64,000 bases of DNA from Aestuariimicrobium sp. p3-SID1156 (lineage in GTDB: Bacteria; Actinomycetota; Actinomycetes; Propionibacteriales; Propionibacteriaceae), in NCBI RefSeq assembly GCF_025144225.1, contig NZ_JALXXB010000011.1, positions 11,299 to 75,298 on the forward strand, given 5' to 3'. The position numbers and the translations under genes were made by a program. Positions 1-64,000 of this stretch are shown in pieces (the first letter of the stretch is position 1; each line of letters begins with the position of its first letter). A model generated the notes under the pieces. The model saw only the letters and a program-made list of their open reading frames with translations, was not told the origin of the DNA and did no database searches.

Positions 1-458
1 CGTCACGCTCCAGGCAGTCCGCGATCTGGTCATAGATCTCATCGGCGGTCTCCGCGGAGGGCCGCACCCGGACGCCGAAGACATCGTGGAACTCCGATTC
101 GAACCAGAACTGGACCGGGGTGCCGCGCAGAACCTTCCAGTTCTCGCAGAGTGCGCGAAAGCCCGCCCGCGACTGTTCCTCACCCATCGGGCTACCGACC
201 GGGACGCCCAGCTCGGCCAGGTCCACCCCGGCCGCGGAGTGCAGCATCCGGTTGGTGTAGTGGTCGGGGGTGAGCAGCAGGCTGGTCGGGTCGGAGAACG
301 GTTCGTTGTCCGCGAGCCATTCGGCCGGGACGTGGCCATGCGGGGAGATGATCGGGAGCCCCGCCACAGACCGGTACAGCTCGCGCGCGATCTCGCGGAC
401 AGCGGGCTCTGCCGGCAGCAGCCGGTCAGGATGCGGGGAGAGGGGGGCCGCTGGCATG
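1..458 (-). CDS. uxaC: uronate isomerase, N-terminal part (cut by window edge)
   Basis: The first 152 codons of a protein that runs off the left edge. The translation contains LPIISPHGHVPAEWLADN and LLLTPDHYTNRMLHSAGV-like residues, which are the N-terminal hallmarks of UxaC; the HGH histidines are metal ligands in this amidohydrolase-fold family. UxaC interconverts D-glucuronate with D-fructuronate and D-galacturonate with D-tagaturonate in the cytoplasm. The ATG at 458 has an AAGG-type ribosome site just upstream and lies only 3 bp past the lacI stop, so the two genes are almost certainly cotranscribed. The family is about 470 residues long, so roughly two thirds is outside the window. Confidence 0.9.
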
Positions 459-461
459 GAA

Positions 462-1496
462 TTACCTTTCGTTGGGAATGACTGGTGGCTGTGCGGTGGC
501 AGGTCCGGAGGACTCCCGTGGGATGAGACCCATGGGCACCACGATCGTTTCGGGGATGGAGGAGCTGCGATGGCGCAGCTGGTGGAGCAGGGCCTTCGCA
601 GCGCGTGCCCCGATCAGGCTGGGCTGGGGTGAGACCGTGGTCAGGGTGGGGCTGGTCAGCACCGAGGAGATCGAGTTGTCCACGCCGACCACCGAGACGT
701 CCTCGGGGATGCGCAGGCCCATGGCCTGTACGGCCTTCATGAAACCGATCGCCATGATGTCGTTGAAGGCGATGACGCCGGTGGTCGGGTGCGCTCGCCA
801 CTGCTCGGCCGCCTGCACGCCACCCTGCACCGAGGGCGCTCCCGGACCGGTGCGACGCAGGGGGATGCTCAGCTCGTGGCAGGCGTCCGCGGCCGCCCGC
901 CAGCGCACGCCATTGGCCCAGGAGGCCTCCGGGCCCGGGAGGTAGGTGAGGCGGCTGTGGCCGAGTTCGGCGAGGTGCTCGACCGCCCGCCGCATGCCGC
1001 GTCCGGAATCGGGAATCACGGAGGGGACGCCGGTGACGACGCGATTGGTCGCGACCACCGGCACGATCTTCACCACCTGGTTGATCGCCGAATCGGTGAG
1101 CCGGGAGGCCGACAGCGCGAGACCGTCCACCAGCGGCAGGATGGACTGGATCTGGTCGTACTCGGCCTGCCCGTCCTCCTGGGTGTCCAGGAGCAGGACG
1201 GTGTAGCCCGCCTCGCTGGCCTCCTGCTGGAAGCCCCGCATGATGTGGGCGTAGACCGGGTTGGTGATGTCGGCCACCACCAGCGCCAGAGAATGCTTCG
1301 TCACGCCGATCTCCGGGGCGATGACCGGCTTGCTGCGGTAGCCCAGCCGGGCGGCGGTCTCGCGGATCAGCGCCGAGGTCTGGGTATTGACCCGCCCGGG
1401 GCGGGAGAAGGTGCGCGACACCGTCGAGGGCGAGACTCCGGCGGCCTCCGCCACGTCGTAGATGGTCACCTGCTTGCGCCGCTTCGGTGCGGTCAT
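462..1496 (-). CDS. LacI-family transcriptional regulator
   Basis: 344 residues. The N-terminus (about residues 9-55) is a classic LacI helix-turn-helix: VTIYDVAEAAGVSPSTVSRT followed by a hinge region. Residues 60-330 match the periplasmic-binding-protein-like effector domain, with the typical LVVADITNPVYA and GVIAFNDIMAIGF segments. The ATG at 1496 overlaps the larC stop as ATGA, so it is translationally coupled to larC and sits directly upstream of uxaC. By context it probably senses a uronate or a uronate-derived sugar acid and controls this locus; the ligand is inference. A candidate operator lies upstream of larA. Confidence 0.9.
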   Translation of the reverse strand: MTAPKRRKQVTIYDVAEAAGVSPSTVSRTFSRPGRVNTQTSALIRETAARLGYRSKPVIAPEIGVTKHSLALVVADITNPVYAHIMRGFQQEASEAGYTVLLLDTQEDGQAEYDQIQSILPLVDGLALSASRLTDSAINQVVKIVPVVATNRVVTGVPSVIPDSGRGMRRAVEHLAELGHSRLTYLPGPEASWANGVRWRAAADACHELSIPLRRTGPGAPSVQGGVQAAEQWRAHPTTGVIAFNDIMAIGFMKAVQAMGLRIPEDVSVVGVDNSISSVLTSPTLTTVSPQPSLIGARAAKALLHQLRHRSSSIPETIVVPMGLIPRESSGPATAQPPVIPNER

Positions 1497-2836
1497 GACC
1501 CCTGGCCCCCGTCGGTGGTGGGCCAGGGCGCCCCGGGACGCAACCCCGCCGCCCAGGCGGCAGCATTCGCACGGGCCAGGGCGTAGCGCTGTGGCTGGGA
1601 CTGTGCGGTGGCGACAGCGGCGACGTCGACGAACTCGGGGGTCGCCTGCTGGATTCGGGCCCCGTCGCCGGAGACCTTGATGCGGACCCGGTGACCGTCG
1701 AGGTCGACCGGCACCCAGGCCCTGTCCAGGACGTGGCGGTGTGCGGGCTGGGCGATGCGGACCCCAATGGTGGACGTGTGCTCGACCATCGCGCGGGCCA
1801 CGGCCTCGGCGGTGGCCGGGGCGACGAGCGCGGTGACGGTGTGGGCGGGGCGACCCTTCTTCATGATGATCGGGGTCAGCCAGGCGTCGACGGCGCCGGC
1901 CTGCAGCAGGCGATCGAGGACGTCGGGCCAGAGCCGCGGGTCGAGGTCGTCCACATTGGCCGAGACCTCTGCGACCTCGTGGGGGCCGGGGGCCGTGGCT
2001 TCTGCGGCGGGTGGGGTGCCGAGGACCACCCGGACCACCCCGGGGCGGTCCTGGCGGAGGCGGCTCCCGGCGCCGGTGCCGATCGATTCGACGGTGAGCG
2101 GGGGGAGCGCCTCGACGGTGTCGCACAGGGCGCGGATGAGGGCCATGCCGGTGGGGGTGGTGAGCTCGCCGGCCTCCGGTGGGCCGCCGGACTCGACCTG
2201 CCAGCCGCGGGCCAGTTCGATCACGGCCGGTGGAGGCACGGACAGCACCCCGTGCTGGGTGGTGATGGTACCGGTGCCGACGGCGACCACAGAACTGGAG
2301 CCCCGGCCGACTCCGAGCGTCCGGGCGGCCTCGGCGACACCCACAATGTCGCCGATGGAGTCGAGGGCGCCGACCTCGTGGAAGTGGACTGCCTCGACGC
2401 TGGTGCCGTGCGCGGCAGCCTCGGCCTGGGCGATGGCGGTGAAGGCCGTGAGAGCCAGTGCGCTGGTCACCTCCGGGACGCCCTCGGCGTGCAGCAACTC
2501 GGCCACGTCGCTGAGGTGGCGAGTCGGCGGATGGGGCTCGTCGGCGATCACGTCGACCTTGAGGGCACGAAAGGGTCCGCGCATCACCTGACGGGTCTGG
2601 AGGTGGAGGGCTCCGGGAGCGACCAGCTCGAGGACAGCCGCCACCGACCCCGCGTCGGCGCCGGCGTCGATGAGCGCGGCGAGCAGCATGTCGCCGGCAG
2701 CGCCCTGCGAGGCGTCGATCCACAGGTGGCGGTCGGTGGGCCGGTCGGGGGCAATGGAGGTAGGTGTGATGCGTTCGCCGAGGGGGACCTGCTGGCCGTC
2801 GGCGGTGGTGAAGGAGTGGGCCGCCGGGTCATGCAT
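1493..2836 (-). CDS. larC: LarC, nickel insertion enzyme for the NPN cofactor
   Basis: 447 residues. LarC inserts nickel into the pyridinium bisthiocarboxylate mononucleotide, the last step in making the nickel-pincer nucleotide (NPN) cofactor of LarA enzymes. The N-terminus WIDASQGAAGDMLLAALI is the family signature, followed by VHFHEVGALDSIGDIVG with its conserved His and Asp residues. In Lactiplantibacillus plantarum larC is split and joined by programmed frameshifting; here it is one continuous frame. ATG at 2836 chosen because it overlaps the larB end by 8 bp and a GGAG ribosome site precedes it. It ends in an ATGA overlap with lacI. Confidence 0.92.
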   Translation of the reverse strand: MHDPAAHSFTTADGQQVPLGERITPTSIAPDRPTDRHLWIDASQGAAGDMLLAALIDAGADAGSVAAVLELVAPGALHLQTRQVMRGPFRALKVDVIADEPHPPTRHLSDVAELLHAEGVPEVTSALALTAFTAIAQAEAAAHGTSVEAVHFHEVGALDSIGDIVGVAEAARTLGVGRGSSSVVAVGTGTITTQHGVLSVPPPAVIELARGWQVESGGPPEAGELTTPTGMALIRALCDTVEALPPLTVESIGTGAGSRLRQDRPGVVRVVLGTPPAAEATAPGPHEVAEVSANVDDLDPRLWPDVLDRLLQAGAVDAWLTPIIMKKGRPAHTVTALVAPATAEAVARAMVEHTSTIGVRIAQPAHRHVLDRAWVPVDLDGHRVRIKVSGDGARIQQATPEFVDVAAVATAQSQPQRYALARANAAAWAAGLRPGAPWPTTDGGQGS

Positions 2837-3503
2837 GGTGGCTCCTGGGGGCCGCGATCTGGGCGGCGAGGTGGCCGGCACCGTAGCCGTTGTCGATGTT
2901 GACCACGCCCACCCCGGGGGCGCAGGAATTGAGCATGGACAGGAGTGCCGAGACGCCCTCGAAGGCGGCGCCGTAGCCCACTGACGTGGGGACCGCGACC
3001 AACGGGCAGCTGACCAGACCGGCGACGACGGGCACCAGGGCGGCGTCCATGCCGGCGACCACGACGATGACCTCGGCGCTGCGCAGGTCCTCGACCCGGG
3101 ACAGGATGCGGTGCAGCCCGGCCACGCCGACATCGACGATCTCGGTGACCTCCCGACCCAGGTAGCGGGCAGTGTGGGCCGCCTCGCGGGCCACCGGCAG
3201 GTCGGAGGTGCCCGCGCAGACGACGGTCACCCGGCCACCGGTGGTCGTGGGCGGCTCGGCGGGCCAGGCCGCGAGGCCGGCGGTGTGATCGATGAAGGGG
3301 GAGTCGAGCTCCTGGCCGAGGGCGTCCAACTGCTGGGCGGAGGCGCGGGTGAACAAGACGGTGCCCAGCGGGCTGTCGGCGTCCCTGGCCTTGTCAGCCC
3401 AGGCATGGGCGATGGCACGGACCTGCTCGACGGACTTGCCGGGGCAGAAGACGGCTTCGGGGTAGCCGCGGCGCTGGAAGCGGTCGAAGTCGAGGGTGAA
3501 CAT
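2829..3503 (-). CDS. larB: LarB, pyridinium-3,5-biscarboxylate mononucleotide synthase
   Basis: 224 residues from ATG 3503 (a GTG immediately before it, at 3506, is an alternative). LarB carboxylates and hydrolyses nicotinic acid adenine dinucleotide, the first step of NPN cofactor synthesis. The C-terminal half is PurE-like: VTVVCAGTSDLPVAREAA, VVVAGMDAALVPVVAGLV and VAVPTSVGYGAAF correspond to the AIR-carboxylase-like nucleotide and CO2 site. The start overlaps the larE stop as TGATG, and the end overlaps larC, so the three lar genes form one coupled unit. Confidence 0.92.
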   Translation of the reverse strand: MFTLDFDRFQRRGYPEAVFCPGKSVEQVRAIAHAWADKARDADSPLGTVLFTRASAQQLDALGQELDSPFIDHTAGLAAWPAEPPTTTGGRVTVVCAGTSDLPVAREAAHTARYLGREVTEIVDVGVAGLHRILSRVEDLRSAEVIVVVAGMDAALVPVVAGLVSCPLVAVPTSVGYGAAFEGVSALLSMLNSCAPGVGVVNIDNGYGAGHLAAQIAAPRSHHA

Positions 3504-4378
3504 CACTGCGCCTCCGGCTGGCGGGACAGGAGGGAGAGGGTGAAGGTCCCGGACTGGATGCCGGCCAGGTCGAGGGTGGCGTGGTCGAATCCGGCGGCGC
3601 GGACCCGCTGGAGCAATTCCTGACGGCGGGTCGCGTCGCTGAGGAGGGCGAACTCGTCGATCGGCACCTCGATGCGCGCGATCGAGCCATGGTGGCGGAC
3701 GCGGCAGTCGGAGAAACCGGCGTCCAGCACGGCGTCCTCAGCCAGGTCGATGGCGTGGAGCTTGTCGGCGGTCACCTCCTGGCCATGCGGGATGCGGCTG
3801 GCCAGGCAGGGGGCGGCAGGCTTGAGGGCGCTGGCCAGGCCCAGCGCGGAGGCGATGGCGCGCACCTGGGCCTTGCTGGCTCCGGCGGCGGCCAGGGGAT
3901 GCAGTACCCGGTGCTCGGCGGCAGCCCGACTTCCGGGCCGGTCGGGGCGCTGGCGGTCATCAGCATTCTCGCCGTAGGCGATGGCGTCGAGCCCAAACTC
4001 CCGGACGACGCGGGTGCCAAGGATGGTGAAGAGCTCGTCCTTGCAGTGGTAGCAGCGGTCCACCGGGTTCCTGGCATAGGAGGGATTGGACAGCTCGTCG
4101 GTGGCGACCTCCATCAGCGGCAGGCCGAGCTGGTCGGCCTGCCGGTGGGCAAGGCGCCGCTCACGCCGGGCCAGTGACGGGGAGACCCCCAGCAGCAGCA
4201 CGGTGTTCTGCGCCCCGATTGCGCGCGAGACCAGGGCAGCGAGCACCGTCGAATCGACTCCACCGGAGTAGGCCACACCCACCCGCCCGGCTCCGGCGTC
4301 CACCAGGTCACGCGCGACGGCGTCGGCGATGGCCTGGAGTTCGCTGGGGAGCGGGGTGTCGACTTCGATCTGCTGCAT
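3503..4378 (-). CDS. larE: LarE, sacrificial sulfur transferase for NPN cofactor
   Basis: 291 residues. LarE activates the two carboxylates of the LarB product with ATP and replaces them with thiocarboxylates. The PP-loop SGGVDS is at residues 38-43 and the CYHCK motif at 109-113. A single cysteine sits in the PCLASR motif (Cys191), equivalent to the cysteine that L. plantarum LarE sacrifices, by conversion to dehydroalanine, as sulfur donor. This argues for the sacrificial one-cysteine type rather than the iron-sulfur-cluster type, although that assignment is by motif only. It is the first gene of the larE-larB-larC-lacI-uxaC run. Confidence 0.92.
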   Translation of the reverse strand: MQQIEVDTPLPSELQAIADAVARDLVDAGAGRVGVAYSGGVDSTVLAALVSRAIGAQNTVLLLGVSPSLARRERRLAHRQADQLGLPLMEVATDELSNPSYARNPVDRCYHCKDELFTILGTRVVREFGLDAIAYGENADDRQRPDRPGSRAAAEHRVLHPLAAAGASKAQVRAIASALGLASALKPAAPCLASRIPHGQEVTADKLHAIDLAEDAVLDAGFSDCRVRHHGSIARIEVPIDEFALLSDATRRQELLQRVRAAGFDHATLDLAGIQSGTFTLSLLSRQPEAQ

Positions 4379-4507
4379 GGGATGTCCTGTCAGTTGCCCT
4401 GCTGCTCGCGCATCCTCATTGAACCTGTGGATACCGTGCCACAGTCTGGGTTGCCGTGAGTTGCATTCGCCGGGATCGTTCCCGAAGTCCCGGCCCTGCC
4501 TTCATCC

Positions 4508-4524
4508 CCGCCGGTCACCGGCGG
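4508..4524 (-). terminator. hairpin after larA
   Basis: CCGCCGG-TCA-CCGGCGG is a perfect 7-bp stem lying 3 bp past the larA stop in the 149-bp gap before larE. It has no T-run in the direction of larA transcription, so it may only attenuate. It could set different expression levels for larA and the cofactor genes. Confidence 0.4.
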
Positions 4525-4527
4525 CGC

Positions 4528-5835
4528 TCAGGCTGGCAGGCGTCCCCGTTGGTCGTCGGTGCGGTGCAGCAGCTCACCCGCATTCGGGACCACCAGCGTG
4601 TCCGGGTCGTCCATCAGGGCGGCGATGTCGACCTCAGCGGGGTCGAGGTAGCGCAGGTTGATCTTCTCGACGACCTCGCGGGGGATGCCGGTGGCCAGGG
4701 TGACGGTGACGCGATGGGTCTCCTCCCCGGTCTGCGGGTCGTAGTCGCCGAGCCCGCGCAGGTGCGTTGAGTGGGCGAGCTCGCCCCAGGGATGGTCCTT
4801 GAAGCGATCCCACTGGCCGACGAAGTACTGCCGGTTGTGGTAGCCGATCTCCTCGATCCCCGGGTGCATGACCGAGACCTGGGTGATGTGGGGGGCGTAG
4901 ATGATGAGCTCGCCTCCGTCAGCAACGACGGGTTCGAGCTTGTAGAAGCCCTTGGCGCCGGTCCACATGTCCTCATACATCGGGGGGATCATCGAGAGGA
5001 CGCGCTTGTAGGGGCCGGGCACGTACTTCACGTGGACCTGGCTCGAGACCTCCGCGCAGGCCTCCCAGGAGGAGCGGGTGTCACCGAAGGACAGGAACTC
5101 CAGGTCGTTGGTCCCCGGCTTCACGATCATGCCCAGCAGCAGCTTGGTGGAGGGGATCAGTTCGGCAGCAGCGTCGATCATCTGCCGCACGGGCGTGATG
5201 CCGACCGAGCCGATCATCTCGTAGCTGGTGATCAGGGCTCCCACCCAGTGGGACATGTCGATCACGTCGTGCCCGGACAGACCGGGGAAGAAGTACTTGT
5301 TGCCCCCCGAGATGCCGACCACCTCATGGGGGAGCACCGGCCCCAGCACCAGCGAGATGTCGGTGTCCACGACCAGGGAGTTCACCAGCACCGTCATCGG
5401 GCGGTCGGTCAGCCGACCCTCGGTGAGTTCGGCGATGCGTTCGGCAGGGATGGTGCCCAGGTTGGTGAAGGTTGTCTCATTTCGCCAGTCATGGTTGGTG
5501 ATGGTCCACCCGGGGTAGGTCTCCTCGAATCGACCGGGCTGGCAGCCCATCAGCTTGGCGATCGCCTCGTCGTCCATGTAGTCGTGGGTGCCCAGCGCGA
5601 TCACCACGCGGACGCCCACAGGGCGGCTCCCGAGGGCTTCGTGGATGAGCTTGGCGACCTGCGCCACGGGGGCGTGGCGGGTCCCGTCGGGGACGACCAG
5701 GGTCACCCGCCTGCCGTCGAAGTCATAGCCGCCGAGCTGGTCGAGGACGAACTCGCGGATCTGGCCTTCGGTCAGGGTCTGGTTCGGTCCGCCGACGGAG
5801 GCGGCGTCCTCGAGCCCCGGGTAGAGGGTGGTCAT
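4528..5835 (-). CDS. larA: LarA-family nickel-dependent 2-hydroxyacid racemase/epimerase
   Basis: 435 residues, normal family length. LarA enzymes racemise or epimerise 2-hydroxyacids by hydride transfer on the nickel-pincer nucleotide. Key residues are visible: PDGTR at 49-53, His84 and His170 (the catalytic pair, H108/H174 of L. plantarum LarA), Lys180 in GGNKYFFPG (the covalent cofactor lysine) and His196 (nickel ligand). The spacing His170-Lys180-His196 equals that of H174-K184-H200. The family includes lactate and malate racemases and a gluconate 2-epimerase, so the substrate cannot be read from fold alone. Neighbouring uxaC and a KDG-type kinase favour a sugar acid such as mannonate/gluconate (inference). 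ATG at 5835 has a GGAGGG site about 13 bp upstream. Confidence 0.85.
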   Translation of the reverse strand: MTTLYPGLEDAASVGGPNQTLTEGQIREFVLDQLGGYDFDGRRVTLVVPDGTRHAPVAQVAKLIHEALGSRPVGVRVVIALGTHDYMDDEAIAKLMGCQPGRFEETYPGWTITNHDWRNETTFTNLGTIPAERIAELTEGRLTDRPMTVLVNSLVVDTDISLVLGPVLPHEVVGISGGNKYFFPGLSGHDVIDMSHWVGALITSYEMIGSVGITPVRQMIDAAAELIPSTKLLLGMIVKPGTNDLEFLSFGDTRSSWEACAEVSSQVHVKYVPGPYKRVLSMIPPMYEDMWTGAKGFYKLEPVVADGGELIIYAPHITQVSVMHPGIEEIGYHNRQYFVGQWDRFKDHPWGELAHSTHLRGLGDYDPQTGEETHRVTVTLATGIPREVVEKINLRYLDPAEVDIAALMDDPDTLVVPNAGELLHRTDDQRGRLPA

Positions 5836-5877
5836 GCCGATGAAGGTACCCTCCGCCGACCTCTGGGCGTCTCGGAT

Positions 5878-5889
5878 GCAGCCGGTTGC
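5878..5889. promoter_or_regulatory. candidate LacI-family operator
   Basis: GCAG-CCGG-TTGC is a near-perfect dyad centred on CCGG, as many LacI-family operators are, 43 bp upstream of the larA start. One mismatch between the arms. I found no equivalent copy upstream of larE or the kinase, so this is a weak call. Confidence 0.25.
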
Positions 5890-5964
5890 CATGGATTGCA
5901 GCGGTGCTCGTCCGCCGCCCCAGCCCCCGCCCCTCGCCGCCCCAGCCCCCGCCGCCCCCTTCAG

Positions 5965-6032
5965 CGTTTGCACGCTTCTCATGCCCCTGCCTGCGACATA
6001 TCGCGGGCAGGAACATGAATGACGTGCAAACG
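5965..6032. repeat. REP-like nested palindrome, copy 1
   Basis: A 68-bp element between larA and the kinase. Outer arms CGTTTGCACG and CGTGCAAACG are exact reverse complements. Inside are CATG, CCTGCC/GGCAGG and a central GCGA-CATA-TCGC, so almost the whole element can fold into one hairpin. There is no T-run. A related, partly degraded copy lies at 57589-57634. Just left of it (about 5913-5960) are two short C-rich direct repeats built on CCGCCCCAGCCCCCGCC. Confidence 0.65.
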
Positions 6033-6055
6033 CGGGAAGGCGGGCGGGGAGAACG

Positions 6056-7129
6056 TCAGCGTTGGACGCGGGCGTTGCCCTCCCAGATCGACCAGACCTG
6101 GGCCTCGTCGGCGGGGGCGGCGTAGTCGTGCAGCGAGGTGGCGGCCAGCGCACCGGTCGCCCAGCCGAACTGCATGCACTGCTCGGTCGTCCAGCCGCGC
6201 AGCAGGCCGTAGAGGACGCCGCCGATGCTGCCGTCCCCACCGCCGATGCGGTCGAGGACGTCGATTTCGCGTAGCGGAGCGACGTTGAAGTCGCCCTCGC
6301 CCCACAGGATCATGCCCCAGCGGTGCTGGTTGGCCGAGACCACCTCACGCAGGGAGGTGCCGATGTAGTGGGTCTGGGGGAAGGCCTCGCGGATGCGTCC
6401 GATCATCTCCTTGAAGAGCTCGGTCTCCTCCTCGATGCTCTTGCCACCGGCCTCGGGGCCCTGGATGCCCAGGCAGAGCTGGAAGTCCTCCTCGTTGCCG
6501 TAGAGGATGTCGCAGAGTTCGGCGATGTCGTGGAAGGCCTGGCGCAGCTCCTCCTCGCGTCCCTGCCAGAAGGACTTGCGGTAGTTGAGGTCGAAGCTGA
6601 TCACGGTGCCGTGCTCGCGGGCCGTGCGGGCCAGTTCGACGCAGAAGGTCGAGGTCTTCGGTGACAGCGCCGCCACCAGCCCCGACAGGTGCAGGATCTT
6701 CACACCCTCCTCGCCGAAGAGGAGCTCCAGGTCGTAGTCGGCGATGTCCAGGTCGAGGCCGACCTCACCGCTGCGGTCGTTCCAGACGCGCGGAGCCCGA
6801 CCGCCGTAGCCGGAGTCGGCGATGTTGAACTGGTGGCGATTGCCCCAGGCATCCCCTTGGGGAACATCCGGTCCCTCGTAGTCCATGCCACGGGCGCGCA
6901 GGTCGGCCTTGATGAAGGCCGAGATGGGGGAGTCCTCCACGAAGCGGGTCAACACCTTGACCGGCAGACCCAGGTGGGAAGGGATGGAGGCCACATTCGA
7001 CTCCGCCGACGTGGCCTGCATCAGGTAACGGTTCGAGGTGTGCACCGGCTGCCGGTTCTCCGGGGTGATCCGCACCCCCATGGACGTCGGAACCACCAGT
7101 GCCCACCGGGCATCGTCACGAAGCTTCAT
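6056..7129 (-). CDS. PfkB-family sugar kinase, 2-keto-3-deoxygluconate kinase-like
   Basis: 357 residues of the ribokinase/PfkB fold. The C-terminal signature reads DRIGGGDGSIGGVLYG, holding the catalytic Asp in GGGD. The GGGD form rather than GAGD is common in 2-dehydro-3-deoxygluconate (KDG) kinases. FDLNYRKSFW is the conserved mid-domain strand. KDG kinase is the shared last kinase step of glucuronate and galacturonate breakdown, which fits uxaC nearby. It lies 220 bp upstream of larA on the same strand, with the palindromic repeat between. The function is a family-level inference; another sugar-acid kinase is possible. Confidence 0.75.
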   Translation of the reverse strand: MKLRDDARWALVVPTSMGVRITPENRQPVHTSNRYLMQATSAESNVASIPSHLGLPVKVLTRFVEDSPISAFIKADLRARGMDYEGPDVPQGDAWGNRHQFNIADSGYGGRAPRVWNDRSGEVGLDLDIADYDLELLFGEEGVKILHLSGLVAALSPKTSTFCVELARTAREHGTVISFDLNYRKSFWQGREEELRQAFHDIAELCDILYGNEEDFQLCLGIQGPEAGGKSIEEETELFKEMIGRIREAFPQTHYIGTSLREVVSANQHRWGMILWGEGDFNVAPLREIDVLDRIGGGDGSIGGVLYGLLRGWTTEQCMQFGWATGALAATSLHDYAAPADEAQVWSIWEGNARVQR

Positions 7130-7171
7130 CGGGCTGCGACCTCCTTGCGTCCCCCGAGCGTCGATCTGGGC

Positions 7172-8590
7172 TCAGTCCTCATCACGGTACATGCCGGGCG
7201 CATCCAGCACGAGGTTGGTACCCCCGGCGGCATCGGACAACTCGTGGGGGGCCAACCAGTGGGCGAGGTGGTAGACCGCGATGGTGACGATCGTCCCAAG
7301 CGCGATGCCGCCCAGGGTGAAGTCCTTGGAGAACGTCAGCGACACATTGCCGATGCCGATGATGATCCCTGCGGCAGCCGGCACCAGGTTGACCGGGTTG
7401 CCGAAGTCGACGTTGTTCTCCTTCCAGATCTTGGCGCCGAGCAGGCCGATCATGCCGTAGAGCACGACGGTGATCCCGCCCAGCACTCCGCCGGGGGTGG
7501 CCGAGACGATGGCGCCGAACTTGGGGGAGAGCCCGAACAGGATTGCCACCACCGCGGCGACCACATAGGCGGCCGTTGAATAGACCCGGGTTGCCGCCAT
7601 GACGCCGATGTTCTCCGCATAGGTGGTGGTCGGCCCGGCGCCCGCCAGTGAGGCGATGGTCGAGGTGGCGCCGTCGGCGGCGATGGCGGTGCCCATCTGC
7701 TGGTCCAGGTTGTGGCCGGTCATCTCCGCAACGGCCTTGACGTGCCCGGTGTTCTCGGCGATCAGCGCGATCACCACCGGGAGCGCCAACAGGATGAACG
7801 CGGGGTGGAAAGCAGGCCAGTGGAAGCCGACCACATTGGTCCTGGCGCCCAGCGCCCAGGTGTCCAGGTTGGTCACCGGCGGCAGCCCGAACCAGTCGGC
7901 TTGGCGGACGCCGCTCCAGTCGACGCGGTAGCCGGTCTGGGTCTGACCGTGGACGGTCGTGGTCAGCGGCCCGAGGACCCGGTCGAGCACCGCACTGAAC
8001 AGGTAGCCCAGGACCAGCGACAGGAAGATCGCGATGCGTCCCAGAAAGCCGCGCAGGGCGACCGACAGGATCACGACCACCACCATCACGATCAGCGCGG
8101 TCCACTGGTCACGGGGCCAGTACTCCGCAGCAACGACGGGGGCCAGGTTGAAACCGATCAACATCACCACCGCCCCGGTCACCACCGGCGGCAGCGCGCG
8201 ATGGATCACCTGCGCCCCCGCGAAGTGGATCACCAGGCCGACCATGAACAGGGCCAGCCCGACGCAGAGCAGGGCGCCGGTGAGGTCATTGGGCTTGCCA
8301 CCATGGGCGTAGATCGTGGTCGCCACGCCCACGAAGGACGCCGAGGAACCCAGGTAGCTGGGAATCCTGTTCCGCGTGGCCGCCAGGAAGGCGAGGGTCG
8401 CCAAACCGCTCATCATCACCGCGAGCTGCGGGTTCAGCCCCATCAGCAGAGGGAAGACGAAGGTGGCGCCGAACATGGCCACCACATGCTGGGCGCCCAG
8501 GCCGATGGTCTTGCCCCACCCCAGTCGTTCATCAGGGGCGACGACTGCGCCCGGCTCGAGGGTCCCGTTGTTGTGGAGCTTCCAGATCAC
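7172..8590 (-). CDS. NCS2-family nucleobase permease (uracil/xanthine type)
   Basis: 472 residues, strongly hydrophobic, with about 12-14 membrane segments. LGAQHVVAMFGATFVFPLLMG near residue 30 and the VIALIAENTGHVKAV segment with its conserved Glu (IAENTGH) are characteristic of UraA-type uracil:proton symporters. It sits 42 bp upstream of the kinase on the same strand, so it may share its transcript, yet nucleobase uptake has no obvious link to uronate use. The family also carries xanthine and other substrates, so the exact cargo is open. Confidence 0.85.
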   Translation of the reverse strand: MIWKLHNNGTLEPGAVVAPDERLGWGKTIGLGAQHVVAMFGATFVFPLLMGLNPQLAVMMSGLATLAFLAATRNRIPSYLGSSASFVGVATTIYAHGGKPNDLTGALLCVGLALFMVGLVIHFAGAQVIHRALPPVVTGAVVMLIGFNLAPVVAAEYWPRDQWTALIVMVVVVILSVALRGFLGRIAIFLSLVLGYLFSAVLDRVLGPLTTTVHGQTQTGYRVDWSGVRQADWFGLPPVTNLDTWALGARTNVVGFHWPAFHPAFILLALPVVIALIAENTGHVKAVAEMTGHNLDQQMGTAIAADGATSTIASLAGAGPTTTYAENIGVMAATRVYSTAAYVVAAVVAILFGLSPKFGAIVSATPGGVLGGITVVLYGMIGLLGAKIWKENNVDFGNPVNLVPAAAGIIIGIGNVSLTFSKDFTLGGIALGTIVTIAVYHLAHWLAPHELSDAAGGTNLVLDAPGMYRDED

Positions 8591-8621
8591 GCCCTGAATT
8601 GAACCAGATGGCTCCGGATGA

Positions 8622-10367
8622 TCAGATCCAGGACCCGAACCACATCCGCAGCTGCCACTGCTTGCGGGTGATCAGCTGGTCGGTGTAGATCGGGAAGAAG
8701 AAGGCGAAGTTCAACGCCACTGCGCCGACCAGGCTGGAGGCGATCCACGAGTTTCGCTTTCGGTGCGGGTCCCCGGCCGATCCGATCAGCTTGCCCAGAC
8801 ACAACGCCAGACAGATGGTGGTGAAGGGGATGATGCAGATCGCGTAGAAGAAGAACAGCGGCCGCTCGGTGTACTGGAACCAGGGCAGGTACATCGCCAG
8901 TGCTGCGGTGGCGGGGAGCCCGAAGCGCCAGTCGCGCTCGGCCACCCAGTAGATGAGCCCCGCGATCAGGGCCGCCAGGCAGAGCCACCACAGGATCGGC
9001 GTCCCCAGCCCGGAGATCACGCGCAGGCAGGTGTCGTTGACCGCCTCGCAGCCCTGCTCGCCCGGCTTGATGCCATTCTGGGCATCAATGCCGATGGGGC
9101 GCGCCATGATCAGCCACCCAGCCGGGTGCGCCTCGTAGGTGTGCTTGGCGTTGTTGATGAAGTCACCGGTGTGGAACTGGTAGACCTCGCGGTGGTACTG
9201 CAGCCAGGACCCCAGCCAGTTCGGCAGGGTGGACAGCACCGAGCCGGCATTGTCCGGGTTCACGGCCCACTGCCGGTCCCAGCCTCCGGCGGTGCGGAAC
9301 CAACCGATCCAGCTGGCCATGTAGACCGGGACCGCCAGGATGACCATCCACAGGAAGGCGGGCAGGCCGTCACCCAGCAGCGCCCACCAGGACTTGCGGC
9401 GGGCACCGGCCAGGCGCCTGGCCGAGACATCCCACAGTACGGTCAGCACCCCCAACGCGGCCAGGGCGTAGATCGAGTTCCACTTCACAGCGGTCGCGCA
9501 GCCGAACATCACTCCGGCGACGATGCGCCAGGGACGCACCCACAGGCTCGGCCCGTACCGTCCCCCCAGGTCGGCCTGGTCGGTGGCGATCAGGTGGTCG
9601 GCCAGCTTGTGGCGGAACCAGTCGCGGTCGGCGGCGATCGCCGCCACGGCGGCCACCAGGAAGGTTGCCTGGAAGATGTCGAGCAGACCGATGCGGCTCA
9701 TCACGAACTGCAGCCCGTCGAAGCAGAGCAGGATGCCGGCGATCGCACCGACCATCGTGGAACGGCCCAGGCGTCGCGCCAGCCGGATCACCAGCAGGAT
9801 CATCAGCGAGCCGAAGACCGCCGAGGGCACCCGCCAACCCCACGAGTTCATGCCGAATAGCCATTCCCCGGAGGCGATGAGCCATTTGCCCAGCGGCGGA
9901 TGCACCACGTAGGCCGAGCAGATGCCGTCGATGGCATTGCTGCGTCCACAGGGTGGTTGCTTGAACAGCGCGGTGGTCTGCCCGGCAGCGAGCAGGTCAT
10001 TGGACTTCTCGACCAGGTCGTACTCGAACCCCTTGTGCAGCAGGCCCCAGGCGTCCTTGGGGTAGTAGGTCTCGTCGAAGACGACCTTCTTGGGGAAGTC
10101 GAGGTGCCACAGGCGCAGGCCGAAGGCGAACAGGGTGATGGCCAGGGTGACAACCCAGCTGGTCAGACGATCCCTCGGTGGCCCGTCCTGGAGGCGTTCA
10201 ATCGTGCTCTGGAGGGTGTGGCGGGGGACCAGCGGTTGGCCGACCGGTAGCGGCTGCAGCGACTCGGCCTCGACGTCATCGTCGGTGACCGGCCCGTAGA
10301 TCACGGCTTCGTCGGTCGCGGGCGCTGAGGCGTCGCCGAGGTCAGGAGTGTGAGTCACGCGCCCCAT
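8622..10367 (-). CDS. pmt: Pmt-type polyprenyl-phosphate-mannose protein O-mannosyltransferase
   Basis: 581 residues from ATG 10367; an in-frame GTG at 10358 is also possible. The GT39 fold is evident: a cytosolic N-tail of about 70 residues, then VVFDETYYPKDAW, in which the Asp-Glu pair of the first outer loop is catalytic, then many membrane helices. Pmt transfers mannose from polyprenyl phosphate mannose to Ser/Thr of secreted proteins during Sec export in Actinomycetota. It is divergent from rsmI with only about 43 bp between, an arrangement common in this phylum. Confidence 0.9.
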   Translation of the reverse strand: MGRVTHTPDLGDASAPATDEAVIYGPVTDDDVEAESLQPLPVGQPLVPRHTLQSTIERLQDGPPRDRLTSWVVTLAITLFAFGLRLWHLDFPKKVVFDETYYPKDAWGLLHKGFEYDLVEKSNDLLAAGQTTALFKQPPCGRSNAIDGICSAYVVHPPLGKWLIASGEWLFGMNSWGWRVPSAVFGSLMILLVIRLARRLGRSTMVGAIAGILLCFDGLQFVMSRIGLLDIFQATFLVAAVAAIAADRDWFRHKLADHLIATDQADLGGRYGPSLWVRPWRIVAGVMFGCATAVKWNSIYALAALGVLTVLWDVSARRLAGARRKSWWALLGDGLPAFLWMVILAVPVYMASWIGWFRTAGGWDRQWAVNPDNAGSVLSTLPNWLGSWLQYHREVYQFHTGDFINNAKHTYEAHPAGWLIMARPIGIDAQNGIKPGEQGCEAVNDTCLRVISGLGTPILWWLCLAALIAGLIYWVAERDWRFGLPATAALAMYLPWFQYTERPLFFFYAICIIPFTTICLALCLGKLIGSAGDPHRKRNSWIASSLVGAVALNFAFFFPIYTDQLITRKQWQLRMWFGSWI

Positions 10368-10410
10368 CGTAGGCGGTGCGGGGGTTCGGGCTCTCGGGCA
10401 AGATGGGGTG

Positions 10411-11271
10411 GTGAGCACACAGAGCGGGCGCGTCATCCTGGCCGGCACCCCGATCGGCGACAAGGACTCCGCCTCCCCGGCCCTGCGACGCGCGATTGAG
10501 GACGCCGCCCTGGTTGCCGCCGAGGACACTCGCCGCTTCCACGACCTGCTGCGCCGTCTGGGCATCACCACGTCGGCGCGCATCGTCAGCTATTTCGAAG
10601 GCAATGAATCCGAGCGGACGCCCGAGCTGGTCGAGGCACTGCAATCCGGCACCGACGTGCTGGTCGTGACCGATGCCGGGATGCCGCTGGTGTCCGACCC
10701 CGGCTATCGACTGGTGCAGGCCGCCCTGGCGGTGGGGGTGCCGGTGACGGCGGTGCCAGGGCCCTCAGCGGTGCTGACCGCGCTGGCGGTGTCTGGCCTT
10801 GCCACGGATCGGTTCTGTTTCGAGGGCTTCCTGCCCCGCAAGGAGGGCCCGCGGCGGCGCCGGCTGGAGGAATTGGCGCACGAACCGCGCACGATGGTCT
10901 TCTTCGAAGCCCCGCATCGGCTGGCCGAGTTCCTCGACGATGCCGCGGGCGCGCTGGGTGCAGACCGCCCCGGAGCGGTCTGCCGTGAGCTGACCAAGAC
11001 CCATGAGGAAGTGGTGCGGCTGCCGCTGGGCGAGCTGGCCGAATGGGCCCGCGAGCATGCCCGCGGCGAGGTCACGGTGGTGATTGCCGGGGCCCCCGAC
11101 GATGGTGCAGAGGACGTTGACCCGGTGGAGCTGGTTCGCGTCCGGATCGGGCAGGGTGAGAAGCTGTCGGCGGCCGTCGCCGAGGTGGCCGCTGCTACCG
11201 GCACCAACCGCAAGCAGCTCTACGCCGCCGCGCTCGCCGACCGCGACCAGACCAGGGAGGAGAAGCCATGA
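10411..11271 (+). CDS. rsmI: 16S rRNA (cytidine1402-2'-O)-methyltransferase RsmI
   Basis: 286 residues from GTG 10411 (another GTG directly precedes it). RsmI methylates C1402 in the decoding centre with S-adenosylmethionine. GRVILAGTPIGD, AAEDTRR, VVTDAGMPLVSDPGYRLV and VPGPSAVLTALAVSGL are the tetrapyrrole-methylase-fold motifs diagnostic for RsmI. It heads the run rsmI-tatD-rsmA-ispE, with an ATGA overlap to tatD. Confidence 0.93.
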   Translation: MSTQSGRVILAGTPIGDKDSASPALRRAIEDAALVAAEDTRRFHDLLRRLGITTSARIVSYFEGNESERTPELVEALQSGTDVLVVTDAGMPLVSDPGYRLVQAALAVGVPVTAVPGPSAVLTALAVSGLATDRFCFEGFLPRKEGPRRRRLEELAHEPRTMVFFEAPHRLAEFLDDAAGALGADRPGAVCRELTKTHEEVVRLPLGELAEWAREHARGEVTVVIAGAPDDGAEDVDPVELVRVRIGQGEKLSAAVAEVAAATGTNRKQLYAAALADRDQTREEKP

Positions 11272-12128
11272 GCACCGTGCTGGAGGACCTGGGCCTGCCA
11301 TCGCTGCCCGAACCGCTGCCGCGTCCGGTGATCGATTCCCACACCCACGCCGACACGACCCTCGAGTACTCCGGCCTGTCGTTGGCCGACAACCTCGCCA
11401 CCGCGCGGGCCGTCGGCGTCCAGGGGTTCGTGCAGATCGGCTGCGATGTCCAGGGCAGCCGCTGGGCCGAACAGGTCGCCCGCACCAACCCGGGCGTGGT
11501 CGCTGCCGTCGCGCTGCACCCCAATGAGGCCGGCCGGTTGGGTGACCAGCTGGACGCCCACATCGACCACATCGCCACTCTCGCGCGGGCAGGTCGCCAT
11601 GTGCGGGCCGTGGGGGAGACCGGCCTGGACTACTACCGAACCCGCGACGCGGACGCCCAGGCGCTCCAGAAGCACAGTTTCGCCCGGCACCTCGACATTG
11701 CGGCCGAGAACGACCTGACCGTCGTGGTGCACGACCGTGACGCCCACGCCGATGTGCTGACGGTCGTGGACCGCGTCGGCGTCCCGAATCGGTTGGTGAT
11801 GCACTGCTTCTCCGGCGACGCCGCGTTCGCCCGCGACTGCCTGGACCGGGGCGCGTGGCTCAGCTTCCCCGGGGTGGTGACCTTCGGGAGCGCCGGAGAA
11901 CTGCGCGAGGCGCTGGCCGTGGTGCCGGTCGAGAAGCTGCTGGTGGAGACCGACGCACCCTTCCTGACCCCCAAGCCCGAGCGCGGCAAGAAGAATGCGC
12001 CCTACCTGCTGCCGCACACGATCCGTTTCATCGCCGAGCAGCGAGGCTGGGATGTCGGGGAGCTCTGCGACCAACTGGTGGCAAACACTGTCGAGGCCTT
12101 CGGCGGGGAATGGGAGGCCAGCGCATGA
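11268..12128 (+). CDS. tatD: TatD-family metal-dependent DNase/hydrolase
   Basis: 286 residues. [11 protein letters not shown] gives the HxH metal pair, [10 protein letters not shown] the catalytic Glu, [11 protein letters not shown] and VMHCFSGD the two further histidines, and [20 protein letters not shown] the terminal Asp motif. Family members are 3'-5' exonucleases or D-aminoacyl-tRNA deacylases. Overlaps rsmI by ATGA at its start and rsmA by ATGA at its end, so all three are translationally coupled. Confidence 0.92.
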
Positions 12129-12988
12129 GGGAGCAGAACACCTCGGGGCTGTTGGGGGCTGCCTCAGTGCGCGAACTCGCGGCCGGCCTTGACCTGACTC
12201 CGACCAAGCAGCGGGGGCAGAACTTCGTCATCGACGCCAACACCATCCGGCGCATCGTGGCACTGTCAGGCGTGGGAGCCGATGACGTGGTGATCGAGGT
12301 CGGGCCCGGGCTGGGGTCGCTCACCCTGGGCCTGCTCGAGGTGGGCGCGGAGGTGACCGCCATCGAGATCGACGACCGACTGGCCGGCCAGCTGCCGCGG
12401 ACCATCACCGAGCGGATGCCGCAGGCGACCGACCGGATGCGGGTGGTCGAATCTGACGCCATGCTGGTGACCGAACTGCCCGGCCCCGAGCCGACCGCCC
12501 TGGTCGCGAACCTGCCCTACAACGTGTCGGTGCCGGTCCTGCTGCACCTGCTGGAACGATTCCCGACCTGGCGCACTGGGCTGGTGATGGTCCAGCTGGA
12601 GGTCTGCGACCGTCTGGTCGCCAAGCCCGGCTCGAAGGTCTACGGCGTGCCCTCGGCGAAACTGGCCTGGTATGCGAGCTCAGCTCGGGTGGGGACCGTC
12701 CCGCCGCCGGTCTTCTGGCCGGTGCCCAACGTCGATTCCGGGCTCGTGCGGATTGAGCGACGCGACCCGCCACAGACCACTGCGAGTCGCGAGCAGGTGT
12801 TCACCGTGATTGACGCCGCGTTCGCCCAGCGCCGCAAGATGCTGCGGGCCGCGCTGGCTGGCCTGTGTGGCGGTTCAACGGCCGCCGCTGCGGCGATCGA
12901 GCGTGCCGGGGTGGACCCGATGGCGCGCGGGGAGACCCTTGACGTCCAGCAATTTGCGGCCATCGCCGAGCAGATTCCGCTGGGCTAG
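12125..12988 (+). CDS. rsmA: 16S rRNA (A1518/A1519-N6)-dimethyltransferase
   Basis: 287 residues. RsmA (KsgA) dimethylates two adjacent adenines near the 3' end of 16S rRNA during 30S assembly. Motifs: [29 protein letters not shown] (SAM site), AIEIDD and [10 protein letters not shown], the NLPY catalytic motif of N6-adenine methylases. The C-terminal part [13 protein letters not shown] is the rRNA-binding helix. Starts inside the tatD stop (ATGA). Confidence 0.95.
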
Positions 12989-12997
12989 GTTGAGCGC

Positions 12998-13924
12998 GTG
13001 GACAACCAGACAGTCGGCGCGAGCATCCGCGTCCGGGTGCCCGCCAAGATCAACCTTGCGCTGCGCGTGGGGCCCCTCGGGGACGACGGCTACCACCCGC
13101 TCGGCACCGTGTTCCAGGCCGTCTCCCTCATCGACGAGGTCGAGGCGCTGCCCTGTGACGAGGGTGTGCAGCTGAGCATGCGCGGTGAGGGGGCCGAGTC
13201 GCTCCCAGTCGATGGTCGCAACCTCGCCGTGCGCGCTGCCGAGCTCCTGCGCGAGCACTACGGGGTGTCCGAGGGGGTGGAATTGCGCATCCGCAAGCAC
13301 ATCCCCATCGCCGGGGGAATGGCCGGAGGTTCGGCGGACGCGGCCGGCGCGCTGCTGGCCTGTTCGATGCTCTGGGACCTGGACACCCAGCCCGAGGACC
13401 TGCACGATTTCGCCGCGCGACTGGGCTCGGATGTCCCCTTCGCGCTGATGGGTGGGACGGCTCGCGGGGTCGGTCGGGGGACTGAGCTGGCGCCCATGCT
13501 GACCCGCGGGAACTACCAGTGGGTCCTGGCCCTGGCCCATGAAGGGCTCTCCACGCCGGCAGTCTTCCGCCGCTTCGACGAGATGGTGGAGGCGGGCGAG
13601 ATGGTGGGGTCAACCGACGTCCCGCAAGGCGTGATGAACGCGCTGGCGACCGGGGACGTGGCCGCACTGGGAGGTGCGCTGTGCAATGACCTCGAGGCCC
13701 CCGCGTGTTCCCTGCGTCCCGAGTTGGTCGAAGTGCTCGACACTGGACGCGCGGCGACCGGCGTGGTCGGAGGCCTGCTCTCGGGCTCGGGCCCGACCTG
13801 TGCCTTCCTGGCGCGTGGGGAGTCCGCAGCGATGGACCTGGCGGCCGAGCTGAATGCGCTGCCCCAGGTGAGGGCAGTACGAAGAGCGCAAGGGCCGGTT
13901 CCTGGTGCTCGTCCCGTGAAGTAG
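12998..13924 (+). CDS. ispE: 4-diphosphocytidyl-2-C-methyl-D-erythritol kinase
   Basis: 308 residues, GHMP kinase fold. IspE phosphorylates CDP-ME in the MEP pathway to isoprenoid precursors. VRVPAKINLALRVGPLGDDGYH is the substrate-binding N-terminus, PIAGGMAGGSADAAG the GHMP ATP loop and VVGGLLSGSGPTCAF the third motif. GTG start at 12998, 9 bp past the rsmA stop. The rsmA-ispE order is conserved across Actinomycetota. Confidence 0.94.
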   Translation: MDNQTVGASIRVRVPAKINLALRVGPLGDDGYHPLGTVFQAVSLIDEVEALPCDEGVQLSMRGEGAESLPVDGRNLAVRAAELLREHYGVSEGVELRIRKHIPIAGGMAGGSADAAGALLACSMLWDLDTQPEDLHDFAARLGSDVPFALMGGTARGVGRGTELAPMLTRGNYQWVLALAHEGLSTPAVFRRFDEMVEAGEMVGSTDVPQGVMNALATGDVAALGGALCNDLEAPACSLRPELVEVLDTGRAATGVVGGLLSGSGPTCAFLARGESAAMDLAAELNALPQVRAVRRAQGPVPGARPVK

Positions 13925-13929
13925 CCAAG

Positions 13930-13949
13930 TATCTTGACGTCAACGGATA
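13930..13949. promoter_or_regulatory. probable MarR operator
   Basis: A dyad, TATC-TTGACGTCAA-CG-GATA, with a perfect 10-bp palindromic core (13934-13943), 21 bp before the marR start. It closely resembles the ATCTTGACATCAAGAT-like operators known for actinobacterial MarR proteins, so autoregulation is likely. Confidence 0.6.
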
Positions 13950-13970
13950 CCGTGGTTTTCACTGGACCCC

Positions 13971-14468
13971 ATGCACGACGAAGTGGACGAGATCCTGGCC
14001 GCCTGGAAGCGCGAGCGCCCAGACCTGGCCATCGGGCCCATGGAACTGTGGTCGCGCATCAAGCGTCTTGACCAGTACCTCGACATGGCGCGGCGCAGCG
14101 CCTACGCCGAGCACGGCCTGGAGGTGTGGGAGTTCGACGTCCTGGCGGCACTGCGGCGGGCGGGGGAGCCCTACCGGCTGACGCCCGGACAGCTGCTGAA
14201 GCAGACCCACGTGACCTCGGGGACCATGACGAATCGGGTGGATCGCCTTGTCGAGCGCGGATTCGTGACCCGTGAGAGCCATCCCGACGATGGCCGGGGG
14301 GTGCTGGTGGTGCTGACGAAGTCCGGACGCCAGCGGGTCGACGCGGCCCTGGACTCTCTGCTGGCAACTGAGGAGTCGCTGCTGCAGCGGTTCTCCCCGG
14401 AGAGGCGGGACCGGCTGGCCGACGACCTGCGCACGCTGTTGGTGGCGCAGGCGGAGCAGGCGAGCTAG
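13971..14468 (+). CDS. MarR-family transcriptional regulator
   Basis: 165 residues. A winged helix-turn-helix occupies about residues 50-115: PYRLTPGQLLKQTHVTSGTMTNRVDRLVERGFV is followed by the wing ESHPDDGRGVLVVLT. Family members are dimers that release DNA when a phenolic compound, oxidant or other small ligand binds. A palindrome of MarR-operator type sits just upstream. Its stop is 4 bp from the stop of the convergent tetR gene. No target gene apart from itself is apparent here. Confidence 0.88.
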   Translation: MHDEVDEILAAWKRERPDLAIGPMELWSRIKRLDQYLDMARRSAYAEHGLEVWEFDVLAALRRAGEPYRLTPGQLLKQTHVTSGTMTNRVDRLVERGFVTRESHPDDGRGVLVVLTKSGRQRVDAALDSLLATEESLLQRFSPERRDRLADDLRTLLVAQAEQAS

Positions 14469-14472
14469 GCGA

Positions 14473-15117
14473 TCACTCGCCGCTGCGGCGTGCCGGCTTG
14501 GAGGGTGCAGGCGGCATCTCGCGCTCGATGAGGGTGGGTTCGCGGACCAGGTTGCTCATGCCATTCCAGGCCAGGTTGACCAGGTGGGAGGCGACGACCT
14601 CCTTGGCGGGCTGGCGTGCCTCGAGCCAGGACTGGCCGGCCAGTGCGACCAGCCCAACAAGGGCCTGGGCGTAGAGACCCGCGTAGTCAGGGTCGTAACC
14701 ACGACGCTGGAACGGGACGGCGAGCAGGTCTTCCACGTTCACCACGATGTCGGAGAGGATGCTGGCGAAGGAGCCGCCGCTGGAGCCCACCGAGGAGTCA
14801 CGCGCCAGGATCCGGAAGCCCTCAGGCTCTTCGTCGATGTAGTCCAGGAGGGCCAGGGCGCCCCGCTCGATGAGCTGGCGCGGGCTGGCGGTCGGGTCGG
14901 TGAGCGCCTTGCGGATGGTGTCGTGGAGGCGGCGCGACTCCCGGTCCACCACCACCGCGTAGAGGCCCTCCTTGCCACCGAAGTGTTCGTAGACCACGGG
15001 CTTGGAGACCTGCGCGCTCACGGCGATCTCCTCGACCGAGGTGCCCTCGAAGCCATGGGACGCGAACAGGATCCGCGAGACATCGATCAGCTGCTCGCGT
15101 CGCTCCGTGCTGGTCAT
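14473..15117 (-). CDS. TetR-family transcriptional regulator
   Basis: 214 residues from ATG 15117; an upstream in-frame extension of about 39 residues is possible but looks non-coding. The helix-turn-helix lies at about 25-50: GTSVEEIAVSAQVSKPVVYEHFGGKEGLY. The rest is an all-helical ligand/dimer domain with no recognisable ligand signature. Convergent with marR. Confidence 0.88.
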   Translation of the reverse strand: MTSTERREQLIDVSRILFASHGFEGTSVEEIAVSAQVSKPVVYEHFGGKEGLYAVVVDRESRRLHDTIRKALTDPTASPRQLIERGALALLDYIDEEPEGFRILARDSSVGSSGGSFASILSDIVVNVEDLLAVPFQRRGYDPDYAGLYAQALVGLVALAGQSWLEARQPAKEVVASHLVNLAWNGMSNLVREPTLIEREMPPAPSKPARRSGE

Positions 15118-15264
15118 CCTGACGCGACCGCGCCGCGCTCGGGCTGGGTGGCCGCTGTCGACGGCTGCGCGGGGCGGGGTCTGCGGGGACAATGGCACAG
15201 GCCCAAGTCTGGCAAAGCCCTCCGAGCGGTTCAAACGAGCTGCGGGTGGCGGGGTAGGTGCGAG

Positions 15265-15293
15265 GTGACTCCATGCGTCCAGGCCCGTAGAGT
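15265..15293 (+). promoter_or_regulatory. promoter of the tRNA gene
   Basis: GTGACT and TAGAGT hexamers with a 17-bp spacer, ending 48 bp upstream of the tRNA. The -10 matches the vegetative consensus well; the -35 differs at one main position from TTGACT. Confidence 0.5.
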
Positions 15294-15341
15294 GGACGTG
15301 TTGTCCTCTTGGTCGGCGCGTCCGGCGGAGAGAGGCAGCGT

Positions 15342-15420
15342 TCCCCAGTTGGTCTGCCGGCAGGGCCCGCCTGACTTTGAATCAGGATTAGCGACGTAGG
15401 TTCGACTCCTACCTGGGGAG
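15342..15420 (+). tRNA. tRNA-Gln(TTG)-like, atypical
   Basis: 79 nt without CCA. The acceptor arms TCCCCAG/CTGGGGA pair perfectly, the anticodon stem CCTGA/TCAGG closes loop CTTTGAA (anticodon TTG, Gln), and the T-stem GTAGG/CCTAC closes TTCGACT. The D-arm is irregular and the variable region (ATTAGCGAC, 9 nt) is longer than the 4-5 nt of ordinary class I tRNAs. It has its own promoter. The 3' half from the anticodon loop onward is the integration site of the adjacent prophage remnant, which preserves the gene sequence at this end. Identity as tRNA-Gln rests on the anticodon only. Confidence 0.7.
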
Positions 15421-15422
15421 CG
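15375..15422 (+). repeat. attL: 48-bp direct repeat in the tRNA 3' end
   Basis: The stretch from the anticodon loop through the tRNA end plus CG is repeated without mismatch at 19383-19430 in the same orientation. The integrase remnant lies directly beside it, as expected for site-specific insertion into a tRNA. Confidence 0.9.
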
Positions 15423-15524
15423 GTGAGACGCCTAGTCAAACCAAGAATGAGGGCCCCGCTAACTTCCACTTGACGGGCCCTTCCTCGTTGATTTGTGAGT
15501 GACCGCTCACAACCGGTCAGAAAC

Positions 15525-16405
15525 CTACTGCGAGACCTCCCCGTAGGCCTTCCCCAGTTCGGCTGCCGCGCGTTCGCCCCCTTGCCGTCGCCCTTCACGT
15601 AGAACCGCTCGAAGGTCGGCACGTCGTGCCCGAGCAACTCTGCGGCGTCGGTACGGGAGAAGCCGCGCAAGTCGAGGAGGGTCGCGATGCTGTGCCGGGT
15701 GTTGTGGATGCTCACGAGCTGCGGGAGCTCGGCGGCCTTCGTCACCCTTGCGAACCGCCGCGTGATCGCGTCCGGCTGGATCTCCTGCCCGGCGGCATCG
15801 ACGAGGACCAGTCCCGAGGAGGGCCGACCCTGCGAGAGCCATAGCTCGCGGAGGGCATTCACGGTGCCCGGCTGGACCCGCTCGACCTCCACGTGACGAA
15901 GGGAGTTCTCGACCTTCACGGGACCGGTTGCGGTCTCGCTCCCGCGCCCCGTCTTGACGCGCGATGCACAGATGAAGACGGTCCCGTACTCGAAGTCGAC
16001 AGATCTCCAGTCGAGTCCCGCCGCCTCGCTGCGCCGCAACCCACAAAGCACCAGACGGAGAGCGACCCTCAGCCATGGCTCCCCGCCGAGCGGGTAGTCG
16101 TTCAAGGTGGTGATGAACTTCCTCGTCTGCTCGGGGGACCAGATGTCGACCCGCTGGTCCTCCTTCTGGGGCTTGGGCGTATGCACCTGGAGCGGGGCGC
16201 TGGCGAACTGTGCGTGGTTCTCCTTCACCCACCCCTCCCGCTGCCCGTACTTGTGGACGACCCTCAGCGTCACGCGGGCGTATCGGACGGAGCGAGGGAC
16301 AAGGGCTTGCCCTTGATCCCGCCGTCCATTGCGAGGGCCCTCAGCGCCGTTTCACTGCGCCTGGGGGTCAGCTTCCGGGCCTGCACGTCGCCGAGGTCAT
16401 GGGTG
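15525..16405 (-). pseudogene. int: tyrosine-family phage integrase, frameshifted
   Basis: The catalytic domain is readable in one frame up to 16273: LCGLRRSEAAGL (first Arg), SIHNTRHSIATLL (HxxR) and LLGHDVPTFERFY (His and Tyr nucleophile). After the Tyr the frame breaks at a five-C tract (15577-15581); one more base would give the natural tail ending EVSQ at 15525. Upstream, HDLGDVQARKLTPRRSETAL, a typical core-binding segment, lies in another frame, with a second shift near 16290. The arm-binding N-terminus is missing. All catalytic residues survive, so a homopolymer sequencing error is conceivable for the first break but less so for both. Confidence 0.8.
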
Positions 16406-17358
16406 GGATACCGCCCTGGACAACCCGGACCACTGGAGGACGGCGGTCCGGCCCGGGCCCTCCCCGTGGTGGACCCCGCAGGACGTTGCGGCGACCCGCG
16501 CCAGCCTCGCCTACAGCGAATGGGCTCGACTGATCCTCTGCCAATGGGCCGAGAGCGACGACGCGCTCACCAGCGCCGAAGAAGTGGAGGCCGCGATCCG
16601 CTCCGGGGTCGCCGTGCTGCCGCCCGACCAGGTCCATCGCTACGTCGCGGCCCTCGACGTGGGCACCCGCCGCGACCTCACGGCGCTGTCGATCGGCGAC
16701 GTCGACCACGCGCCCGGCCGGGCGCGTGGTCGTGGTGGACCGGGTTCTGTCGTGGTACCGGACGCCTCGACCGACAGGCGCGTGGATCTGGCGGAGGTCG
16801 AGGCCTCCGCGCTGCGCGTCTGCCGGGAGTACCGGGTCTCTCGTCTGGCGTTCGACCGGATGCAGGCCGAGCAGCTCGCAGAACCTTTCCCGGCAGGGCG
16901 TCACCGTGAGGGAGTTCGTCTTCTCCGCTGCCGGGGCGAACAAGCTCACCCGGGGACTGTTCAACGTGCTACGGGACCGCGCTCTGGAACTGCCCGACGG
17001 CGCGACGACCCGAGAGCAGTTCCTCACGACCCGGCTCGTGGAGACCTCCCCGGGAGTGGTGAAGCTGGCGAACCCGGTCGGGCACCACGACGACATTCCC
17101 ACGACCGTCGGAATGCTGGTCGCCGAGCTGGCCGACTCCCCGGTCGGGGGGAGGCTCGATCGCCTACGCCACAGGCACCGTCCGCTGGCCCTCCCGACGT
17201 CGGTCCCCACGAAGCGGCGCCCCTCGGTCGGGTCGCCCTTCCACATGGCCGAGATCCGCGCCCGGGCCCGAAACGCTCCCACCCTGCCGGGCGGCGCCTG
17301 CCCGATCCTCGGCGTCACCGGGGCGTGGGACGACCCTCGCCGCCGGGACGGTATCTAA
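16404..17358 (+). pseudogene. phage terminase large subunit remnant
   Basis: Pieces of a terminase nuclease half are spread over two frames: GWDTALDNPDHWRT, then YVAALDVGTRRDLTALSIGD with a nuclease-domain Asp, then VVVVDRVLSWYRTP, AEVEASALRVCREYRV, VREFVFSAAGANKLTRGLFN, and GVVKLANPVGHHDDIPTTVG with the late acidic motif. At least three frame changes. The ATPase half is absent and the fragment begins exactly where the integrase remnant stops, indicating a deletion junction near 16404. The tail to 17358 is unrecognised phage-like sequence. Confidence 0.65.
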
Positions 17359-17447
17359 CCCGTAGGAGGGTGCAGCGTGCCGGGGGACGCCCCGGTACGC
17401 TGCCTCAAACGGCACAGCGTTCGTGCCGAGCGATGGAGGTTGGAGAC

Positions 17448-18500
17448 ATGATCCGACTGCGTTCTTGGGCCGCCCGACACCCTTGGTGGGCATGGCTCGC
17501 CATGCTGGTGGTCGTTTCCGGGCTGTTCTCTTGGTCGGAGGGTTTGGCATCGTTCATGGTCCTAGTGGGCACCGTCGCCGTGGTGGTGAACCGAGTGATG
17601 CTCCGTCGGCAGGGGCTCGCCCCACGTCAGGGCCAGGCAATCGCCGCCCGGGGGTCGGGCGCCGGTCTGGCTAAGTCCGAAGCGTTGATCGTCGGCGTCG
17701 TCTTCCGGGAATTGCACGATCAGCGCGACGATGACGGAACTCGTCACGCCTACGCCTACCTCTGGAACCTCTCAGTCCCGCCTCAACCCGGGATGCGGGT
17801 CTGGGTCCCCGGCTATGACGGTCCGAGCACGGCAGTTGTTAGGGGACTTGGCACTAGGGCCGACCTAGAAGGTCACGAGGCGAAGAGCGTCCTTCGATTG
17901 GTCACTCAGGCGGAGCTCGACGAGGCGCAAAGAGCTCCTCGGGAATGGCTGCGAATGATGCTCGCCCAAGCAGGGCATCCGGTCGGGCGCGTGGCCTCGC
18001 AGGCTCCGGCAGGGTTTCCGGACATTCCGCCCGCCCGGCTCGTGCCCGGAGTGGACGCGGACGAGGTCGGCCGGGTTTGGTGGAGGGCCTACAAGATGGC
18101 AACCGATCCCGACGAGGCGGCGAGACTTAAGTCGATCGCGGACGCCTGGTTTCGCCAGCGCGACGAGCTTGAGGATGCCAAGAATGCCGACGCCATTCGC
18201 CGCAGGCACCGCGACACCCTCGTGCGGGGTCGGCACTACACGGAGTGGGTATCCACCGTGGCGGACCTCAAACGTGAGGGCAGGTACGAGGAGGCTCTCC
18301 AACTCTTGAGCGAGTGCCAGCAGGCCACGACTAGAGAGGACCCGGGCCGTCCCGCCCCCCACTACTTCGAGCACGCCGCGATCATCTACCGGAAGCTCAA
18401 GAACCGCGAGGCCGAGGTAGAGGTCCTGGAGCGCTACATCGAGCTCTCCCGGGAGCCGAGTAAACGGCTCGTCGAGCGATTGGAGAAGCTTCGGGCCTAG
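17448..18500 (+). CDS. membrane-anchored protein with helical C-terminus, unknown function
   Basis: 350 residues from ATG 17448, chosen for the GGAG ribosome site 4-7 bp upstream (an in-frame ATG at 17433 is possible). Two adjacent membrane segments at about 10-28 and 32-50 are followed by a soluble region. The last 120 residues are helical and TPR-like: RYEEALQLLSECQQ, PHYFEHAAIIYRKLKNREAE, VLERYIELSREPSKRLVERL. I recognise no enzyme motif. It is intact in an otherwise decayed prophage, which suggests selection, for example lysogenic conversion or superinfection exclusion (inference). Confidence 0.7.
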   Translation: MIRLRSWAARHPWWAWLAMLVVVSGLFSWSEGLASFMVLVGTVAVVVNRVMLRRQGLAPRQGQAIAARGSGAGLAKSEALIVGVVFRELHDQRDDDGTRHAYAYLWNLSVPPQPGMRVWVPGYDGPSTAVVRGLGTRADLEGHEAKSVLRLVTQAELDEAQRAPREWLRMMLAQAGHPVGRVASQAPAGFPDIPPARLVPGVDADEVGRVWWRAYKMATDPDEAARLKSIADAWFRQRDELEDAKNADAIRRRHRDTLVRGRHYTEWVSTVADLKREGRYEEALQLLSECQQATTREDPGRPAPHYFEHAAIIYRKLKNREAEVEVLERYIELSREPSKRLVERLEKLRA

Positions 18501-18537
18501 GCCCCTCCATGGGGCGGTCCGGTTTCATTTGTCCGCG

Positions 18538-18993
18538 TCACTTGCAGGGCTCACCGCCGAGGTCCTCAATCGCCACACCAGCGAACCAATCCCCGGCCGC
18601 GACCCAGTTCGGTCCGCGAAAGGCAGTGAGCCCCATCGTGGTCCAGAGAGTGCAAGTGCTGGTCTTCACGTCGGGTTCGAGGTCGGGGCGGGGATCGAGG
18701 AATAGCCGGACCTCGGGATCGTCGCAAGAGGAGCGGTACTCGTCGAAGCCGGACTCCCATCCGCCCTTGCAGGTCACGCCGACCTTCTCGACCTCCGCGA
18801 TCAGCTCCTCGACCGTCGACACCCTCACGGGGCCGGTCGGGGAGGGCGCCGGGGCCGTGGTCGTCTCCGGCGACGAGCTCGTCGACTCCGAGGCCGTGAC
18901 CGTCACGGTCACCGGAGCGGCCGACTCGCCGCCGCCGCACCCAGCGAGGGCGACGCAGACGATCCCCGCGCCCCACGCTCTCCAGTTGCTCAT
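18538..18993 (-). CDS. small lipoprotein of prophage remnant
   Basis: 151 residues with a clear lipoprotein signal: a hydrophobic stretch ending VALAGC, so Cys19 would be lipidated. A Ser/Thr/Pro-rich linker follows (VTVTVTASESTSSSPE), then a globular domain with four or more cysteines (VTCKGGW, SSCDDPEV, STCTLW, GEPCK) that probably form disulfides outside the cell. Its start overlaps the stop of the upstream 61-residue membrane protein by ATGA. Surface lipoproteins of this size in prophages often block superinfection, but this is not shown here. Confidence 0.75.
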   Translation of the reverse strand: MSNWRAWGAGIVCVALAGCGGGESAAPVTVTVTASESTSSSPETTTAPAPSPTGPVRVSTVEELIAEVEKVGVTCKGGWESGFDEYRSSCDDPEVRLFLDPRPDLEPDVKTSTCTLWTTMGLTAFRGPNWVAAGDWFAGVAIEDLGGEPCK

Positions 18994-19175
18994 GCCGCCT
19001 CCCCGGTCTTCTTCTTGGACTGGAGCTCGTTCGCTGCCTCGCACGAGCCGATGAAGATCACCAGCCCTAGGACCCCGCCTAGGAGCCCGGCGCCCTCGCT
19101 GCCGAGACCGACGGCGACGCCGATCCCGACGGCGATCCCGAGTAGAACAATCACAAGCCTTGCCAAGACGAACAA
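18990..19175 (-). CDS. 61-residue membrane protein, operon with lipoprotein
   Basis: MFVLARLVIVLLGIAVGIGV and a second segment, AGLLGGVLGLVIFIGSCEAA, predict two membrane helices separated by a Gly-rich turn, with a charged tail QSKKKTGEAA. The stop overlaps the lipoprotein start (ATGA), so the two are translationally coupled. No family recognised. Confidence 0.6.
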   Translation of the reverse strand: MFVLARLVIVLLGIAVGIGVAVGLGSEGAGLLGGVLGLVIFIGSCEAANELQSKKKTGEAA

Positions 19176-19382
19176 CGCCGACCCCCTGGTCCATCACCCG
19201 GCCGTCGTTGGCCGGTCCGAGAAGCATCTCAGACCCGGGCTCGCGTGCTCCGCACGGGCTCGACGGTCGCTCGCAAACCCACTCTCAATCAGCACGGTAC
19301 GGGAGACCACACGGCGGCATTCGGTTCTACGTATGCCGCCAAACTCCTAGAGGAATGAACTCTATTGGTCATGTTCGATGGT
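19176..19382. other. gene-free right flank of the prophage remnant
   Basis: About 200 bp upstream of the two-gene cargo operon up to the att repeat. It should hold the promoter for that operon (minus strand), but I see no clear -35/-10 pair and no gene. Confidence 0.5.
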
Positions 19383-19430
19383 CTTTGAATCAGGATTAGC
19401 GACGTAGGTTCGACTCCTACCTGGGGAGCG
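19383..19430 (+). repeat. attR: second 48-bp copy of the tRNA 3' end
   Basis: Exact copy of 15375-15422. Only the 3' half of the tRNA is present; the sequence left of it bears no D-arm or acceptor strand, so this is the attachment-site copy and not a second tRNA gene. Confidence 0.9.
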
Positions 19431-19582
19431 ATTGGGGGAACGCCTCGCCAAGCGAACGTGGTGGTGGCGCTCTCCAGCCTACCGAGCAGAGCCATACCTG
19501 ATTGCTGGCCGCAAGGACTTCGTCGCGAGCAGTGCCGACGCGCATGATGTTGCTCTCGTCCAGCAGCCGCAGTCTTGCATGC

Positions 19583-20062
19583 TCAACCCACAGAACTACC
19601 GTTGTTGTTGTCCGTTCCCCCCAACGAGTAGTCGCGCAACATGGGAAAGAGAAGGGTCTTGGGAGAAGGGATCTGAAGGACTCCATCCGGCATTCCTCGG
19701 AGAAGATCGATAGCAAACGCGGGTTGTTGGCCGCCTGAGAGCCGACAAGCGACATGCGGCGCGCGGACTTCGACCTTGACGCCATCGAGCACGCTAGCGG
19801 CGGCGAGAGCGATGGTCCGTCGAACGCTGCGGACGAACTGATTCGCGAATGAGAACAGGTTGCCGCGATCACGCACGTCGTGCGCCACACAGTCGCCTAT
19901 GTCGCGGGTGATTGAGCCCTTCGTCGCGCTGCCGCGAAGCAGGATGAATAGGGCCGTCACATCTGAGCGCGTTAACTGGCCATGCTGCAGCGAGATCGCC
20001 AGCTGTCTCAGGCGGGCTCGGCTCCGCTCGTTCGCGCCCCCATTATGCCAAGGGATCGCCAT
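19583..20062 (-). CDS. hypothetical protein, probably frameshifted at the C-terminus
   Basis: 159 residues from ATG 20062 (MAIPWHNGG). Protein-like composition with repeated basic and hydrophobic helices (RSRARLRQLAISLQHGQLTR, GNLFSFANQFVRSVRRTIAL). It ends in an Asn-run (TDNNNGSS) at a premature TGA. A neighbouring frame continues with natural-looking sequence (LWVEHARLRLLDESNIMRVG, ARDEVLAASNQVWLCSVGW) and reaches almost to attR, so the original gene was probably longer and lost one or two bases near 19590. No domain recognised. Codon use is less GC-biased than the core genes, consistent with foreign origin. Confidence 0.45.
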   Translation of the reverse strand: MAIPWHNGGANERSRARLRQLAISLQHGQLTRSDVTALFILLRGSATKGSITRDIGDCVAHDVRDRGNLFSFANQFVRSVRRTIALAAASVLDGVKVEVRAPHVACRLSGGQQPAFAIDLLRGMPDGVLQIPSPKTLLFPMLRDYSLGGTDNNNGSSVG

Positions 20063-20353
20063 GTCAGCCCATGCTCCAGAGCAGCCACGACCGGCGGTGG
20101 AATGAACGGCCTGTTCCGGAACGGTGCACAAGTCGGCACCAGAACTGCAAGATTAGGATTATGAATACCGCTGAGATTGACGATCAAGCAGTCTGGAGCT
20201 GCGGCCACTTGAATCAGCAAGGGCAATGTGGCTTCGCATCCTGTCTTGCGAAACGGCCGGGAGGGCAATCTTCGATTAGTCCAGAGAGACCTTGTTCCCT
20301 CTCGGGTGGCAAGACCTCCCTAGATTCAGTGGACGAATGCATTTCGTTAATCT

Positions 20354-21430
20354 CTAGAGATAGTTGCGGACGGTGCTTCGCAAGACATCCGCGTACTTGT
20401 AGAGGTCGTTTGCGCTGAACAGCTGGTGCCGAGTTTCGACCTTGTCCTGATCGAAAGTGCCCAAGTACTTCACGGACTGGCTGTTGAAATGGAAGCGGCA
20501 GATCGGTTTGCGGTTGTTGTCGTCCAGTAGCACTCCGAAGTAGCTCTGCCGGTCTCGAGCCACCACGCGATCGACCTCTACCTCGGACGCCAAGATCGCG
20601 CGAACGATGAGGAAAGCCTCAGCCTCTTCCGCTGTCGTTTGGATGGGGGAGTCGCTGACGGCTTCGGCGACCTCCTCGCTGGGAATTCCCGCAGTGGTAG
20701 CAGCTGCGGCCGGTTGCCCGTCCAAGGCGGTCTTCAGTCGGGCATTGACCTGGTCGTTGATGTACTGCCGAAGTGCCTTGGCGACTACGCCCTCGAATGT
20801 GGTCTGCACCTTCGCGGTGATGGAGCCCTCGTACACGCGCTTTGTCAGCAGCCGGACGAGGTCGGTGCTCGGCGTGGCGAATTCCCGAGCCACTTCGGCC
20901 TTGACCGCTGAGACATATTTGAGTTCCTCAGCAGCTGCCATGACAGATTCAAGATCGAAGGTGTCCTTGGTGAGCTTCTTGAGCTCCGGCAATGTGTTCG
21001 GATCGATCTCTGAGAGATCCAGCCGCAGGAAAGGCTTCGAGTCCATGACGTTTGGCTTGTCCAGGTCGGTGTAGAAGAGCCAGTGGCGCCCGTTGGTCAG
21101 CACCCCGATTCTGGCGGAGCACACGGTGAAGTAGCGGGTGAGCTGAGAGGAGTTCTCCAGGGACAGCGGAGCGCCAACCTGCTTGGCTTCGATCAACATC
21201 TGAATGACGCCGTCGCGCATGATGGCGTAGTCAATCTTCTCGCCCTTGCGGCTTCCGACATCGGCGACGAACTCGGGGACAACTTCCTGAGGGTTGAACA
21301 CGTCGTAGCCCAACACCCGTGAGATGAAGGGCATAACGAGGGCATTCTTGGTTGCCTCCTCCGTCAGGAGTGAATCCCCGTAGTCCGAAAGCTTCTTCGC
21401 GGTATCGGCGAGGGCGTCCTCGAAAGCCAT
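20354..21430 (-). CDS. solitary HsdR-N-like PD-(D/E)xK protein
   Basis: 358 residues. The N-terminal 150 match the N-terminal nuclease domain of type I restriction R subunits: EEATKNALVMPFISRVLGYD, then a nuclease core with KIDYAIMRDG (Asp) and MLIEAKQVG (the ExK motif), and SARIGVLTNGRHWLFY. The helicase part of a real HsdR is absent. The C-terminal third (from about 255) is a separate domain with repeated aromatic residues. No hsdM or hsdS is nearby. Such stand-alone proteins occur in accessory islands and may be defence nucleases or anti-phage effectors; the role is unproven. Confidence 0.8.
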   Translation of the reverse strand: MAFEDALADTAKKLSDYGDSLLTEEATKNALVMPFISRVLGYDVFNPQEVVPEFVADVGSRKGEKIDYAIMRDGVIQMLIEAKQVGAPLSLENSSQLTRYFTVCSARIGVLTNGRHWLFYTDLDKPNVMDSKPFLRLDLSEIDPNTLPELKKLTKDTFDLESVMAAAEELKYVSAVKAEVAREFATPSTDLVRLLTKRVYEGSITAKVQTTFEGVVAKALRQYINDQVNARLKTALDGQPAAAATTAGIPSEEVAEAVSDSPIQTTAEEAEAFLIVRAILASEVEVDRVVARDRQSYFGVLLDDNNRKPICRFHFNSQSVKYLGTFDQDKVETRHQLFSANDLYKYADVLRSTVRNYL

Positions 21431-21494
21431 CTTTGCTCGTCTCCTTTGTCGAGGTGGATAGGAAGCATGATGTCACAAGACGGATGCATGGGTC

Positions 21495-21590
21495 TTACGA
21501 TGGGAGAAGCTCGGCTTTCTTGGCTTCGAACTCAATGGGCGTCAAGCCGCCGAGGGTGTCCTGGGCGCGCTGGAGGTGGGCCACATCGTC
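21495..21590 (-). pseudogene. 3' end of an IS3-type transposase
   Basis: On the minus strand, HLQRAQDTLGGLTPIEFEAK ending at a TAA (21495-21497) resembles the C-terminal end of IS3-family OrfB (pattern ..LGGLTPxEF..). Only about 30 residues remain. Confidence 0.5.
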
Positions 21591-21677
21591 CCCGTGTTGC
21601 GGGGTAGCCTGACGAACCACCAGAATCTCCAGACACTCTGCTGGCGGTGCCATCAGAGCAAGTCCAACAAGCGCTAG
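21577..21677 (+). pseudogene. C-terminal fragment of an HNH nuclease
   Basis: On the plus strand, GHIVPVLRGSLTNHQNLQTL followed by CWRCHQSKSNKR and a TAG. DHIVP..G..N.NLQ.LC..CH..K is the HNH endonuclease core and its CxxCH zinc/metal half. The first part of the domain is missing, and the fragment overlaps the IS remnant on the other strand. Confidence 0.6.
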
Positions 21678-21710
21678 TACTGACGAAGGCCTCTGACGGA
21701 CTCGGACTAA

Positions 21711-22355
21711 TCATTGGGGAACGGGTTCCGTCGGACAGCTTCGCAACACACGCTGGAGAGCATTCTCCTCCGCACCGGTCACCCACAGCCCCCACCGCGC
21801 CTTGACCGTGATCTGCGTCGCAGCGTAGCGACAGCGGAATGACTTCGCCTTCGGCAGCCAGGTCGCCGCGTCCCCGTCACCCTTCTGCGCGTTCGCGCTA
21901 CCCGAGACAGCCAGCAGGTTGAGCGGATCGTTCGCGAATGCCTGCCGCTGGTCCGCGGAAAGCTGTTGCGCACCCTTCTGCCAGGCGTCCGACAGCGAAA
22001 CGACGTGATCGATCTGGACGACGCCACTGCGCGGACCGCGCTCGAACGGGACGATCGTGCCGGTGTAGGGGTCGACCAGCGTCCCGGTGAGCACGACGCA
22101 ACCACGCGTCCCCGGCTTGAGTGCCACATCACGCAGGTCGCGCCGGAGCACGTCATTTCGTGTGTCGCACCCGTTCCGGTCGGCGTCGAACCACGCCTGC
22201 CCGAACTGCCCCCGGGTGTAGCCGGTCTTCGGGGCACGTCCCTTGACCGGCAGGGACGCCAGTAGCTGCGCGAGTGACTGGTTGTGTGCTGACGGAGCGT
22301 CAGCGGGCGAGTGCTGCCCAGATCCCGATGGACAGGCGGGCGTCGGAACGCTCGG
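21711..22355 (-). CDS. HNH nuclease domain protein (DUF1524/GmrSD-C type), no own start seen
   Basis: The frame is open from the Excalibur gene stop (22356) to 21711. The domain is complete: LLASLPVKGRAPKTGYTRGQ, GCDTRNDVLRRDL, VVQIDHVVSLSDAW with the DH of the HNH site, and NDPLNLLAVSGSANAQKGDG with Asn and Lys. No ATG, GTG or TTG precedes the domain; the first usable start is GTG 22151, which would cut off about 70 domain residues. So either the upstream Excalibur frame is read through or re-initiated, or this is half of a gene split by one TGA. Relatives are secreted or restriction-associated nucleases. Confidence 0.7.
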   Translation of the reverse strand, partial: PSVPTPACPSGSGQHSPADAPSAHNQSLAQLLASLPVKGRAPKTGYTRGQFGQAWFDADRNGCDTRNDVLRRDLRDVALKPGTRGCVVLTGTLVDPYTGTIVPFERGPRSGVVQIDHVVSLSDAWQKGAQQLSADQRQAFANDPLNLLAVSGSANAQKGDGDAATWLPKAKSFRCRYAATQITVKARWGLWVTGAEENALQRVLRSCPTEPVPQ

Positions 22356-23090
22356 TCAGCGTTCGCACCCCACGCCGTCGTTGTCACGATCCAGATGCTT
22401 GGCGTAGCCGGGATCCCCGCGGTGGATGGGCGCCTTGCCGGCCGCCTTCACCGCCGAGCAGTTCTTGTAGTAGACGTAGCCGCCGCCATCGCCGGCAGGT
22501 GTGTCGGCCTCCGGCTTCTTCTCGACGGGCTTCTTAACGACCGGCTTCGTCGCCACCGGCTTCTTCGCGGGCAGGTTCGCGAACGGCTTGATGGAGGTGA
22601 CAGTCACCGTGGACTTCTGCGTCACGGTCGCGCTCGCTGTCACGGTCGTGCTGGCTGTCACGGTTGTGCTGGCGGTCACCGTTGCCATTGACGTGACGGT
22701 GGCCTCCTGGGTGACCGTGGGCGCGGCGCTGGGCTTGGCGGTCACCGTGGCCTGGTTCGTCACCGTCACCGTGGACGCGGGGGCTCCGGCGCCATCCGCT
22801 CCTCCTCCGCCCAGACCGATCGTGAGCCCCAGCAGGCCGGCGCCGATGCCGACGACGGGCTTGCTGGTGAACCACTTCCCCTTCGTGTGTGGAGGCGGGA
22901 CAGGCAGGAAGGCCGTCGGCTCACCTGCGTGTGGTCGGGGCTGCTCCCACGCAGGCGCCGTTCTTGGCATGTCGAAAGGAGCACGTGGCGGCGTGGTCTG
23001 GTGCAGGGGGTACTGCTGCCCGGGATGGGGTGGCGGGGGTGCGGGGTTCGGGGAGCGGAACCGGCCGCGTCCCATGGAGGGCTTGTGCAT
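22356..23090 (-). CDS. Excalibur calcium-binding-domain surface protein
   Basis: 244 residues. A Pro-rich cytoplasmic N-tail, one membrane helix at about 72-92 (KPVVGIGAGLLGLTIGLGGG), then a Thr/Val low-complexity stalk of repeated TVTASTTVTAS-like units, a Lys/Pro linker, and a C-terminal Excalibur domain: YKNCSAVKAAGKAPIHRGDP and DRDNDGVGCER, with the DxDxDGxxCE calcium-binding motif. Its TGA is followed in frame by the HNH domain. Excalibur domains are typical of cell-surface nucleases in Actinomycetota, so the two parts may once have formed one protein. Confidence 0.85.
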   Translation of the reverse strand: MHKPSMGRGRFRSPNPAPPPPHPGQQYPLHQTTPPRAPFDMPRTAPAWEQPRPHAGEPTAFLPVPPPHTKGKWFTSKPVVGIGAGLLGLTIGLGGGGADGAGAPASTVTVTNQATVTAKPSAAPTVTQEATVTSMATVTASTTVTASTTVTASATVTQKSTVTVTSIKPFANLPAKKPVATKPVVKKPVEKKPEADTPAGDGGGYVYYKNCSAVKAAGKAPIHRGDPGYAKHLDRDNDGVGCER

Positions 23091-23185
23091 GATGACGTCC
23101 TGTCGTGAAGTGGCGGGGGTCGTCCTTGACCTGGTTTAAATGATGAATCCTCCTGTTCTCACTCCGATCACCGGGTCCCTGAATG

Positions 23186-23262
23186 CGACCGTCCGCGAGA
23201 TGGCAGCGTCGCAGCACACGCTGGAGAGCATGCTTCTCCGCCAGTCACCCCTACGCCCGAGC
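23186..23262 (-). pseudogene. duplicated 3' end of the HNH gene
   Basis: Sequence at about 23195-23255 matches 21732-21793 (the C-terminal part of the HNH gene, around CACACGCTGGAGAGCAT) with a few substitutions and an indel. The frame is broken. It marks a second, lost HNH paralogue in tandem. Confidence 0.55.
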
Positions 23263-23280
23263 TGACTCAACAACACAAGG

Positions 23281-23308
23281 GCCGTCCATCCCGTGGGGGA
23301 TGGACGGC
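23281..23308 (-). terminator. hairpin after the membrane-protein gene
   Basis: GCCGTCCATCCC-GTGG-GGGATGGACGGC: a perfect 12-bp stem 18 bp past the stop of the 165-residue gene. No long T-run, but the stem is very stable. Confidence 0.65.
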
Positions 23309-23325
23309 GCTGCGTTCAGGGGAGG

Positions 23326-23823
23326 TCAGGCCTCCAGACGCGCGATGCGACGCTCGACCGCACGCGACTCTGCTTCACCAAGCGCCCACGTCAACGCGAA
23401 GCTGATGGCAAACAACGCAATGGCTCCCAGAGCGAGTGCGGCGGGAAACGGCATTCCTGCAATGTCACCTGCCGCTGTCTTGTCGCCGACGAGGAAATAC
23501 CCGCCCAATGCCAGAACTGTCATCGCGACGGTGAAGGCCAGCGAGTCGACCGGGTAGGCCACAGTGCGGGTGCGCCGTTCCGCAGGGGTGCGTCCTGTGG
23601 GCAATTCCTTGCCGAACATTGAGCGGGGCGCCTCAGCGCCAAACATGCTCTGGAAAACCCAGAACAGGCCGCCTGCGCCCAGCACGGTGATGATGGCTGC
23701 GGTGTTCGTCACCTCCTTGGTGGTGACATATTCCCAGCCGAGAACCGCGATCGCGCCGATCATGACGCAGAAGAGTGCGCCGAGTGCTGCCTTGCCTGCT
23801 GTCAGTTGCTGCCGTTCGTCCAT
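23326..23823 (-). CDS. four-helix membrane protein next to an XRE regulator
   Basis: 165 residues from ATG 23823. Four predicted membrane helices: AALGALFCVMIGAIAVLGWE, AAIITVLGAGGLFWVFQSMF, SLAFTVAMTVLALGGYFLVG and AALALGAIALFAISFALTWA, with a charged tail. This layout resembles small DUF2178-type proteins that are encoded beside a short XRE regulator. The start overlaps the XRE gene stop (TAATG). Function unknown. Confidence 0.75.
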   Translation of the reverse strand: MDERQQLTAGKAALGALFCVMIGAIAVLGWEYVTTKEVTNTAAIITVLGAGGLFWVFQSMFGAEAPRSMFGKELPTGRTPAERRTRTVAYPVDSLAFTVAMTVLALGGYFLVGDKTAAGDIAGMPFPAALALGAIALFAISFALTWALGEAESRAVERRIARLEA

Positions 23824-24053
23824 TACCGTTCGCCTTCTTCCCAAAAGAGTGAGTTCAGATCGGTCTGCAGTGCTTTGCAGATCGACTAGCAGAGATTGAT
23901 CGTGGGGTTGTGAGTGCCCGCCTCGATCATGCTGATTGTTTGTCGGCTCACGCCCACCCGGGCGGCGAGTTCCACCTGGGTGAGCCCGAGCGAGGCCCGC
24001 AAGGACTTCATACGGAGGTTCGGGCCCTCACGTGATGTGTCGACTGGCGTCAT
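23823..24053 (-). pseudogene. XRE/YozG-like regulator interrupted by TAG
   Basis: A 76-codon frame with a clear helix-turn-helix, MKSLRASLGLTQVELAARVG then SRQTISMIEAGTHNPTINLC. A TAG at 23886-23888 stands where relatives have Leu or a similar residue, and the frame continues SICKALQTDLNSLFWEEGER to TAA overlapping the next ATG. One base change (TTG to TAG) explains it. The truncated 55-residue product still has the DNA-binding helix, so partial function is possible. ATG 24053, or ATG 24011 for the shorter form. Confidence 0.75.
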
Positions 24054-24179
24054 GGGTCACACCTGACATCGTGTCGCGTAGGCAAGACATTACGTCGAGT
24101 ATTTTTGACCAGACGGTGAGCTGCTCGTTCAGGGAACGCTGCAGGCAGCAGGGGGATACCGCGGGATAGGTTGGAACCC

Positions 24180-25565
24180 ATGAAGCTCACCCTGCTTGGA
24201 GGCGGCGGGTTCCGCGTCCCCCTGGTCTACAAGGCGCTCATGGCCGACCGCTCGCGCGAGCGGGTCACCGAGGTAAGGCTCCACGACGTCGACCAGCAGC
24301 GACTGGACGCCATCAGCCAGGTGCTCGGCGAGCTCTCCACGGGCCGCCCGGACGCGCCGCAGGTCATCGCCACCACGGACCTGCCCACGGCGTTGGCCGG
24401 CACGGACTTCATCTTCTCCGCGATTCGGGTCGGCGGCACCGCCGCCCGTGCGGCCGATGAATCCCTCTGTCTGGGTCACCACGTCATCGGCCAGGAGACC
24501 GTCGGCGCCGGCGGCATCTCCTATGCCCTCCGGGGTATCCCGGTCGCCCTCGACCTCGTCGAACAGATCAAGACACACGCTCCCGAGGCGTGGGTCATCA
24601 ACTTCACCAACCCCGCCGGCGTCATCACCCAGGTCATGCGCCAGGGCTTGGGCGAACGCATCGTCGGCATCTGCGACTCCCCGGTCGGCCTGGCCCGCCG
24701 CGTCCTGACGACTCTCCAACAGGCCGGTCTGGTCAACCCCGACGCCGGTGCGGTCGGGCTCGGCAGCTCCGGTATCAGGATGGACTACCTCGGCCTCAAC
24801 CACCTCGGCTGGCTCCAGGGCCTCCACGTCGACGGCGAGGACGTCCTCCCGGAGCTCCTCCAGCGCCCGGACCTCATCGAAAGCTTCGAGGAGGGCAGGC
24901 TTTTCGGCTCCCCCCTCATCCAGGCACTGGGTTCGGTACCCAACGAGTACCTGCACTACTACTACTTCCAGCGCGAAGCCCTCGCCGCCGACCTCGCCAG
25001 CGAGAGCCCGCGTGGCGCCTTCCTCAGCAGGCAGCAGGGCGGCTTCTACTCCGCCGTTGCCGCGCTCGAGGGGCAACCCGGCGCCCACGACCTGTGGGAG
25101 GCGACCCGCAGGGAACGGGAGAAGACCTACATGGCCAGCAGTCGGGAGGCGTCGGGGGGCTTCGAACGCGACGAGGCCGACCTGCAGACCGGCGGCTACG
25201 ACCAGGTCGCGCTGGCGATCATGCACGCCATCGCCAACGACGTCCCCGCCGAACTGGTGCTCAACGTCCCCAACCGCGGCGCCATCCCCGAGCTCGGCGG
25301 CGATGACATCGTCGAAATGCCCTGCACTGTGGACGCCGAGGGTTTCCACCCGCTCCCGGTCAGCACCTTGCCCGCGCATGCCCGTGGGCTGGTCACCAAC
25401 GCCAAGTACGTCGAGCACAAGACCATCGAGGCGGCGACCACCGCGTCCCGGGAGGCAGCGCTGCTTGCGCTGTTGCAGCACCCGCTGGTCGACTCCTGGG
25501 CCGTGGCCCGCACACTTTTGCAGGGCATGGTCGACACCTTCCCTGAGCTGGCCTACCTGCGCTGA
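24180..25565 (+). CDS. GH4-family 6-phospho-glycosidase
   Basis: 461 residues. GH4 enzymes cleave phosphorylated disaccharides with NAD+ and a divalent metal by an oxidation/elimination mechanism. LTLLGGGGFRVPLVYKAL is the NAD loop, VINFTNPAGVITQV a substrate loop, VGICDSPVG holds the metal-binding Cys, and YLGLNHLGW the metal-binding His. The sequence is closest in style to 6-phospho-beta-glucosidases; phospho-alpha-glucosidases of the same family cannot be excluded. No PTS genes lie beside it. ATG 24180 preferred over an upstream TTG at 24171. Confidence 0.88.
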   Translation: MKLTLLGGGGFRVPLVYKALMADRSRERVTEVRLHDVDQQRLDAISQVLGELSTGRPDAPQVIATTDLPTALAGTDFIFSAIRVGGTAARAADESLCLGHHVIGQETVGAGGISYALRGIPVALDLVEQIKTHAPEAWVINFTNPAGVITQVMRQGLGERIVGICDSPVGLARRVLTTLQQAGLVNPDAGAVGLGSSGIRMDYLGLNHLGWLQGLHVDGEDVLPELLQRPDLIESFEEGRLFGSPLIQALGSVPNEYLHYYYFQREALAADLASESPRGAFLSRQQGGFYSAVAALEGQPGAHDLWEATRREREKTYMASSREASGGFERDEADLQTGGYDQVALAIMHAIANDVPAELVLNVPNRGAIPELGGDDIVEMPCTVDAEGFHPLPVSTLPAHARGLVTNAKYVEHKTIEAATTASREAALLALLQHPLVDSWAVARTLLQGMVDTFPELAYLR

Positions 25566-25604
25566 ACCGCCATGGCGCCCCGGCGGGCGGGCTAGCGTGA
25601 CCTC

Positions 25605-26561
25605 GTGGAGAAGAAGGCCGAAGCGTCCGAGAGTCAAGGCGGGGAAAGCCTGCTCACCGTCCTGATCGCCCTGGCTGCCAATGCGCTCATCGCCGTGGCG
25701 AAGACCGTGGCGGCGATGCTGTCCGGGTCGGCGTCCATGGTGGCCGAGGCCTCGCACTCGTGGGCCGACACCGGCAACGAAATGCTGCTGCTGGTCGCCG
25801 AGAAGCGGGCGCAGAAGGAAAAGGACGCCAGCCACCCGCTGGGCTATGGACGCGAGGCCTATGTCTGGTCCATGATCGCCGCCTTCGGCCTGTTCACCGC
25901 CGGTTCGATCCTCTCCATCACCCACGGCATCAGCGAACTGCGCGCCGAGGGTGGGGGCGAGGACTACACCATCAGCTACATCGTGCTCGCCATCGCCTTC
26001 GTGCTGGAGGGAATCTCCTTCGCCCAGGCGGTCCGCCAGACGCGCACCGCCGCGCAACGGGCGAACCTGCGACCGTTGCGGTTCATCATGGACACCTCCC
26101 AGACCACGCTGCGGGCGGTCTTCTTCGAGGACTTCGCTGCGTTGCTGGGCATCCTGCTCGCCGGCGGGGGGCTGTGGGCCCACCAGCTCACCGGCAATGC
26201 CGTCTACGACGCCATCGGCTCGATCCTGGTCGGCATCCTGCTGGGCGTGGTGGCGATCATCCTGATCTGGCGGAACCTGCAATTCCTGGTCGGGCAGTCG
26301 GTCAGTCCGGTCGTACGCGCACGGGTGCTGCGCGAATTGCTGGAACACCCCTCGGTCGATCGGGTGACCTTCCTGCACCTGGAATACGTCGGTCCCTCCC
26401 GTGTGTTGCTGGTCGCGGCGGTGGACCTCAGCGGCGACGAACGCGAAACGGTGCTGCAGGGCCGACTCCAGGCGCTGGAGGACCGGCTGATGGAACACCC
26501 CATGGTCGAACTGGCCATCGTCAGCCTCTCTGCGCCCGGCAAGGAGGCCCTCACCGCGTGA
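25605..26561 (+). CDS. cation diffusion facilitator transporter
   Basis: 318 residues, five to six membrane helices and a cytosolic tail. The helix-2 metal site is HSWAD (ASHSWADTGNE); helix 5 carries FFEDFAALLGILLA, with Glu-Asp in place of the usual His/Asp pair, as in the SLC30A9-like branch. The family exports zinc, manganese, iron or cobalt by proton exchange. GTG start at 25605, 39 bp after the GH4 gene. Confidence 0.87.
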   Translation: MEKKAEASESQGGESLLTVLIALAANALIAVAKTVAAMLSGSASMVAEASHSWADTGNEMLLLVAEKRAQKEKDASHPLGYGREAYVWSMIAAFGLFTAGSILSITHGISELRAEGGGEDYTISYIVLAIAFVLEGISFAQAVRQTRTAAQRANLRPLRFIMDTSQTTLRAVFFEDFAALLGILLAGGGLWAHQLTGNAVYDAIGSILVGILLGVVAIILIWRNLQFLVGQSVSPVVRARVLRELLEHPSVDRVTFLHLEYVGPSRVLLVAAVDLSGDERETVLQGRLQALEDRLMEHPMVELAIVSLSAPGKEALTA

Positions 26562-26630
26562 GCAGCCCCGCGTCCTGACCACTAGAGTGGTGGCACAGCC
26601 CGCCCGGTCGATCGTGAAGCTGAGGGAATC

Positions 26631-27872
26631 GTGACCCAGAACCCCACCGACACCCGCGTCGCCGCAGTTGTCGTCCTCGCCGCCGGTGGCGGCACCCGGA
26701 TGAAGTCCTCCACCTCCAAGCTGCTGCACAAGGTGTGCGGTCAGTCCATGCTCAGCTACGCCGTCTCCGCTGCCGAGTCGCTGGACCCCGAGCACCTGGT
26801 CGTGGTCGTGGGTCACGCCCGTGAGCAGGTCCTGCAGCACCTGGCCGACATCGCCCCCGAGGTCACCACCGCGGTCCAGGAGGAGCAGAAGGGCACCGGG
26901 CATGCGGTCGAGTGTGGTGTGCGCGACCTCGGCGACCTGACCGGTGAGGTCGTGGTGACCTACGGTGACGTCCCCATGCTCACCGGAGAGACGCTGCGAG
27001 GCCTCGTGGACGCCCACAGGGCGGCGTCCGCTGCGATCACCGTGCTGACCGCCCAGGTGCCCAACCCGACCGGTTATGGACGCATCATTCGCGAGGGTGA
27101 CCGGGTCTCGCGCATCGTCGAGCAGAAGGACGCCACCCCCGAGGAGGCGGCCGTCACCGAGATCAACTCCGGCATCTACGTCTTCGACGCAGAGGTGTTG
27201 CGCCACGGCCTGGCCAACCTGGACACCGACAACGCCCAGGGCGAGCTGTACCTCACCGATGTCATCACGGTCGCCAACCGCGAGGGCAAGCTGGTCGGCG
27301 CCCACGTCATCGAGGACCTGTGGCAGACCGAGGGCGTCAACGACCGCGTCCAGCTGGCCCGGATGAATGCCGAGATGAACCGACGCGTCGTCGAGAAGTG
27401 GATGCGCGCCGGCGTCACCGTGCAGGACCCGGCCAGTACCTGGATCGAACAGGGCTGCGACCTGGCCCGCGACGTCACCATCCTCCCCAACACCCAACTG
27501 CAGGGCGCCACCTCGATCGCGACCGGTGCCACCATCGGCCCGGACACCACCCTGCGTGACGTCGAGGTGGGGGAGGGCGCCACCATCATCCGCACCCACG
27601 GCGAGCTGGCCGTCGTCGGCGCGAGCGCCACCGTCGGCCCCTGGGCGCAGCTTCGCCCCGGTGCCCAGGTGAACTCCGGTGCCCAGGCCACCGGCTTCAT
27701 TGCCGTGCGCAATGCCACCGTCGGATCCGGCGCCACCATCGCCCCGCTGAGCTACATCGGCGCCGATGTCGAGGATGGTTCGGCCCTCCAGCCGGGCGCC
27801 ATCCTCATCGACAACCAGACCATCCATGTGAACGCCCAGCAGCCGGGCCAGGAAGCGGAGGACAACCAGTGA
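26631..27872 (+). CDS. glmU: GlmU with degenerate, shortened acetyltransferase half
   Basis: 413 residues against about 455-490 for normal GlmU. The N-terminal uridyltransferase half is intact: VVLAAGGGTRMKSS, QEEQKGTGHAVECG, VVTYGDVPML, INSGIYVFDA and the later NDRVQLA. The left-handed beta-helix begins, but the acetyltransferase site is abnormal: where E. coli has AGHLTYLGDAEIG with catalytic His363, this protein has IAPLSYIGADVEDG, and the last 60-80 residues, including the Asn and Lys that bind acetyl-CoA, are missing. It should make UDP-GlcNAc from GlcNAc-1-P, but acetylation of GlcN-1-P by it is doubtful. GTG start; overlaps prs by GTGA. Confidence 0.88.
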   Translation: MTQNPTDTRVAAVVVLAAGGGTRMKSSTSKLLHKVCGQSMLSYAVSAAESLDPEHLVVVVGHAREQVLQHLADIAPEVTTAVQEEQKGTGHAVECGVRDLGDLTGEVVVTYGDVPMLTGETLRGLVDAHRAASAAITVLTAQVPNPTGYGRIIREGDRVSRIVEQKDATPEEAAVTEINSGIYVFDAEVLRHGLANLDTDNAQGELYLTDVITVANREGKLVGAHVIEDLWQTEGVNDRVQLARMNAEMNRRVVEKWMRAGVTVQDPASTWIEQGCDLARDVTILPNTQLQGATSIATGATIGPDTTLRDVEVGEGATIIRTHGELAVVGASATVGPWAQLRPGAQVNSGAQATGFIAVRNATVGSGATIAPLSYIGADVEDGSALQPGAILIDNQTIHVNAQQPGQEAEDNQ

Positions 27873-28846
27873 GCAGCAGCGGCGTGAAGCGTCCCAACGA
27901 CAAGGAGATCAAGCTCTTCTCGGGCCGGGCCTACCCCGAGCTCGCCCAGGAGATCTCCGAGCTGATGGGCGTCCCGCTGGTGCCGACCCGCGCGCTGGCC
28001 TACGCCAACTCCGAGATCTACGTCCGCTTCGAGGAATCGGTGCGCGGCTCGGACGCCTTCGTCATCCAATCCCACGCCGCTCCTGTCAACGAGTGGATCA
28101 TGGAGCAGTTGATCATGGTGGACGCCCTCAAGCGGGCCTCGGCCAAGCGCATCACGGTGGTCGCCCCCTTCTATCCCTACGCCCGCCAGGATAAGAAGCA
28201 CCTCGGGCGCGAACCCATCTCCGCCCGCCTGCTCGCCGACATGTTCAGGGCCGCCGGCGCCCACCGCATCATGTCGGTGGACCTGCACGCCGCCCAGATC
28301 ATGGGCTTCTTCGATGGACCGGTCGACCACCTGTGGGCGCTGCCGGTACTGGCCGAGTACGTGATGGACAAGTACGCCGATGATGACATCGTCGTCGTCT
28401 CCCCAGACGCCGGCCGTGTTCGTCTGGCCGACATGTGGACCGACCGGCTGCACGCCTCGCTGGCGATCATTCACAAGCGCCGTGACCCGAACAAGGCCAA
28501 CACCGTGGCTGTGCATGAGGTGGTCGGCGACGTGGAGGGCAAGACCTGCCTTTTGGTCGACGACATGATCGACACCGCCGGCACCATCTGCCAGGCTGCC
28601 GAAGCGCTCATGGAGCGCGGTGCCAAGAAGGTGATTGCCGCCGCGACGCACCCGGTGCTGTCGGGCCCGGCCGCGGACCGGCTCAATGCGTCCCCCTTCG
28701 AGGAGGTCATCGTCACCAACACCCTGCCCGTGGAGGTGAAGATCGACAACCTCACCGTGCTCTCGATCGCCCCGCTGATCGCCAAGGCGATCCACGAGGT
28801 CTTCGAGGACGGCTCGGTGACCAGCCTGTTCGACGGCAACGCCTGA
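27869..28846 (+). CDS. prs: ribose-phosphate pyrophosphokinase
   Basis: 325 residues. Makes PRPP from ribose-5-phosphate and ATP for nucleotide, His and Trp synthesis. KLFSGRAYPELAQEI, YPYARQDKKHLGREPIS (ATP loop and flexible loop), SVDLHAAQIMGFFD (metal site) and LLVDDMIDTAGT (PRPP loop) are all present. GTG start within the glmU stop. glmU-prs order is standard in Actinomycetota. Confidence 0.96.
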   Translation: MSSSGVKRPNDKEIKLFSGRAYPELAQEISELMGVPLVPTRALAYANSEIYVRFEESVRGSDAFVIQSHAAPVNEWIMEQLIMVDALKRASAKRITVVAPFYPYARQDKKHLGREPISARLLADMFRAAGAHRIMSVDLHAAQIMGFFDGPVDHLWALPVLAEYVMDKYADDDIVVVSPDAGRVRLADMWTDRLHASLAIIHKRRDPNKANTVAVHEVVGDVEGKTCLLVDDMIDTAGTICQAAEALMERGAKKVIAAATHPVLSGPAADRLNASPFEEVIVTNTLPVEVKIDNLTVLSIAPLIAKAIHEVFEDGSVTSLFDGNA

Positions 28847-28869
28847 GGGAGGGGCGGACCACGCGCAGC

Positions 28870-28898
28870 TTGTGACCCTGGCCGTGGGCGGCTAGACT
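28870..28898 (+). promoter_or_regulatory. rplY promoter
   Basis: TTGTGA - 17 bp - TAGACT, a good vegetative promoter, starting 24 bp after prs. Confidence 0.65.
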
Positions 28899-29018
28899 CA
28901 CTGGGCTGCTTGGCGAGGGACGCTGGCGTCCGTGATCGACTGGCCCGAACAGGTTCATCCTGATCGCCCTCCCTCGTGAGCCCACTTGCACCACACAGCC
29001 CGAGGTTGAGGAGAAAAC
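28899..29018 (+). promoter_or_regulatory. structured leader of rplY
   Basis: A 120-nt leader. GGACGC-TG-GCGTCC (28918-28931) is a perfect hairpin; CGAGGGA (28914-28920) can instead pair with TCCCTCG (28970-28976), and the two helices share bases, so they exclude each other. GATC at 28934 and 28962 could close an inner stem. This pattern fits a switchable or autoregulated ribosomal-protein leader, but I cannot match it to a named family. Confidence 0.45.
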
Positions 29019-29690
29019 ATGGCTGAGATCAAGCTGTCCGCCGAGGTTCGCACCGAGTTCGGCAAGGGCGCTGCCCGACGCCTGCGCCGCGACGCCAAGG
29101 TTCCTGCCGTCCTGTACGGCCACGGCACCGAGCCGATTCACCTGGCCCTGCCCGGCCACGAGACCCTGCTGGCCCTGCGTGCGGCCAACGCCCTGCTCGA
29201 GCTGGACATCCCTGGCGAGAAGGCACAGCTGGCCCTGCCCAAGCAGGTGCAGCGCGACCCGATCAAGGGCTTCATCGAGCACGTCGACCTGCTGATCGTC
29301 AAGCGCGGCGAAAAGGTCATCGTCGAGGTTCCGCTGGTGACCACCGGCGAGGCTGCCGCCGAGACCGTCGTCATGGTCGAGTCCTCCAGCGTGTCGGTGG
29401 AGGCTTCTGCCACCAACATCCCCACCGAGATCGAGGTCTCCATCGAGGGCCTGGAGGCCGGCACCCAGATCCTGCTGGGCGACCTGCAGCTGCCCGAGGG
29501 TGTCACCGTCGCCGGCGACCCCGAGGCCCTGGTCGTCAACATCACCCAGGCCATCTCCCAGGAGGCGCTGGACGCCGAGCTGGCCGAGGCAGAGGCTGAG
29601 CTGGGCATCGAGCCCACCGAGGACGAGGCAGCTGCTGAGCAGGCTCCCGCCGAGGGCGCCGAGGATGAGGCAAAGGCCGAGGAGTCCTGA
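29019..29690 (+). CDS. rplY: 50S ribosomal protein L25 (Ctc/TL5 form)
   Basis: 223 residues. The N-terminal 95 form the 5S-rRNA-binding L25 domain (VRTEFGKGAARRLRRDAKVP and AVLYGHGTEP), followed by the TL5 beta-domain found in the long Ctc form, and a very acidic Ala/Glu-rich tail of about 45 residues. The AGGAG ribosome site is 7 bp before the ATG. Pth follows directly. Confidence 0.93.
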   Translation: MAEIKLSAEVRTEFGKGAARRLRRDAKVPAVLYGHGTEPIHLALPGHETLLALRAANALLELDIPGEKAQLALPKQVQRDPIKGFIEHVDLLIVKRGEKVIVEVPLVTTGEAAAETVVMVESSSVSVEASATNIPTEIEVSIEGLEAGTQILLGDLQLPEGVTVAGDPEALVVNITQAISQEALDAELAEAEAELGIEPTEDEAAAEQAPAEGAEDEAKAEES

Positions 29691-29692
29691 GC

Positions 29693-30292
29693 TTGACCGC
29701 TCCCTGGCTTGTGGTGGGGCTCGGGAACCCGGGCCCCACCTACTCCGGCACCCGGCACAATGCTGGCTTCATCGTCGTGGACGAGGCGGCCGGCCGTGGC
29801 CGGGTGTCTTTCTCGTCCCCCCGTGGGATGCAGGCAGAAGTCGCCGAGAGCAGGCTCGGGGCGTCCGGTTTCGGGGCAGTGGGGGACGCCATCAAGGTCG
29901 TGCTGGCGAAGCCGAAGACCTTCATGAACGATTCGGGTCGTGCCGTGAGGGCCCTGTGTGCCTTCCACAAGATCCCTGTGGGGCAGGTCGTGGTCGTGCA
30001 CGACGAGCTCGACATCGACTTCGGCCAGCTTCGCCTCAAGTTCGGGGGAGGGGACAACGGCCACAACGGCCTGAAGTCCATCCGCGCGCATCTGGGCAGC
30101 GGCGAGTTCTTCCGAGTTCGCTACGGCATCGGACGTCCGCCCGGTCGTCAACCCACCTCTGACTACGTGCTCAAGCCCTTCCCCGCGGGGCTTCGCGAGG
30201 ACGTGCTGGTCGAGGCGTCCCGGGCCTGCGATGCGATCGAGGTCCTCATCACCGAGGGGCTGCAGGCGGCACAGAACCGCTTCAACAGCTGA
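29693..30292 (+). CDS. pth: peptidyl-tRNA hydrolase
   Basis: 199 residues. Releases peptides from stalled peptidyl-tRNA. LVVGLGNPGPTYSGTRHNAGF with the catalytic His, KPKTFMNDSG, VVVHDELDIDFG with the catalytic Asp, and GGDNGHNGLKSI are all conserved. TTG start, 2 bp after the rplY stop, so it is coupled to rplY. Confidence 0.93.
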   Translation: MTAPWLVVGLGNPGPTYSGTRHNAGFIVVDEAAGRGRVSFSSPRGMQAEVAESRLGASGFGAVGDAIKVVLAKPKTFMNDSGRAVRALCAFHKIPVGQVVVVHDELDIDFGQLRLKFGGGDNGHNGLKSIRAHLGSGEFFRVRYGIGRPPGRQPTSDYVLKPFPAGLREDVLVEASRACDAIEVLITEGLQAAQNRFNS

Positions 30293-30317
30293 CTGCCCGG
30301 CGTCCACGGTGGGCGAT

Positions 30318-30346
30318 TTGGTTGGTTGGTTCCCGTCGCGTACAGT
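30318..30346 (+). promoter_or_regulatory. rplJ promoter
   Basis: TTGGTT - 17 bp - TACAGT, 26 bp after pth. The three GGTT repeats make the exact -35 slightly ambiguous, but only this one gives a 17-bp spacer. Confidence 0.55.
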
Positions 30347-30542
30347 TCGTCAGGTACCGAAGACCGCCGGTGAAGATTTCCGAAGGGCCGGGTCGGTGGA
30401 AACACCGCTCGACCGCCTGCGCAGGTGACACGAGGAAGACTTGAGCACGCTCACGTGCTGATGGATGCCCCGCGCCACATGCGCCGGGGCTTTTTTCATG
30501 CCGGTCTTGGGAACACCATCCAAGAAGTGGGAAGGAGACCCA
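30347..30542 (+). promoter_or_regulatory. L10-type leader of rplJ-rplL
   Basis: A 196-nt leader upstream of the L10 gene, the position where L10(L12)4 binds its own mRNA in many bacteria. The CCGAAGACCGCCGG-like and AGGGCCGGGTCGGTGGAAAC segments resemble the conserved kink-turn/junction region of the known L10 leader RNA. It contains an intrinsic terminator near its end. Confidence 0.6.
30467..30496 (+). terminator. attenuator in the rplJ leader
   Basis: GCCCCGCGCC and GCGCCGGGGC form a GC-rich stem with a CACAT-type loop, followed by six T. It lies 47 bp before the L10 start, so transcription must pass it to reach rplJ; this gives an attenuation step for the operon. Confidence 0.75.
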
Positions 30543-31199
30543 ATGGCGAGGCCTGACAAGGTAGCTGCGGTCGAGGAGCTGAAGGAGAAGTTCACCAGCT
30601 CCAATGCCGTCGTGCTGACCGAGTACCGCGGACTCACCGTGGCGTCGCTGAAGGACCTTCGTCGGTCCCTCGGCGAGGACGCCACCTACGCCGTTGCGAA
30701 GAACACTCTGACCCTGATCGCCGCCAAGGATGCGGGCATCGAGGGGCTGGACGACCAGCTCACCGGCCCCACCGCGCTCACCTTCATCTCCGGTGACGTG
30801 GCCACGGTTGCCAAGGGCCTGCGTGATTTCGCAAAGGCCAACCCGCTTCTGGTCATCAAGGGCGGTGTCATGGACGGTCGTGTCCTGGACGCCGACGAGG
30901 TCAAGAAGCTGGCCAACCTCGAGTCGCGCGAGACCCTTCTCGCCAAGCTCGCCGGTGGCATGCAGGCCAACCTGCAGAAGGCTGTCTTCCTGCTCGCAGC
31001 TCCGCTCTCCCAGGCCGCTCGCGCCCTGGGCGCCCTGGAGACTGCCGCCCAGGCAGACCCCTCGGTCATCGGAGGCGCCGGTCAGGCTGCCCCCGCTGAC
31101 GCTCCCGCTGATGCCCAGGAGCCTGGCAGCGACGCTGCCGACACCGCCGCAGCCGCGGCACCCAGTGAAGATGCCGCTGGCGCGGCTGAAACCGAGTAA
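30543..31199 (+). CDS. rplJ: 50S ribosomal protein L10
   Basis: 218 residues. [17 protein letters not shown] at the N-terminus, the rRNA-binding [18 protein letters not shown] segment, and a C-terminal helix that carries the L7/L12 dimers ([20 protein letters not shown]). The long Ala/Asp/Glu-rich tail of about 40 residues is typical of Actinomycetota. GGAAGGAG ribosome site. Followed by rplL. Confidence 0.96.
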
Positions 31200-31214
31200 G
31201 GAAGGACGCCAATC

Positions 31215-31616
31215 ATGGCCAAGCTCACCAACGAAGAGCTGCTCGACGCTTTCAAGGAAATGACCCTCATCGAACTCTCCGAGTTCGTCAAGCAGTTCGA
31301 GGACACCTTCGGTGTCACCGCTGCCGCCCCCGTGGCCGTCGCTGCCGCTGGTGCTCCTGCTGCCGGCGGTGCCGGTGGCGACGACGCCGGTGCTGAGGAG
31401 GCCTCCGACGAGGTCGACGTGATCCTCGAGTCCGCTGGCGACAAGAAGATCCAGGTCATCAAGGAGGTGCGCGCCCTCACCAGCCTGGGCCTGAAGGAGG
31501 CCAAGGACCTGGTCGAGGCCGCTCCCAAGCCGATCCTGGAGAAGGTCAAGAAGGACGCCGCCGACAAGGCCAAGGAGCAGCTCGAGGCTGCTGGCGCCAC
31601 CGTCTCGTTCAAGTGA
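31215..31616 (+). CDS. rplL: 50S ribosomal protein L7/L12
   Basis: 133 residues, usual length. An N-terminal dimer domain ([20 protein letters not shown]), the Ala/Gly hinge, and the C-terminal factor-binding domain ([20 protein letters not shown]). It forms the flexible stalk that recruits EF-G and EF-Tu, both encoded in this window. Confidence 0.97.
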
Positions 31617-31656
31617 TCCCTGCTTGAACTGACGGGTCGACAGACCTGACACCTCA

Positions 31657-31686
31657 GTGGGCGGTTCCCTTCGGGGAGCCGCCCAC
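31657..31686 (+). terminator. hairpin between rplL and rpoB
   Basis: GTGGGCGGTTCCC-TTCG-GGGAGCCGCCCAC, a 13-bp stem with one G-U pair and a UUCG tetraloop, 40 bp after rplL. No T-run, so partial termination or RNA processing is likelier than full termination, as is usual at this junction. Confidence 0.65.
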
Positions 31687-31817
31687 GTGTCATGTCCCGG
31701 CGTCCGGACGTGTGACCCCGCGACGCCGCCGGCCAACACGCACTCTCCACCCCGGCAGAACCGGCGTGGCGAGTTGCCGAGGCGCCCGCACGGGGCGAAA
31801 ATAGTAGGCCGCCGGAC

Positions 31818-31846
31818 TTGCACCGTGGCAGGCCTTGGCGTAGTGT
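31818..31846 (+). promoter_or_regulatory. rpoB promoter
   Basis: TTGCAC - 17 bp - TAGTGT, giving a leader of about 100 nt before rpoB. It would let rpoBC be made independently of rplJL. Confidence 0.65.
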
Positions 31847-31953
31847 GATCTCTTGCCCCATTGCTGGATCGTCCCGTGTCTTGACACGGGCCCTTCGGCA
31901 TGCACGCATCCCGTGCAGATCTCGCGTTTTGTAGTTCTCGGAAGGAACGCATC

Positions 31954-34900
31954 TTGGCCGCCTCGCGCACTGCGTCGAAGAACACCAACGTCATCTCTGA
32001 GAGCGGACGAATCTCCTTTGCCAAGATCGCCGAACCCATCCAGGTTCCCGATCTTCTTGAGGTCCAGACCGCCTCGTTCGACTGGCTCATTGGAAACGAT
32101 GTCTGGAAGGCGAGGGTCGAGGAGGCCCTGGCCGAAGGACGCACCGATATCAACCCGAAGTCCGGGCTGGAGGAGATCTTCGAGGAGATCTCCCCGATCA
32201 CCGACCTCGCCGACACCATGTCGCTGACCCTGCGCGACCACCGGTTCGAGGAGCCCAAGCACACCATCGAGGAGTGCAAGGACCGAGACGTCACCTACGC
32301 CGCTCCGCTGTTCGTCACCGCTGAGTTCATGAGCGACATCGACGGCGTCATCAAGTCCCAGACCGTGTTCATCGGCGATTTCCCGCTGATGACCCCCGAG
32401 GGCACCTTCATCATCAACGGCACCGAGCGTGTCGTTGTGTCCCAGCTGGTCCGTTCGCCCGGCGTCTACTTCGAGCAGACCCCCGACAAGACCTCCGACA
32501 AGGACCTGTTCACCGCCAAGATCATCCCCTCCCGCGGCGCCTGGCTGGAGTTCGAGGTGGACAAGCGCGACCTCGTCGGCGTCCGCCTCGACCGCAAGCG
32601 CAAGCAGAACGTGACCGTCCTGCTGCAGGCCCTGGGCTGGAGCCGTGACCGCATCACCGAGGAGTTCGGCCAGTACGAGTCGATGCGCCAGACCCTCGAG
32701 AAGGACAACATCAAGTCCCAGGACGAGGCCCTGCTCGACATCTACCGCAAGCTGCGCCCGGGTGAGCCCCCGGCACGTGACGCCGCCCAGATCCTGCTGG
32801 ACAACTACTACTTCAACCCCAAGCGCTACGACATGGCCAAGGTCGGACGCTACAAGGTGAACAAGAAGCTCGGTCTTGACCTGCCCTTCGACCAGCAGGT
32901 GCTGACCGAGGAGGACATCGTCGCCACCATCCACTACGTGTGCGCGCTGCACGAGGGCAAGGAGACCCTCGAGAACGGTGCCATCGTGGAGGCCGACGAC
33001 ATCGACCACTTCGGCAACCGTCGCCTGCGCACCGTGGGTGAGCTGATCCAGAACCAGCTGCGCACCGGCCTGGGACGCATGGAGCGTGTGGTCCGCGACC
33101 GCATGACCACCCAGGACATCGAGGCGATCGCCCCGCAGACCCTGATCAACATCCGTCCGGTGACCGCTGCGCTGAAGGAGTTCTTCGGCACCTCGCAGCT
33201 GTCGCAGTTCATGGATCAGAACAACCCGCTGGCCGGCCTGACCCACAAGCGTCGTCTCTCGGCGCTGGGCCCCGGCGGTCTGTCCCGTGACCGCGCCGGT
33301 ATGGAGGTCCGTGACGTCCACCCGTCGCACTACGGCCGCATGTGCCCCATCGAGACCCCTGAAGGCCCCAACATCGGCCTGATCGGTTCGCTGGCCTCCT
33401 TCGCCCGCGTGAACGCCTTCGGCTTCATCGAGACCCCCTACCGCAAGGTTGTGGGTGGCCGCGTCACCGACCAGATCGACTACCTCACCGCCGACGAGGA
33501 GGACCGCTACGTCATCGCGCAGGCGAATGCCGCCGTTGACGAGGAGGGCAACCTGGTCGAAGAGCGCGTCCTGGTGCGCATCAAGCACGGTGACGTCGAT
33601 TCGGTGCTCCCTGACGAGGTCGAGTACATGGACGTGTCCCCGCGCCAGATGGTGTCGGTGGCCACCGCCCTGATTCCCTTCCTCGAGCACGACGACGCCT
33701 CGCGAGCACTCATGGGTGCCAACATGCAGCGCCAGGCCGTTCCGCTGCTGCGCAGCGAGGCCCCGCTGGTCGGCACCGGCATGGAGTACCGCGCCGCGAC
33801 CGACGTCGGCGACGTCACCCTGGCCGCCAAGGCCGGCGAGGTCGTCTCCGTCTCGGCCGACCTGATCGAGGTCAGCAACGACGATGGCACCACCACCGTG
33901 TACAAGCTGCGCAAGTTCGAGCGCTCGAATGCGGGCACGTGCACCAACCAGCGCCCGCTGGTGGAGCCGGGACAGCGCGTCGAGGTCCGCACCCCGCTGG
34001 CCGACGGTCCCTGCACCGACGGCGGCGAGATGGCCCTCGGCCGCAACCTCCTGGTCGCCTTCATGCCCTGGGAGGGCCACAACTACGAGGACGCGATCAT
34101 CCTCTCCCAGCGTCTCGTGCAGGACGACGTGCTCACCTCGATCCACATCGAGGAGCACGAGGTCGACGCTCGTGACACCAAGCTGGGGCCGGAGGAGATC
34201 ACCCGCGACATCCCCAATGTGAACGAGGACATGCTCGCCGACCTGGATGAGCGTGGCATCGTGCGCATCGGTGCCGAGGTTGGCGCTGGCGACATCCTCG
34301 TCGGCAAGGTCACCCCCAAGGGCGAGACCGAGCTGACCCCCGAGGAGCGCCTGCTGCGTGCCATCTTCGGTGAGAAGGCCCGCGAGGTCCGCGACACCTC
34401 GATGAAGGTGCCCCACGGCGAGACCGGCACCGTCATCGGCGTCCGCGTCTTCGACCGCGAGGAGGGCGACGAGCTGGCCCCCGGCGTCAACCAGATGGTC
34501 CGCGTGTACGTGGCTCAGAAGCGCAAGATCTCCGACGGTGACAAGCTCGCCGGCCGTCACGGCAACAAGGGCGTCATCTCCAAGATCCTGCCGGTGGAGG
34601 ACATGCCCTTCCTGGAGGACGGCACCCCGGTCGACATCGTGCTGAACCCGCTCGGTGTTCCCTCGCGCATGAACGTGGGCCAGGTACTGGAGAACCACCT
34701 TGGCTGGATCGCCAAGACCGGCTGGGATGTCGATGGCGTCCAGGAGGCCTGGGCCGAGCGCCTGCGCGACGTCGGTCTCGGCCATGTGGACGCCGACTCG
34801 CGTTTGGCGACCCCGGTCTTCGACGGCGCGGAGGAGGAGGAGATCACCGGTCTGCTCGCCAACACCCTGCCGACCCGCGATGGGGACCGCCTCATCGACA

Positions 34901-35430
34901 GGGACGGCAAGGCACGGCTGTTCGACGGTCGCTCCGGCGAGCCGTACCCCGAGCGCATCGGCGTGGGCTACATGTACATGCTGAAGCTGCACCACCTGGT
35001 CGACGACAAGATCCACGCCCGTTCGACCGGTCCGTACTCGATGATCACCCAGCAGCCGCTCGGTGGCAAGGCGCAGTTCGGTGGCCAGCGCTTCGGTGAG
35101 ATGGAGGTGTGGGCACTGGAGGCCTACGGCGCCGCCTGGGCCCTGCAGGAGCTGCTCACCATCAAGTCCGATGACGTCCCCGGGCGCGTCAAGGTCTACG
35201 AGGCGATCGTCAAGGGCGAGAACATCCCTGAGCCGGGCATCCCGGAGTCGTTCAAGGTTCTGGTCAAGGAGATGAAGTCGCTGTGCCTGAACGTGGAGGT
35301 CCTCTCCAGTGACGGCACCGTGGTCGAGCTTCGTGACTCCGAGGACGACTTCCGCTCGGCCGAGGACTTCGGCATCGACCTGTCCCGCCGTCCTGGCAGC
35401 GACTCGTTCGCTGTCGTCGACGAAGTCTGA
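31954..35430 (+). CDS. rpoB: RNA polymerase beta subunit
   Basis: 1158 residues from a TTG start with GGAAGG 8 bp upstream; the ATG at 31900 would add 18 residues unlike the family. The rifampicin region reads [20 protein letters not shown] then [18 protein letters not shown], i.e. all classic positions wild type (Asp, His and Ser of D516/H526/S531 E. coli numbering), so no target-site rifampicin resistance is expected. [15 protein letters not shown] and the C-terminal [14 protein letters not shown] are conserved. Confidence 0.98.
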
Positions 35431-35439
35431 GTTCTTCTC

Positions 35440-35484
35440 GGACGCCTGCGGCGAATTGCTGGAAACAGTTCGCTGCGGGCGTCC
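35440..35484 (+). other. large stem-loop in the rpoB-rpoC spacer
   Basis: GGACGCCTGCGGCGAATTGC on one side and the near-complement CAGTTCGCTGCGGGCGTCC on the other enclose a GAAA-type loop, about a 19-bp imperfect stem starting 10 bp after rpoB. No T-run; likely an RNA-processing or stability element. Confidence 0.55.
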
Positions 35485-35577
35485 GGACCCAGACCCCGAA
35501 ACCCAGACGATCGTCACCCGGGGAGAGGCTGAGACCCTCCCCACCACCACCTGCACCACAGGGGAAAGAGAAGCAAC

Positions 35578-39468
<3,891 letters not shown>

Positions 39469-39484
39469 ACGTTCTGATGTGATG

Positions 39485-39513
39485 ACTGGCCGTCCCCTCG
39501 GGGGGCGGCCAGT
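39485..39513 (+). terminator. terminator after rpoC
   Basis: ACTGGCCGTCCCC-TCG-GGGGGCGGCCAGT followed by TGTCGTT, 16 bp after the rpoC stop. A strong 13-bp stem with a weak T-rich tail. Confidence 0.75.
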
Positions 39514-39549
39514 TGTCGTTGGTGGGGCGCTGGGGGTGGTCGCCGCGGA

Positions 39550-39735
39550 ACTCTTCGCCCGAGTGCGAAAGTTTCCGGCTGGTCTGTGCATGTGACCGGA
39601 CTCTTCTGCCATCGGGCGAAAGTTTCCGGTCGGTTTGTCCCGGAACCCGGACTCTTCCGCCCCCGTGCGGAAGTTTCCGGTGCCTTGGCCGAGGGAGCCC
39701 GACTCTTCTGCTCCCGTGCGAAAGTTTCCGGCGCC
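39550..39735 (-). repeat. four tandem copies of a 51-bp repeat
   Basis: Units start at 39550, 39600, 39651 and 39702 (periods 50, 51, 51), each opening ACTCTTC and carrying GCGAAAGTTTCCGG. Read on the minus strand each unit begins CCGGAAACTTTCGC. The 51-bp period equals 17 codons, and one minus frame gives repeats like PETFARxQKSP, but no start or ribosome site supports a gene. Inverted, diverged units lie at 40699-40783 on the other side of the next gene. Confidence 0.75.
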
Positions 39736-39744
39736 AGGTTCCCT

Positions 39745-40587
39745 TCATGCCACCTGCGCCAGCCATCCGGCGTCCAGGCGTGGGGCGGGACCACGCCAGC
39801 CGTTCGTCCTCAGCGCCTGGTGGACTCGCAGCACGAGCGCGGCCGGCTCCCGCAGGCTGGCAGCGGTCACCCGGATCACCGTCCACCCCATCGCCTCCAG
39901 CTGCTCGTAGCGGTGGATGTCCTTCTCCCATTGCTGGGCATTGGTCAGGTGCTGTTGTCCCTCGTACTCCACGATCACCTTGTGCTCCACCCAGGCCATG
40001 TCTACACGAGCAAGGAACTTCCCATCGGGTCCCTTGATCTCGTGCTGCAGGGCCGGGCTGGGCAGGCCGGAGCTGACCAATACCATCCGCGTCCGGGACT
40101 CCTGCCAACTCGCGGCGCCGGAATGGGCGAACTGCCATGCATCGCTGCGCGCCGACTGCAGTTCCGCCAGCTCGCGCTCAGAAAGTTCCTCACGTCGCAG
40201 CAGGTCATCCAGGACGCACACCTCCTCGACGAGGCCGAGTTCGGCATCAGCGATCGCTTGCGCGATGGACGCGATCCCACCGGGCGAGTTCCGCTTCACT
40301 CGGATCGTGCGAATCCCGGCCCTTTCGACTCGTGACTCGGTGGCGAGGGTGATGGGGGAGTCCTGCCCGAGCGGGACGCCCCTCAGGCGCAGAGCGGTGA
40401 CCCCGGTGACCATCGCGTCCGGATAGAGCAGCCGAGCACCTTCAACCAGGACGCCCAGACTGGGCAGCACGTCCCTCTCCACGAACACTCCATAGAAGAG
40501 TCGTCGATACTTCGGACCGTACAGCTGGTGCTTGGTGATCCCGGCCTGGGCGGCCATCGCGCGAGTCATGGGTGGCATGTGGCCCAT
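39745..40587 (-). CDS. AbiEi-like/DUF559 protein with Vsr-type nuclease fold
   Basis: 280 residues. The N-terminus resembles the AbiEi antitoxin winged helix (AMAAQAGITKHQLYGPKYRR with LFYGVFVERDVL). The C-terminal 110 form a DUF559-type very-short-patch-repair-like domain: ARVDMAWVEHKVIVEYEGQQ (Asp and Glu metal residues), HLTNAQQWEKDIHRYEQLEA and MGWTVIRVTAASL. Such proteins are numerous in Actinomycetota; no AbiEii toxin partner is adjacent. ATG 40587 has a GGAGG site; later ATGs are possible. Both sides carry inverted 51-bp-type repeats. Confidence 0.75.
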   Translation of the reverse strand: MGHMPPMTRAMAAQAGITKHQLYGPKYRRLFYGVFVERDVLPSLGVLVEGARLLYPDAMVTGVTALRLRGVPLGQDSPITLATESRVERAGIRTIRVKRNSPGGIASIAQAIADAELGLVEEVCVLDDLLRREELSERELAELQSARSDAWQFAHSGAASWQESRTRMVLVSSGLPSPALQHEIKGPDGKFLARVDMAWVEHKVIVEYEGQQHLTNAQQWEKDIHRYEQLEAMGWTVIRVTAASLREPAALVLRVHQALRTNGWRGPAPRLDAGWLAQVA

Positions 40588-40698
40588 GCTGCCTCCGAGG
40601 GGACGCCCCAGGGCAGGGGCTGTGGATAACTCTGCCCCTGGAGGCGACCTGGGCGCCCCCTGTGGACAGCGCTCGCTGCCCGGCCCCCCCACAGGCCA

Positions 40699-40783
40699 AC
40701 GGAAACTTCCGCACAGCGGCGAGACATTCCGCCGCCTGGGCCCGAAGGACCGGAAACTGTCGCCAGAGAGCGAAATGTTCCGT
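40699..40783 (+). repeat. two inverted, diverged copies of the 51-bp repeat
   Basis: ACGGAAACTTCCGCACAGCG at 40699 and CCGGAAACTGTCGCCAGAG at 40750, 51 bp apart, each ending in a TTCCG that pairs loosely with its own CGGAA. They match the minus-strand reading of the units at 39550-39735. Confidence 0.6.
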
Positions 40784-40856
40784 GCGGCGGGCTCAGGGCG
40801 TCCAATGTGGGAGGGTGGCGACCGTCGGTGGACAGATCGCCTGAAGCGACCGCATT

Positions 40857-40885
40857 TTGCCCTCTGTGCAGCCGTGAACTAGTCT
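40857..40885 (+). promoter_or_regulatory. rpsL (str operon) promoter
   Basis: TTGCCC - 17 bp - TAGTCT. Predicts a 5' leader of about 220 nt before rpsL. Confidence 0.6.
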
Positions 40886-41112
40886 TGACCAGTGTGCTCG
40901 GAGTTGCCCGAGCAGCAGTGCGTGCCCTGGCATGCTCGCGGCCCCCACGTTGCAGGGGATGGCCCGGGATGTGCGGAGTGCTCGCACGGCGTGTTCAGCG
41001 TCCACGACTGACGGGTAAACGGTGGCCCTCGTCGGGGATCAGAACGCGCACAGCCAGGGAATTCAATCCTCATGAGGGGCCCTCCCCTCAGAAACGAAAG
41101 AGATACCAGCCG
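40886..41112 (+). other. long 5' leader of rpsL
   Basis: No credible gene. Contains one clear hairpin, GCTCGG-AGTTG-CCCGAGC, near 40898-40915, and ends in GAAACGAAAGAG before rpsL. Probably an untranslated regulatory leader. Confidence 0.45.
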
Positions 41113-41484
41113 GTGCCTACCATCCAGCAGCTGGTCCGCAAGGGCCGCACTGACAAGGTCAGCAAGAGCAAGTCCGCTGCGCTGAAGGGTTCGCCCCAGC
41201 GCCGCGGGGTGTGCACGCGTGTGTACACCACCACCCCCAAGAAGCCGAACTCGGCCCTGCGCAAGGTTGCCCGTGTGCGCCTTTCCTCGGGTATCGAGGT
41301 CACCGCCTACATCCCCGGTGTGGGTCACAACCTGCAGGAGCACTCGATGGTGCTCGTGCGTGGCGGTCGTGTGCGCGACCTGCCGGGTGTCCGTTACAAG
41401 ATTGTCCGCGGCGCTCTCGACACCCAGGGTGTCAAGAATCGCAAGCAGGCCCGCAGCCGCTACGGCGCGAAGAAGGAGAAGTAA
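41113..41484 (+). CDS. rpsL: 30S ribosomal protein S12
   Basis: 123 residues from a GTG start ([12 protein letters not shown]). The decoding-centre loops [17 protein letters not shown] and [20 protein letters not shown] are wild type at the lysines (43 and 88 in E. coli numbering) that mutate to streptomycin resistance. The stop overlaps rpsG as TAATG. Confidence 0.97.
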
Positions 41485-41954
41485 TGCCTCGCAAGGGTCC
41501 GGCGCCGAAGCGCCCGGTCATGGTCGATCCGGTCTACGGCTCGCCCCTCGTTTCCCAACTCGTGAGCAAGATCCTTGTCGACGGCAAGAAGTCCGTTGCC
41601 CAGGACATCGTCTACACCGCCATGGAGGGCACCCGCGCCAAGACCGGCGTTGACCCCGTCCAGACGCTGAAGAAGGCCCTCGACAACATCAAGCCTTCGC
41701 TCGAGGTCAAGTCCCGCCGCGTGGGTGGCGCCACCTACCAGGTCCCGATCGAGGTGAAGCCGGCTCGCGCGACCACCTTGTCGATGCGCTGGTTGGTCAC
41801 CTTCGCCCGCGCCCGTCGCGAGAAGACCATGGCCGAGCGCCTCATGAACGAGATCCTGGACGCCTCCAACGGCCTGGGTGCGTCGGTCAAGCGCCGCGAG
41901 GACACCCACAAGATGGCTGAGGCCAACCGCGCCTTCGCCCACTACCGCTGGTGA
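41484..41954 (+). CDS. rpsG: 30S ribosomal protein S7
   Basis: 156 residues. [38 protein letters not shown] core and [20 protein letters not shown] are diagnostic. Binds the 3' domain of 16S rRNA. Coupled to rpsL by TAATG. Confidence 0.97.
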
Positions 41955-41960
41955 CATCCC

Positions 41961-42005
41961 GCCCCCTCGTTCGGACGCCCGGAGTGGCCGACGAGGGGGC
42001 TTTTT
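41961..42005 (+). terminator. terminator between rpsG and fusA
   Basis: GCCCCCTCGT and ACGAGGGGGC pair across a 20-nt loop and are followed by five T. It separates fusA from rpsLG, so fusA needs read-through or its own promoter (not clearly seen in the 70 bp that remain). Confidence 0.75.
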
Positions 42006-42075
42006 CGCGCTCCTTGCGCGTCCCCACTAGTCTCTGAACTGACTCTCCACCTACAAGATTTGAGGTAGCAGGCCA

Positions 42076-44178
42076 ATGGCCAAGACCACCGACCTGGGCA
42101 AGGTGCGCAACTTCGGCATCATGGCCCACATTGACGCGGGCAAGACCACCACCACCGAGCGCATCCTGTTCTACACCGGTATCAACTACAAGATCGGTGA
42201 GACCCACGAGGGGTCGGCCACCATGGACTGGATGGAGCAGGAGCAGGAGCGTGGCATCACGATCACCTCCGCTGCCACCACCGCCTTCTGGAAGGACCAC
42301 CAGCTCAACATCATCGACACCCCCGGGCACGTCGACTTCACCGTCGAGGTGGAGCGCAACCTGCGCGTGCTCGACGGTGCCGTGGCGGTGTTCGACGGTG
42401 TGGCCGGTGTCGAGCCGCAGTCCCAGACGGTGTGGCGCCAGGCCGACAAGTACGGCGTGCCCCGCATCTGCTACGTGAACAAGCTGGACCGTACCGGTGC
42501 GAGCTTCTCCTACGTGGTCAAGACCATCCGTGAGCGCCTCAAGGCCACCCCCCTGGTCATCCAGCTCCCGATCGGCGCCGAATCCGACTTCATCGGTGTC
42601 GTCGACCTGGTCGGCATGCGTGCCCTGACCTGGCGCGGTGAGACCAAGGTGGGCGAGGACTACGAGGTCGAGGAGATCCCCGCCGGCATGGCTGACGCCG
42701 CCGCCGAGGCCCGTGAGGAGCTGCTGACCCAGCTGGCCGACCTGGACGACGAGTTCGCCGAGCTGTACCTGGAGGACGAGGACGCGATCACCGTGGACCA
42801 GATCCAGCACGCGATCCGTCGCGTCGTGCTGGCCAGCAAGGGCAACGCCGTGGTGTGTGGCACCTCGTTCAAGAACAAGGGCGTCCAGCCCCTGCTGGAC
42901 GCAGTGATCGCCTACCTGCCCGCCCCCACCGACATCCCCGCCATCCAGGGCTTCAAGCCTGGTGATGAGTCGGTTGAGATCGAGCGCCACCCCAGCGATG
43001 ACGAGCCGCTGTCGGCCCTTGCCTTCAAGATCGCCGCTGACCCGCACCTGGGCAAGCTGACCTATGTGCGCGTCTACTCCGGCGTCCTGCAGGCCGGAAC
43101 CCAGGTGCTCAACTCCGTCAAGGGCAAGAAGGAACGCATCGGCAAGATCTACCAGATGCACTCCAACAAGCGCGAAGAGAAGGAGTCCATGGGCGCCGGC
43201 ATGATCTGCGCGGTCATGGGGCTCAAGGACACCACCACCGGTGAGACCCTCTGCGATCCCGCCAACCCCGTCGTGCTGGAGTCGATGGACTTCCCGAACC
43301 CGGTGATCGAGCAGGCCATCGAGCCCAAGACCAAGTCCGACCAGGAGAAGCTGGGTGTCGCCATCCAGCGCCTGGCCGAGGAGGACCCGACCTTCCGCGT
43401 CCACACCGACGAGGAGACCGGCCAGACCATCATCGCCGGCATGGGTGAGCTGCACCTCGACATCCTGATCGACCGCATGAAGCGCGAGTTCAACGTGGAG
43501 GCCAACATCGGCAAGCCCCAGGTGGCCTACCGCGAGACCCTGCGTCGCCCGGTCAGCAAGATCGAGTACACCCACAAGAAGCAGTCGGGTGGTTCGGGTC
43601 AGTACGGTCGCGTCATCATCGATCTGGAGCCGATGCCCGCGGGCCACGGCTACGAGTTCGTGAACGCCGTCACCGGTGGACGCATCCCCAAGGAGTACAT
43701 CCCGGCCGTCGACGCCGGCATCAAGGACGCGATGACCAGCGGTGTGCTGGCCGGCTACCCGGTTGAGGATATCAAGGTCACCCTGCTCGATGGCGCCTAC
43801 CACGACGTCGACTCCTCCGAGCTCGCCTTCAAGATCGCCGGTTCGATGGTCTTCAAGGAAGCCGCGCGCAAGGCTGATCCTGCGCTGCTCGAGCCGATGA
43901 TGGCCGTCGAGGTCACCACCCCCGAGGACTACCTGGGCACCGTCATCGGTGACCTGAACGGTCGTCGTGGCCAGATCCAGTCGATGGACGAGGAGCACGG
44001 CAACCGCGTGGTCCGCGCCCTGGTCCCGCTGTCGGAGATGTTCGGCTACGTCGGTGACCTGCGCTCGAAGACCTCGGGTCAGGCCTCCTACTCGATGGAG
44101 TTCGACTCCTACAACGAGGTGCCGCGGAACGTCTCCGAGGAGATCGTCGCCAAGGCACGAGGCGGCGCCACCGAGTGA
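42076..44178 (+). CDS. fusA: elongation factor G
   Basis: 700 residues. GTPase motifs [23 protein letters not shown] and NKLDRTGA, then domains II-V with the [15 protein letters not shown] region ([18 protein letters not shown]). Drives ribosomal translocation. AGGTAG-type ribosome site, ATG start. Confidence 0.98.
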
Positions 44179-44245
44179 TCGGATGCCTGCGGCTTCTGTC
44201 CCGAGTACATCTCCGTGGGGCAGAGCTGCGCTGAGAGGCCGACAG

Positions 44246-44278
44246 AGGGCCGTTCCCCAGCGGGGGAGCGGCCCTTTT
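44246..44278 (+). terminator. terminator after fusA
   Basis: GGGCCGTTCCCC-AGC-GGGGGAGCGGCCC followed by four T, about 70 bp after fusA. Confidence 0.8.
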
Positions 44279-44366
44279 GCCTCCCCCTGACAGAATGGGC
44301 AGAGCACATCGGACGCAGCAGTGGGGCGTCCGACACGCCCGGATGCGCGGGTCGAACCGTACGGGT

Positions 44367-44396
44367 TTGACTCGCGGCCACCGCCCCGGAAGAATG
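44367..44396 (+). promoter_or_regulatory. tuf promoter
   Basis: TTGACT - 18 bp - AGAATG, between the fusA terminator and tuf. The -10 is weak, the -35 near-perfect. The terminator plus promoter make tuf an independent unit with a leader of about 120 nt. Confidence 0.5.
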
Positions 44397-44521
44397 GGGC
44401 GGGTGACCCTGCCTTGATGTTCGAGGCAGGAGTACGTCCACAAACCGCTGTCGGGAACAGGTCCCGCCAGAGAAATCGAAGCCTGCGCACTCGGCGTGGG
44501 CTACATCCAGAAGGAGCCCCA

Positions 44522-45715
<1,194 letters not shown>

Positions 45716-45740
45716 TCTGACTCACCGCCAGTTCTGACCG

Positions 45741-45770
45741 CAGGGCTCGCACCGTTGGGTGCGGGCCCTG
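45741..45770 (+). terminator. terminator after tuf
   Basis: CAGGGCTCGCACC-GTTG-GGTGCGGGCCCTG, a 13-bp stem with one mismatch, then TGTCATTT. Ends the str-region transcripts. Confidence 0.75.
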
Positions 45771-45823
45771 TGTCATTTCCTCCGCCGCCCCATTCCTCCG
45801 GCGCCAGGTGAACCTGCTTTCGT

Positions 45824-45853
45824 CAGCTGAACCTGCTGCAGCAGGTTCAGCTG
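45824..45853. repeat. perfect 30-bp palindrome with an extra half-site
   Basis: CAGCTGAACCTGCTG is followed immediately by its exact reverse complement, with no spacer. A further GTGAACCTGCT half-site precedes it at 45808. It lies in the 290-bp gap between convergent tuf and treY. Without a loop or T-run it is better explained as a protein-binding site or mobile-DNA end than as a terminator. Confidence 0.7.
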
Positions 45854-46006
45854 CATGAAGTAGGGTCATCTGCGAGATCCCTGCGAACGAGCACGCCGAT
45901 GATGATCGGCGCCATAATGGGCGCGGGCATCACTGAACGCCTAGTGCGCGAGGCTTTGGCTGACTAGCTGGGCACCGAGATGCCAGCTCGCCGAGCAGGG
46001 CCTGTC

Positions 46007-48271
46007 TCAGGCGAGCTCTGCCGGTACGAGCACTGCAGCCGGGTGGCGAGCGAACACCTCGCCCAGCTGAACGCGTCCTGAGTGGTGTGCACCGGACAAG
46101 ACGTCGCGCCACGTGCCCTGGGGCAGCGTGAGTCCGGAGTCCCCCCACCCACCGCGGCGTTCGAGCCCGACCGGAAGGCGCGTGGCCAGCGTGATCGCGC
46201 CACCGCGGTCGTATCCGACCAGGTGCTCGGCCAGCGGCCCCCCGAGAGCGATCGGGCGGTACTTGGTGAACAGCTCTGCGTGGTCTCGTCGCAGCCGCAG
46301 GATCTCAGTCACCAGATGGTGCTTGGCGAGGTCCAGTTCGGTCATGGAGCGGCCCAGGTCCACCGGGCGGCGATTGTCGGGGTCGACCAGTGAGTCCTCA
46401 ACGAACTCGGTGCCCCGATAGACGTCAGGAATGCCGGGCATCGTCAGCGCCACGACCTTCTGCGACAGCACGTTCACGCCCGCAGGGACAGCCATCAGGT
46501 CCCGCAGCGTCGACAGCGGTTCCACCAGGATCGGGTCGGTGAGCGCCTGGTCGATGGCGGCGTGGACCGCCATCTCATAGCCGGAGTTCGGAGCCGCCCA
46601 GCCGGTTTCGGTGTTGGCCTCGCGCATGGCTTTGGTGGCATAGGCGTGGAGCCGTCCAGCATCGATCGGGCCCACGGCCGCCAGGGTCTGGGCCAGCAGC
46701 CAGGCGAACGGGCGATCCGGCAGCTGCGTGGTCTCGATGAACCCCCGCCCCCAGGCCAGGGATTCGTCCACCAGCTCGGTGAGCACGCCCAGCGCCGCGC
46801 GCACGTCCTCGCCGCGCTTGGTGTCGTGCGTCGACAGCCCCACCATGGAGGCGGGGGAGTGCAGCTGCCGTCTGGCCTGGTCCTCATGCCAGCCGAGGAC
46901 GGTGGTGCCGAGGCGGCCGGGATGCCCGCCGACCTCGTTGGCGCCGATCCAGCGGGTGTAGCGGTACCAGGCGGTGTCCTCCAGACCCTTGGCCATCAGT
47001 GCTCCGGTGAACTGCTGGAAGCGCCGGGCAGCTTCCTGATCCACATCGGCCAGCACCGGGATCAGCGCCTGGATGTCTGCTCGCATCGAGGGCTCGCCCA
47101 GTGCTGCCGCAGAGGCAGCACGATCCAGGGCAGCGCGATCATGCGGCAGGTAGGTGCGGTAGACGTCCATGTGGGCGGCGATCTCGACCAGGGCGGCGTC
47201 GCTCGGTTCGCCGCGCAGAGACGCCGGCAGCACGCGCTGGATTCGGGCCCGCTCCGAGCCGAAGAGCTGGGCAGCGATCTGGCGCTTGGCGAGCAGGACA
47301 TGCTGCTCGACGTCCAGCGAATCACCGGTCAGGGTGCCGTAGCCGTCGGTCAGCGCGGCCTCGGAACCAGGATCGGCCACCAGCCGGGTCAGCTCGGCCA
47401 TCGCGTCATAGCCGCTGGTGCCGTCCACCGGCCAATCACTCGGCAGCTGCTCCCCGTCGGCCAGGATCTTCTCCACCACGATCCAGATCTCGTTGCCAAC
47501 CCGGCCCCGCAGGCGTCGCAGGTACTCCCCGGGGTCGGTCAGCCCGTCGGGATGGTCGATCCGGATGCCGTCCAACTGGCCATCGTCGGCCATCCGGAAG
47601 ATCCGTTCGTGGGTTGCCTCGAAGACCCGGGGGTCCTCGACCCTGAGGCCTGCCAGCGAGCTCACCGCGAAGAAGCGGCGGTAGTTCAGCTCGGTGGCGT
47701 CCAGCTGCCAGGGCGCCAGTCGGTAGTGCTGTCGGGACGCCACCAGCTCTGCGCCGGCACCGTCATCTGCCGAGCCGATGGCCACCGGGAAGCGGTGCTC
47801 GTGGAAGACCAGCTCGGAGCGATCCGGGCTGAACTCGAGCCCCGCCACCGACCCGTCGGCAGGAAGGACGGGGACCAGGATTGGCCCGGCGTCCCAGTCG
47901 ACGTCGAACCAGCTCGCATATGGCGACTGGCGCCCCTCACGCAGGACGCTCCACCAGGCCGGGTTCTCCCACGCCTTGGAGATGCCGCAGTGGTTCGGCA
48001 CGATGTCGAGCACGATCTTCAGGCCATGCGCGCGCGCCGCATCCACGAACGAGACCCAGCCCGCCTCGCCACCGCGCTGGGGGTCGACCTGGGTGCAGTC
48101 GACCCAGTCGTAACCATGATCAGATCCGGTGGTGGAGGTCAGCAGCGGCGACAGGTAGACCGCGTCCACGCCCAGTTCGACGATGCGGGGCAGGTCCGCG
48201 GCGGCGTCCTGGAGGGTGAAGCTGGGGCTGATCTGGTAGCGGTAGGTCGATGTCGGCAGGCTCCGGCTCAT
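46007..48271 (-). CDS. treY: malto-oligosyltrehalose synthase
   Basis: 754 residues, GH13. Converts the reducing end of maltodextrins to a trehalosyl unit; TreZ, not in the window, then frees trehalose. STYRYQISPSFTLQDAAADL, TTGSDHGYDWVD, IVLDIVPNHCG and GIRIDHPDGLTDPGEYL (catalytic Asp) and VSALTMPGIPDVYRG-type C-terminal residues are present. Starts 29 bp from divergent gltX. Confidence 0.93.
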   Translation of the reverse strand: MSRSLPTSTYRYQISPSFTLQDAAADLPRIVELGVDAVYLSPLLTSTTGSDHGYDWVDCTQVDPQRGGEAGWVSFVDAARAHGLKIVLDIVPNHCGISKAWENPAWWSVLREGRQSPYASWFDVDWDAGPILVPVLPADGSVAGLEFSPDRSELVFHEHRFPVAIGSADDGAGAELVASRQHYRLAPWQLDATELNYRRFFAVSSLAGLRVEDPRVFEATHERIFRMADDGQLDGIRIDHPDGLTDPGEYLRRLRGRVGNEIWIVVEKILADGEQLPSDWPVDGTSGYDAMAELTRLVADPGSEAALTDGYGTLTGDSLDVEQHVLLAKRQIAAQLFGSERARIQRVLPASLRGEPSDAALVEIAAHMDVYRTYLPHDRAALDRAASAAALGEPSMRADIQALIPVLADVDQEAARRFQQFTGALMAKGLEDTAWYRYTRWIGANEVGGHPGRLGTTVLGWHEDQARRQLHSPASMVGLSTHDTKRGEDVRAALGVLTELVDESLAWGRGFIETTQLPDRPFAWLLAQTLAAVGPIDAGRLHAYATKAMREANTETGWAAPNSGYEMAVHAAIDQALTDPILVEPLSTLRDLMAVPAGVNVLSQKVVALTMPGIPDVYRGTEFVEDSLVDPDNRRPVDLGRSMTELDLAKHHLVTEILRLRRDHAELFTKYRPIALGGPLAEHLVGYDRGGAITLATRLPVGLERRGGWGDSGLTLPQGTWRDVLSGAHHSGRVQLGEVFARHPAAVLVPAELA

Positions 48272-48300
48272 GCTGCGAGCCTAGTAGTCTGGACGCCATC

Positions 48301-49785
<1,485 letters not shown>

Positions 49786-49803
49786 GCCCGGATGGGCCAG
49801 TGC

Positions 49804-51507
49804 CTACTTCCCCTGCTTCTTCTGGATCGCCGCCCACTCGTCCTTGAGCCCCACCGTGCGGTGGAAGAACCCAGGACGATCAGGGTCCTTGGCGAAGTAG
49901 CCCAGCCGCTCGAACTGCACCACCTGTCCCGGCGCGACCTCAGCGATCGAAGCCTCACCGAGGGCGTTCGGCAGCAGTTCGCGCGAGTTCGGGTTCAGGT
50001 CGTCCAGTGGCTCGCCGGTCCGCTCGCCGGGCACCGGTGAGGTGAACAGGCGCTCGTAGAGGGCAGCCTCCACCGGGACGGCGTGGGGCACCGACACCCA
50101 GTGCATGGTCGACTTCACCTTGCGGCCATCCGGAGCGTCCCCCCCACGGGTCTCGGGGTCGTAGGTCGCATTGACCTGCACCACGTTCCCGTCCTCGTCC
50201 TTCACGACGTCGGTCGCGGTGACCAGGTAGGCGCCACGCAGGCGCACCTCGCGTCCGGGGGAGAGGCGGAAGAACTTCGGCGGAGGCACCTCGGCGAAGT
50301 CCTCGGACTCGATGACCAGTTCGCCGCTGAAGGCCACCTGGCGGGTGCCGTCCTCAGGGCGCTCGGGATTGTTCGCCACCTCGAAGTACTCGACCACTGG
50401 CTGGCCCTCGGCGTCCACCGGCCAGTTGGTGAGCACCAGCTTGAGCGGACGCAGCACGACCATCTTGCGCTGGGCCTCGGCGTTGAGCTCGCGGCGGACC
50501 ACGGCCTCCAGGGCCTCGATGGCGTGGCGGGAGTTGGTGCGCGCGGTGCCGATCTCGGTGCAGAAGGTGCGGATCGCCGAGGCGGGGTAGCCGCGGCGGC
50601 GCAGGCCCGACAGGGTGGGCATTCGGGCGTCATCCCAGCCGTCCACCACGCCATCGGCGACCAGCTTCTTGAGCCGGCGCTTGGAGGTGACGATGTGGGT
50701 GAACTCCAGCCGCGCGAACTCCAACTGCTTGGGCTGGTCGCTCGGCAGGGGCAGGTTCTCCAGGAACCAGTTGTAGAGCGGACGGTGCGAGTCGAACTCC
50801 AGGGTGCAGATGGAGTGGGTGACGCCCTCGATGGCGTCCGACTGCCCATGTGCCCAGTCGTAGGTGGGGTAGATGCACCAGGCGTCGCCGGTGCGGTGGT
50901 GGTGGCCGCGACGGATCCGGTACATCACCGGGTCGCGCAGCCACATGTTGTCCGACTGCATGTCGATCTTGGCGCGCAGGCAGCGCTCCCCGTCGGCGAA
51001 CTCCCCGGCACGCATCCGGGCGAACAGGTCCAGTGATTCCTCGACCGGACGGTTGCGGAAAGGCGATTCGATGCCGGGCTTGCCGAAGCCGCCGCGCTGC
51101 TCCGAGATCGTCTCCCCGGACTGGTCGTCGACATAGGCCAGCCCTCGACGGATCAGTTCCAGAGCCCATTCGTAGAGGTTCTCGAAGTAGTCCGAGGCGT
51201 AGTAGACGTTCTCGGGGTGGTAGCCCAGCCACTCGATGTCCTGCAGGATCGAGTCGACGAACTCCGTCTCCTCGGTGTCGGGGTTCGTGTCGTCGAAGCG
51301 CACATTGCAGATGCCGTCGAAGGCCTCGGCGATGGAGAAGTCCTGCACGATCGCCTTGGCATGCCCGATGTGGAGGTAGCCGTTCGGTTCGGGTGGGAAA
51401 CGGGTCTGGACGCGGCCCCCGTAGGTGCCCTTCTCGTTGTCCCTCTCGACCACCTCACGGATGAAGTCAGAGGCGACGGGCTTGCGGGCAGTGGCGTCCT
51501 GGCTCAT
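49804..51507 (-). CDS. glnS: glutaminyl-tRNA synthetase
   Basis: 567 residues from ATG 51507. FPPEPNGYLHIGHAKAI is the GlnRS HIGH region, FDDTNPDTEETEFVD and VTSKRRLKKLV (KMSKS region) follow, and the C-terminal two beta-barrel domains that read the anticodon are complete. This differs from GltX, which is next door and convergent with an 18-bp gap. Many Actinomycetota lack GlnRS and use GatCAB amidation of Glu-tRNA-Gln, so a GlnRS here points to lineage-specific acquisition. Confidence 0.95.
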   Translation of the reverse strand: MSQDATARKPVASDFIREVVERDNEKGTYGGRVQTRFPPEPNGYLHIGHAKAIVQDFSIAEAFDGICNVRFDDTNPDTEETEFVDSILQDIEWLGYHPENVYYASDYFENLYEWALELIRRGLAYVDDQSGETISEQRGGFGKPGIESPFRNRPVEESLDLFARMRAGEFADGERCLRAKIDMQSDNMWLRDPVMYRIRRGHHHRTGDAWCIYPTYDWAHGQSDAIEGVTHSICTLEFDSHRPLYNWFLENLPLPSDQPKQLEFARLEFTHIVTSKRRLKKLVADGVVDGWDDARMPTLSGLRRRGYPASAIRTFCTEIGTARTNSRHAIEALEAVVRRELNAEAQRKMVVLRPLKLVLTNWPVDAEGQPVVEYFEVANNPERPEDGTRQVAFSGELVIESEDFAEVPPPKFFRLSPGREVRLRGAYLVTATDVVKDEDGNVVQVNATYDPETRGGDAPDGRKVKSTMHWVSVPHAVPVEAALYERLFTSPVPGERTGEPLDDLNPNSRELLPNALGEASIAEVAPGQVVQFERLGYFAKDPDRPGFFHRTVGLKDEWAAIQKKQGK

Positions 51508-51680
51508 GGGCTCGATCCTAGTGGTCTGCCGAGAAGCGCTCATCTCGCGCTGCCCCGATAGGGTGCAGGACGCCCGGGCTCTCGTTTCCTCCACTGTCAC
51601 CAGCGCGTCACGCGGGAGTGGCCCATCAGGAATCGCGTCCCTTCGTTCACTCAACGACACGCCGCCACAGGAGGACACCC

Positions 51681-53456
51681 ATGCGCAAGACCTGGGCCCT
51701 GGTCGCGGGCCTCGCCGTGGCGTCCGGCATCGCTGCCGCTCCCGCCGCCGCCATCGCCGCTCGGAGGACGGTCACCCTGACCGTCCTGGCCACCACCGAC
51801 ACCCACGGGAACGTCTTTAACTGGGACTACTTCCGCAACCAGCCCTACAGCGACAAGTCCGGCACGGCCTACGGGCTGGCCCGGGCGGGAAGCATCATCA
51901 ACCAGATACGCGCCGAGCGTGGCGCTGAGTCGGTCATCGTCGTCGACAACGGTGACACCCTGCAGGGAACCCCGCTGGCGTACTACTACGCCAAAATGGA
52001 GCCGATCACCAAGACCGGCCAGACCCACCCGATGGCTGCTGCCTTCAATGCCGTCGGCTACGACGCCACCAACATAGGCAACCACGAGTTCAACTACGGC
52101 CCGGACCTGCTCACGACCTACGACCGCCAGCTGAAGGCGCCGATCCTGTCGGCCAACGTCCTGGACGCCAAGACGGGCAAGCCCGTCTTCCAGCCCTACA
52201 CCATCGTGACCCGCCACGTGAAGGGCGCCAAGCCAATCAAGGTCGGCATTCTCGGGCTGACCACCCCCGGTTCCATGATCTGGGACAAGGCGAACCTCGA
52301 GGGCAAGGTCATCATCCAGGACATGACAGCGGCTGCCCAGCGGTGGGTCCCCAAGGTCCGCGCGGCCGGCGCTGATGTGGTCGTCGTGATGAGCCACGCC
52401 GGCATCGGCCAGTCCTCCTATGACACCACCGCCCTCGGGGCGGAGAACCCCAGCGACAAGATCGCCGAGCAGGTCCCCGGGATCGACGCCATCGTGATGG
52501 GCCACACCCATCAGGACGTGCCGCAGAAGTTCATCACCAACCAGCAGACCGGCAAACAGGTCCTGCTCACCCAGCCTCGCTACTGGGCGTCTTCGGTCTC
52601 CGACATGACCTTTGAGTTGATCAAGGTCAAGGGCCAGTGGACCGTCGCCTCCGCCAAGTCGGTCGCCCGGTACAGCAAGAACGCCACCGATGACCCGGCC
52701 GTCACCGCTGCAGTCGAGGCGATGCACGACAAGGCGGTGGCCTATGTCAACCAGGTCGTGGCCACCTCCACCGAGGAAATGCCGGCTGCCACCTCGCGCT
52801 GGGAGGACACCGCCATCATCGACTTCATCCAGATGGTGCAGACCCAGACCGTCGAGGCCGGGCTGAAGGGCACCCAGTACGAGAACCTGCCGGTGCTCTC
52901 GATCGCGGCCCCGTTCTCCCGCACCGCCACCTTCCCCAAGGGTGAGGTGACCGTGCGTGACATCGCCGGCCTCTACATCTACGACAACACCCTGCAGGCG
53001 GTCGTGATGACCGCTGACCAGGTCAAGCAATACCTGGAGTACTCGGCCAAGTACTTCGGCACCGTCCCGGCCGGTGGCACCTTCGACCCCGACACCCACA
53101 CCTCGGTGGTCTACAACGGCCAGCAGGTCTGGGACTACAACTACGACATCATCTCCGGCCTGAACTACACGATCGACCTGTCGCAGCCCGTGGGGTCGCG
53201 CATCACCTCCTTGACCCACGCCGGTGGCACCCCGGTCGCGGGCGAGGAGAAGTTCGTGGTCGCGGTCAACAACTACCGCAGCAGCGGTGGGGGCAACTTC
53301 CCGCACATCGCCACCGCTCCGGTTGTCTACGACCAGAACCAGGAGATCCGCCAACTGCTGATCGACTGGGCCTCGGCTCACGGCACCATCGACCCGGCTG
53401 ACTTCTCCGTGAAGAACTGGGAGCTAACCGTCGCCGGCCAGCCCGCCCAGGGCTGA
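51681..53456 (+). CDS. secreted 5'-nucleotidase / 2',3'-cyclic phosphodiesterase family
   Basis: 591 residues with a Sec signal peptide (MRKTWALVAGLAVASGIAAA, cleavage near APAAAIA). Metallophosphatase motifs VLATTDTHGN, VVDNGDTLQGTP, NIGNHEFNYG, VVVMSHAG and VMGHTHQD build the dimetal site; the C-terminal domain with NNYRSSGGGNFPHI binds the nucleoside. It hydrolyses extracellular nucleotides to scavenge phosphate and nucleosides. A very strong AGGAGGA ribosome site precedes the ATG. Confidence 0.92.
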   Translation: MRKTWALVAGLAVASGIAAAPAAAIAARRTVTLTVLATTDTHGNVFNWDYFRNQPYSDKSGTAYGLARAGSIINQIRAERGAESVIVVDNGDTLQGTPLAYYYAKMEPITKTGQTHPMAAAFNAVGYDATNIGNHEFNYGPDLLTTYDRQLKAPILSANVLDAKTGKPVFQPYTIVTRHVKGAKPIKVGILGLTTPGSMIWDKANLEGKVIIQDMTAAAQRWVPKVRAAGADVVVVMSHAGIGQSSYDTTALGAENPSDKIAEQVPGIDAIVMGHTHQDVPQKFITNQQTGKQVLLTQPRYWASSVSDMTFELIKVKGQWTVASAKSVARYSKNATDDPAVTAAVEAMHDKAVAYVNQVVATSTEEMPAATSRWEDTAIIDFIQMVQTQTVEAGLKGTQYENLPVLSIAAPFSRTATFPKGEVTVRDIAGLYIYDNTLQAVVMTADQVKQYLEYSAKYFGTVPAGGTFDPDTHTSVVYNGQQVWDYNYDIISGLNYTIDLSQPVGSRITSLTHAGGTPVAGEEKFVVAVNNYRSSGGGNFPHIATAPVVYDQNQEIRQLLIDWASAHGTIDPADFSVKNWELTVAGQPAQG

Positions 53457-53574
53457 GTTGACTGCCTGACACTCCCGAGGAGGACTTGCCGAGCGCGGCA
53501 TCACAGGTGGTGGGTGCCAGGCGAAAACACGATGGCTTGTTGACTCATGTCAAGATGCCCGCGTGGCGGGGTCG

Positions 53575-54402
53575 TTGACTCACGTGAAGATGCCCGCTTG
53601 GACAGCTTGGTTTTGGACAGGTAGACGTGGTTGCGTTTGGCCCTTCGTTCGACCTGTCCACGGCGGCGGGCGAGCTCGAGCAGTTCCCGAGGGGTGTCGT
53701 AGCGGTGGTATCCGACACAGCGTCTGACCATGGCCCAGTTCTTCTGCTCGACATGGGCCTGGTCGTTGGACCGGGCCGGGCGACCACGGGTGGTAGGTGA
53801 TCTGGTGCAGGCTGCACCATTTCTGCAGGTGGTGGTTGATGAACTCACTGCCGTTGTCGGAATGGATCCCCAGGATCGCGAAGGGGAAACGGAGTGGGAG
53901 TTGTTCCAGCCCGGCACGCACGATGCGTTCGCCCTTGCTGGGAACGCTGATCGCTTCGGTCCAGCCGGTGGCGATGTCTGTCATGTCCAGGCTCCAGCAG
54001 AACTCACCGTTGTTGTCCCCGCCCTCGTGACCGACCAGGTCGATCTGCACGAATCCGGGTTCGGTGTTGTCCCACTCGGCCCAGGTCTTCATCAGGATGC
54101 TCACTTTCAGCAGGGACCCGGGCCGGGTATGGCTCATCCCGCAGGAGGACAGCAACCCTGCCCGATACGGTTTCAGGCGCCGGTCGATGGTCGCCGGTGA
54201 CATCTGCAACAGCGCCTCAACCACCTGCCCGCAGGCCTGCAGCTGGTCATGGGCACGCAAGGATTCCACCAATTGGGGCAGAGCCGGGTGGGGGCGTTTG
54301 CCGGTCGGGCCATCCAGCAGCACCCAGCATTGCACCACAAGTCGATCACTTCGGTTCCGTAGGTGAGGACCGGGTCAGGAGGCCAGAATCGCCTTGAGTC
54401 AA
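53575..54402 (-). mobile_element. remnant insertion sequence (DDE integrase-type transposase)
   Basis: Bounded by TTGACTCA at 53575 and its inverted copy TGAGTCAA at 54395. The transposase is broken: VQIDLVGHEGGDNNGEFCWS (first Asp), ILGIHSDNGSEFINHH (second Asp and following motif) lie in one frame, but SNDQAHVEQKNWAMVRRCVG, which contains the catalytic Glu, is in another, with a shift near 53785. The N-terminus is disrupted near 54335 too. A second TTGACTCA at 53540 lies outside the left end. The domain is of the rve type seen in IS481/IS3-like elements. Confidence 0.75.
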
Positions 54403-54417
54403 CGCGGATGGGAGCGA

Positions 54418-54621
54418 ATGAGCCCAGCGCGGGGTACGGCGGCGAGCATGTGGCGGATCTTATGCGCGGCCAACGTGTTGGTGCTCCTCTTGTCATTGCT
54501 CGGGGGGCGCCGTCCTCACATCTGGGGAATGGGCAGGTCCATGGGTGCGAATCGGCTCATGGCTCGGACAGCTATTCTTGGATCGGTGAACCTTCGCCTG
54601 CAACAGAGCGGTTGGCGCTAG
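54418..54621 (+). CDS. possible small membrane protein
   Basis: 67 codons from ATG 54418 with one hydrophobic stretch, WRILCAANVLVLLLSLLGG, then a basic tail. No convincing ribosome site and no family; it lies between a dead IS and another small gene. Could be chance. Confidence 0.25.
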   Translation: MSPARGTAASMWRILCAANVLVLLLSLLGGRRPHIWGMGRSMGANRLMARTAILGSVNLRLQQSGWR

Positions 54622-54734
54622 CGGCCGCGCATCTTGTGGAGAAATACGACGGATCGCTGGCGGGCGTCGAGTACTGCCGCGATTACGGTGACTCAACTGG
54701 GGGGAGTGCGTAATTGGAAGAGCGAGGTCGCCTG

Positions 54735-54968
54735 GTGAAAGTCCGATTGGTCTTCTCGGTAGTCATTTTTGCTCTGCTACTTACCATGGGGGCGTGGATG
54801 ACGTCGGTACCGCCCGCGTATCGCCAAGGGATCTGCACAGAGTCCGGATGCGAGACCGTGCGGGTCAACGCGGTGGCGGAACTGGGCTGGATGCTCATCA
54901 CCATCGCCGTGGTCGCGGGCATCATCTGGTTGGTTGCTCTCTTCCGGGCTCGGCGGCGCAACCGCTGA
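54735..54968 (+). CDS. two-helix membrane protein, unknown
   Basis: 77 residues from GTG 54735 (a TTG at 54714 would add seven). Helices VRLVFSVVIFALLLTMGAWM and LGWMLITIAVVAGIIWLVAL flank a short outside loop with two cysteines (GICTESGCETV) that could form a disulfide, ending FRARRRNR inside. Its stop is 6 bp from the convergent exonuclease gene. No family recognised. Confidence 0.6.
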   Translation: MKVRLVFSVVIFALLLTMGAWMTSVPPAYRQGICTESGCETVRVNAVAELGWMLITIAVVAGIIWLVALFRARRRNR

Positions 54969-54974
54969 CGTCAC

Positions 54975-55679
54975 TCAGCGTTGCAGGGACGCCAGGCTGC
55001 TGCCAGTCCCCGGCTCTTCGATGAGGGCCAGGTAGAGCTCCGCACAGGCCAGTGCGTCCGTGAGCGCCTCGTGGGCCTTGTAGACGGGCAGCCCGTAGCG
55101 TTGACGAGCACCCCACAGCCGCAGGGCGTCCCGTGGCGGCTCGTCATCGAAGCCCTGGGTGAGCAGCAGGTACTGCAGGTGCATGGTGTCAACGCTGCTG
55201 AAGACGGGGGCCGTGCCGAAGGCCCGCTCGCAGGCCGCTCCGAGGAAGCCCTCCTCCATGTCGGTGTAGTGGGCCAGCAGGACGCGTCCAGCCAGGGCGT
55301 CCAGGGTGATCGCCAGTGCCTCGGCGAGAGTGAGCCCCACCGACAACTGGTCATCGGTGAGCCCATGGATGGTGGCCGATTCGCCGACGCCGGGTCCGGG
55401 ACCGGCGCCCTGGCGGATCAGCAGGCGGCGAGCCCCGGACAGGTCGATCGAGCGTCCATTCACGGGCACGAAACCGATGGACAACAGTCGGTGGACCGTG
55501 GGGTCCAGGCCGGTGGTCTCCACGTCGATGGCGAGCAGCCGCAGGTCGTCGACCGGGGTGGTCGGGTCGGGAAGGGGATGCTCGAGATAGGCGCGCAGCG
55601 GGCCCCCCGGCGTCCGCGCGAGCAGCTTGCGGCGCCGATCGTCGGGGGAGCGGCGCGTCAGGGCGTCCCAGAAGGCCAT
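54975..55679 (-). CDS. DnaQ-like 3'-5' exonuclease
   Basis: 234 residues. DEDDh motifs: LLAIDVETTGLDP (DxE), IHGLTDDQL, LLAHYTDMEEGFL (Asp) and YKAHEALTDALACAELYL (His and Asp). These are proofreading-type nucleases of DNA or RNA. The start is 1 bp past the stop of the upstream cNMP/CBS gene, so they form an operon; this pair recurs in many bacteria, but the joint function is unclear. Confidence 0.87.
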   Translation of the reverse strand: MAFWDALTRRSPDDRRRKLLARTPGGPLRAYLEHPLPDPTTPVDDLRLLAIDVETTGLDPTVHRLLSIGFVPVNGRSIDLSGARRLLIRQGAGPGPGVGESATIHGLTDDQLSVGLTLAEALAITLDALAGRVLLAHYTDMEEGFLGAACERAFGTAPVFSSVDTMHLQYLLLTQGFDDEPPRDALRLWGARQRYGLPVYKAHEALTDALACAELYLALIEEPGTGSSLASLQR

Positions 55680-55680
55680 G

Positions 55681-57543
55681 TCAGCTCATCAGGTGCGTGG
55701 AGTAGGTGTGCGACAGCGCCCTCTGCGCGCGGGAGATGACCTCGAAGGCCTCCTTGAGGGTGCGCTTGTCCAGGGCGTTGAGCGCCTTGGGTGCGATGCG
55801 GTTGTTGGGCTTGCGCCCCTGGCTGACCTCGTCCGCCTGGTGGGTGAGGCGCAGGTGGTTGATGAACTCGGACGCGTCGATGAGCGCTTCGGTGAGGTCC
55901 GGCGCGATCTTGTGGCTCGCGCTGGCCAGGCGGAGGCGTTCCTCGGTGCCGGTTTCGGTGGACCCGAGGGCAAGGGCATGGGTGCGAGCGATCTGGATGA
56001 TGGCGTGGCTGGAACTCTTCAGGTCGAGGGTGTCGGCGTGCTCGCCTCCTCGTTCGAGGACGAAACCCTTGAAGAAGCCCAGCGGCGGCGAGGCCGCGAC
56101 AGCCTGGGTGGCCAGGTGGGCCAGGAAGCGGCTCGCTCCCGGGGTGGCGCGGGTGACGACCTCCATCAGGTGCTCGGCGAGGTCGGTGGCGCCGTGGATG
56201 GCGCGCATGTCGAAGAAGATCTGGGCGTACAGCACCTCCTGGGAGGCGGGGGTGTTCAGCCAGGTGGCGAAGTGCTGCTGCCACTCCTGCGTGGTGTGGC
56301 ACCAGGTGGTCGCCATCACGTCGCCATCGCAGCGGGGGTAACCGGACGCCTCCAGCCCGGCGACCACACGTTCGGCGAGCCGGGGCCACCAACCGCGCTG
56401 CTCGGCATCCAGGTCGGCCGCGGAATCGTGGAGGATGATCGCGTGGTCCTGGTCGGAGCCGAGACCGGCCTCCAGGCGGGCCTGGGAACCGAGGACCACC
56501 CAGGCCCAGGGGGCGGGGGCGGGTCCGAGCTCCTGCTCGGCCAGGGTGATGAGCCGGCGCGTGGCGGACTCGTTGATGGAGCCCAGGAGGCGGGAGATCT
56601 CGCGGGCGGAAGCATCGGAGTGGATGTACTCGGCCACCAGTCTCGGTGTCCGGCGGCAGACCTCGGCCACACCCTCGGGGGAGTTCTGGCGGCCGATGTC
56701 GGCGGCCAGGTAGATGGGGTGTGCGCGGTCGAGCCGCATCACGTCGCCGGCCGAGACCAGCCCCAGCACCTTGCCGTCGCGCACCACCGGCAGGTGGTGG
56801 AAGCCGCGGGAGGTCATGTCCAGCAGGACCTCGAAGGCGCGGGCCTCGGGTCCGATCGTGATGGGGTCGGGCGTCATCACCTCGCTGACCGAACCGTCGA
56901 CGGGGCGTGCCTGGGCCACCACCTTGGAGCGGAGGTCGCGATCGGTCACGATGCCGGTCAAGCGGTCGTGGTCGACGAGGAGCAGGGCGGAGACCTTGTG
57001 CTCGGCCATGATCTGGGCCGCCTGCTGGATGGAAACCGTGGAGGGGGCAGCGATGGGTTCGCGGCCGAGGAAGGACTCGACGGTGCGACCCAGGGTGACC
57101 TCGCCGGTCTGGGACTGGCTGCGTCGATCGGCGCCGCGGCGAAGACGGGCATCGCTGGTGGCCTCGAAAAAGCGCCGGAACTCCTCGTGCTCGCTCACCA
57201 GCTGCAGGAACCTCGGCGTGGGGACGATCAGGACCAGGCTGTCCTCGATCGCCGTCGTTGACAGGTTGCTGGGGGTTTGGGTGAGGACTGAGGAGGCGCC
57301 GAAGACGCCGCCCGGACCGAGCCGTTCGACCAGCTGCTCCTGGGCGTCCCGAAGATCGACGCCGCCGCTGCGGACGATGTGGACGGTGTTGTTCGGATCG
57401 CCCACCCCATAGAGCCGAGTCCCGCGGCGGTAGTAGCGGATGGCCAGCTCGCTCGCGAGGGCGTCCAGCGCCGGGGAGGGGAGGTACTCCCAGGGGGCAT
57501 GTGTGGCGAGGAAATCCCTGACCTCGCGGACCTCGATGTCCAT
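55681..57543 (-). CDS. cNMP-binding, CBS and DUF294 nucleotidyltransferase-like protein
   Basis: 620 residues. A cyclic-nucleotide-binding domain at about 15-130 (GDPNNTVHIVRSGGVDL, GPGGVFGASSVL), two CBS domains at about 155-275 (VSALLLVDHDRLTGIVTDRD and FHHLPVVRDGKVLGLVSAGD), then a GlnD-like nucleotidyltransferase core (WVVLGSQARLEAGLGSDQDH, with the GS and DxD residues) and a helical C-terminal domain. It probably senses an adenine nucleotide and modifies a partner or a tRNA/protein end; the target is unknown. Operon with the exonuclease. Confidence 0.87.
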   Translation of the reverse strand: MDIEVREVRDFLATHAPWEYLPSPALDALASELAIRYYRRGTRLYGVGDPNNTVHIVRSGGVDLRDAQEQLVERLGPGGVFGASSVLTQTPSNLSTTAIEDSLVLIVPTPRFLQLVSEHEEFRRFFEATSDARLRRGADRRSQSQTGEVTLGRTVESFLGREPIAAPSTVSIQQAAQIMAEHKVSALLLVDHDRLTGIVTDRDLRSKVVAQARPVDGSVSEVMTPDPITIGPEARAFEVLLDMTSRGFHHLPVVRDGKVLGLVSAGDVMRLDRAHPIYLAADIGRQNSPEGVAEVCRRTPRLVAEYIHSDASAREISRLLGSINESATRRLITLAEQELGPAPAPWAWVVLGSQARLEAGLGSDQDHAIILHDSAADLDAEQRGWWPRLAERVVAGLEASGYPRCDGDVMATTWCHTTQEWQQHFATWLNTPASQEVLYAQIFFDMRAIHGATDLAEHLMEVVTRATPGASRFLAHLATQAVAASPPLGFFKGFVLERGGEHADTLDLKSSSHAIIQIARTHALALGSTETGTEERLRLASASHKIAPDLTEALIDASEFINHLRLTHQADEVSQGRKPNNRIAPKALNALDKRTLKEAFEVISRAQRALSHTYSTHLMS

Positions 57544-57588
57544 ATACGGAGTCTACTGGCGCCCCACATCGCCCGGCCACAACCCAGG

Positions 57589-57634
57589 CGTTTGCACGGA
57601 TCCGATGCTCCCGCTCGCGACATGTCCGGTGCAG
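57589..57634. repeat. REP-like element, copy 2 (degraded)
   Basis: Begins CGTTTGCACG, as the copy at 5965 does, then ATGC, a C-rich segment, GCGACATGTC (GCGACATATC in copy 1) and GTGCAG. The right outer arm is lost. It lies just upstream of the DUF294 gene. Confidence 0.5.
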
Positions 57635-57689
57635 AGGCATGGGAGGCGAGCAAAGAGTGAACTGAGCGGGCCGGAGGGCGTCCCCGATT

Positions 57690-57718
57690 TTGATCTGCCC
57701 GTGCATCGTGACAGAATC
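57690..57718 (+). promoter_or_regulatory. S10 operon promoter
   Basis: TTGATC - 17 bp - AGAATC. It predicts a leader of about 255 nt before rpsJ. Confidence 0.5.
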
Positions 57719-57981
57719 ATCAGGTTGCTCCGGCAGGGGTGGCCCGCGTCATGCCGTGGTGAGGTCCTCGCGACAGAGGATACCGAGGCCAGGCGACGGG
57801 GGAGCCCCAGCGCGAGGTGTGAGTCACCCGGGAGCCCGCATCCAGTTCAGGAGGAGTGGATGACTGCGGCCCCGGAATGTGCGACACGCCCGACCGCGTG
57901 GGTCGGAGGGAACGTCCGGCGACAGCCGGGAAGCGACAGCCGGAAAACCGGTCAGTAGCAGGGACGAGAGAAGGAAGAACT
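57719..57981 (+). other. 5' leader of the S10 operon
   Basis: No gene with a believable start. The position matches the long S10 leaders that bind L4 in other bacteria; I see no single dominant hairpin. Confidence 0.4.
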
Positions 57982-58293
57982 GTGGCGGGACAAAAGATCC
58001 GCATCAGGCTTCGGGCCTATGACCACGAGGTAATCGACTCGTCGGCGCGCAAGATCGTCGACACGGTGACTCGTACGGGGGCCAAGGTCGCCGGCCCCGT
58101 GCCGTTGCCGACCGAGAAGAACGTGTTCGTCGTGATCCGTTCGCCCCACAAGTACAAGGACAGCCGCGAGCACTTCGAGATGCGCACGCACAAGCGGCTG
58201 ATCGACATCCTCGACCCCACGCCGAAGACGGTTGATTCGCTGATGCGTCTCGACCTGCCGGCCGGTGTCGACATCGAGATCAAGCTTCCGTGA
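57982..58293 (+). CDS. rpsJ: 30S ribosomal protein S10
   Basis: 103 residues, GTG start with GGAAGAA upstream. [20 protein letters not shown] and [20 protein letters not shown] are diagnostic; S10 also acts as NusE in antitermination. First gene of the S10 operon. Confidence 0.97.
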
Positions 58294-58307
58294 GGCAGGT
58301 GAGCACA

Positions 58308-58976
58308 ATGACTAGCGAACGCACTGTGAAGGGCATCCTGGGCACCAAGCTCGGCATGACCCAGCTGTGGGACGAGAACAACCGCGTCGTCCCCGTGACC
58401 GTGATCCAGGCTGGCCCCTGCGTGGTCACCCAGGTCCGTACCCCCGAGAAGGACGGCTACAACGCCGTGCAGCTCGGTTTCGGTGCCATCAAGGCCAAGA
58501 AGGTGACCAAGCCCTACGCCGGCATGTTCAGCGCTGCCGATGTCACCCCGCGCAAGCACCTCGTGGAGCTGCGCACCGCCAATGCCTCCGAGTACACCCT
58601 CGGCCAGGAAGTCACCGCCGAGGCCTTCGAGGCCGCCGAGCTCGTTGACGTCACCGGCGTCACCAAGGGCAAGGGCACCGCTGGTGTCATGAAGCGCCAC
58701 GGTTTCCGCGGCCTGTCCGCTGGCCACGGTGTGCACCGCAAGCACCGCGCACCCGGTTCCATCGGTGGCTGCTCGACCCCCGGACGCGTGTTCAAGGGCC
58801 TGCGCATGGCCGGCCGCATGGGTGTTGCCAAGAAGACCGTCCAGAACCTCTCGGTCCATTCCGTGGACGCCGAGAAGGGTCTGATCCTGGTCAAGGGCGC
58901 CATCCCCGGCCCCCGTGGCTCGCTGGTCGTGGTGCGCTCTGCGTCCAAGACCGCGCTCAAGAAGGGTGAGAAGTGA
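58308..58976 (+). CDS. rplC: 50S ribosomal protein L3
   Basis: 222 residues, ATG 58308 after a GCAGGTGAG site. [19 protein letters not shown] at the start and [20 protein letters not shown] in the extension that reaches the peptidyl-transferase centre. Stop overlaps rplD (TGATG). Confidence 0.97.
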
Positions 58977-59674
58977 TGAGTGAGACCCTGAAGGTCGACG
59001 TCCTGCAGGCCGACGGCAAGAAGGCCGGTCAGGCCGACCTGCCCGCCGAGCTGTTCGACGTGCAGACCAACATCCCCCTGATCCACCAGGTCGTCGTGGC
59101 CCAGCAGGCTGCTGCCCGCCAGGGAACCCACGCCGTCAAGGGCCGTGGTGAGGTCAGCGGCGGTGGCAAGAAGCCGTGGCGCCAGAAGGGCACCGGTCGC
59201 GCTCGCCAGGGCTCGACCCGCGCGCCCCAGTGGACCGGTGGCGGCGTCGTGCACGGCCCGCAGCCGCGCAGCTACGCCCAGCGCACCAACAAGAAGATGA
59301 TCGCTGCCGCCGTCCGTGGGGCCCTGTCCGATCGCGCTCGCGATGGCCAGGTCTTCGTGATGGACAGCATCATCACCGGCGAGGTCCCCTCGACCAAGGC
59401 TGCCCTCCAGGCGCTGGCCCAGGCCGGCGACGCCCAGAAGATGCTGGTCGTCCTCGACCGCACCGAGGACGTCACCTGGCTGAGCCTGCGCAACGTGCCC
59501 ACCGTGCACGTCCTGGCCGTGGACCAGCTGAACGCCTACGACATCCTGCTCAACGACTCGGTGCTGTTCACCCGCGCAGCCCTCGATGCCTTCATCGCCG
59601 GCCCCAACAAGGGCAAGTCGGTCAAGGCCGTGGCCACCGAGTCCGAGGCCGCTGCTGAGGAGAGCACCAAGTGA
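58976..59674 (+). CDS. rplD: 50S ribosomal protein L4
   Basis: 232 residues. The loop that lines the exit tunnel, [20 protein letters not shown], is present. In other bacteria L4 autoregulates the S10 operon; whether it does here is not shown. Overlaps rplC (TGATG) and rplW (GTGA). Confidence 0.97.
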
Positions 59675-59982
59675 GCACCGCACTGAAGATCAAGGACCCC
59701 CGCGACATCCTGCTCGCGCCCGTGGTCAGCGAGAAGAGCTACGGACTCCTGGACGAGAACAAGTACACGTTCATCGTGGCTCCCGACGCGAACAAGACCG
59801 AGATCAAGATCGCCGTTGAGAAGGTCTTCGACGTCAAGGTCACCAGCGTCAACACCATCAACCGCCAGGGCAAGCGTCGTCGCACGCGCTTCGGCACCGG
59901 TCAGCGCGTGAACACCAAGCGCGCCATCGTGACCGTCGCCGAGGGCCAGCGGATCGACATCTTCTCCGCCCCGGCCGAGTGA
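59671..59982 (+). CDS. rplW: 50S ribosomal protein L23
   Basis: 103 residues, GTG start inside the rplD stop. [20 protein letters not shown] and [20 protein letters not shown] are typical. L23 sits at the tunnel exit and docks trigger factor and SRP. Confidence 0.96.
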
Positions 59983-60011
59983 CCGGCGCCTGAAAGGACT
60001 GACGAGACCTC

Positions 60012-60848
60012 ATGGGTATCCGCAAGTACAAGCCGACGACCCCCGGTCGCCGTGGCTCCAGCGTCTCCGACTTCGTCGAGGTGACTCGCTCGACCCCCGA
60101 GAAGTCGCTGCTCGCCCCGAAGCCCAAGACCGGTGGACGCAACAACACCGGCCGCATCACCACCCGCCACATCGGCGGTGGTCACAAGCAGGCCTACCGC
60201 ATCATCGACTTCAAGCGCTACGACAAGGACGGCGTCCCGGCCAAGGTTGCTCACATCGAGTACGACCCGAACCGCACCGCCCGCATCGCGCTGCTGCACT
60301 ACGCCGATGGTGAGAAGCGTTACATCATCGCCCCCGAGAACCTGGCACAGGGTGCCACCGTTGTCGCCGGCGAGGGTGCTGACATCAAGCCCGGCAACAA
60401 TCTGCCGCTGCGCAACATCCCCGTGGGCACCACCGTGCACTGCGTGGAGCTGCGCCCCGGCGGTTCGGCCAAGCTCGGCCGTTCGGCTGGCGCTGAGATC
60501 CAGCTGGTTGCTCGCGAGGGCAAGTACGCCACCCTGCGCATGCCCTCGGGCGAAATGCGCATGGTCGACGTGCGCTGCCGCGCGACCGTGGGCGGCGTCG
60601 GCAATTCCGAGCAGTCCAACATCGACTGGGGCAAGGCCGGACGCAGCCGCTGGAAGGGCATTCGCCCGACCGTTCGCGGTGTCGTGATGAACCCCCACGA
60701 CCACCCGCACGGCGGTGGCGAGGGTCGTACCTCCGGCGGTCGCCACCCGGTGTCGCCCTGGGGCAAGCCCGAGGGTCGTACCCGCGACAAGAACAAGGCG
60801 AGCAGCCGCCTGATCATCCGTCGCCGCAAGTCCGGCAAGAAGCGCTGA
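60012..60848 (+). CDS. rplB: 50S ribosomal protein L2
   Basis: 278 residues. [35 protein letters not shown] core and [20 protein letters not shown], whose His is near the catalytic centre. Confidence 0.98.
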
Positions 60849-60866
60849 TAGGGAGCCTGAAGAACA

Positions 60867-61148
60867 ATGCCACGCAGCCTGAAGAAGGGCCCCTTCGTCG
60901 ACGACCACCTGATGAAGAAGGTGGATGCTCAGAACGACAAGGGCACCAAGAACATCATCAAGACCTGGTCGCGTCGCTCGATGATCGTGCCCGACATGCT
61001 CGGACACACCATCAGCGTCCACGACGGTCGCAAGCACGTGCCGGTCTTCGTGACCGAATCGATGATCGGTCACAAGCTCGGTGAATTCGCGCCGACCCGG
61101 ACGTTCAAGGGTCACGTGAAGGACGACAAGAAGAGCCGCCGGCGCTGA
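60867..61148 (+). CDS. rpsS: 30S ribosomal protein S19
   Basis: 93 residues. [19 protein letters not shown] and [20 protein letters not shown] are diagnostic. Forms a complex with S13 on the 30S head. Confidence 0.97.
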
Positions 61149-61173
61149 GCCAGCGAGACAAGGAACGAGAAGA

Positions 61174-61635
61174 ATGAGCAACACAGAACGGCCCAGCCGT
61201 CGCGCTGCCCTGCTCGGGGATCGTCCTGGCTCGTACGCCATTGCGCGTCACGTCCGGATGAGCCCGACCAAGGTCCGCCGCGTCGTGGACCTCGTCCGCG
61301 GCATGGATGTCAAGGACGCCCTGGTGACCCTGCAGTTCGCACCGCAGGCCGCCTCGGAGCCGGTCTACAAGGTGGTCGCTTCGGCCGCCGCCAACGCCGA
61401 GCACACCGAGTCCCTGCGACTCGAGCAGCTCTACATCTCCCAGGCGTTCGTGGACGAGGGTGTGACCATGCGTCGCATTCGTCCCCGCGCCAAGGGGTCG
61501 GCCAGCCGCATCCTGAAGCGCGCTGCTCACATCACCGTGGTGGTGGAGCCCCGCGATTCCGAGGACGCCAACGCCGGCAAGCCCGTCAAGAAGGTCTACA
61601 ACCGGACCGCAACCGAGAGCACGAAGGAGGACTGA
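61174..61635 (+). CDS. rplV: 50S ribosomal protein L22
   Basis: 153 residues, with an N-terminal extension of about 20 residues and a C-terminal tail beyond the usual core. [20 protein letters not shown] and the tunnel hairpin [20 protein letters not shown] are conserved; no macrolide-resistance-type change is evident. Confidence 0.96.
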
Positions 61636-61637
61636 AC

Positions 61638-62456
61638 ATGGGCCAGAAGATTCATCCCACAGGCTTCCGCCTCGGTACCACCACCGACCACACCACTCGC
61701 TGGTATGCCGACAAGCAGTACGCCGAGCTCGTGGGCGAGGACGTCAAGATCCGTGAGTACCTGCAGAAGACTCTGGAGCGCGCCGGCATCAGCTCGATCG
61801 AGATCGAGCGCCGTTCCGAGCGCGTCACCATCTTCCTGCACGCTGCCCGCCCGGGCATCGTCATCGGACGCAATGGCGCCGAGGCGGAGCGCGTGCGCGG
61901 TGAGCTGGAGAAGCTCACCGGCAAGCAGATCCAGCTGAACATCCTCGAGGTCAAGAACCCCGAGACCGATGCCCAGCTGGTTGCCCAGGGGATCGCCGAG
62001 CAGCTCGGCGCCCGCGTCGCCTTCCGTCGCGCCATGCGCAAGGCCCAGCAGACCGCCATGCGTGCGGGCGCCAAGGGCATCCGCATCAAGTGCTCCGGTC
62101 GTCTCGGCGGTGCCGAGATGTCGCGCTCCGAGGGCTACCGCGACGGCCAGGTGCCGCTGCACACCCTGCGCGCCGACATCGACTACGGCTTCTACGAGGC
62201 CCGCACCACCTACGGACGCATCGGCGTCAAGGTGTGGATCTACAAGGGCGAGGTCTCCGGTACCCGCGCCGAGCGTGCTGCCCAGAAGGCCGCCCGCCAG
62301 CAGGCTGCCGGTGGACGCCAGCGTCCGTCCCGTCGTCCGGGTCGCGGCGAGGGTCGCTCTGACCGTCCCGAGCGCGGCGGACGCCGTCGCGCCGAGGCTG
62401 CCGCTGAGGCCACCGCGCCCGAGGCAGCTGCCACCACCGAGAACGCAGGAGCCTGA
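61638..62456 (+). CDS. rpsC: 30S ribosomal protein S3
   Basis: 272 residues. [20 protein letters not shown], the KH domain with [20 protein letters not shown], and the [24 protein letters not shown] core. The C-terminal 60 residues are a basic-then-acidic tail typical of Actinomycetota. Confidence 0.97.
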
Positions 62457-62459
62457 TCC

Positions 62460-62879
62460 ATGCTGATTCCTCGTCGCGTGAAGTACCGCAAGCAGCACCA
62501 CCCCAAGCGTGATGGCATGGCCAAGGGTGGCACCAAGCTGGCCTTCGGTGACTACGGCATCCAGGCACTGGAGTCCGGTTACCTGAAGAACCGCCAGATC
62601 GAGGCTGCTCGTATCGCCATGACCCGCCACATCAAGCGTGGCGGAAAGGTCTGGATCACGGTCTACCCCGACCGTCCCCTGACCAAGCACCCTGCAGAGG
62701 CCCGAATGGGCTCGGGCAAGGGCTCCCCGGAGTTCTGGGTGGCCAACATCAAGCCCGGCCGTGTGCTCTTCGAACTGTCCGGTGTGCCGGAGGAGGTGGC
62801 TCGCGAGGCCATGCGTCTGGCCATCCACAAGCTGCCCTTCAAGGCACGTTTCATCAAGCGCGAGGCAGGTGAACTCTGA
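62460..62879 (+). CDS. rplP: 50S ribosomal protein L16
   Basis: 139 residues. [20 protein letters not shown] and [20 protein letters not shown] are diagnostic. Its stop overlaps rpmC (TGATG). Confidence 0.97.
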
Positions 62880-63103
62880 TGGCAACCAAGACCACCGCAG
62901 CTGAGCTGCGCGGCCTGAGCCGTGAGGCCCTCAATGACAAGGTCAAGGAGCTGAAGGAAGAGCTGTTCTCCCTCCGCTTCCAGGGCGCAACCGGCCAGCT
63001 GGAGAACACCGGCCGCCTGCGTGAGGTCCGCAAGGACATCGCGCGCATCTACACCGTGCTGCAGGAGCGCAACCTGGGCATCGAGTCGGAACCTGAGGAG
63101 TGA
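62879..63103 (+). CDS. rpmC: 50S ribosomal protein L29
   Basis: 74 residues, two-helix protein: [20 protein letters not shown] and [20 protein letters not shown]. Coupled to rplP before and rpsQ after. Confidence 0.96.
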
Positions 63104-63105
63104 GC

Positions 63106-63393
63106 ATGAGCGAGAACACCCAGACCGAGACTGCCCAGACCGAGCGCAACTTCCGCAAGGTTCGTGAGGGCATCGTCGTCTCGGACAAGATGGACAAGAC
63201 CATCGTCGTCGCCGTCCAGGAGCGTGTGAAGCACGCCCTCTACGGCAAGGTCATGAGCCAGACCCACAAGCTCAAGGCCCACGACGAGAACAACGAGTGC
63301 GGCATCGGCGACCGCGTCCGCGTGATGGAGACCCGGCCCCTGTCGGCCACCAAGCGCTGGCGCCTCATCGAGGTCGTCGAGAAGGCCAAGTGA
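63106..63393 (+). CDS. rpsQ: 30S ribosomal protein S17
   Basis: 95 residues from ATG 63106; a GTG at 63100, overlapping the rpmC stop, is an alternative that adds two residues. [20 protein letters not shown] and [20 protein letters not shown] are typical. It is the last gene of the operon here, followed by a terminator rather than by rplN. Confidence 0.96.
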
Positions 63394-63440
63394 TCCTGGT
63401 CTGACCGCTGGTCACACCCGGTCCATGGGATTCACTGGAA

Positions 63441-63471
63441 CGGCTCGCCCTTCGGGGCGGGCCGTTTCGTC
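63441..63471 (+). terminator. terminator after rpsQ
   Basis: CGGCTCGCCC-TTCG-GGGCGGGCCG, a 10-bp stem with a UUCG loop and one wobble pair, then TTTCGTCGTTT. It clearly closes the S10 operon. Confidence 0.85.
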
Positions 63472-63674
63472 GTTTGGGGTCGACGGACGCCAGGGGTGCC
63501 GGCACAGGACAGCTGTTCCCTGATGTCGCGGGCTTCCGCGTGCCCTGATCCCCAGTCCTCCCGAGACCGGGGCGCGCGCCTGTGGTCAGCAGGGGAGTGC
63601 CCGAGCGGGAGCTACAGACGAGGTCTGGCGACGTCGCCCCTGACAAGGCCTTTCGCGCACACCGCCTGCTCGAT

Positions 63675-63703
63675 TTGACGGGTGCCCGAGAGGTGCGTAA
63701 TGT
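63675..63703 (+). promoter_or_regulatory. rrn promoter P1
   Basis: TTGACG - 17 bp - TAATGT. The farthest of three tandem promoters of the rRNA operon. Confidence 0.8.
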
Positions 63704-63794
63704 ACTCCGAGCTGCCAGAGAGCAGCACAAAACTCCACAGGACGCCGGAAGGGCCTTCGGGCCGCGCCGGCACCAGACAGCCAGAGATGCGGAT

Positions 63795-63823
63795 TTGACC
63801 CCGCAGATCGCGGCAGGTAAGGT
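63795..63823 (+). promoter_or_regulatory. rrn promoter P2
   Basis: TTGACC - 17 bp - TAAGGT. The -35 lies inside GCGGATTTGACCCCGC, a dyad-flanked motif shared with P3. Confidence 0.8.
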
Positions 63824-63876
63824 GGAGAGGCTGCTTCACGGCGGCCATACCAACTGACTGGAACGGGAAAGCGGAT

Positions 63877-63905
63877 TTGACTCCGCGGAAACAGCCCAGT
63901 AAAGT
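63877..63905 (+). promoter_or_regulatory. rrn promoter P3
   Basis: TTGACT - 17 bp - TAAAGT. The -35 lies inside GCGGATTTGACTCCGC, one base different from the P2 motif. Nearest to the 16S gene. Confidence 0.8.
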
Positions 63906-64000
63906 TGATCGAGTTGCCCCAAGCGGAGGCCGGGAGGCTGAGGCGCGGGTCGCACCCGATTCTTGAGAACTCAACAGCGTGCTTAAAGTCAATGCCAATT
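63906..64000 (+). other. rRNA operon leader (16S gene begins beyond the window)
   Basis: Contains TTGAGAACTCAACAGCGTGC, a leader sequence typical just upstream of 16S rRNA genes in Actinomycetota. GGAGGCCGGGAGGC nearby may be part of the RNase III processing stem or antitermination boxes. No mature 16S sequence is visible before the end. Confidence 0.8.

Follow-up and report, generated by a model that had tools for sequence, protein, structure and literature searches.

The gene cluster at the start of the window, the whole 64,000-nt stretch of DNA analysed here, is predicted with a probability of roughly 0.8 to encode the middle of an Entner-Doudoroff-independent D-glucuronate route that passes through LarA, a PfkB-family kinase, and the 6-phosphogluconate dehydrogenase Gnd. 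In this route, UxaC would convert D-glucuronate to D-fructuronate, which a UxuB-type reductase, encoded next in relatives and beyond the window edge, would reduce to D-mannonate. LarA, carrying the nickel-pincer nucleotide (NPN) that LarB, LarE, and LarC would build, would take a hydride from C2, hold the 2-keto acid, and return the hydride from the other face to yield D-gluconate; this mechanism is the one published for LarA1. The PfkB kinase would phosphorylate D-gluconate to 6-phosphogluconate, and oxidative decarboxylation by Gnd would produce ribulose-5-phosphate.

All of the cluster genes are on the reverse strand. The pfkB gene (6056–7129) is separated by 220 nt from larA (4528–5835), which is followed after 149 nt by larE (3503–4378), encoding the sulfur transferase of NPN synthesis (TIGR00268, 249 bits, cut-off 150). 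Next come larB (2829–3506), for the carboxylase/hydrolase of NPN synthesis (NF033503, 266 bits, cut-off 175), and the nickel insertion gene larC (1493–2836), with LarC1 and LarC2 in one frame (TIGR00299, 169 bits, cut-off 90; NF052512, 122 bits, cut-off 50). The cofactor genes of the LarA superfamily are thus all present, adjacent, and above the NCBIfam cut-offs. A LacI-family regulator gene (462–1496; Pfam LacI, 43 bits; Peripla_BP_3, 130 bits) precedes uxaC (2–457), for uronate isomerase, of which the window edge leaves the N-terminal 152 codons. This fragment scores 53 bits with PF02614 (cut-off 25) and 150 of 387 bits with PRK02925 while covering a third of the protein, and it is 80% identical to the full UxaC of a relative (locus L008). 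From larE to uxaC, the genes overlap by up to 8 nt or lie at most 4 nt apart, and by this layout larE-larB-larC-lacI-uxaC would be one transcription unit. The coordinates and profile scores agree with the first-pass annotation, which had placed larA, larE-larB-larC, the LacI gene, pfkB, and uxaC together. The window contains no gnd, uxuB, uidA, or gph, and the gene preceding pfkB encodes a nucleobase permease, not Gnd; uxuB and gnd presumably lie elsewhere in this genome. Because many of the relatives examined have these genes around larA as well, the cluster is more than a chance arrangement.

LarA scores 66 bits with Pfam Lar_N (cut-off 23.3). Its catalytic and cofactor residues are complete (D50, R53, H84, H170, K180, H196, and K295) when compared with the LarA1 set D72, R75, H108, H174, K184, H200, and K298 (PMC7583248, cited here and below from excerpts); the four residues named earlier, His84, His170, Lys180, and His196, are present under that numbering. 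The gluconate epimerases (GntE) are distinguished by E, V, A, and H at the LarA1 positions F175, F176, W358, and T359 (PMC11770544), and the window LarA has E171, V172, A354, and H355, the last two of which were placed on W358 and T359 through the alignment with GntE2. The same 11 residues occur in 53 of 53 LarA matches that are complete and exceed 250 bits, a count in which one gene appears twice, as L014 and as L109. The LarA of locus L032 is broken and displays the residue set only in part. By phmmer, the nearest PDB chain is 4NAR (GntE2, 194 bits), as against 32 bits for the lactate racemase 2YJG; of the characterised homologues, the tree took in GntE2 and part of LarA1. The best NCBIfam match, NF052594 (putative hexonate epimerase, group 18), reaches 165 bits of a cut-off of 500. 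Lactate racemase was rejected as a candidate function: NF033504 gives 52 bits against a cut-off of 460, and the bulky FF loop is replaced by E171-V172. We predict, from sequence comparison, that LarA is a D-mannonate/D-gluconate 2-epimerase of the GntE type.

The relatives complete the pathway with a beta-glucuronidase, a glucuronide-type transporter, UxaC, a UxuB-like reductase, LarA, the PfkB kinase, and Gnd. In locus L128, gnd-pfkB-larA-gph-uidA-larE-larB-larC-lacI-uxaC-uxuB are found within about 16 kb, and gnd lies inside the larA/uxaC block in 13 of the 20 loci L150–L169. Against the beta-glucuronidase cut-off of 544 bits, the UidA of L009 reaches 858. The protein encoded next after uxaC resembles fructuronate reductase, and no NCBIfam cut-off is passed by this UxuB of the relatives. 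Between larB and lacI of a Brachybacterium locus (L020) there are TetR, SMR efflux, and DsbA-like proteins, which look unrelated.

Co-occurrence was counted in 149 genomes of the same family, which are related to one another. This LarA is encoded in 60 of them, and uxaC accompanies it in 59, as against 28 of the 89 genomes without this LarA; the single exception (G020) has its larA in broken pieces. The two genes are at most 15 kb apart in 43 genomes, divergent within 450 bp in 29 of these. Among the 87 genomes with uxaC, 46 have larA only, 13 have larA and the mannonate dehydratase gene uxuA, 20 have uxuA only, and eight have neither. The 13 of 59 larA- and uxaC-bearing genomes that also have uxuA count against a uxuA-independent route. 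A scan of 25 larA genomes gave a strong uxuA match in two (G022 and G024), 26–29 bits in three, a score below the cut-off in one, and no match in 19, whereas the Thermotoga maritima control has one. Many larA-bearing relatives seem to do without the textbook enzyme for the mannonate step. An enolase-type mannonate dehydratase (ManD) may nevertheless be present, as MR_MLE matches occur in 19 of 19 genomes, although in eight of the 16 that carry the kinase just a single match exceeds 60 bits. The first-pass annotation had proposed that LarA is a sugar-acid epimerase acting at C2 and linked to the breakdown of glucuronate rather than a lactate racemase; this is supported by its site residues, its similarity to 4NAR, the conserved uronate context, co-occurrence with uxaC, the repeat shared upstream, and the lack of uxuA in many genomes.

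The kinase belongs to the PfkB family (Pfam PfkB, 80 bits, cut-off 25.8). No NCBIfam cut-off is reached; the best match is a KHG/KDPG aldolase/sugar kinase fusion (NF041633, 147 of 700 bits), and the 2-keto-3-deoxygluconate (KDG) kinase equivalog models NF052444, NF040938, and NF041332 give 32 of 400, 37 of 400, and 92 of 440 bits. The nearest PDB match is the T. maritima KDG kinase 2AFB (102 bits). With the KDG kinases 2AFB and 1V19 it shares the family, the GxGD motif, and arginines at the positions of R105 and R167 in 1V19. We take G34, Y89, Y103, R105, and R167 of 1V19, whose positions were checked, to be its KDG contact residues. In the window kinase, however, Y103 is replaced by an invariant Asn and GGAE by TSAE, and linkage to KDPG aldolase is lacking. 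N117, R119, and R184 are the same in all 42 close homologues. No KDPG aldolase gene lies within 10 kb of any of the 47 close kinase copies, whereas 63 of 69 distant paralogues have one within 2 kb; on this linkage the window kinase is probably not a KDG kinase. The resemblance to KDG kinase noted earlier holds for the sequence but probably not for the function; judged by gene linkage and by its distribution among genomes, the kinase more likely acts on gluconate (or mannonate).

This pfkB is present in 10 of the 39 loci L001–L039, each time with gnd directly upstream. Across the 149 genomes, the kinase and the canonical gluconokinase (TIGR01313) occur together in one, the kinase alone in 45, the gluconokinase alone in 63, and neither in 40; the canonical enzyme is thus found in 1 of 46 kinase genomes versus 63 of 103 others. 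Another scan found no TIGR01313 match above the cut-off in 11 kinase genomes. On the LarA tree, the two kinases swap in 3–4 opposite against 0–1 like pairs, a small sample in which the swap is not significant (sign test p 0.125–0.625). Seven of the 60 larA genomes contain neither kinase, and eight Brachybacterium genomes have neither the close kinase nor TIGR01313 above the cut-off. An unrecognised FGGY gluconokinase is possible, because all 25 genomes considered encode FGGY kinases, none of which reaches the gntK_FGGY cut-off of 649 bits (best, 359). Where the kinase gene is not linked to larA, most loci have housekeeping genes around it, and they give no functional hint. The recurring neighbours scanned there comprise a PucR-type regulator, an acyl transferase, ACP synthase III, pyruvate dehydrogenase E1, GatA/GatB-like and chorismate-binding proteins, and a class II ribonucleotide reductase.

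A direct repeat was spotted by eye in the two upstream regions of the window and then sought in the relatives. The operator-like copies are GCAATCCATGGCAAC (5885–5899, reverse strand), 50 bp before larA, and GCAACTCACGGCAAC (4450–4464, reverse strand), 72 bp before larE. Exact matches to GCAAYNNNNGGCAAY number two in the window, these same two, versus 0.08 expected; with one mismatch there are three versus 2.85 in shuffles, no commoner than chance. Within 118 loci, 76 of 80 sites of the form GCAAY-N4-GGCAAY are just upstream of a cluster gene, compared with 9% of random positions. The gnd and beta-glucuronidase genes in the clusters of relatives share the repeat. A scan for CG-centred 14-bp palindromes gave few shared sites. 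The LacI protein of the cluster is presumed to bind the repeat.

The order of the two central steps could be reversed, with PfkB as a mannonate kinase and LarA as a 6-phosphomannonate 2-epimerase leading to the same 6-phosphogluconate. Both activities exist in extracts of Lactobacillus suebicus (PMC6978723, likewise cited from excerpts), pfkB lies next to larA, and Gnd could use the product of either order. We nevertheless regard this order as unlikely: the site residues of LarA are those of enzymes acting on free mannonate and gluconate, of the 21 genomes that have larA but lack the PfkB kinase, 14 encode a canonical gluconokinase, once about 100 bp behind larA (gntK of G107), and mannonate is reportedly not a substrate of Escherichia coli GntK (cited in PMC6978723). 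If phosphorylation did come first, genes would have been found for two L. suebicus activities described without them.

UxaC also acts on galacturonate, which counts for a LarA whose substrate is a different acid of the uronate network, for example an aldarate (glucarate/mannarate) or some other hexonate. The tested actinobacterial GntE1 has a KM of 120 mM for mannonate, which speaks against mannonate as the substrate, and such an alternative is the suggestion of the authors themselves for group 19 (PMC7583248). This reading is quite improbable; an aldarate does not fit the gnd and beta-glucuronidase genes that share the repeat in relatives, the kinase beside gnd, or the fructuronate-reductase-like protein after uxaC. 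The least credible reading is an ordinary pathway, in which the kinase is a KDG kinase, mannonate dehydratase is encoded elsewhere, and LarA, encoded beside it by accident, is a racemase of lactate or an unrelated hydroxy acid. The closest PDB and NCBIfam matches of the kinase agree with it, as does some KDPG aldolase gene anywhere in 33 of 46 kinase genomes (34 counting a fragment in G069). The rarity of strong uxuA matches, the distance of every close kinase copy from KDPG aldolase genes, and the poor lactate racemase score of a LarA without the FF loop make it very doubtful.

Parts of the epimerase route are already in print. According to PMC6978723 and PMC7583248, Rodionova et al. proposed a mannonate/gluconate step for Thermotoga in 2012. 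An in vitro demonstration of the epimerisation followed in 2020, when group 19, with Corynebacterium glutamicum GntE1, was also noted in a uronic-acid context (PMC7583248). The window LarA shares the superfamily, the catalytic and cofactor residues, and the predicted reaction with T. maritima GntE2 (LarAH20), and the T. maritima route, as cited, has the same uronate setting and entry to the pentose phosphate pathway. The similarity to GntE2 is nevertheless limited to the 194 bits given above, and Val follows the loop Glu where GntE2 has Ser; the kinase here is a PfkB protein, and uxuA differs as described. For GntE1 (LarAH19), the excerpts of PMC7583248 describe no pathway, kinase, or gnd link. 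The galacturonate route of L. suebicus likewise joins the UxaC and UxuB reactions to 6-phosphogluconate and ribulose-5-phosphate without UxuA, but differs in the order of phosphorylation and epimerisation, and its genes are not identified in the excerpts of PMC6978723. The epimerase reaction and the uronate setting are thus known, while the kinase, the repeat, and the reach of the route among relatives seem to be new.

On balance, we favour the broader view that a large actinobacterial family has, as a main route for glucuronate, a complete, nickel-dependent pathway from uronate to pentose phosphate, which is regulated separately and needs neither mannonate dehydratase nor the Entner-Doudoroff aldolase. 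Its gluconokinase would be a new member of the PfkB family, and a single conserved operator, GGCAAC-N4-GGCAAC, would control the pathway, gnd and beta-glucuronidase included. If so, a kinase group placed near KDG kinase by sequence alone would have another substrate, and the GntE enzymes of actinobacteria, for which the natural substrate was still an open question in 2020, would gain a physiological meaning. Hexuronate would end up as ribulose-5-phosphate, CO2, and NADPH rather than as pyruvate and triose phosphate, and growth of these bacteria on glucuronides would depend on nickel and a rare cofactor.

Two accounts of the LarA superfamily (PMC7583248, PMC11770544) list catalytic and cofactor residues plus four specificity positions, which are F, F, W and E/Q in lactate racemases and E, V, A and H in gluconate 2-epimerases. 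LarA of the window carries the full catalytic and cofactor set, as the first-pass annotation had claimed for the catalytic residues, and its specificity residues are E171, V172, A354 and H355. The closest solved relative is 4NAR (194 bits), identified in PMC7583248 as the gluconate 2-epimerase GntE2 of T. maritima; the lactate racemase 2YJG scored 32 bits and Mar2 22 bits. The NCBIfam models for putative hexonate epimerase and lactate racemase gave 165 bits (cut-off 500) and 52 bits (cut-off 460), respectively. The specificity residues, the nearest structure and the lactate racemase score support the earlier proposal of an epimerase rather than a lactate racemase, as a prediction from sequence. 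In a LarA tree of 86 rows, rooted by hand on the reference lactate racemase LarA1 and two other distant rows, the neighbours of the protein come from Propionibacteriaceae and Actinomycetaceae. GntE2, a long branch whose placement is uncertain, shares the window protein's side of the split that sets LarA1 apart. The LarA of L039 comes from a MAG contig that bears the label Klebsiella pneumoniae; it groups with one Verrucomicrobiota and one Planctomycetota row in this tree, and the label looks wrong.

The gene set first read from the window held up: pfkB, larA, larE, larB, larC, lacI and the first part of uxaC lie on the minus strand within 1–7129, and family scores confirm each. Because the genes from larE to uxaC overlap or abut, they appear to form one unit; larA and pfkB are separate from it, with gaps of 149 and 220 nt, respectively. 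An NCS2 nucleobase permease gene (7172–8590) precedes pfkB. Searches for gnd (6-phosphogluconate dehydrogenase), uxuB, uidA and a glucuronide-type transporter gave zero matches within the 64-kb window. A second larA (P0028, encoding an 80% identical LarA) may sit just beyond its left edge, since the longest contig given for P0028 is as long (75298 bases) as the contig of window LarA (P0002).

These parts recur in relatives. A LarA search of genome contigs gave 39 loci (identity 43–89%); ten contain the same kinase, all with gnd directly upstream on the same strand, and two (L007 and L013) contain gnd without this kinase. Of 20 further loci, 13 have gnd together with lacI, larA and uxaC, mostly with uxuB as well, in varying gene order, and in L128 (genome G048) the whole gene set lies within ~16 kb. 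Other recurring parts are a GH3 protein, a GPH-type transporter above the gph subfamily cut-off (267 of 528 for the glucuronide transporter model) and, following uxaC, a member of the mannitol dehydrogenase family that comes closest to the models for D-arabinitol dehydrogenase (248 of 600) and for fructuronate reductase (239 of 603). Beta-glucuronidase recurs as well; that of L009 scored 858 bits for PRK10150 (cut-off 544). A GH3 glycosidase and a ~300-aa partner lacking a Pfam match lie beside gnd-pfkB-larA in L002, L004, L006, L009, L010 and L012, and the glycosidase may release a glucuronide. The larC matches are split in two pieces in L016, L017 and L018, and window LarC is a single frame. 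Genome G060 has two kinase-larA pairs (contig C1; L129 and L043), each ~9–10 kb from a uxaC.

Co-occurrence was surveyed in 149 genomes from the family of Tessaracoccus oleiagri (G002, L004; Propionibacteriaceae; 200 requested, completeness ≥90). LarA presence was set at E < 1e-80, and eight genomes with weak LarA matches alone were counted as without. Window-type LarA occurs in 60 genomes (two, G020 and G115, in pieces), uxaC in 87, uxuA above cut-off in 39, the close kinase in 46 and canonical gluconokinase TIGR01313 in 64. uxaC was found in 59/60 genomes with LarA versus 28/89 without (Fisher p 1e-18, which is too small because the genomes are related). The 87 uxaC genomes comprise 46 with LarA only, 13 with LarA and uxuA, 20 with uxuA only and eight with neither (p 1.5e-5, too small for the same reason). 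In the first 25 larA genomes, uxuA matches were strong in two, weak above cut-off in three, below cut-off in one and absent in 19; the T. maritima and E. coli controls were both positive. In Tessaracoccus massiliensis (G020, L032), larA lies in three pieces at 10001–11332 and no uxaC match was found in the genome, an apparent joint loss. The close kinase and canonical gluconokinase coincide in one genome, with kinase only in 45, gluconokinase only in 63 and neither in 40 (p 4e-13, again too small owing to relatedness). On the LarA tree (58 genomes), this swap gave 3–4 opposite and 0–1 like pairs (p 0.125–0.625). In G107, a canonical gluconokinase lies ~100 bp behind larA. Eight Brachybacterium genomes among the first 25 with larA had neither the close kinase nor TIGR01313 above cut-off; FGGY kinases were present in 25/25, none above the gntK_FGGY cut-off.

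The likeness of the kinase (6056–7129, minus strand) to KDG kinase, noted initially, stood in sequence and failed in gene linkage. In the PDB it is closest to 2AFB, the KDG kinase of T. maritima (102 bits), and among NCBIfam models a KHG/KDPG aldolase/sugar kinase fusion scores highest (147 of 700 bits). In the alignment with 1V19, the arginines R105 and R167 are conserved (here R119 and R184), whereas Y103 is replaced by N117 and GGAE by TSAE; TSAE, N117, R119 and R184 are invariant in 42/42 close homologues. The survey also gave 69 distant copies (109–177 bits), which are very likely true KDG kinases because 63 adjoin a KDPG aldolase within 2 kb. In contrast, none of 47 close copies has one within 10 kb; therefore, the kinase looks like a sugar-acid kinase predicted to make 6-phosphogluconate or its epimer. 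At E 1e-15, KDPG aldolase was not found in 13 of the 46 kinase genomes (12 if a fragment in G069 is counted).

Seven of these 46 genomes lack window-type LarA, and five (G154, G157, G158, G165 and G166) have another LarA of 28–30% identity. This second type (26–28% identity in L110–L113) has the same 11 residues as window LarA in L110 and L111, and P for A in L112; larB and larE lie near larA in all three loci (three of the five genomes read). The kinase may thus be paired with some GntE-like LarA in up to 44/46 genomes, a figure based on three of five second-type genomes and including larA in pieces in G020 and G115. L113, also of the second type and with its specificity residues, has the upstream repeat described below at 6183.

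The repeat GCAAYNNNNGGCAAY occurs exactly at 4450, before larE, and at 5885, before larA (two observed versus 0.08 expected in 64 kb; three versus 2.85 with one mismatch). The motif was derived from these two sites and afterwards tested in relatives, giving 80 exact sites in 118 loci (1.72 Mb, window included). As the loci were picked for these genes, position within the locus served as the control: 76 sites lie from 40 bp inside to 350 bp upstream of an estimated cluster-gene start, versus 9.2% of random positions. Their nearest genes are lacI (17), uxaC (17), gnd (14), uidA (12), larA (7), larE (4), gph (3), pfkB (1) and f17 (1). Several copies have a longer form, GGCAACNNGTTGCC, a LacI-like palindrome. 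Exact sites precede 17/80 larA, 19/54 uxaC, 12/33 gnd, 9/12 gph, 6/9 uidA, 5/40 larE, 2/44 pfkB, 1/46 uxuB, 0/35 larB and 0/22 larC starts; therefore, many copies have diverged or the genes are operon-internal.

GntE activity and the uronic-acid context of group 19 are already published (PMC7583248), as are a Thermotoga proposal cited in PMC6978723 and an L. suebicus variant. Among the matches listed, judged by titles and abstract openings within the openly available literature, we recognised no description of the actinobacterial cluster; this covers five papers that name the epimerase and matches on the nickel enzyme, mannonate/Thermotoga (20 of 28), uxaC-larA, C. glutamicum uxaC, the enzyme set, Propionibacteriaceae glucuronate (10 of 60) and PfkB gluconokinase.

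In the known chemistry of the route, C6 of glucuronate ends up as C1 of mannonate, and C5 as C2. Because of this renumbering, LarA would invert the original C5 of glucuronate, and the carbon that Gnd would release as CO2 is the former C6. Overall, converting glucuronate to ribulose-5-phosphate would spend one ATP by our own count, and one reduction would be balanced by one oxidation, as the abstract of PMC6978723 states for an analogous route.
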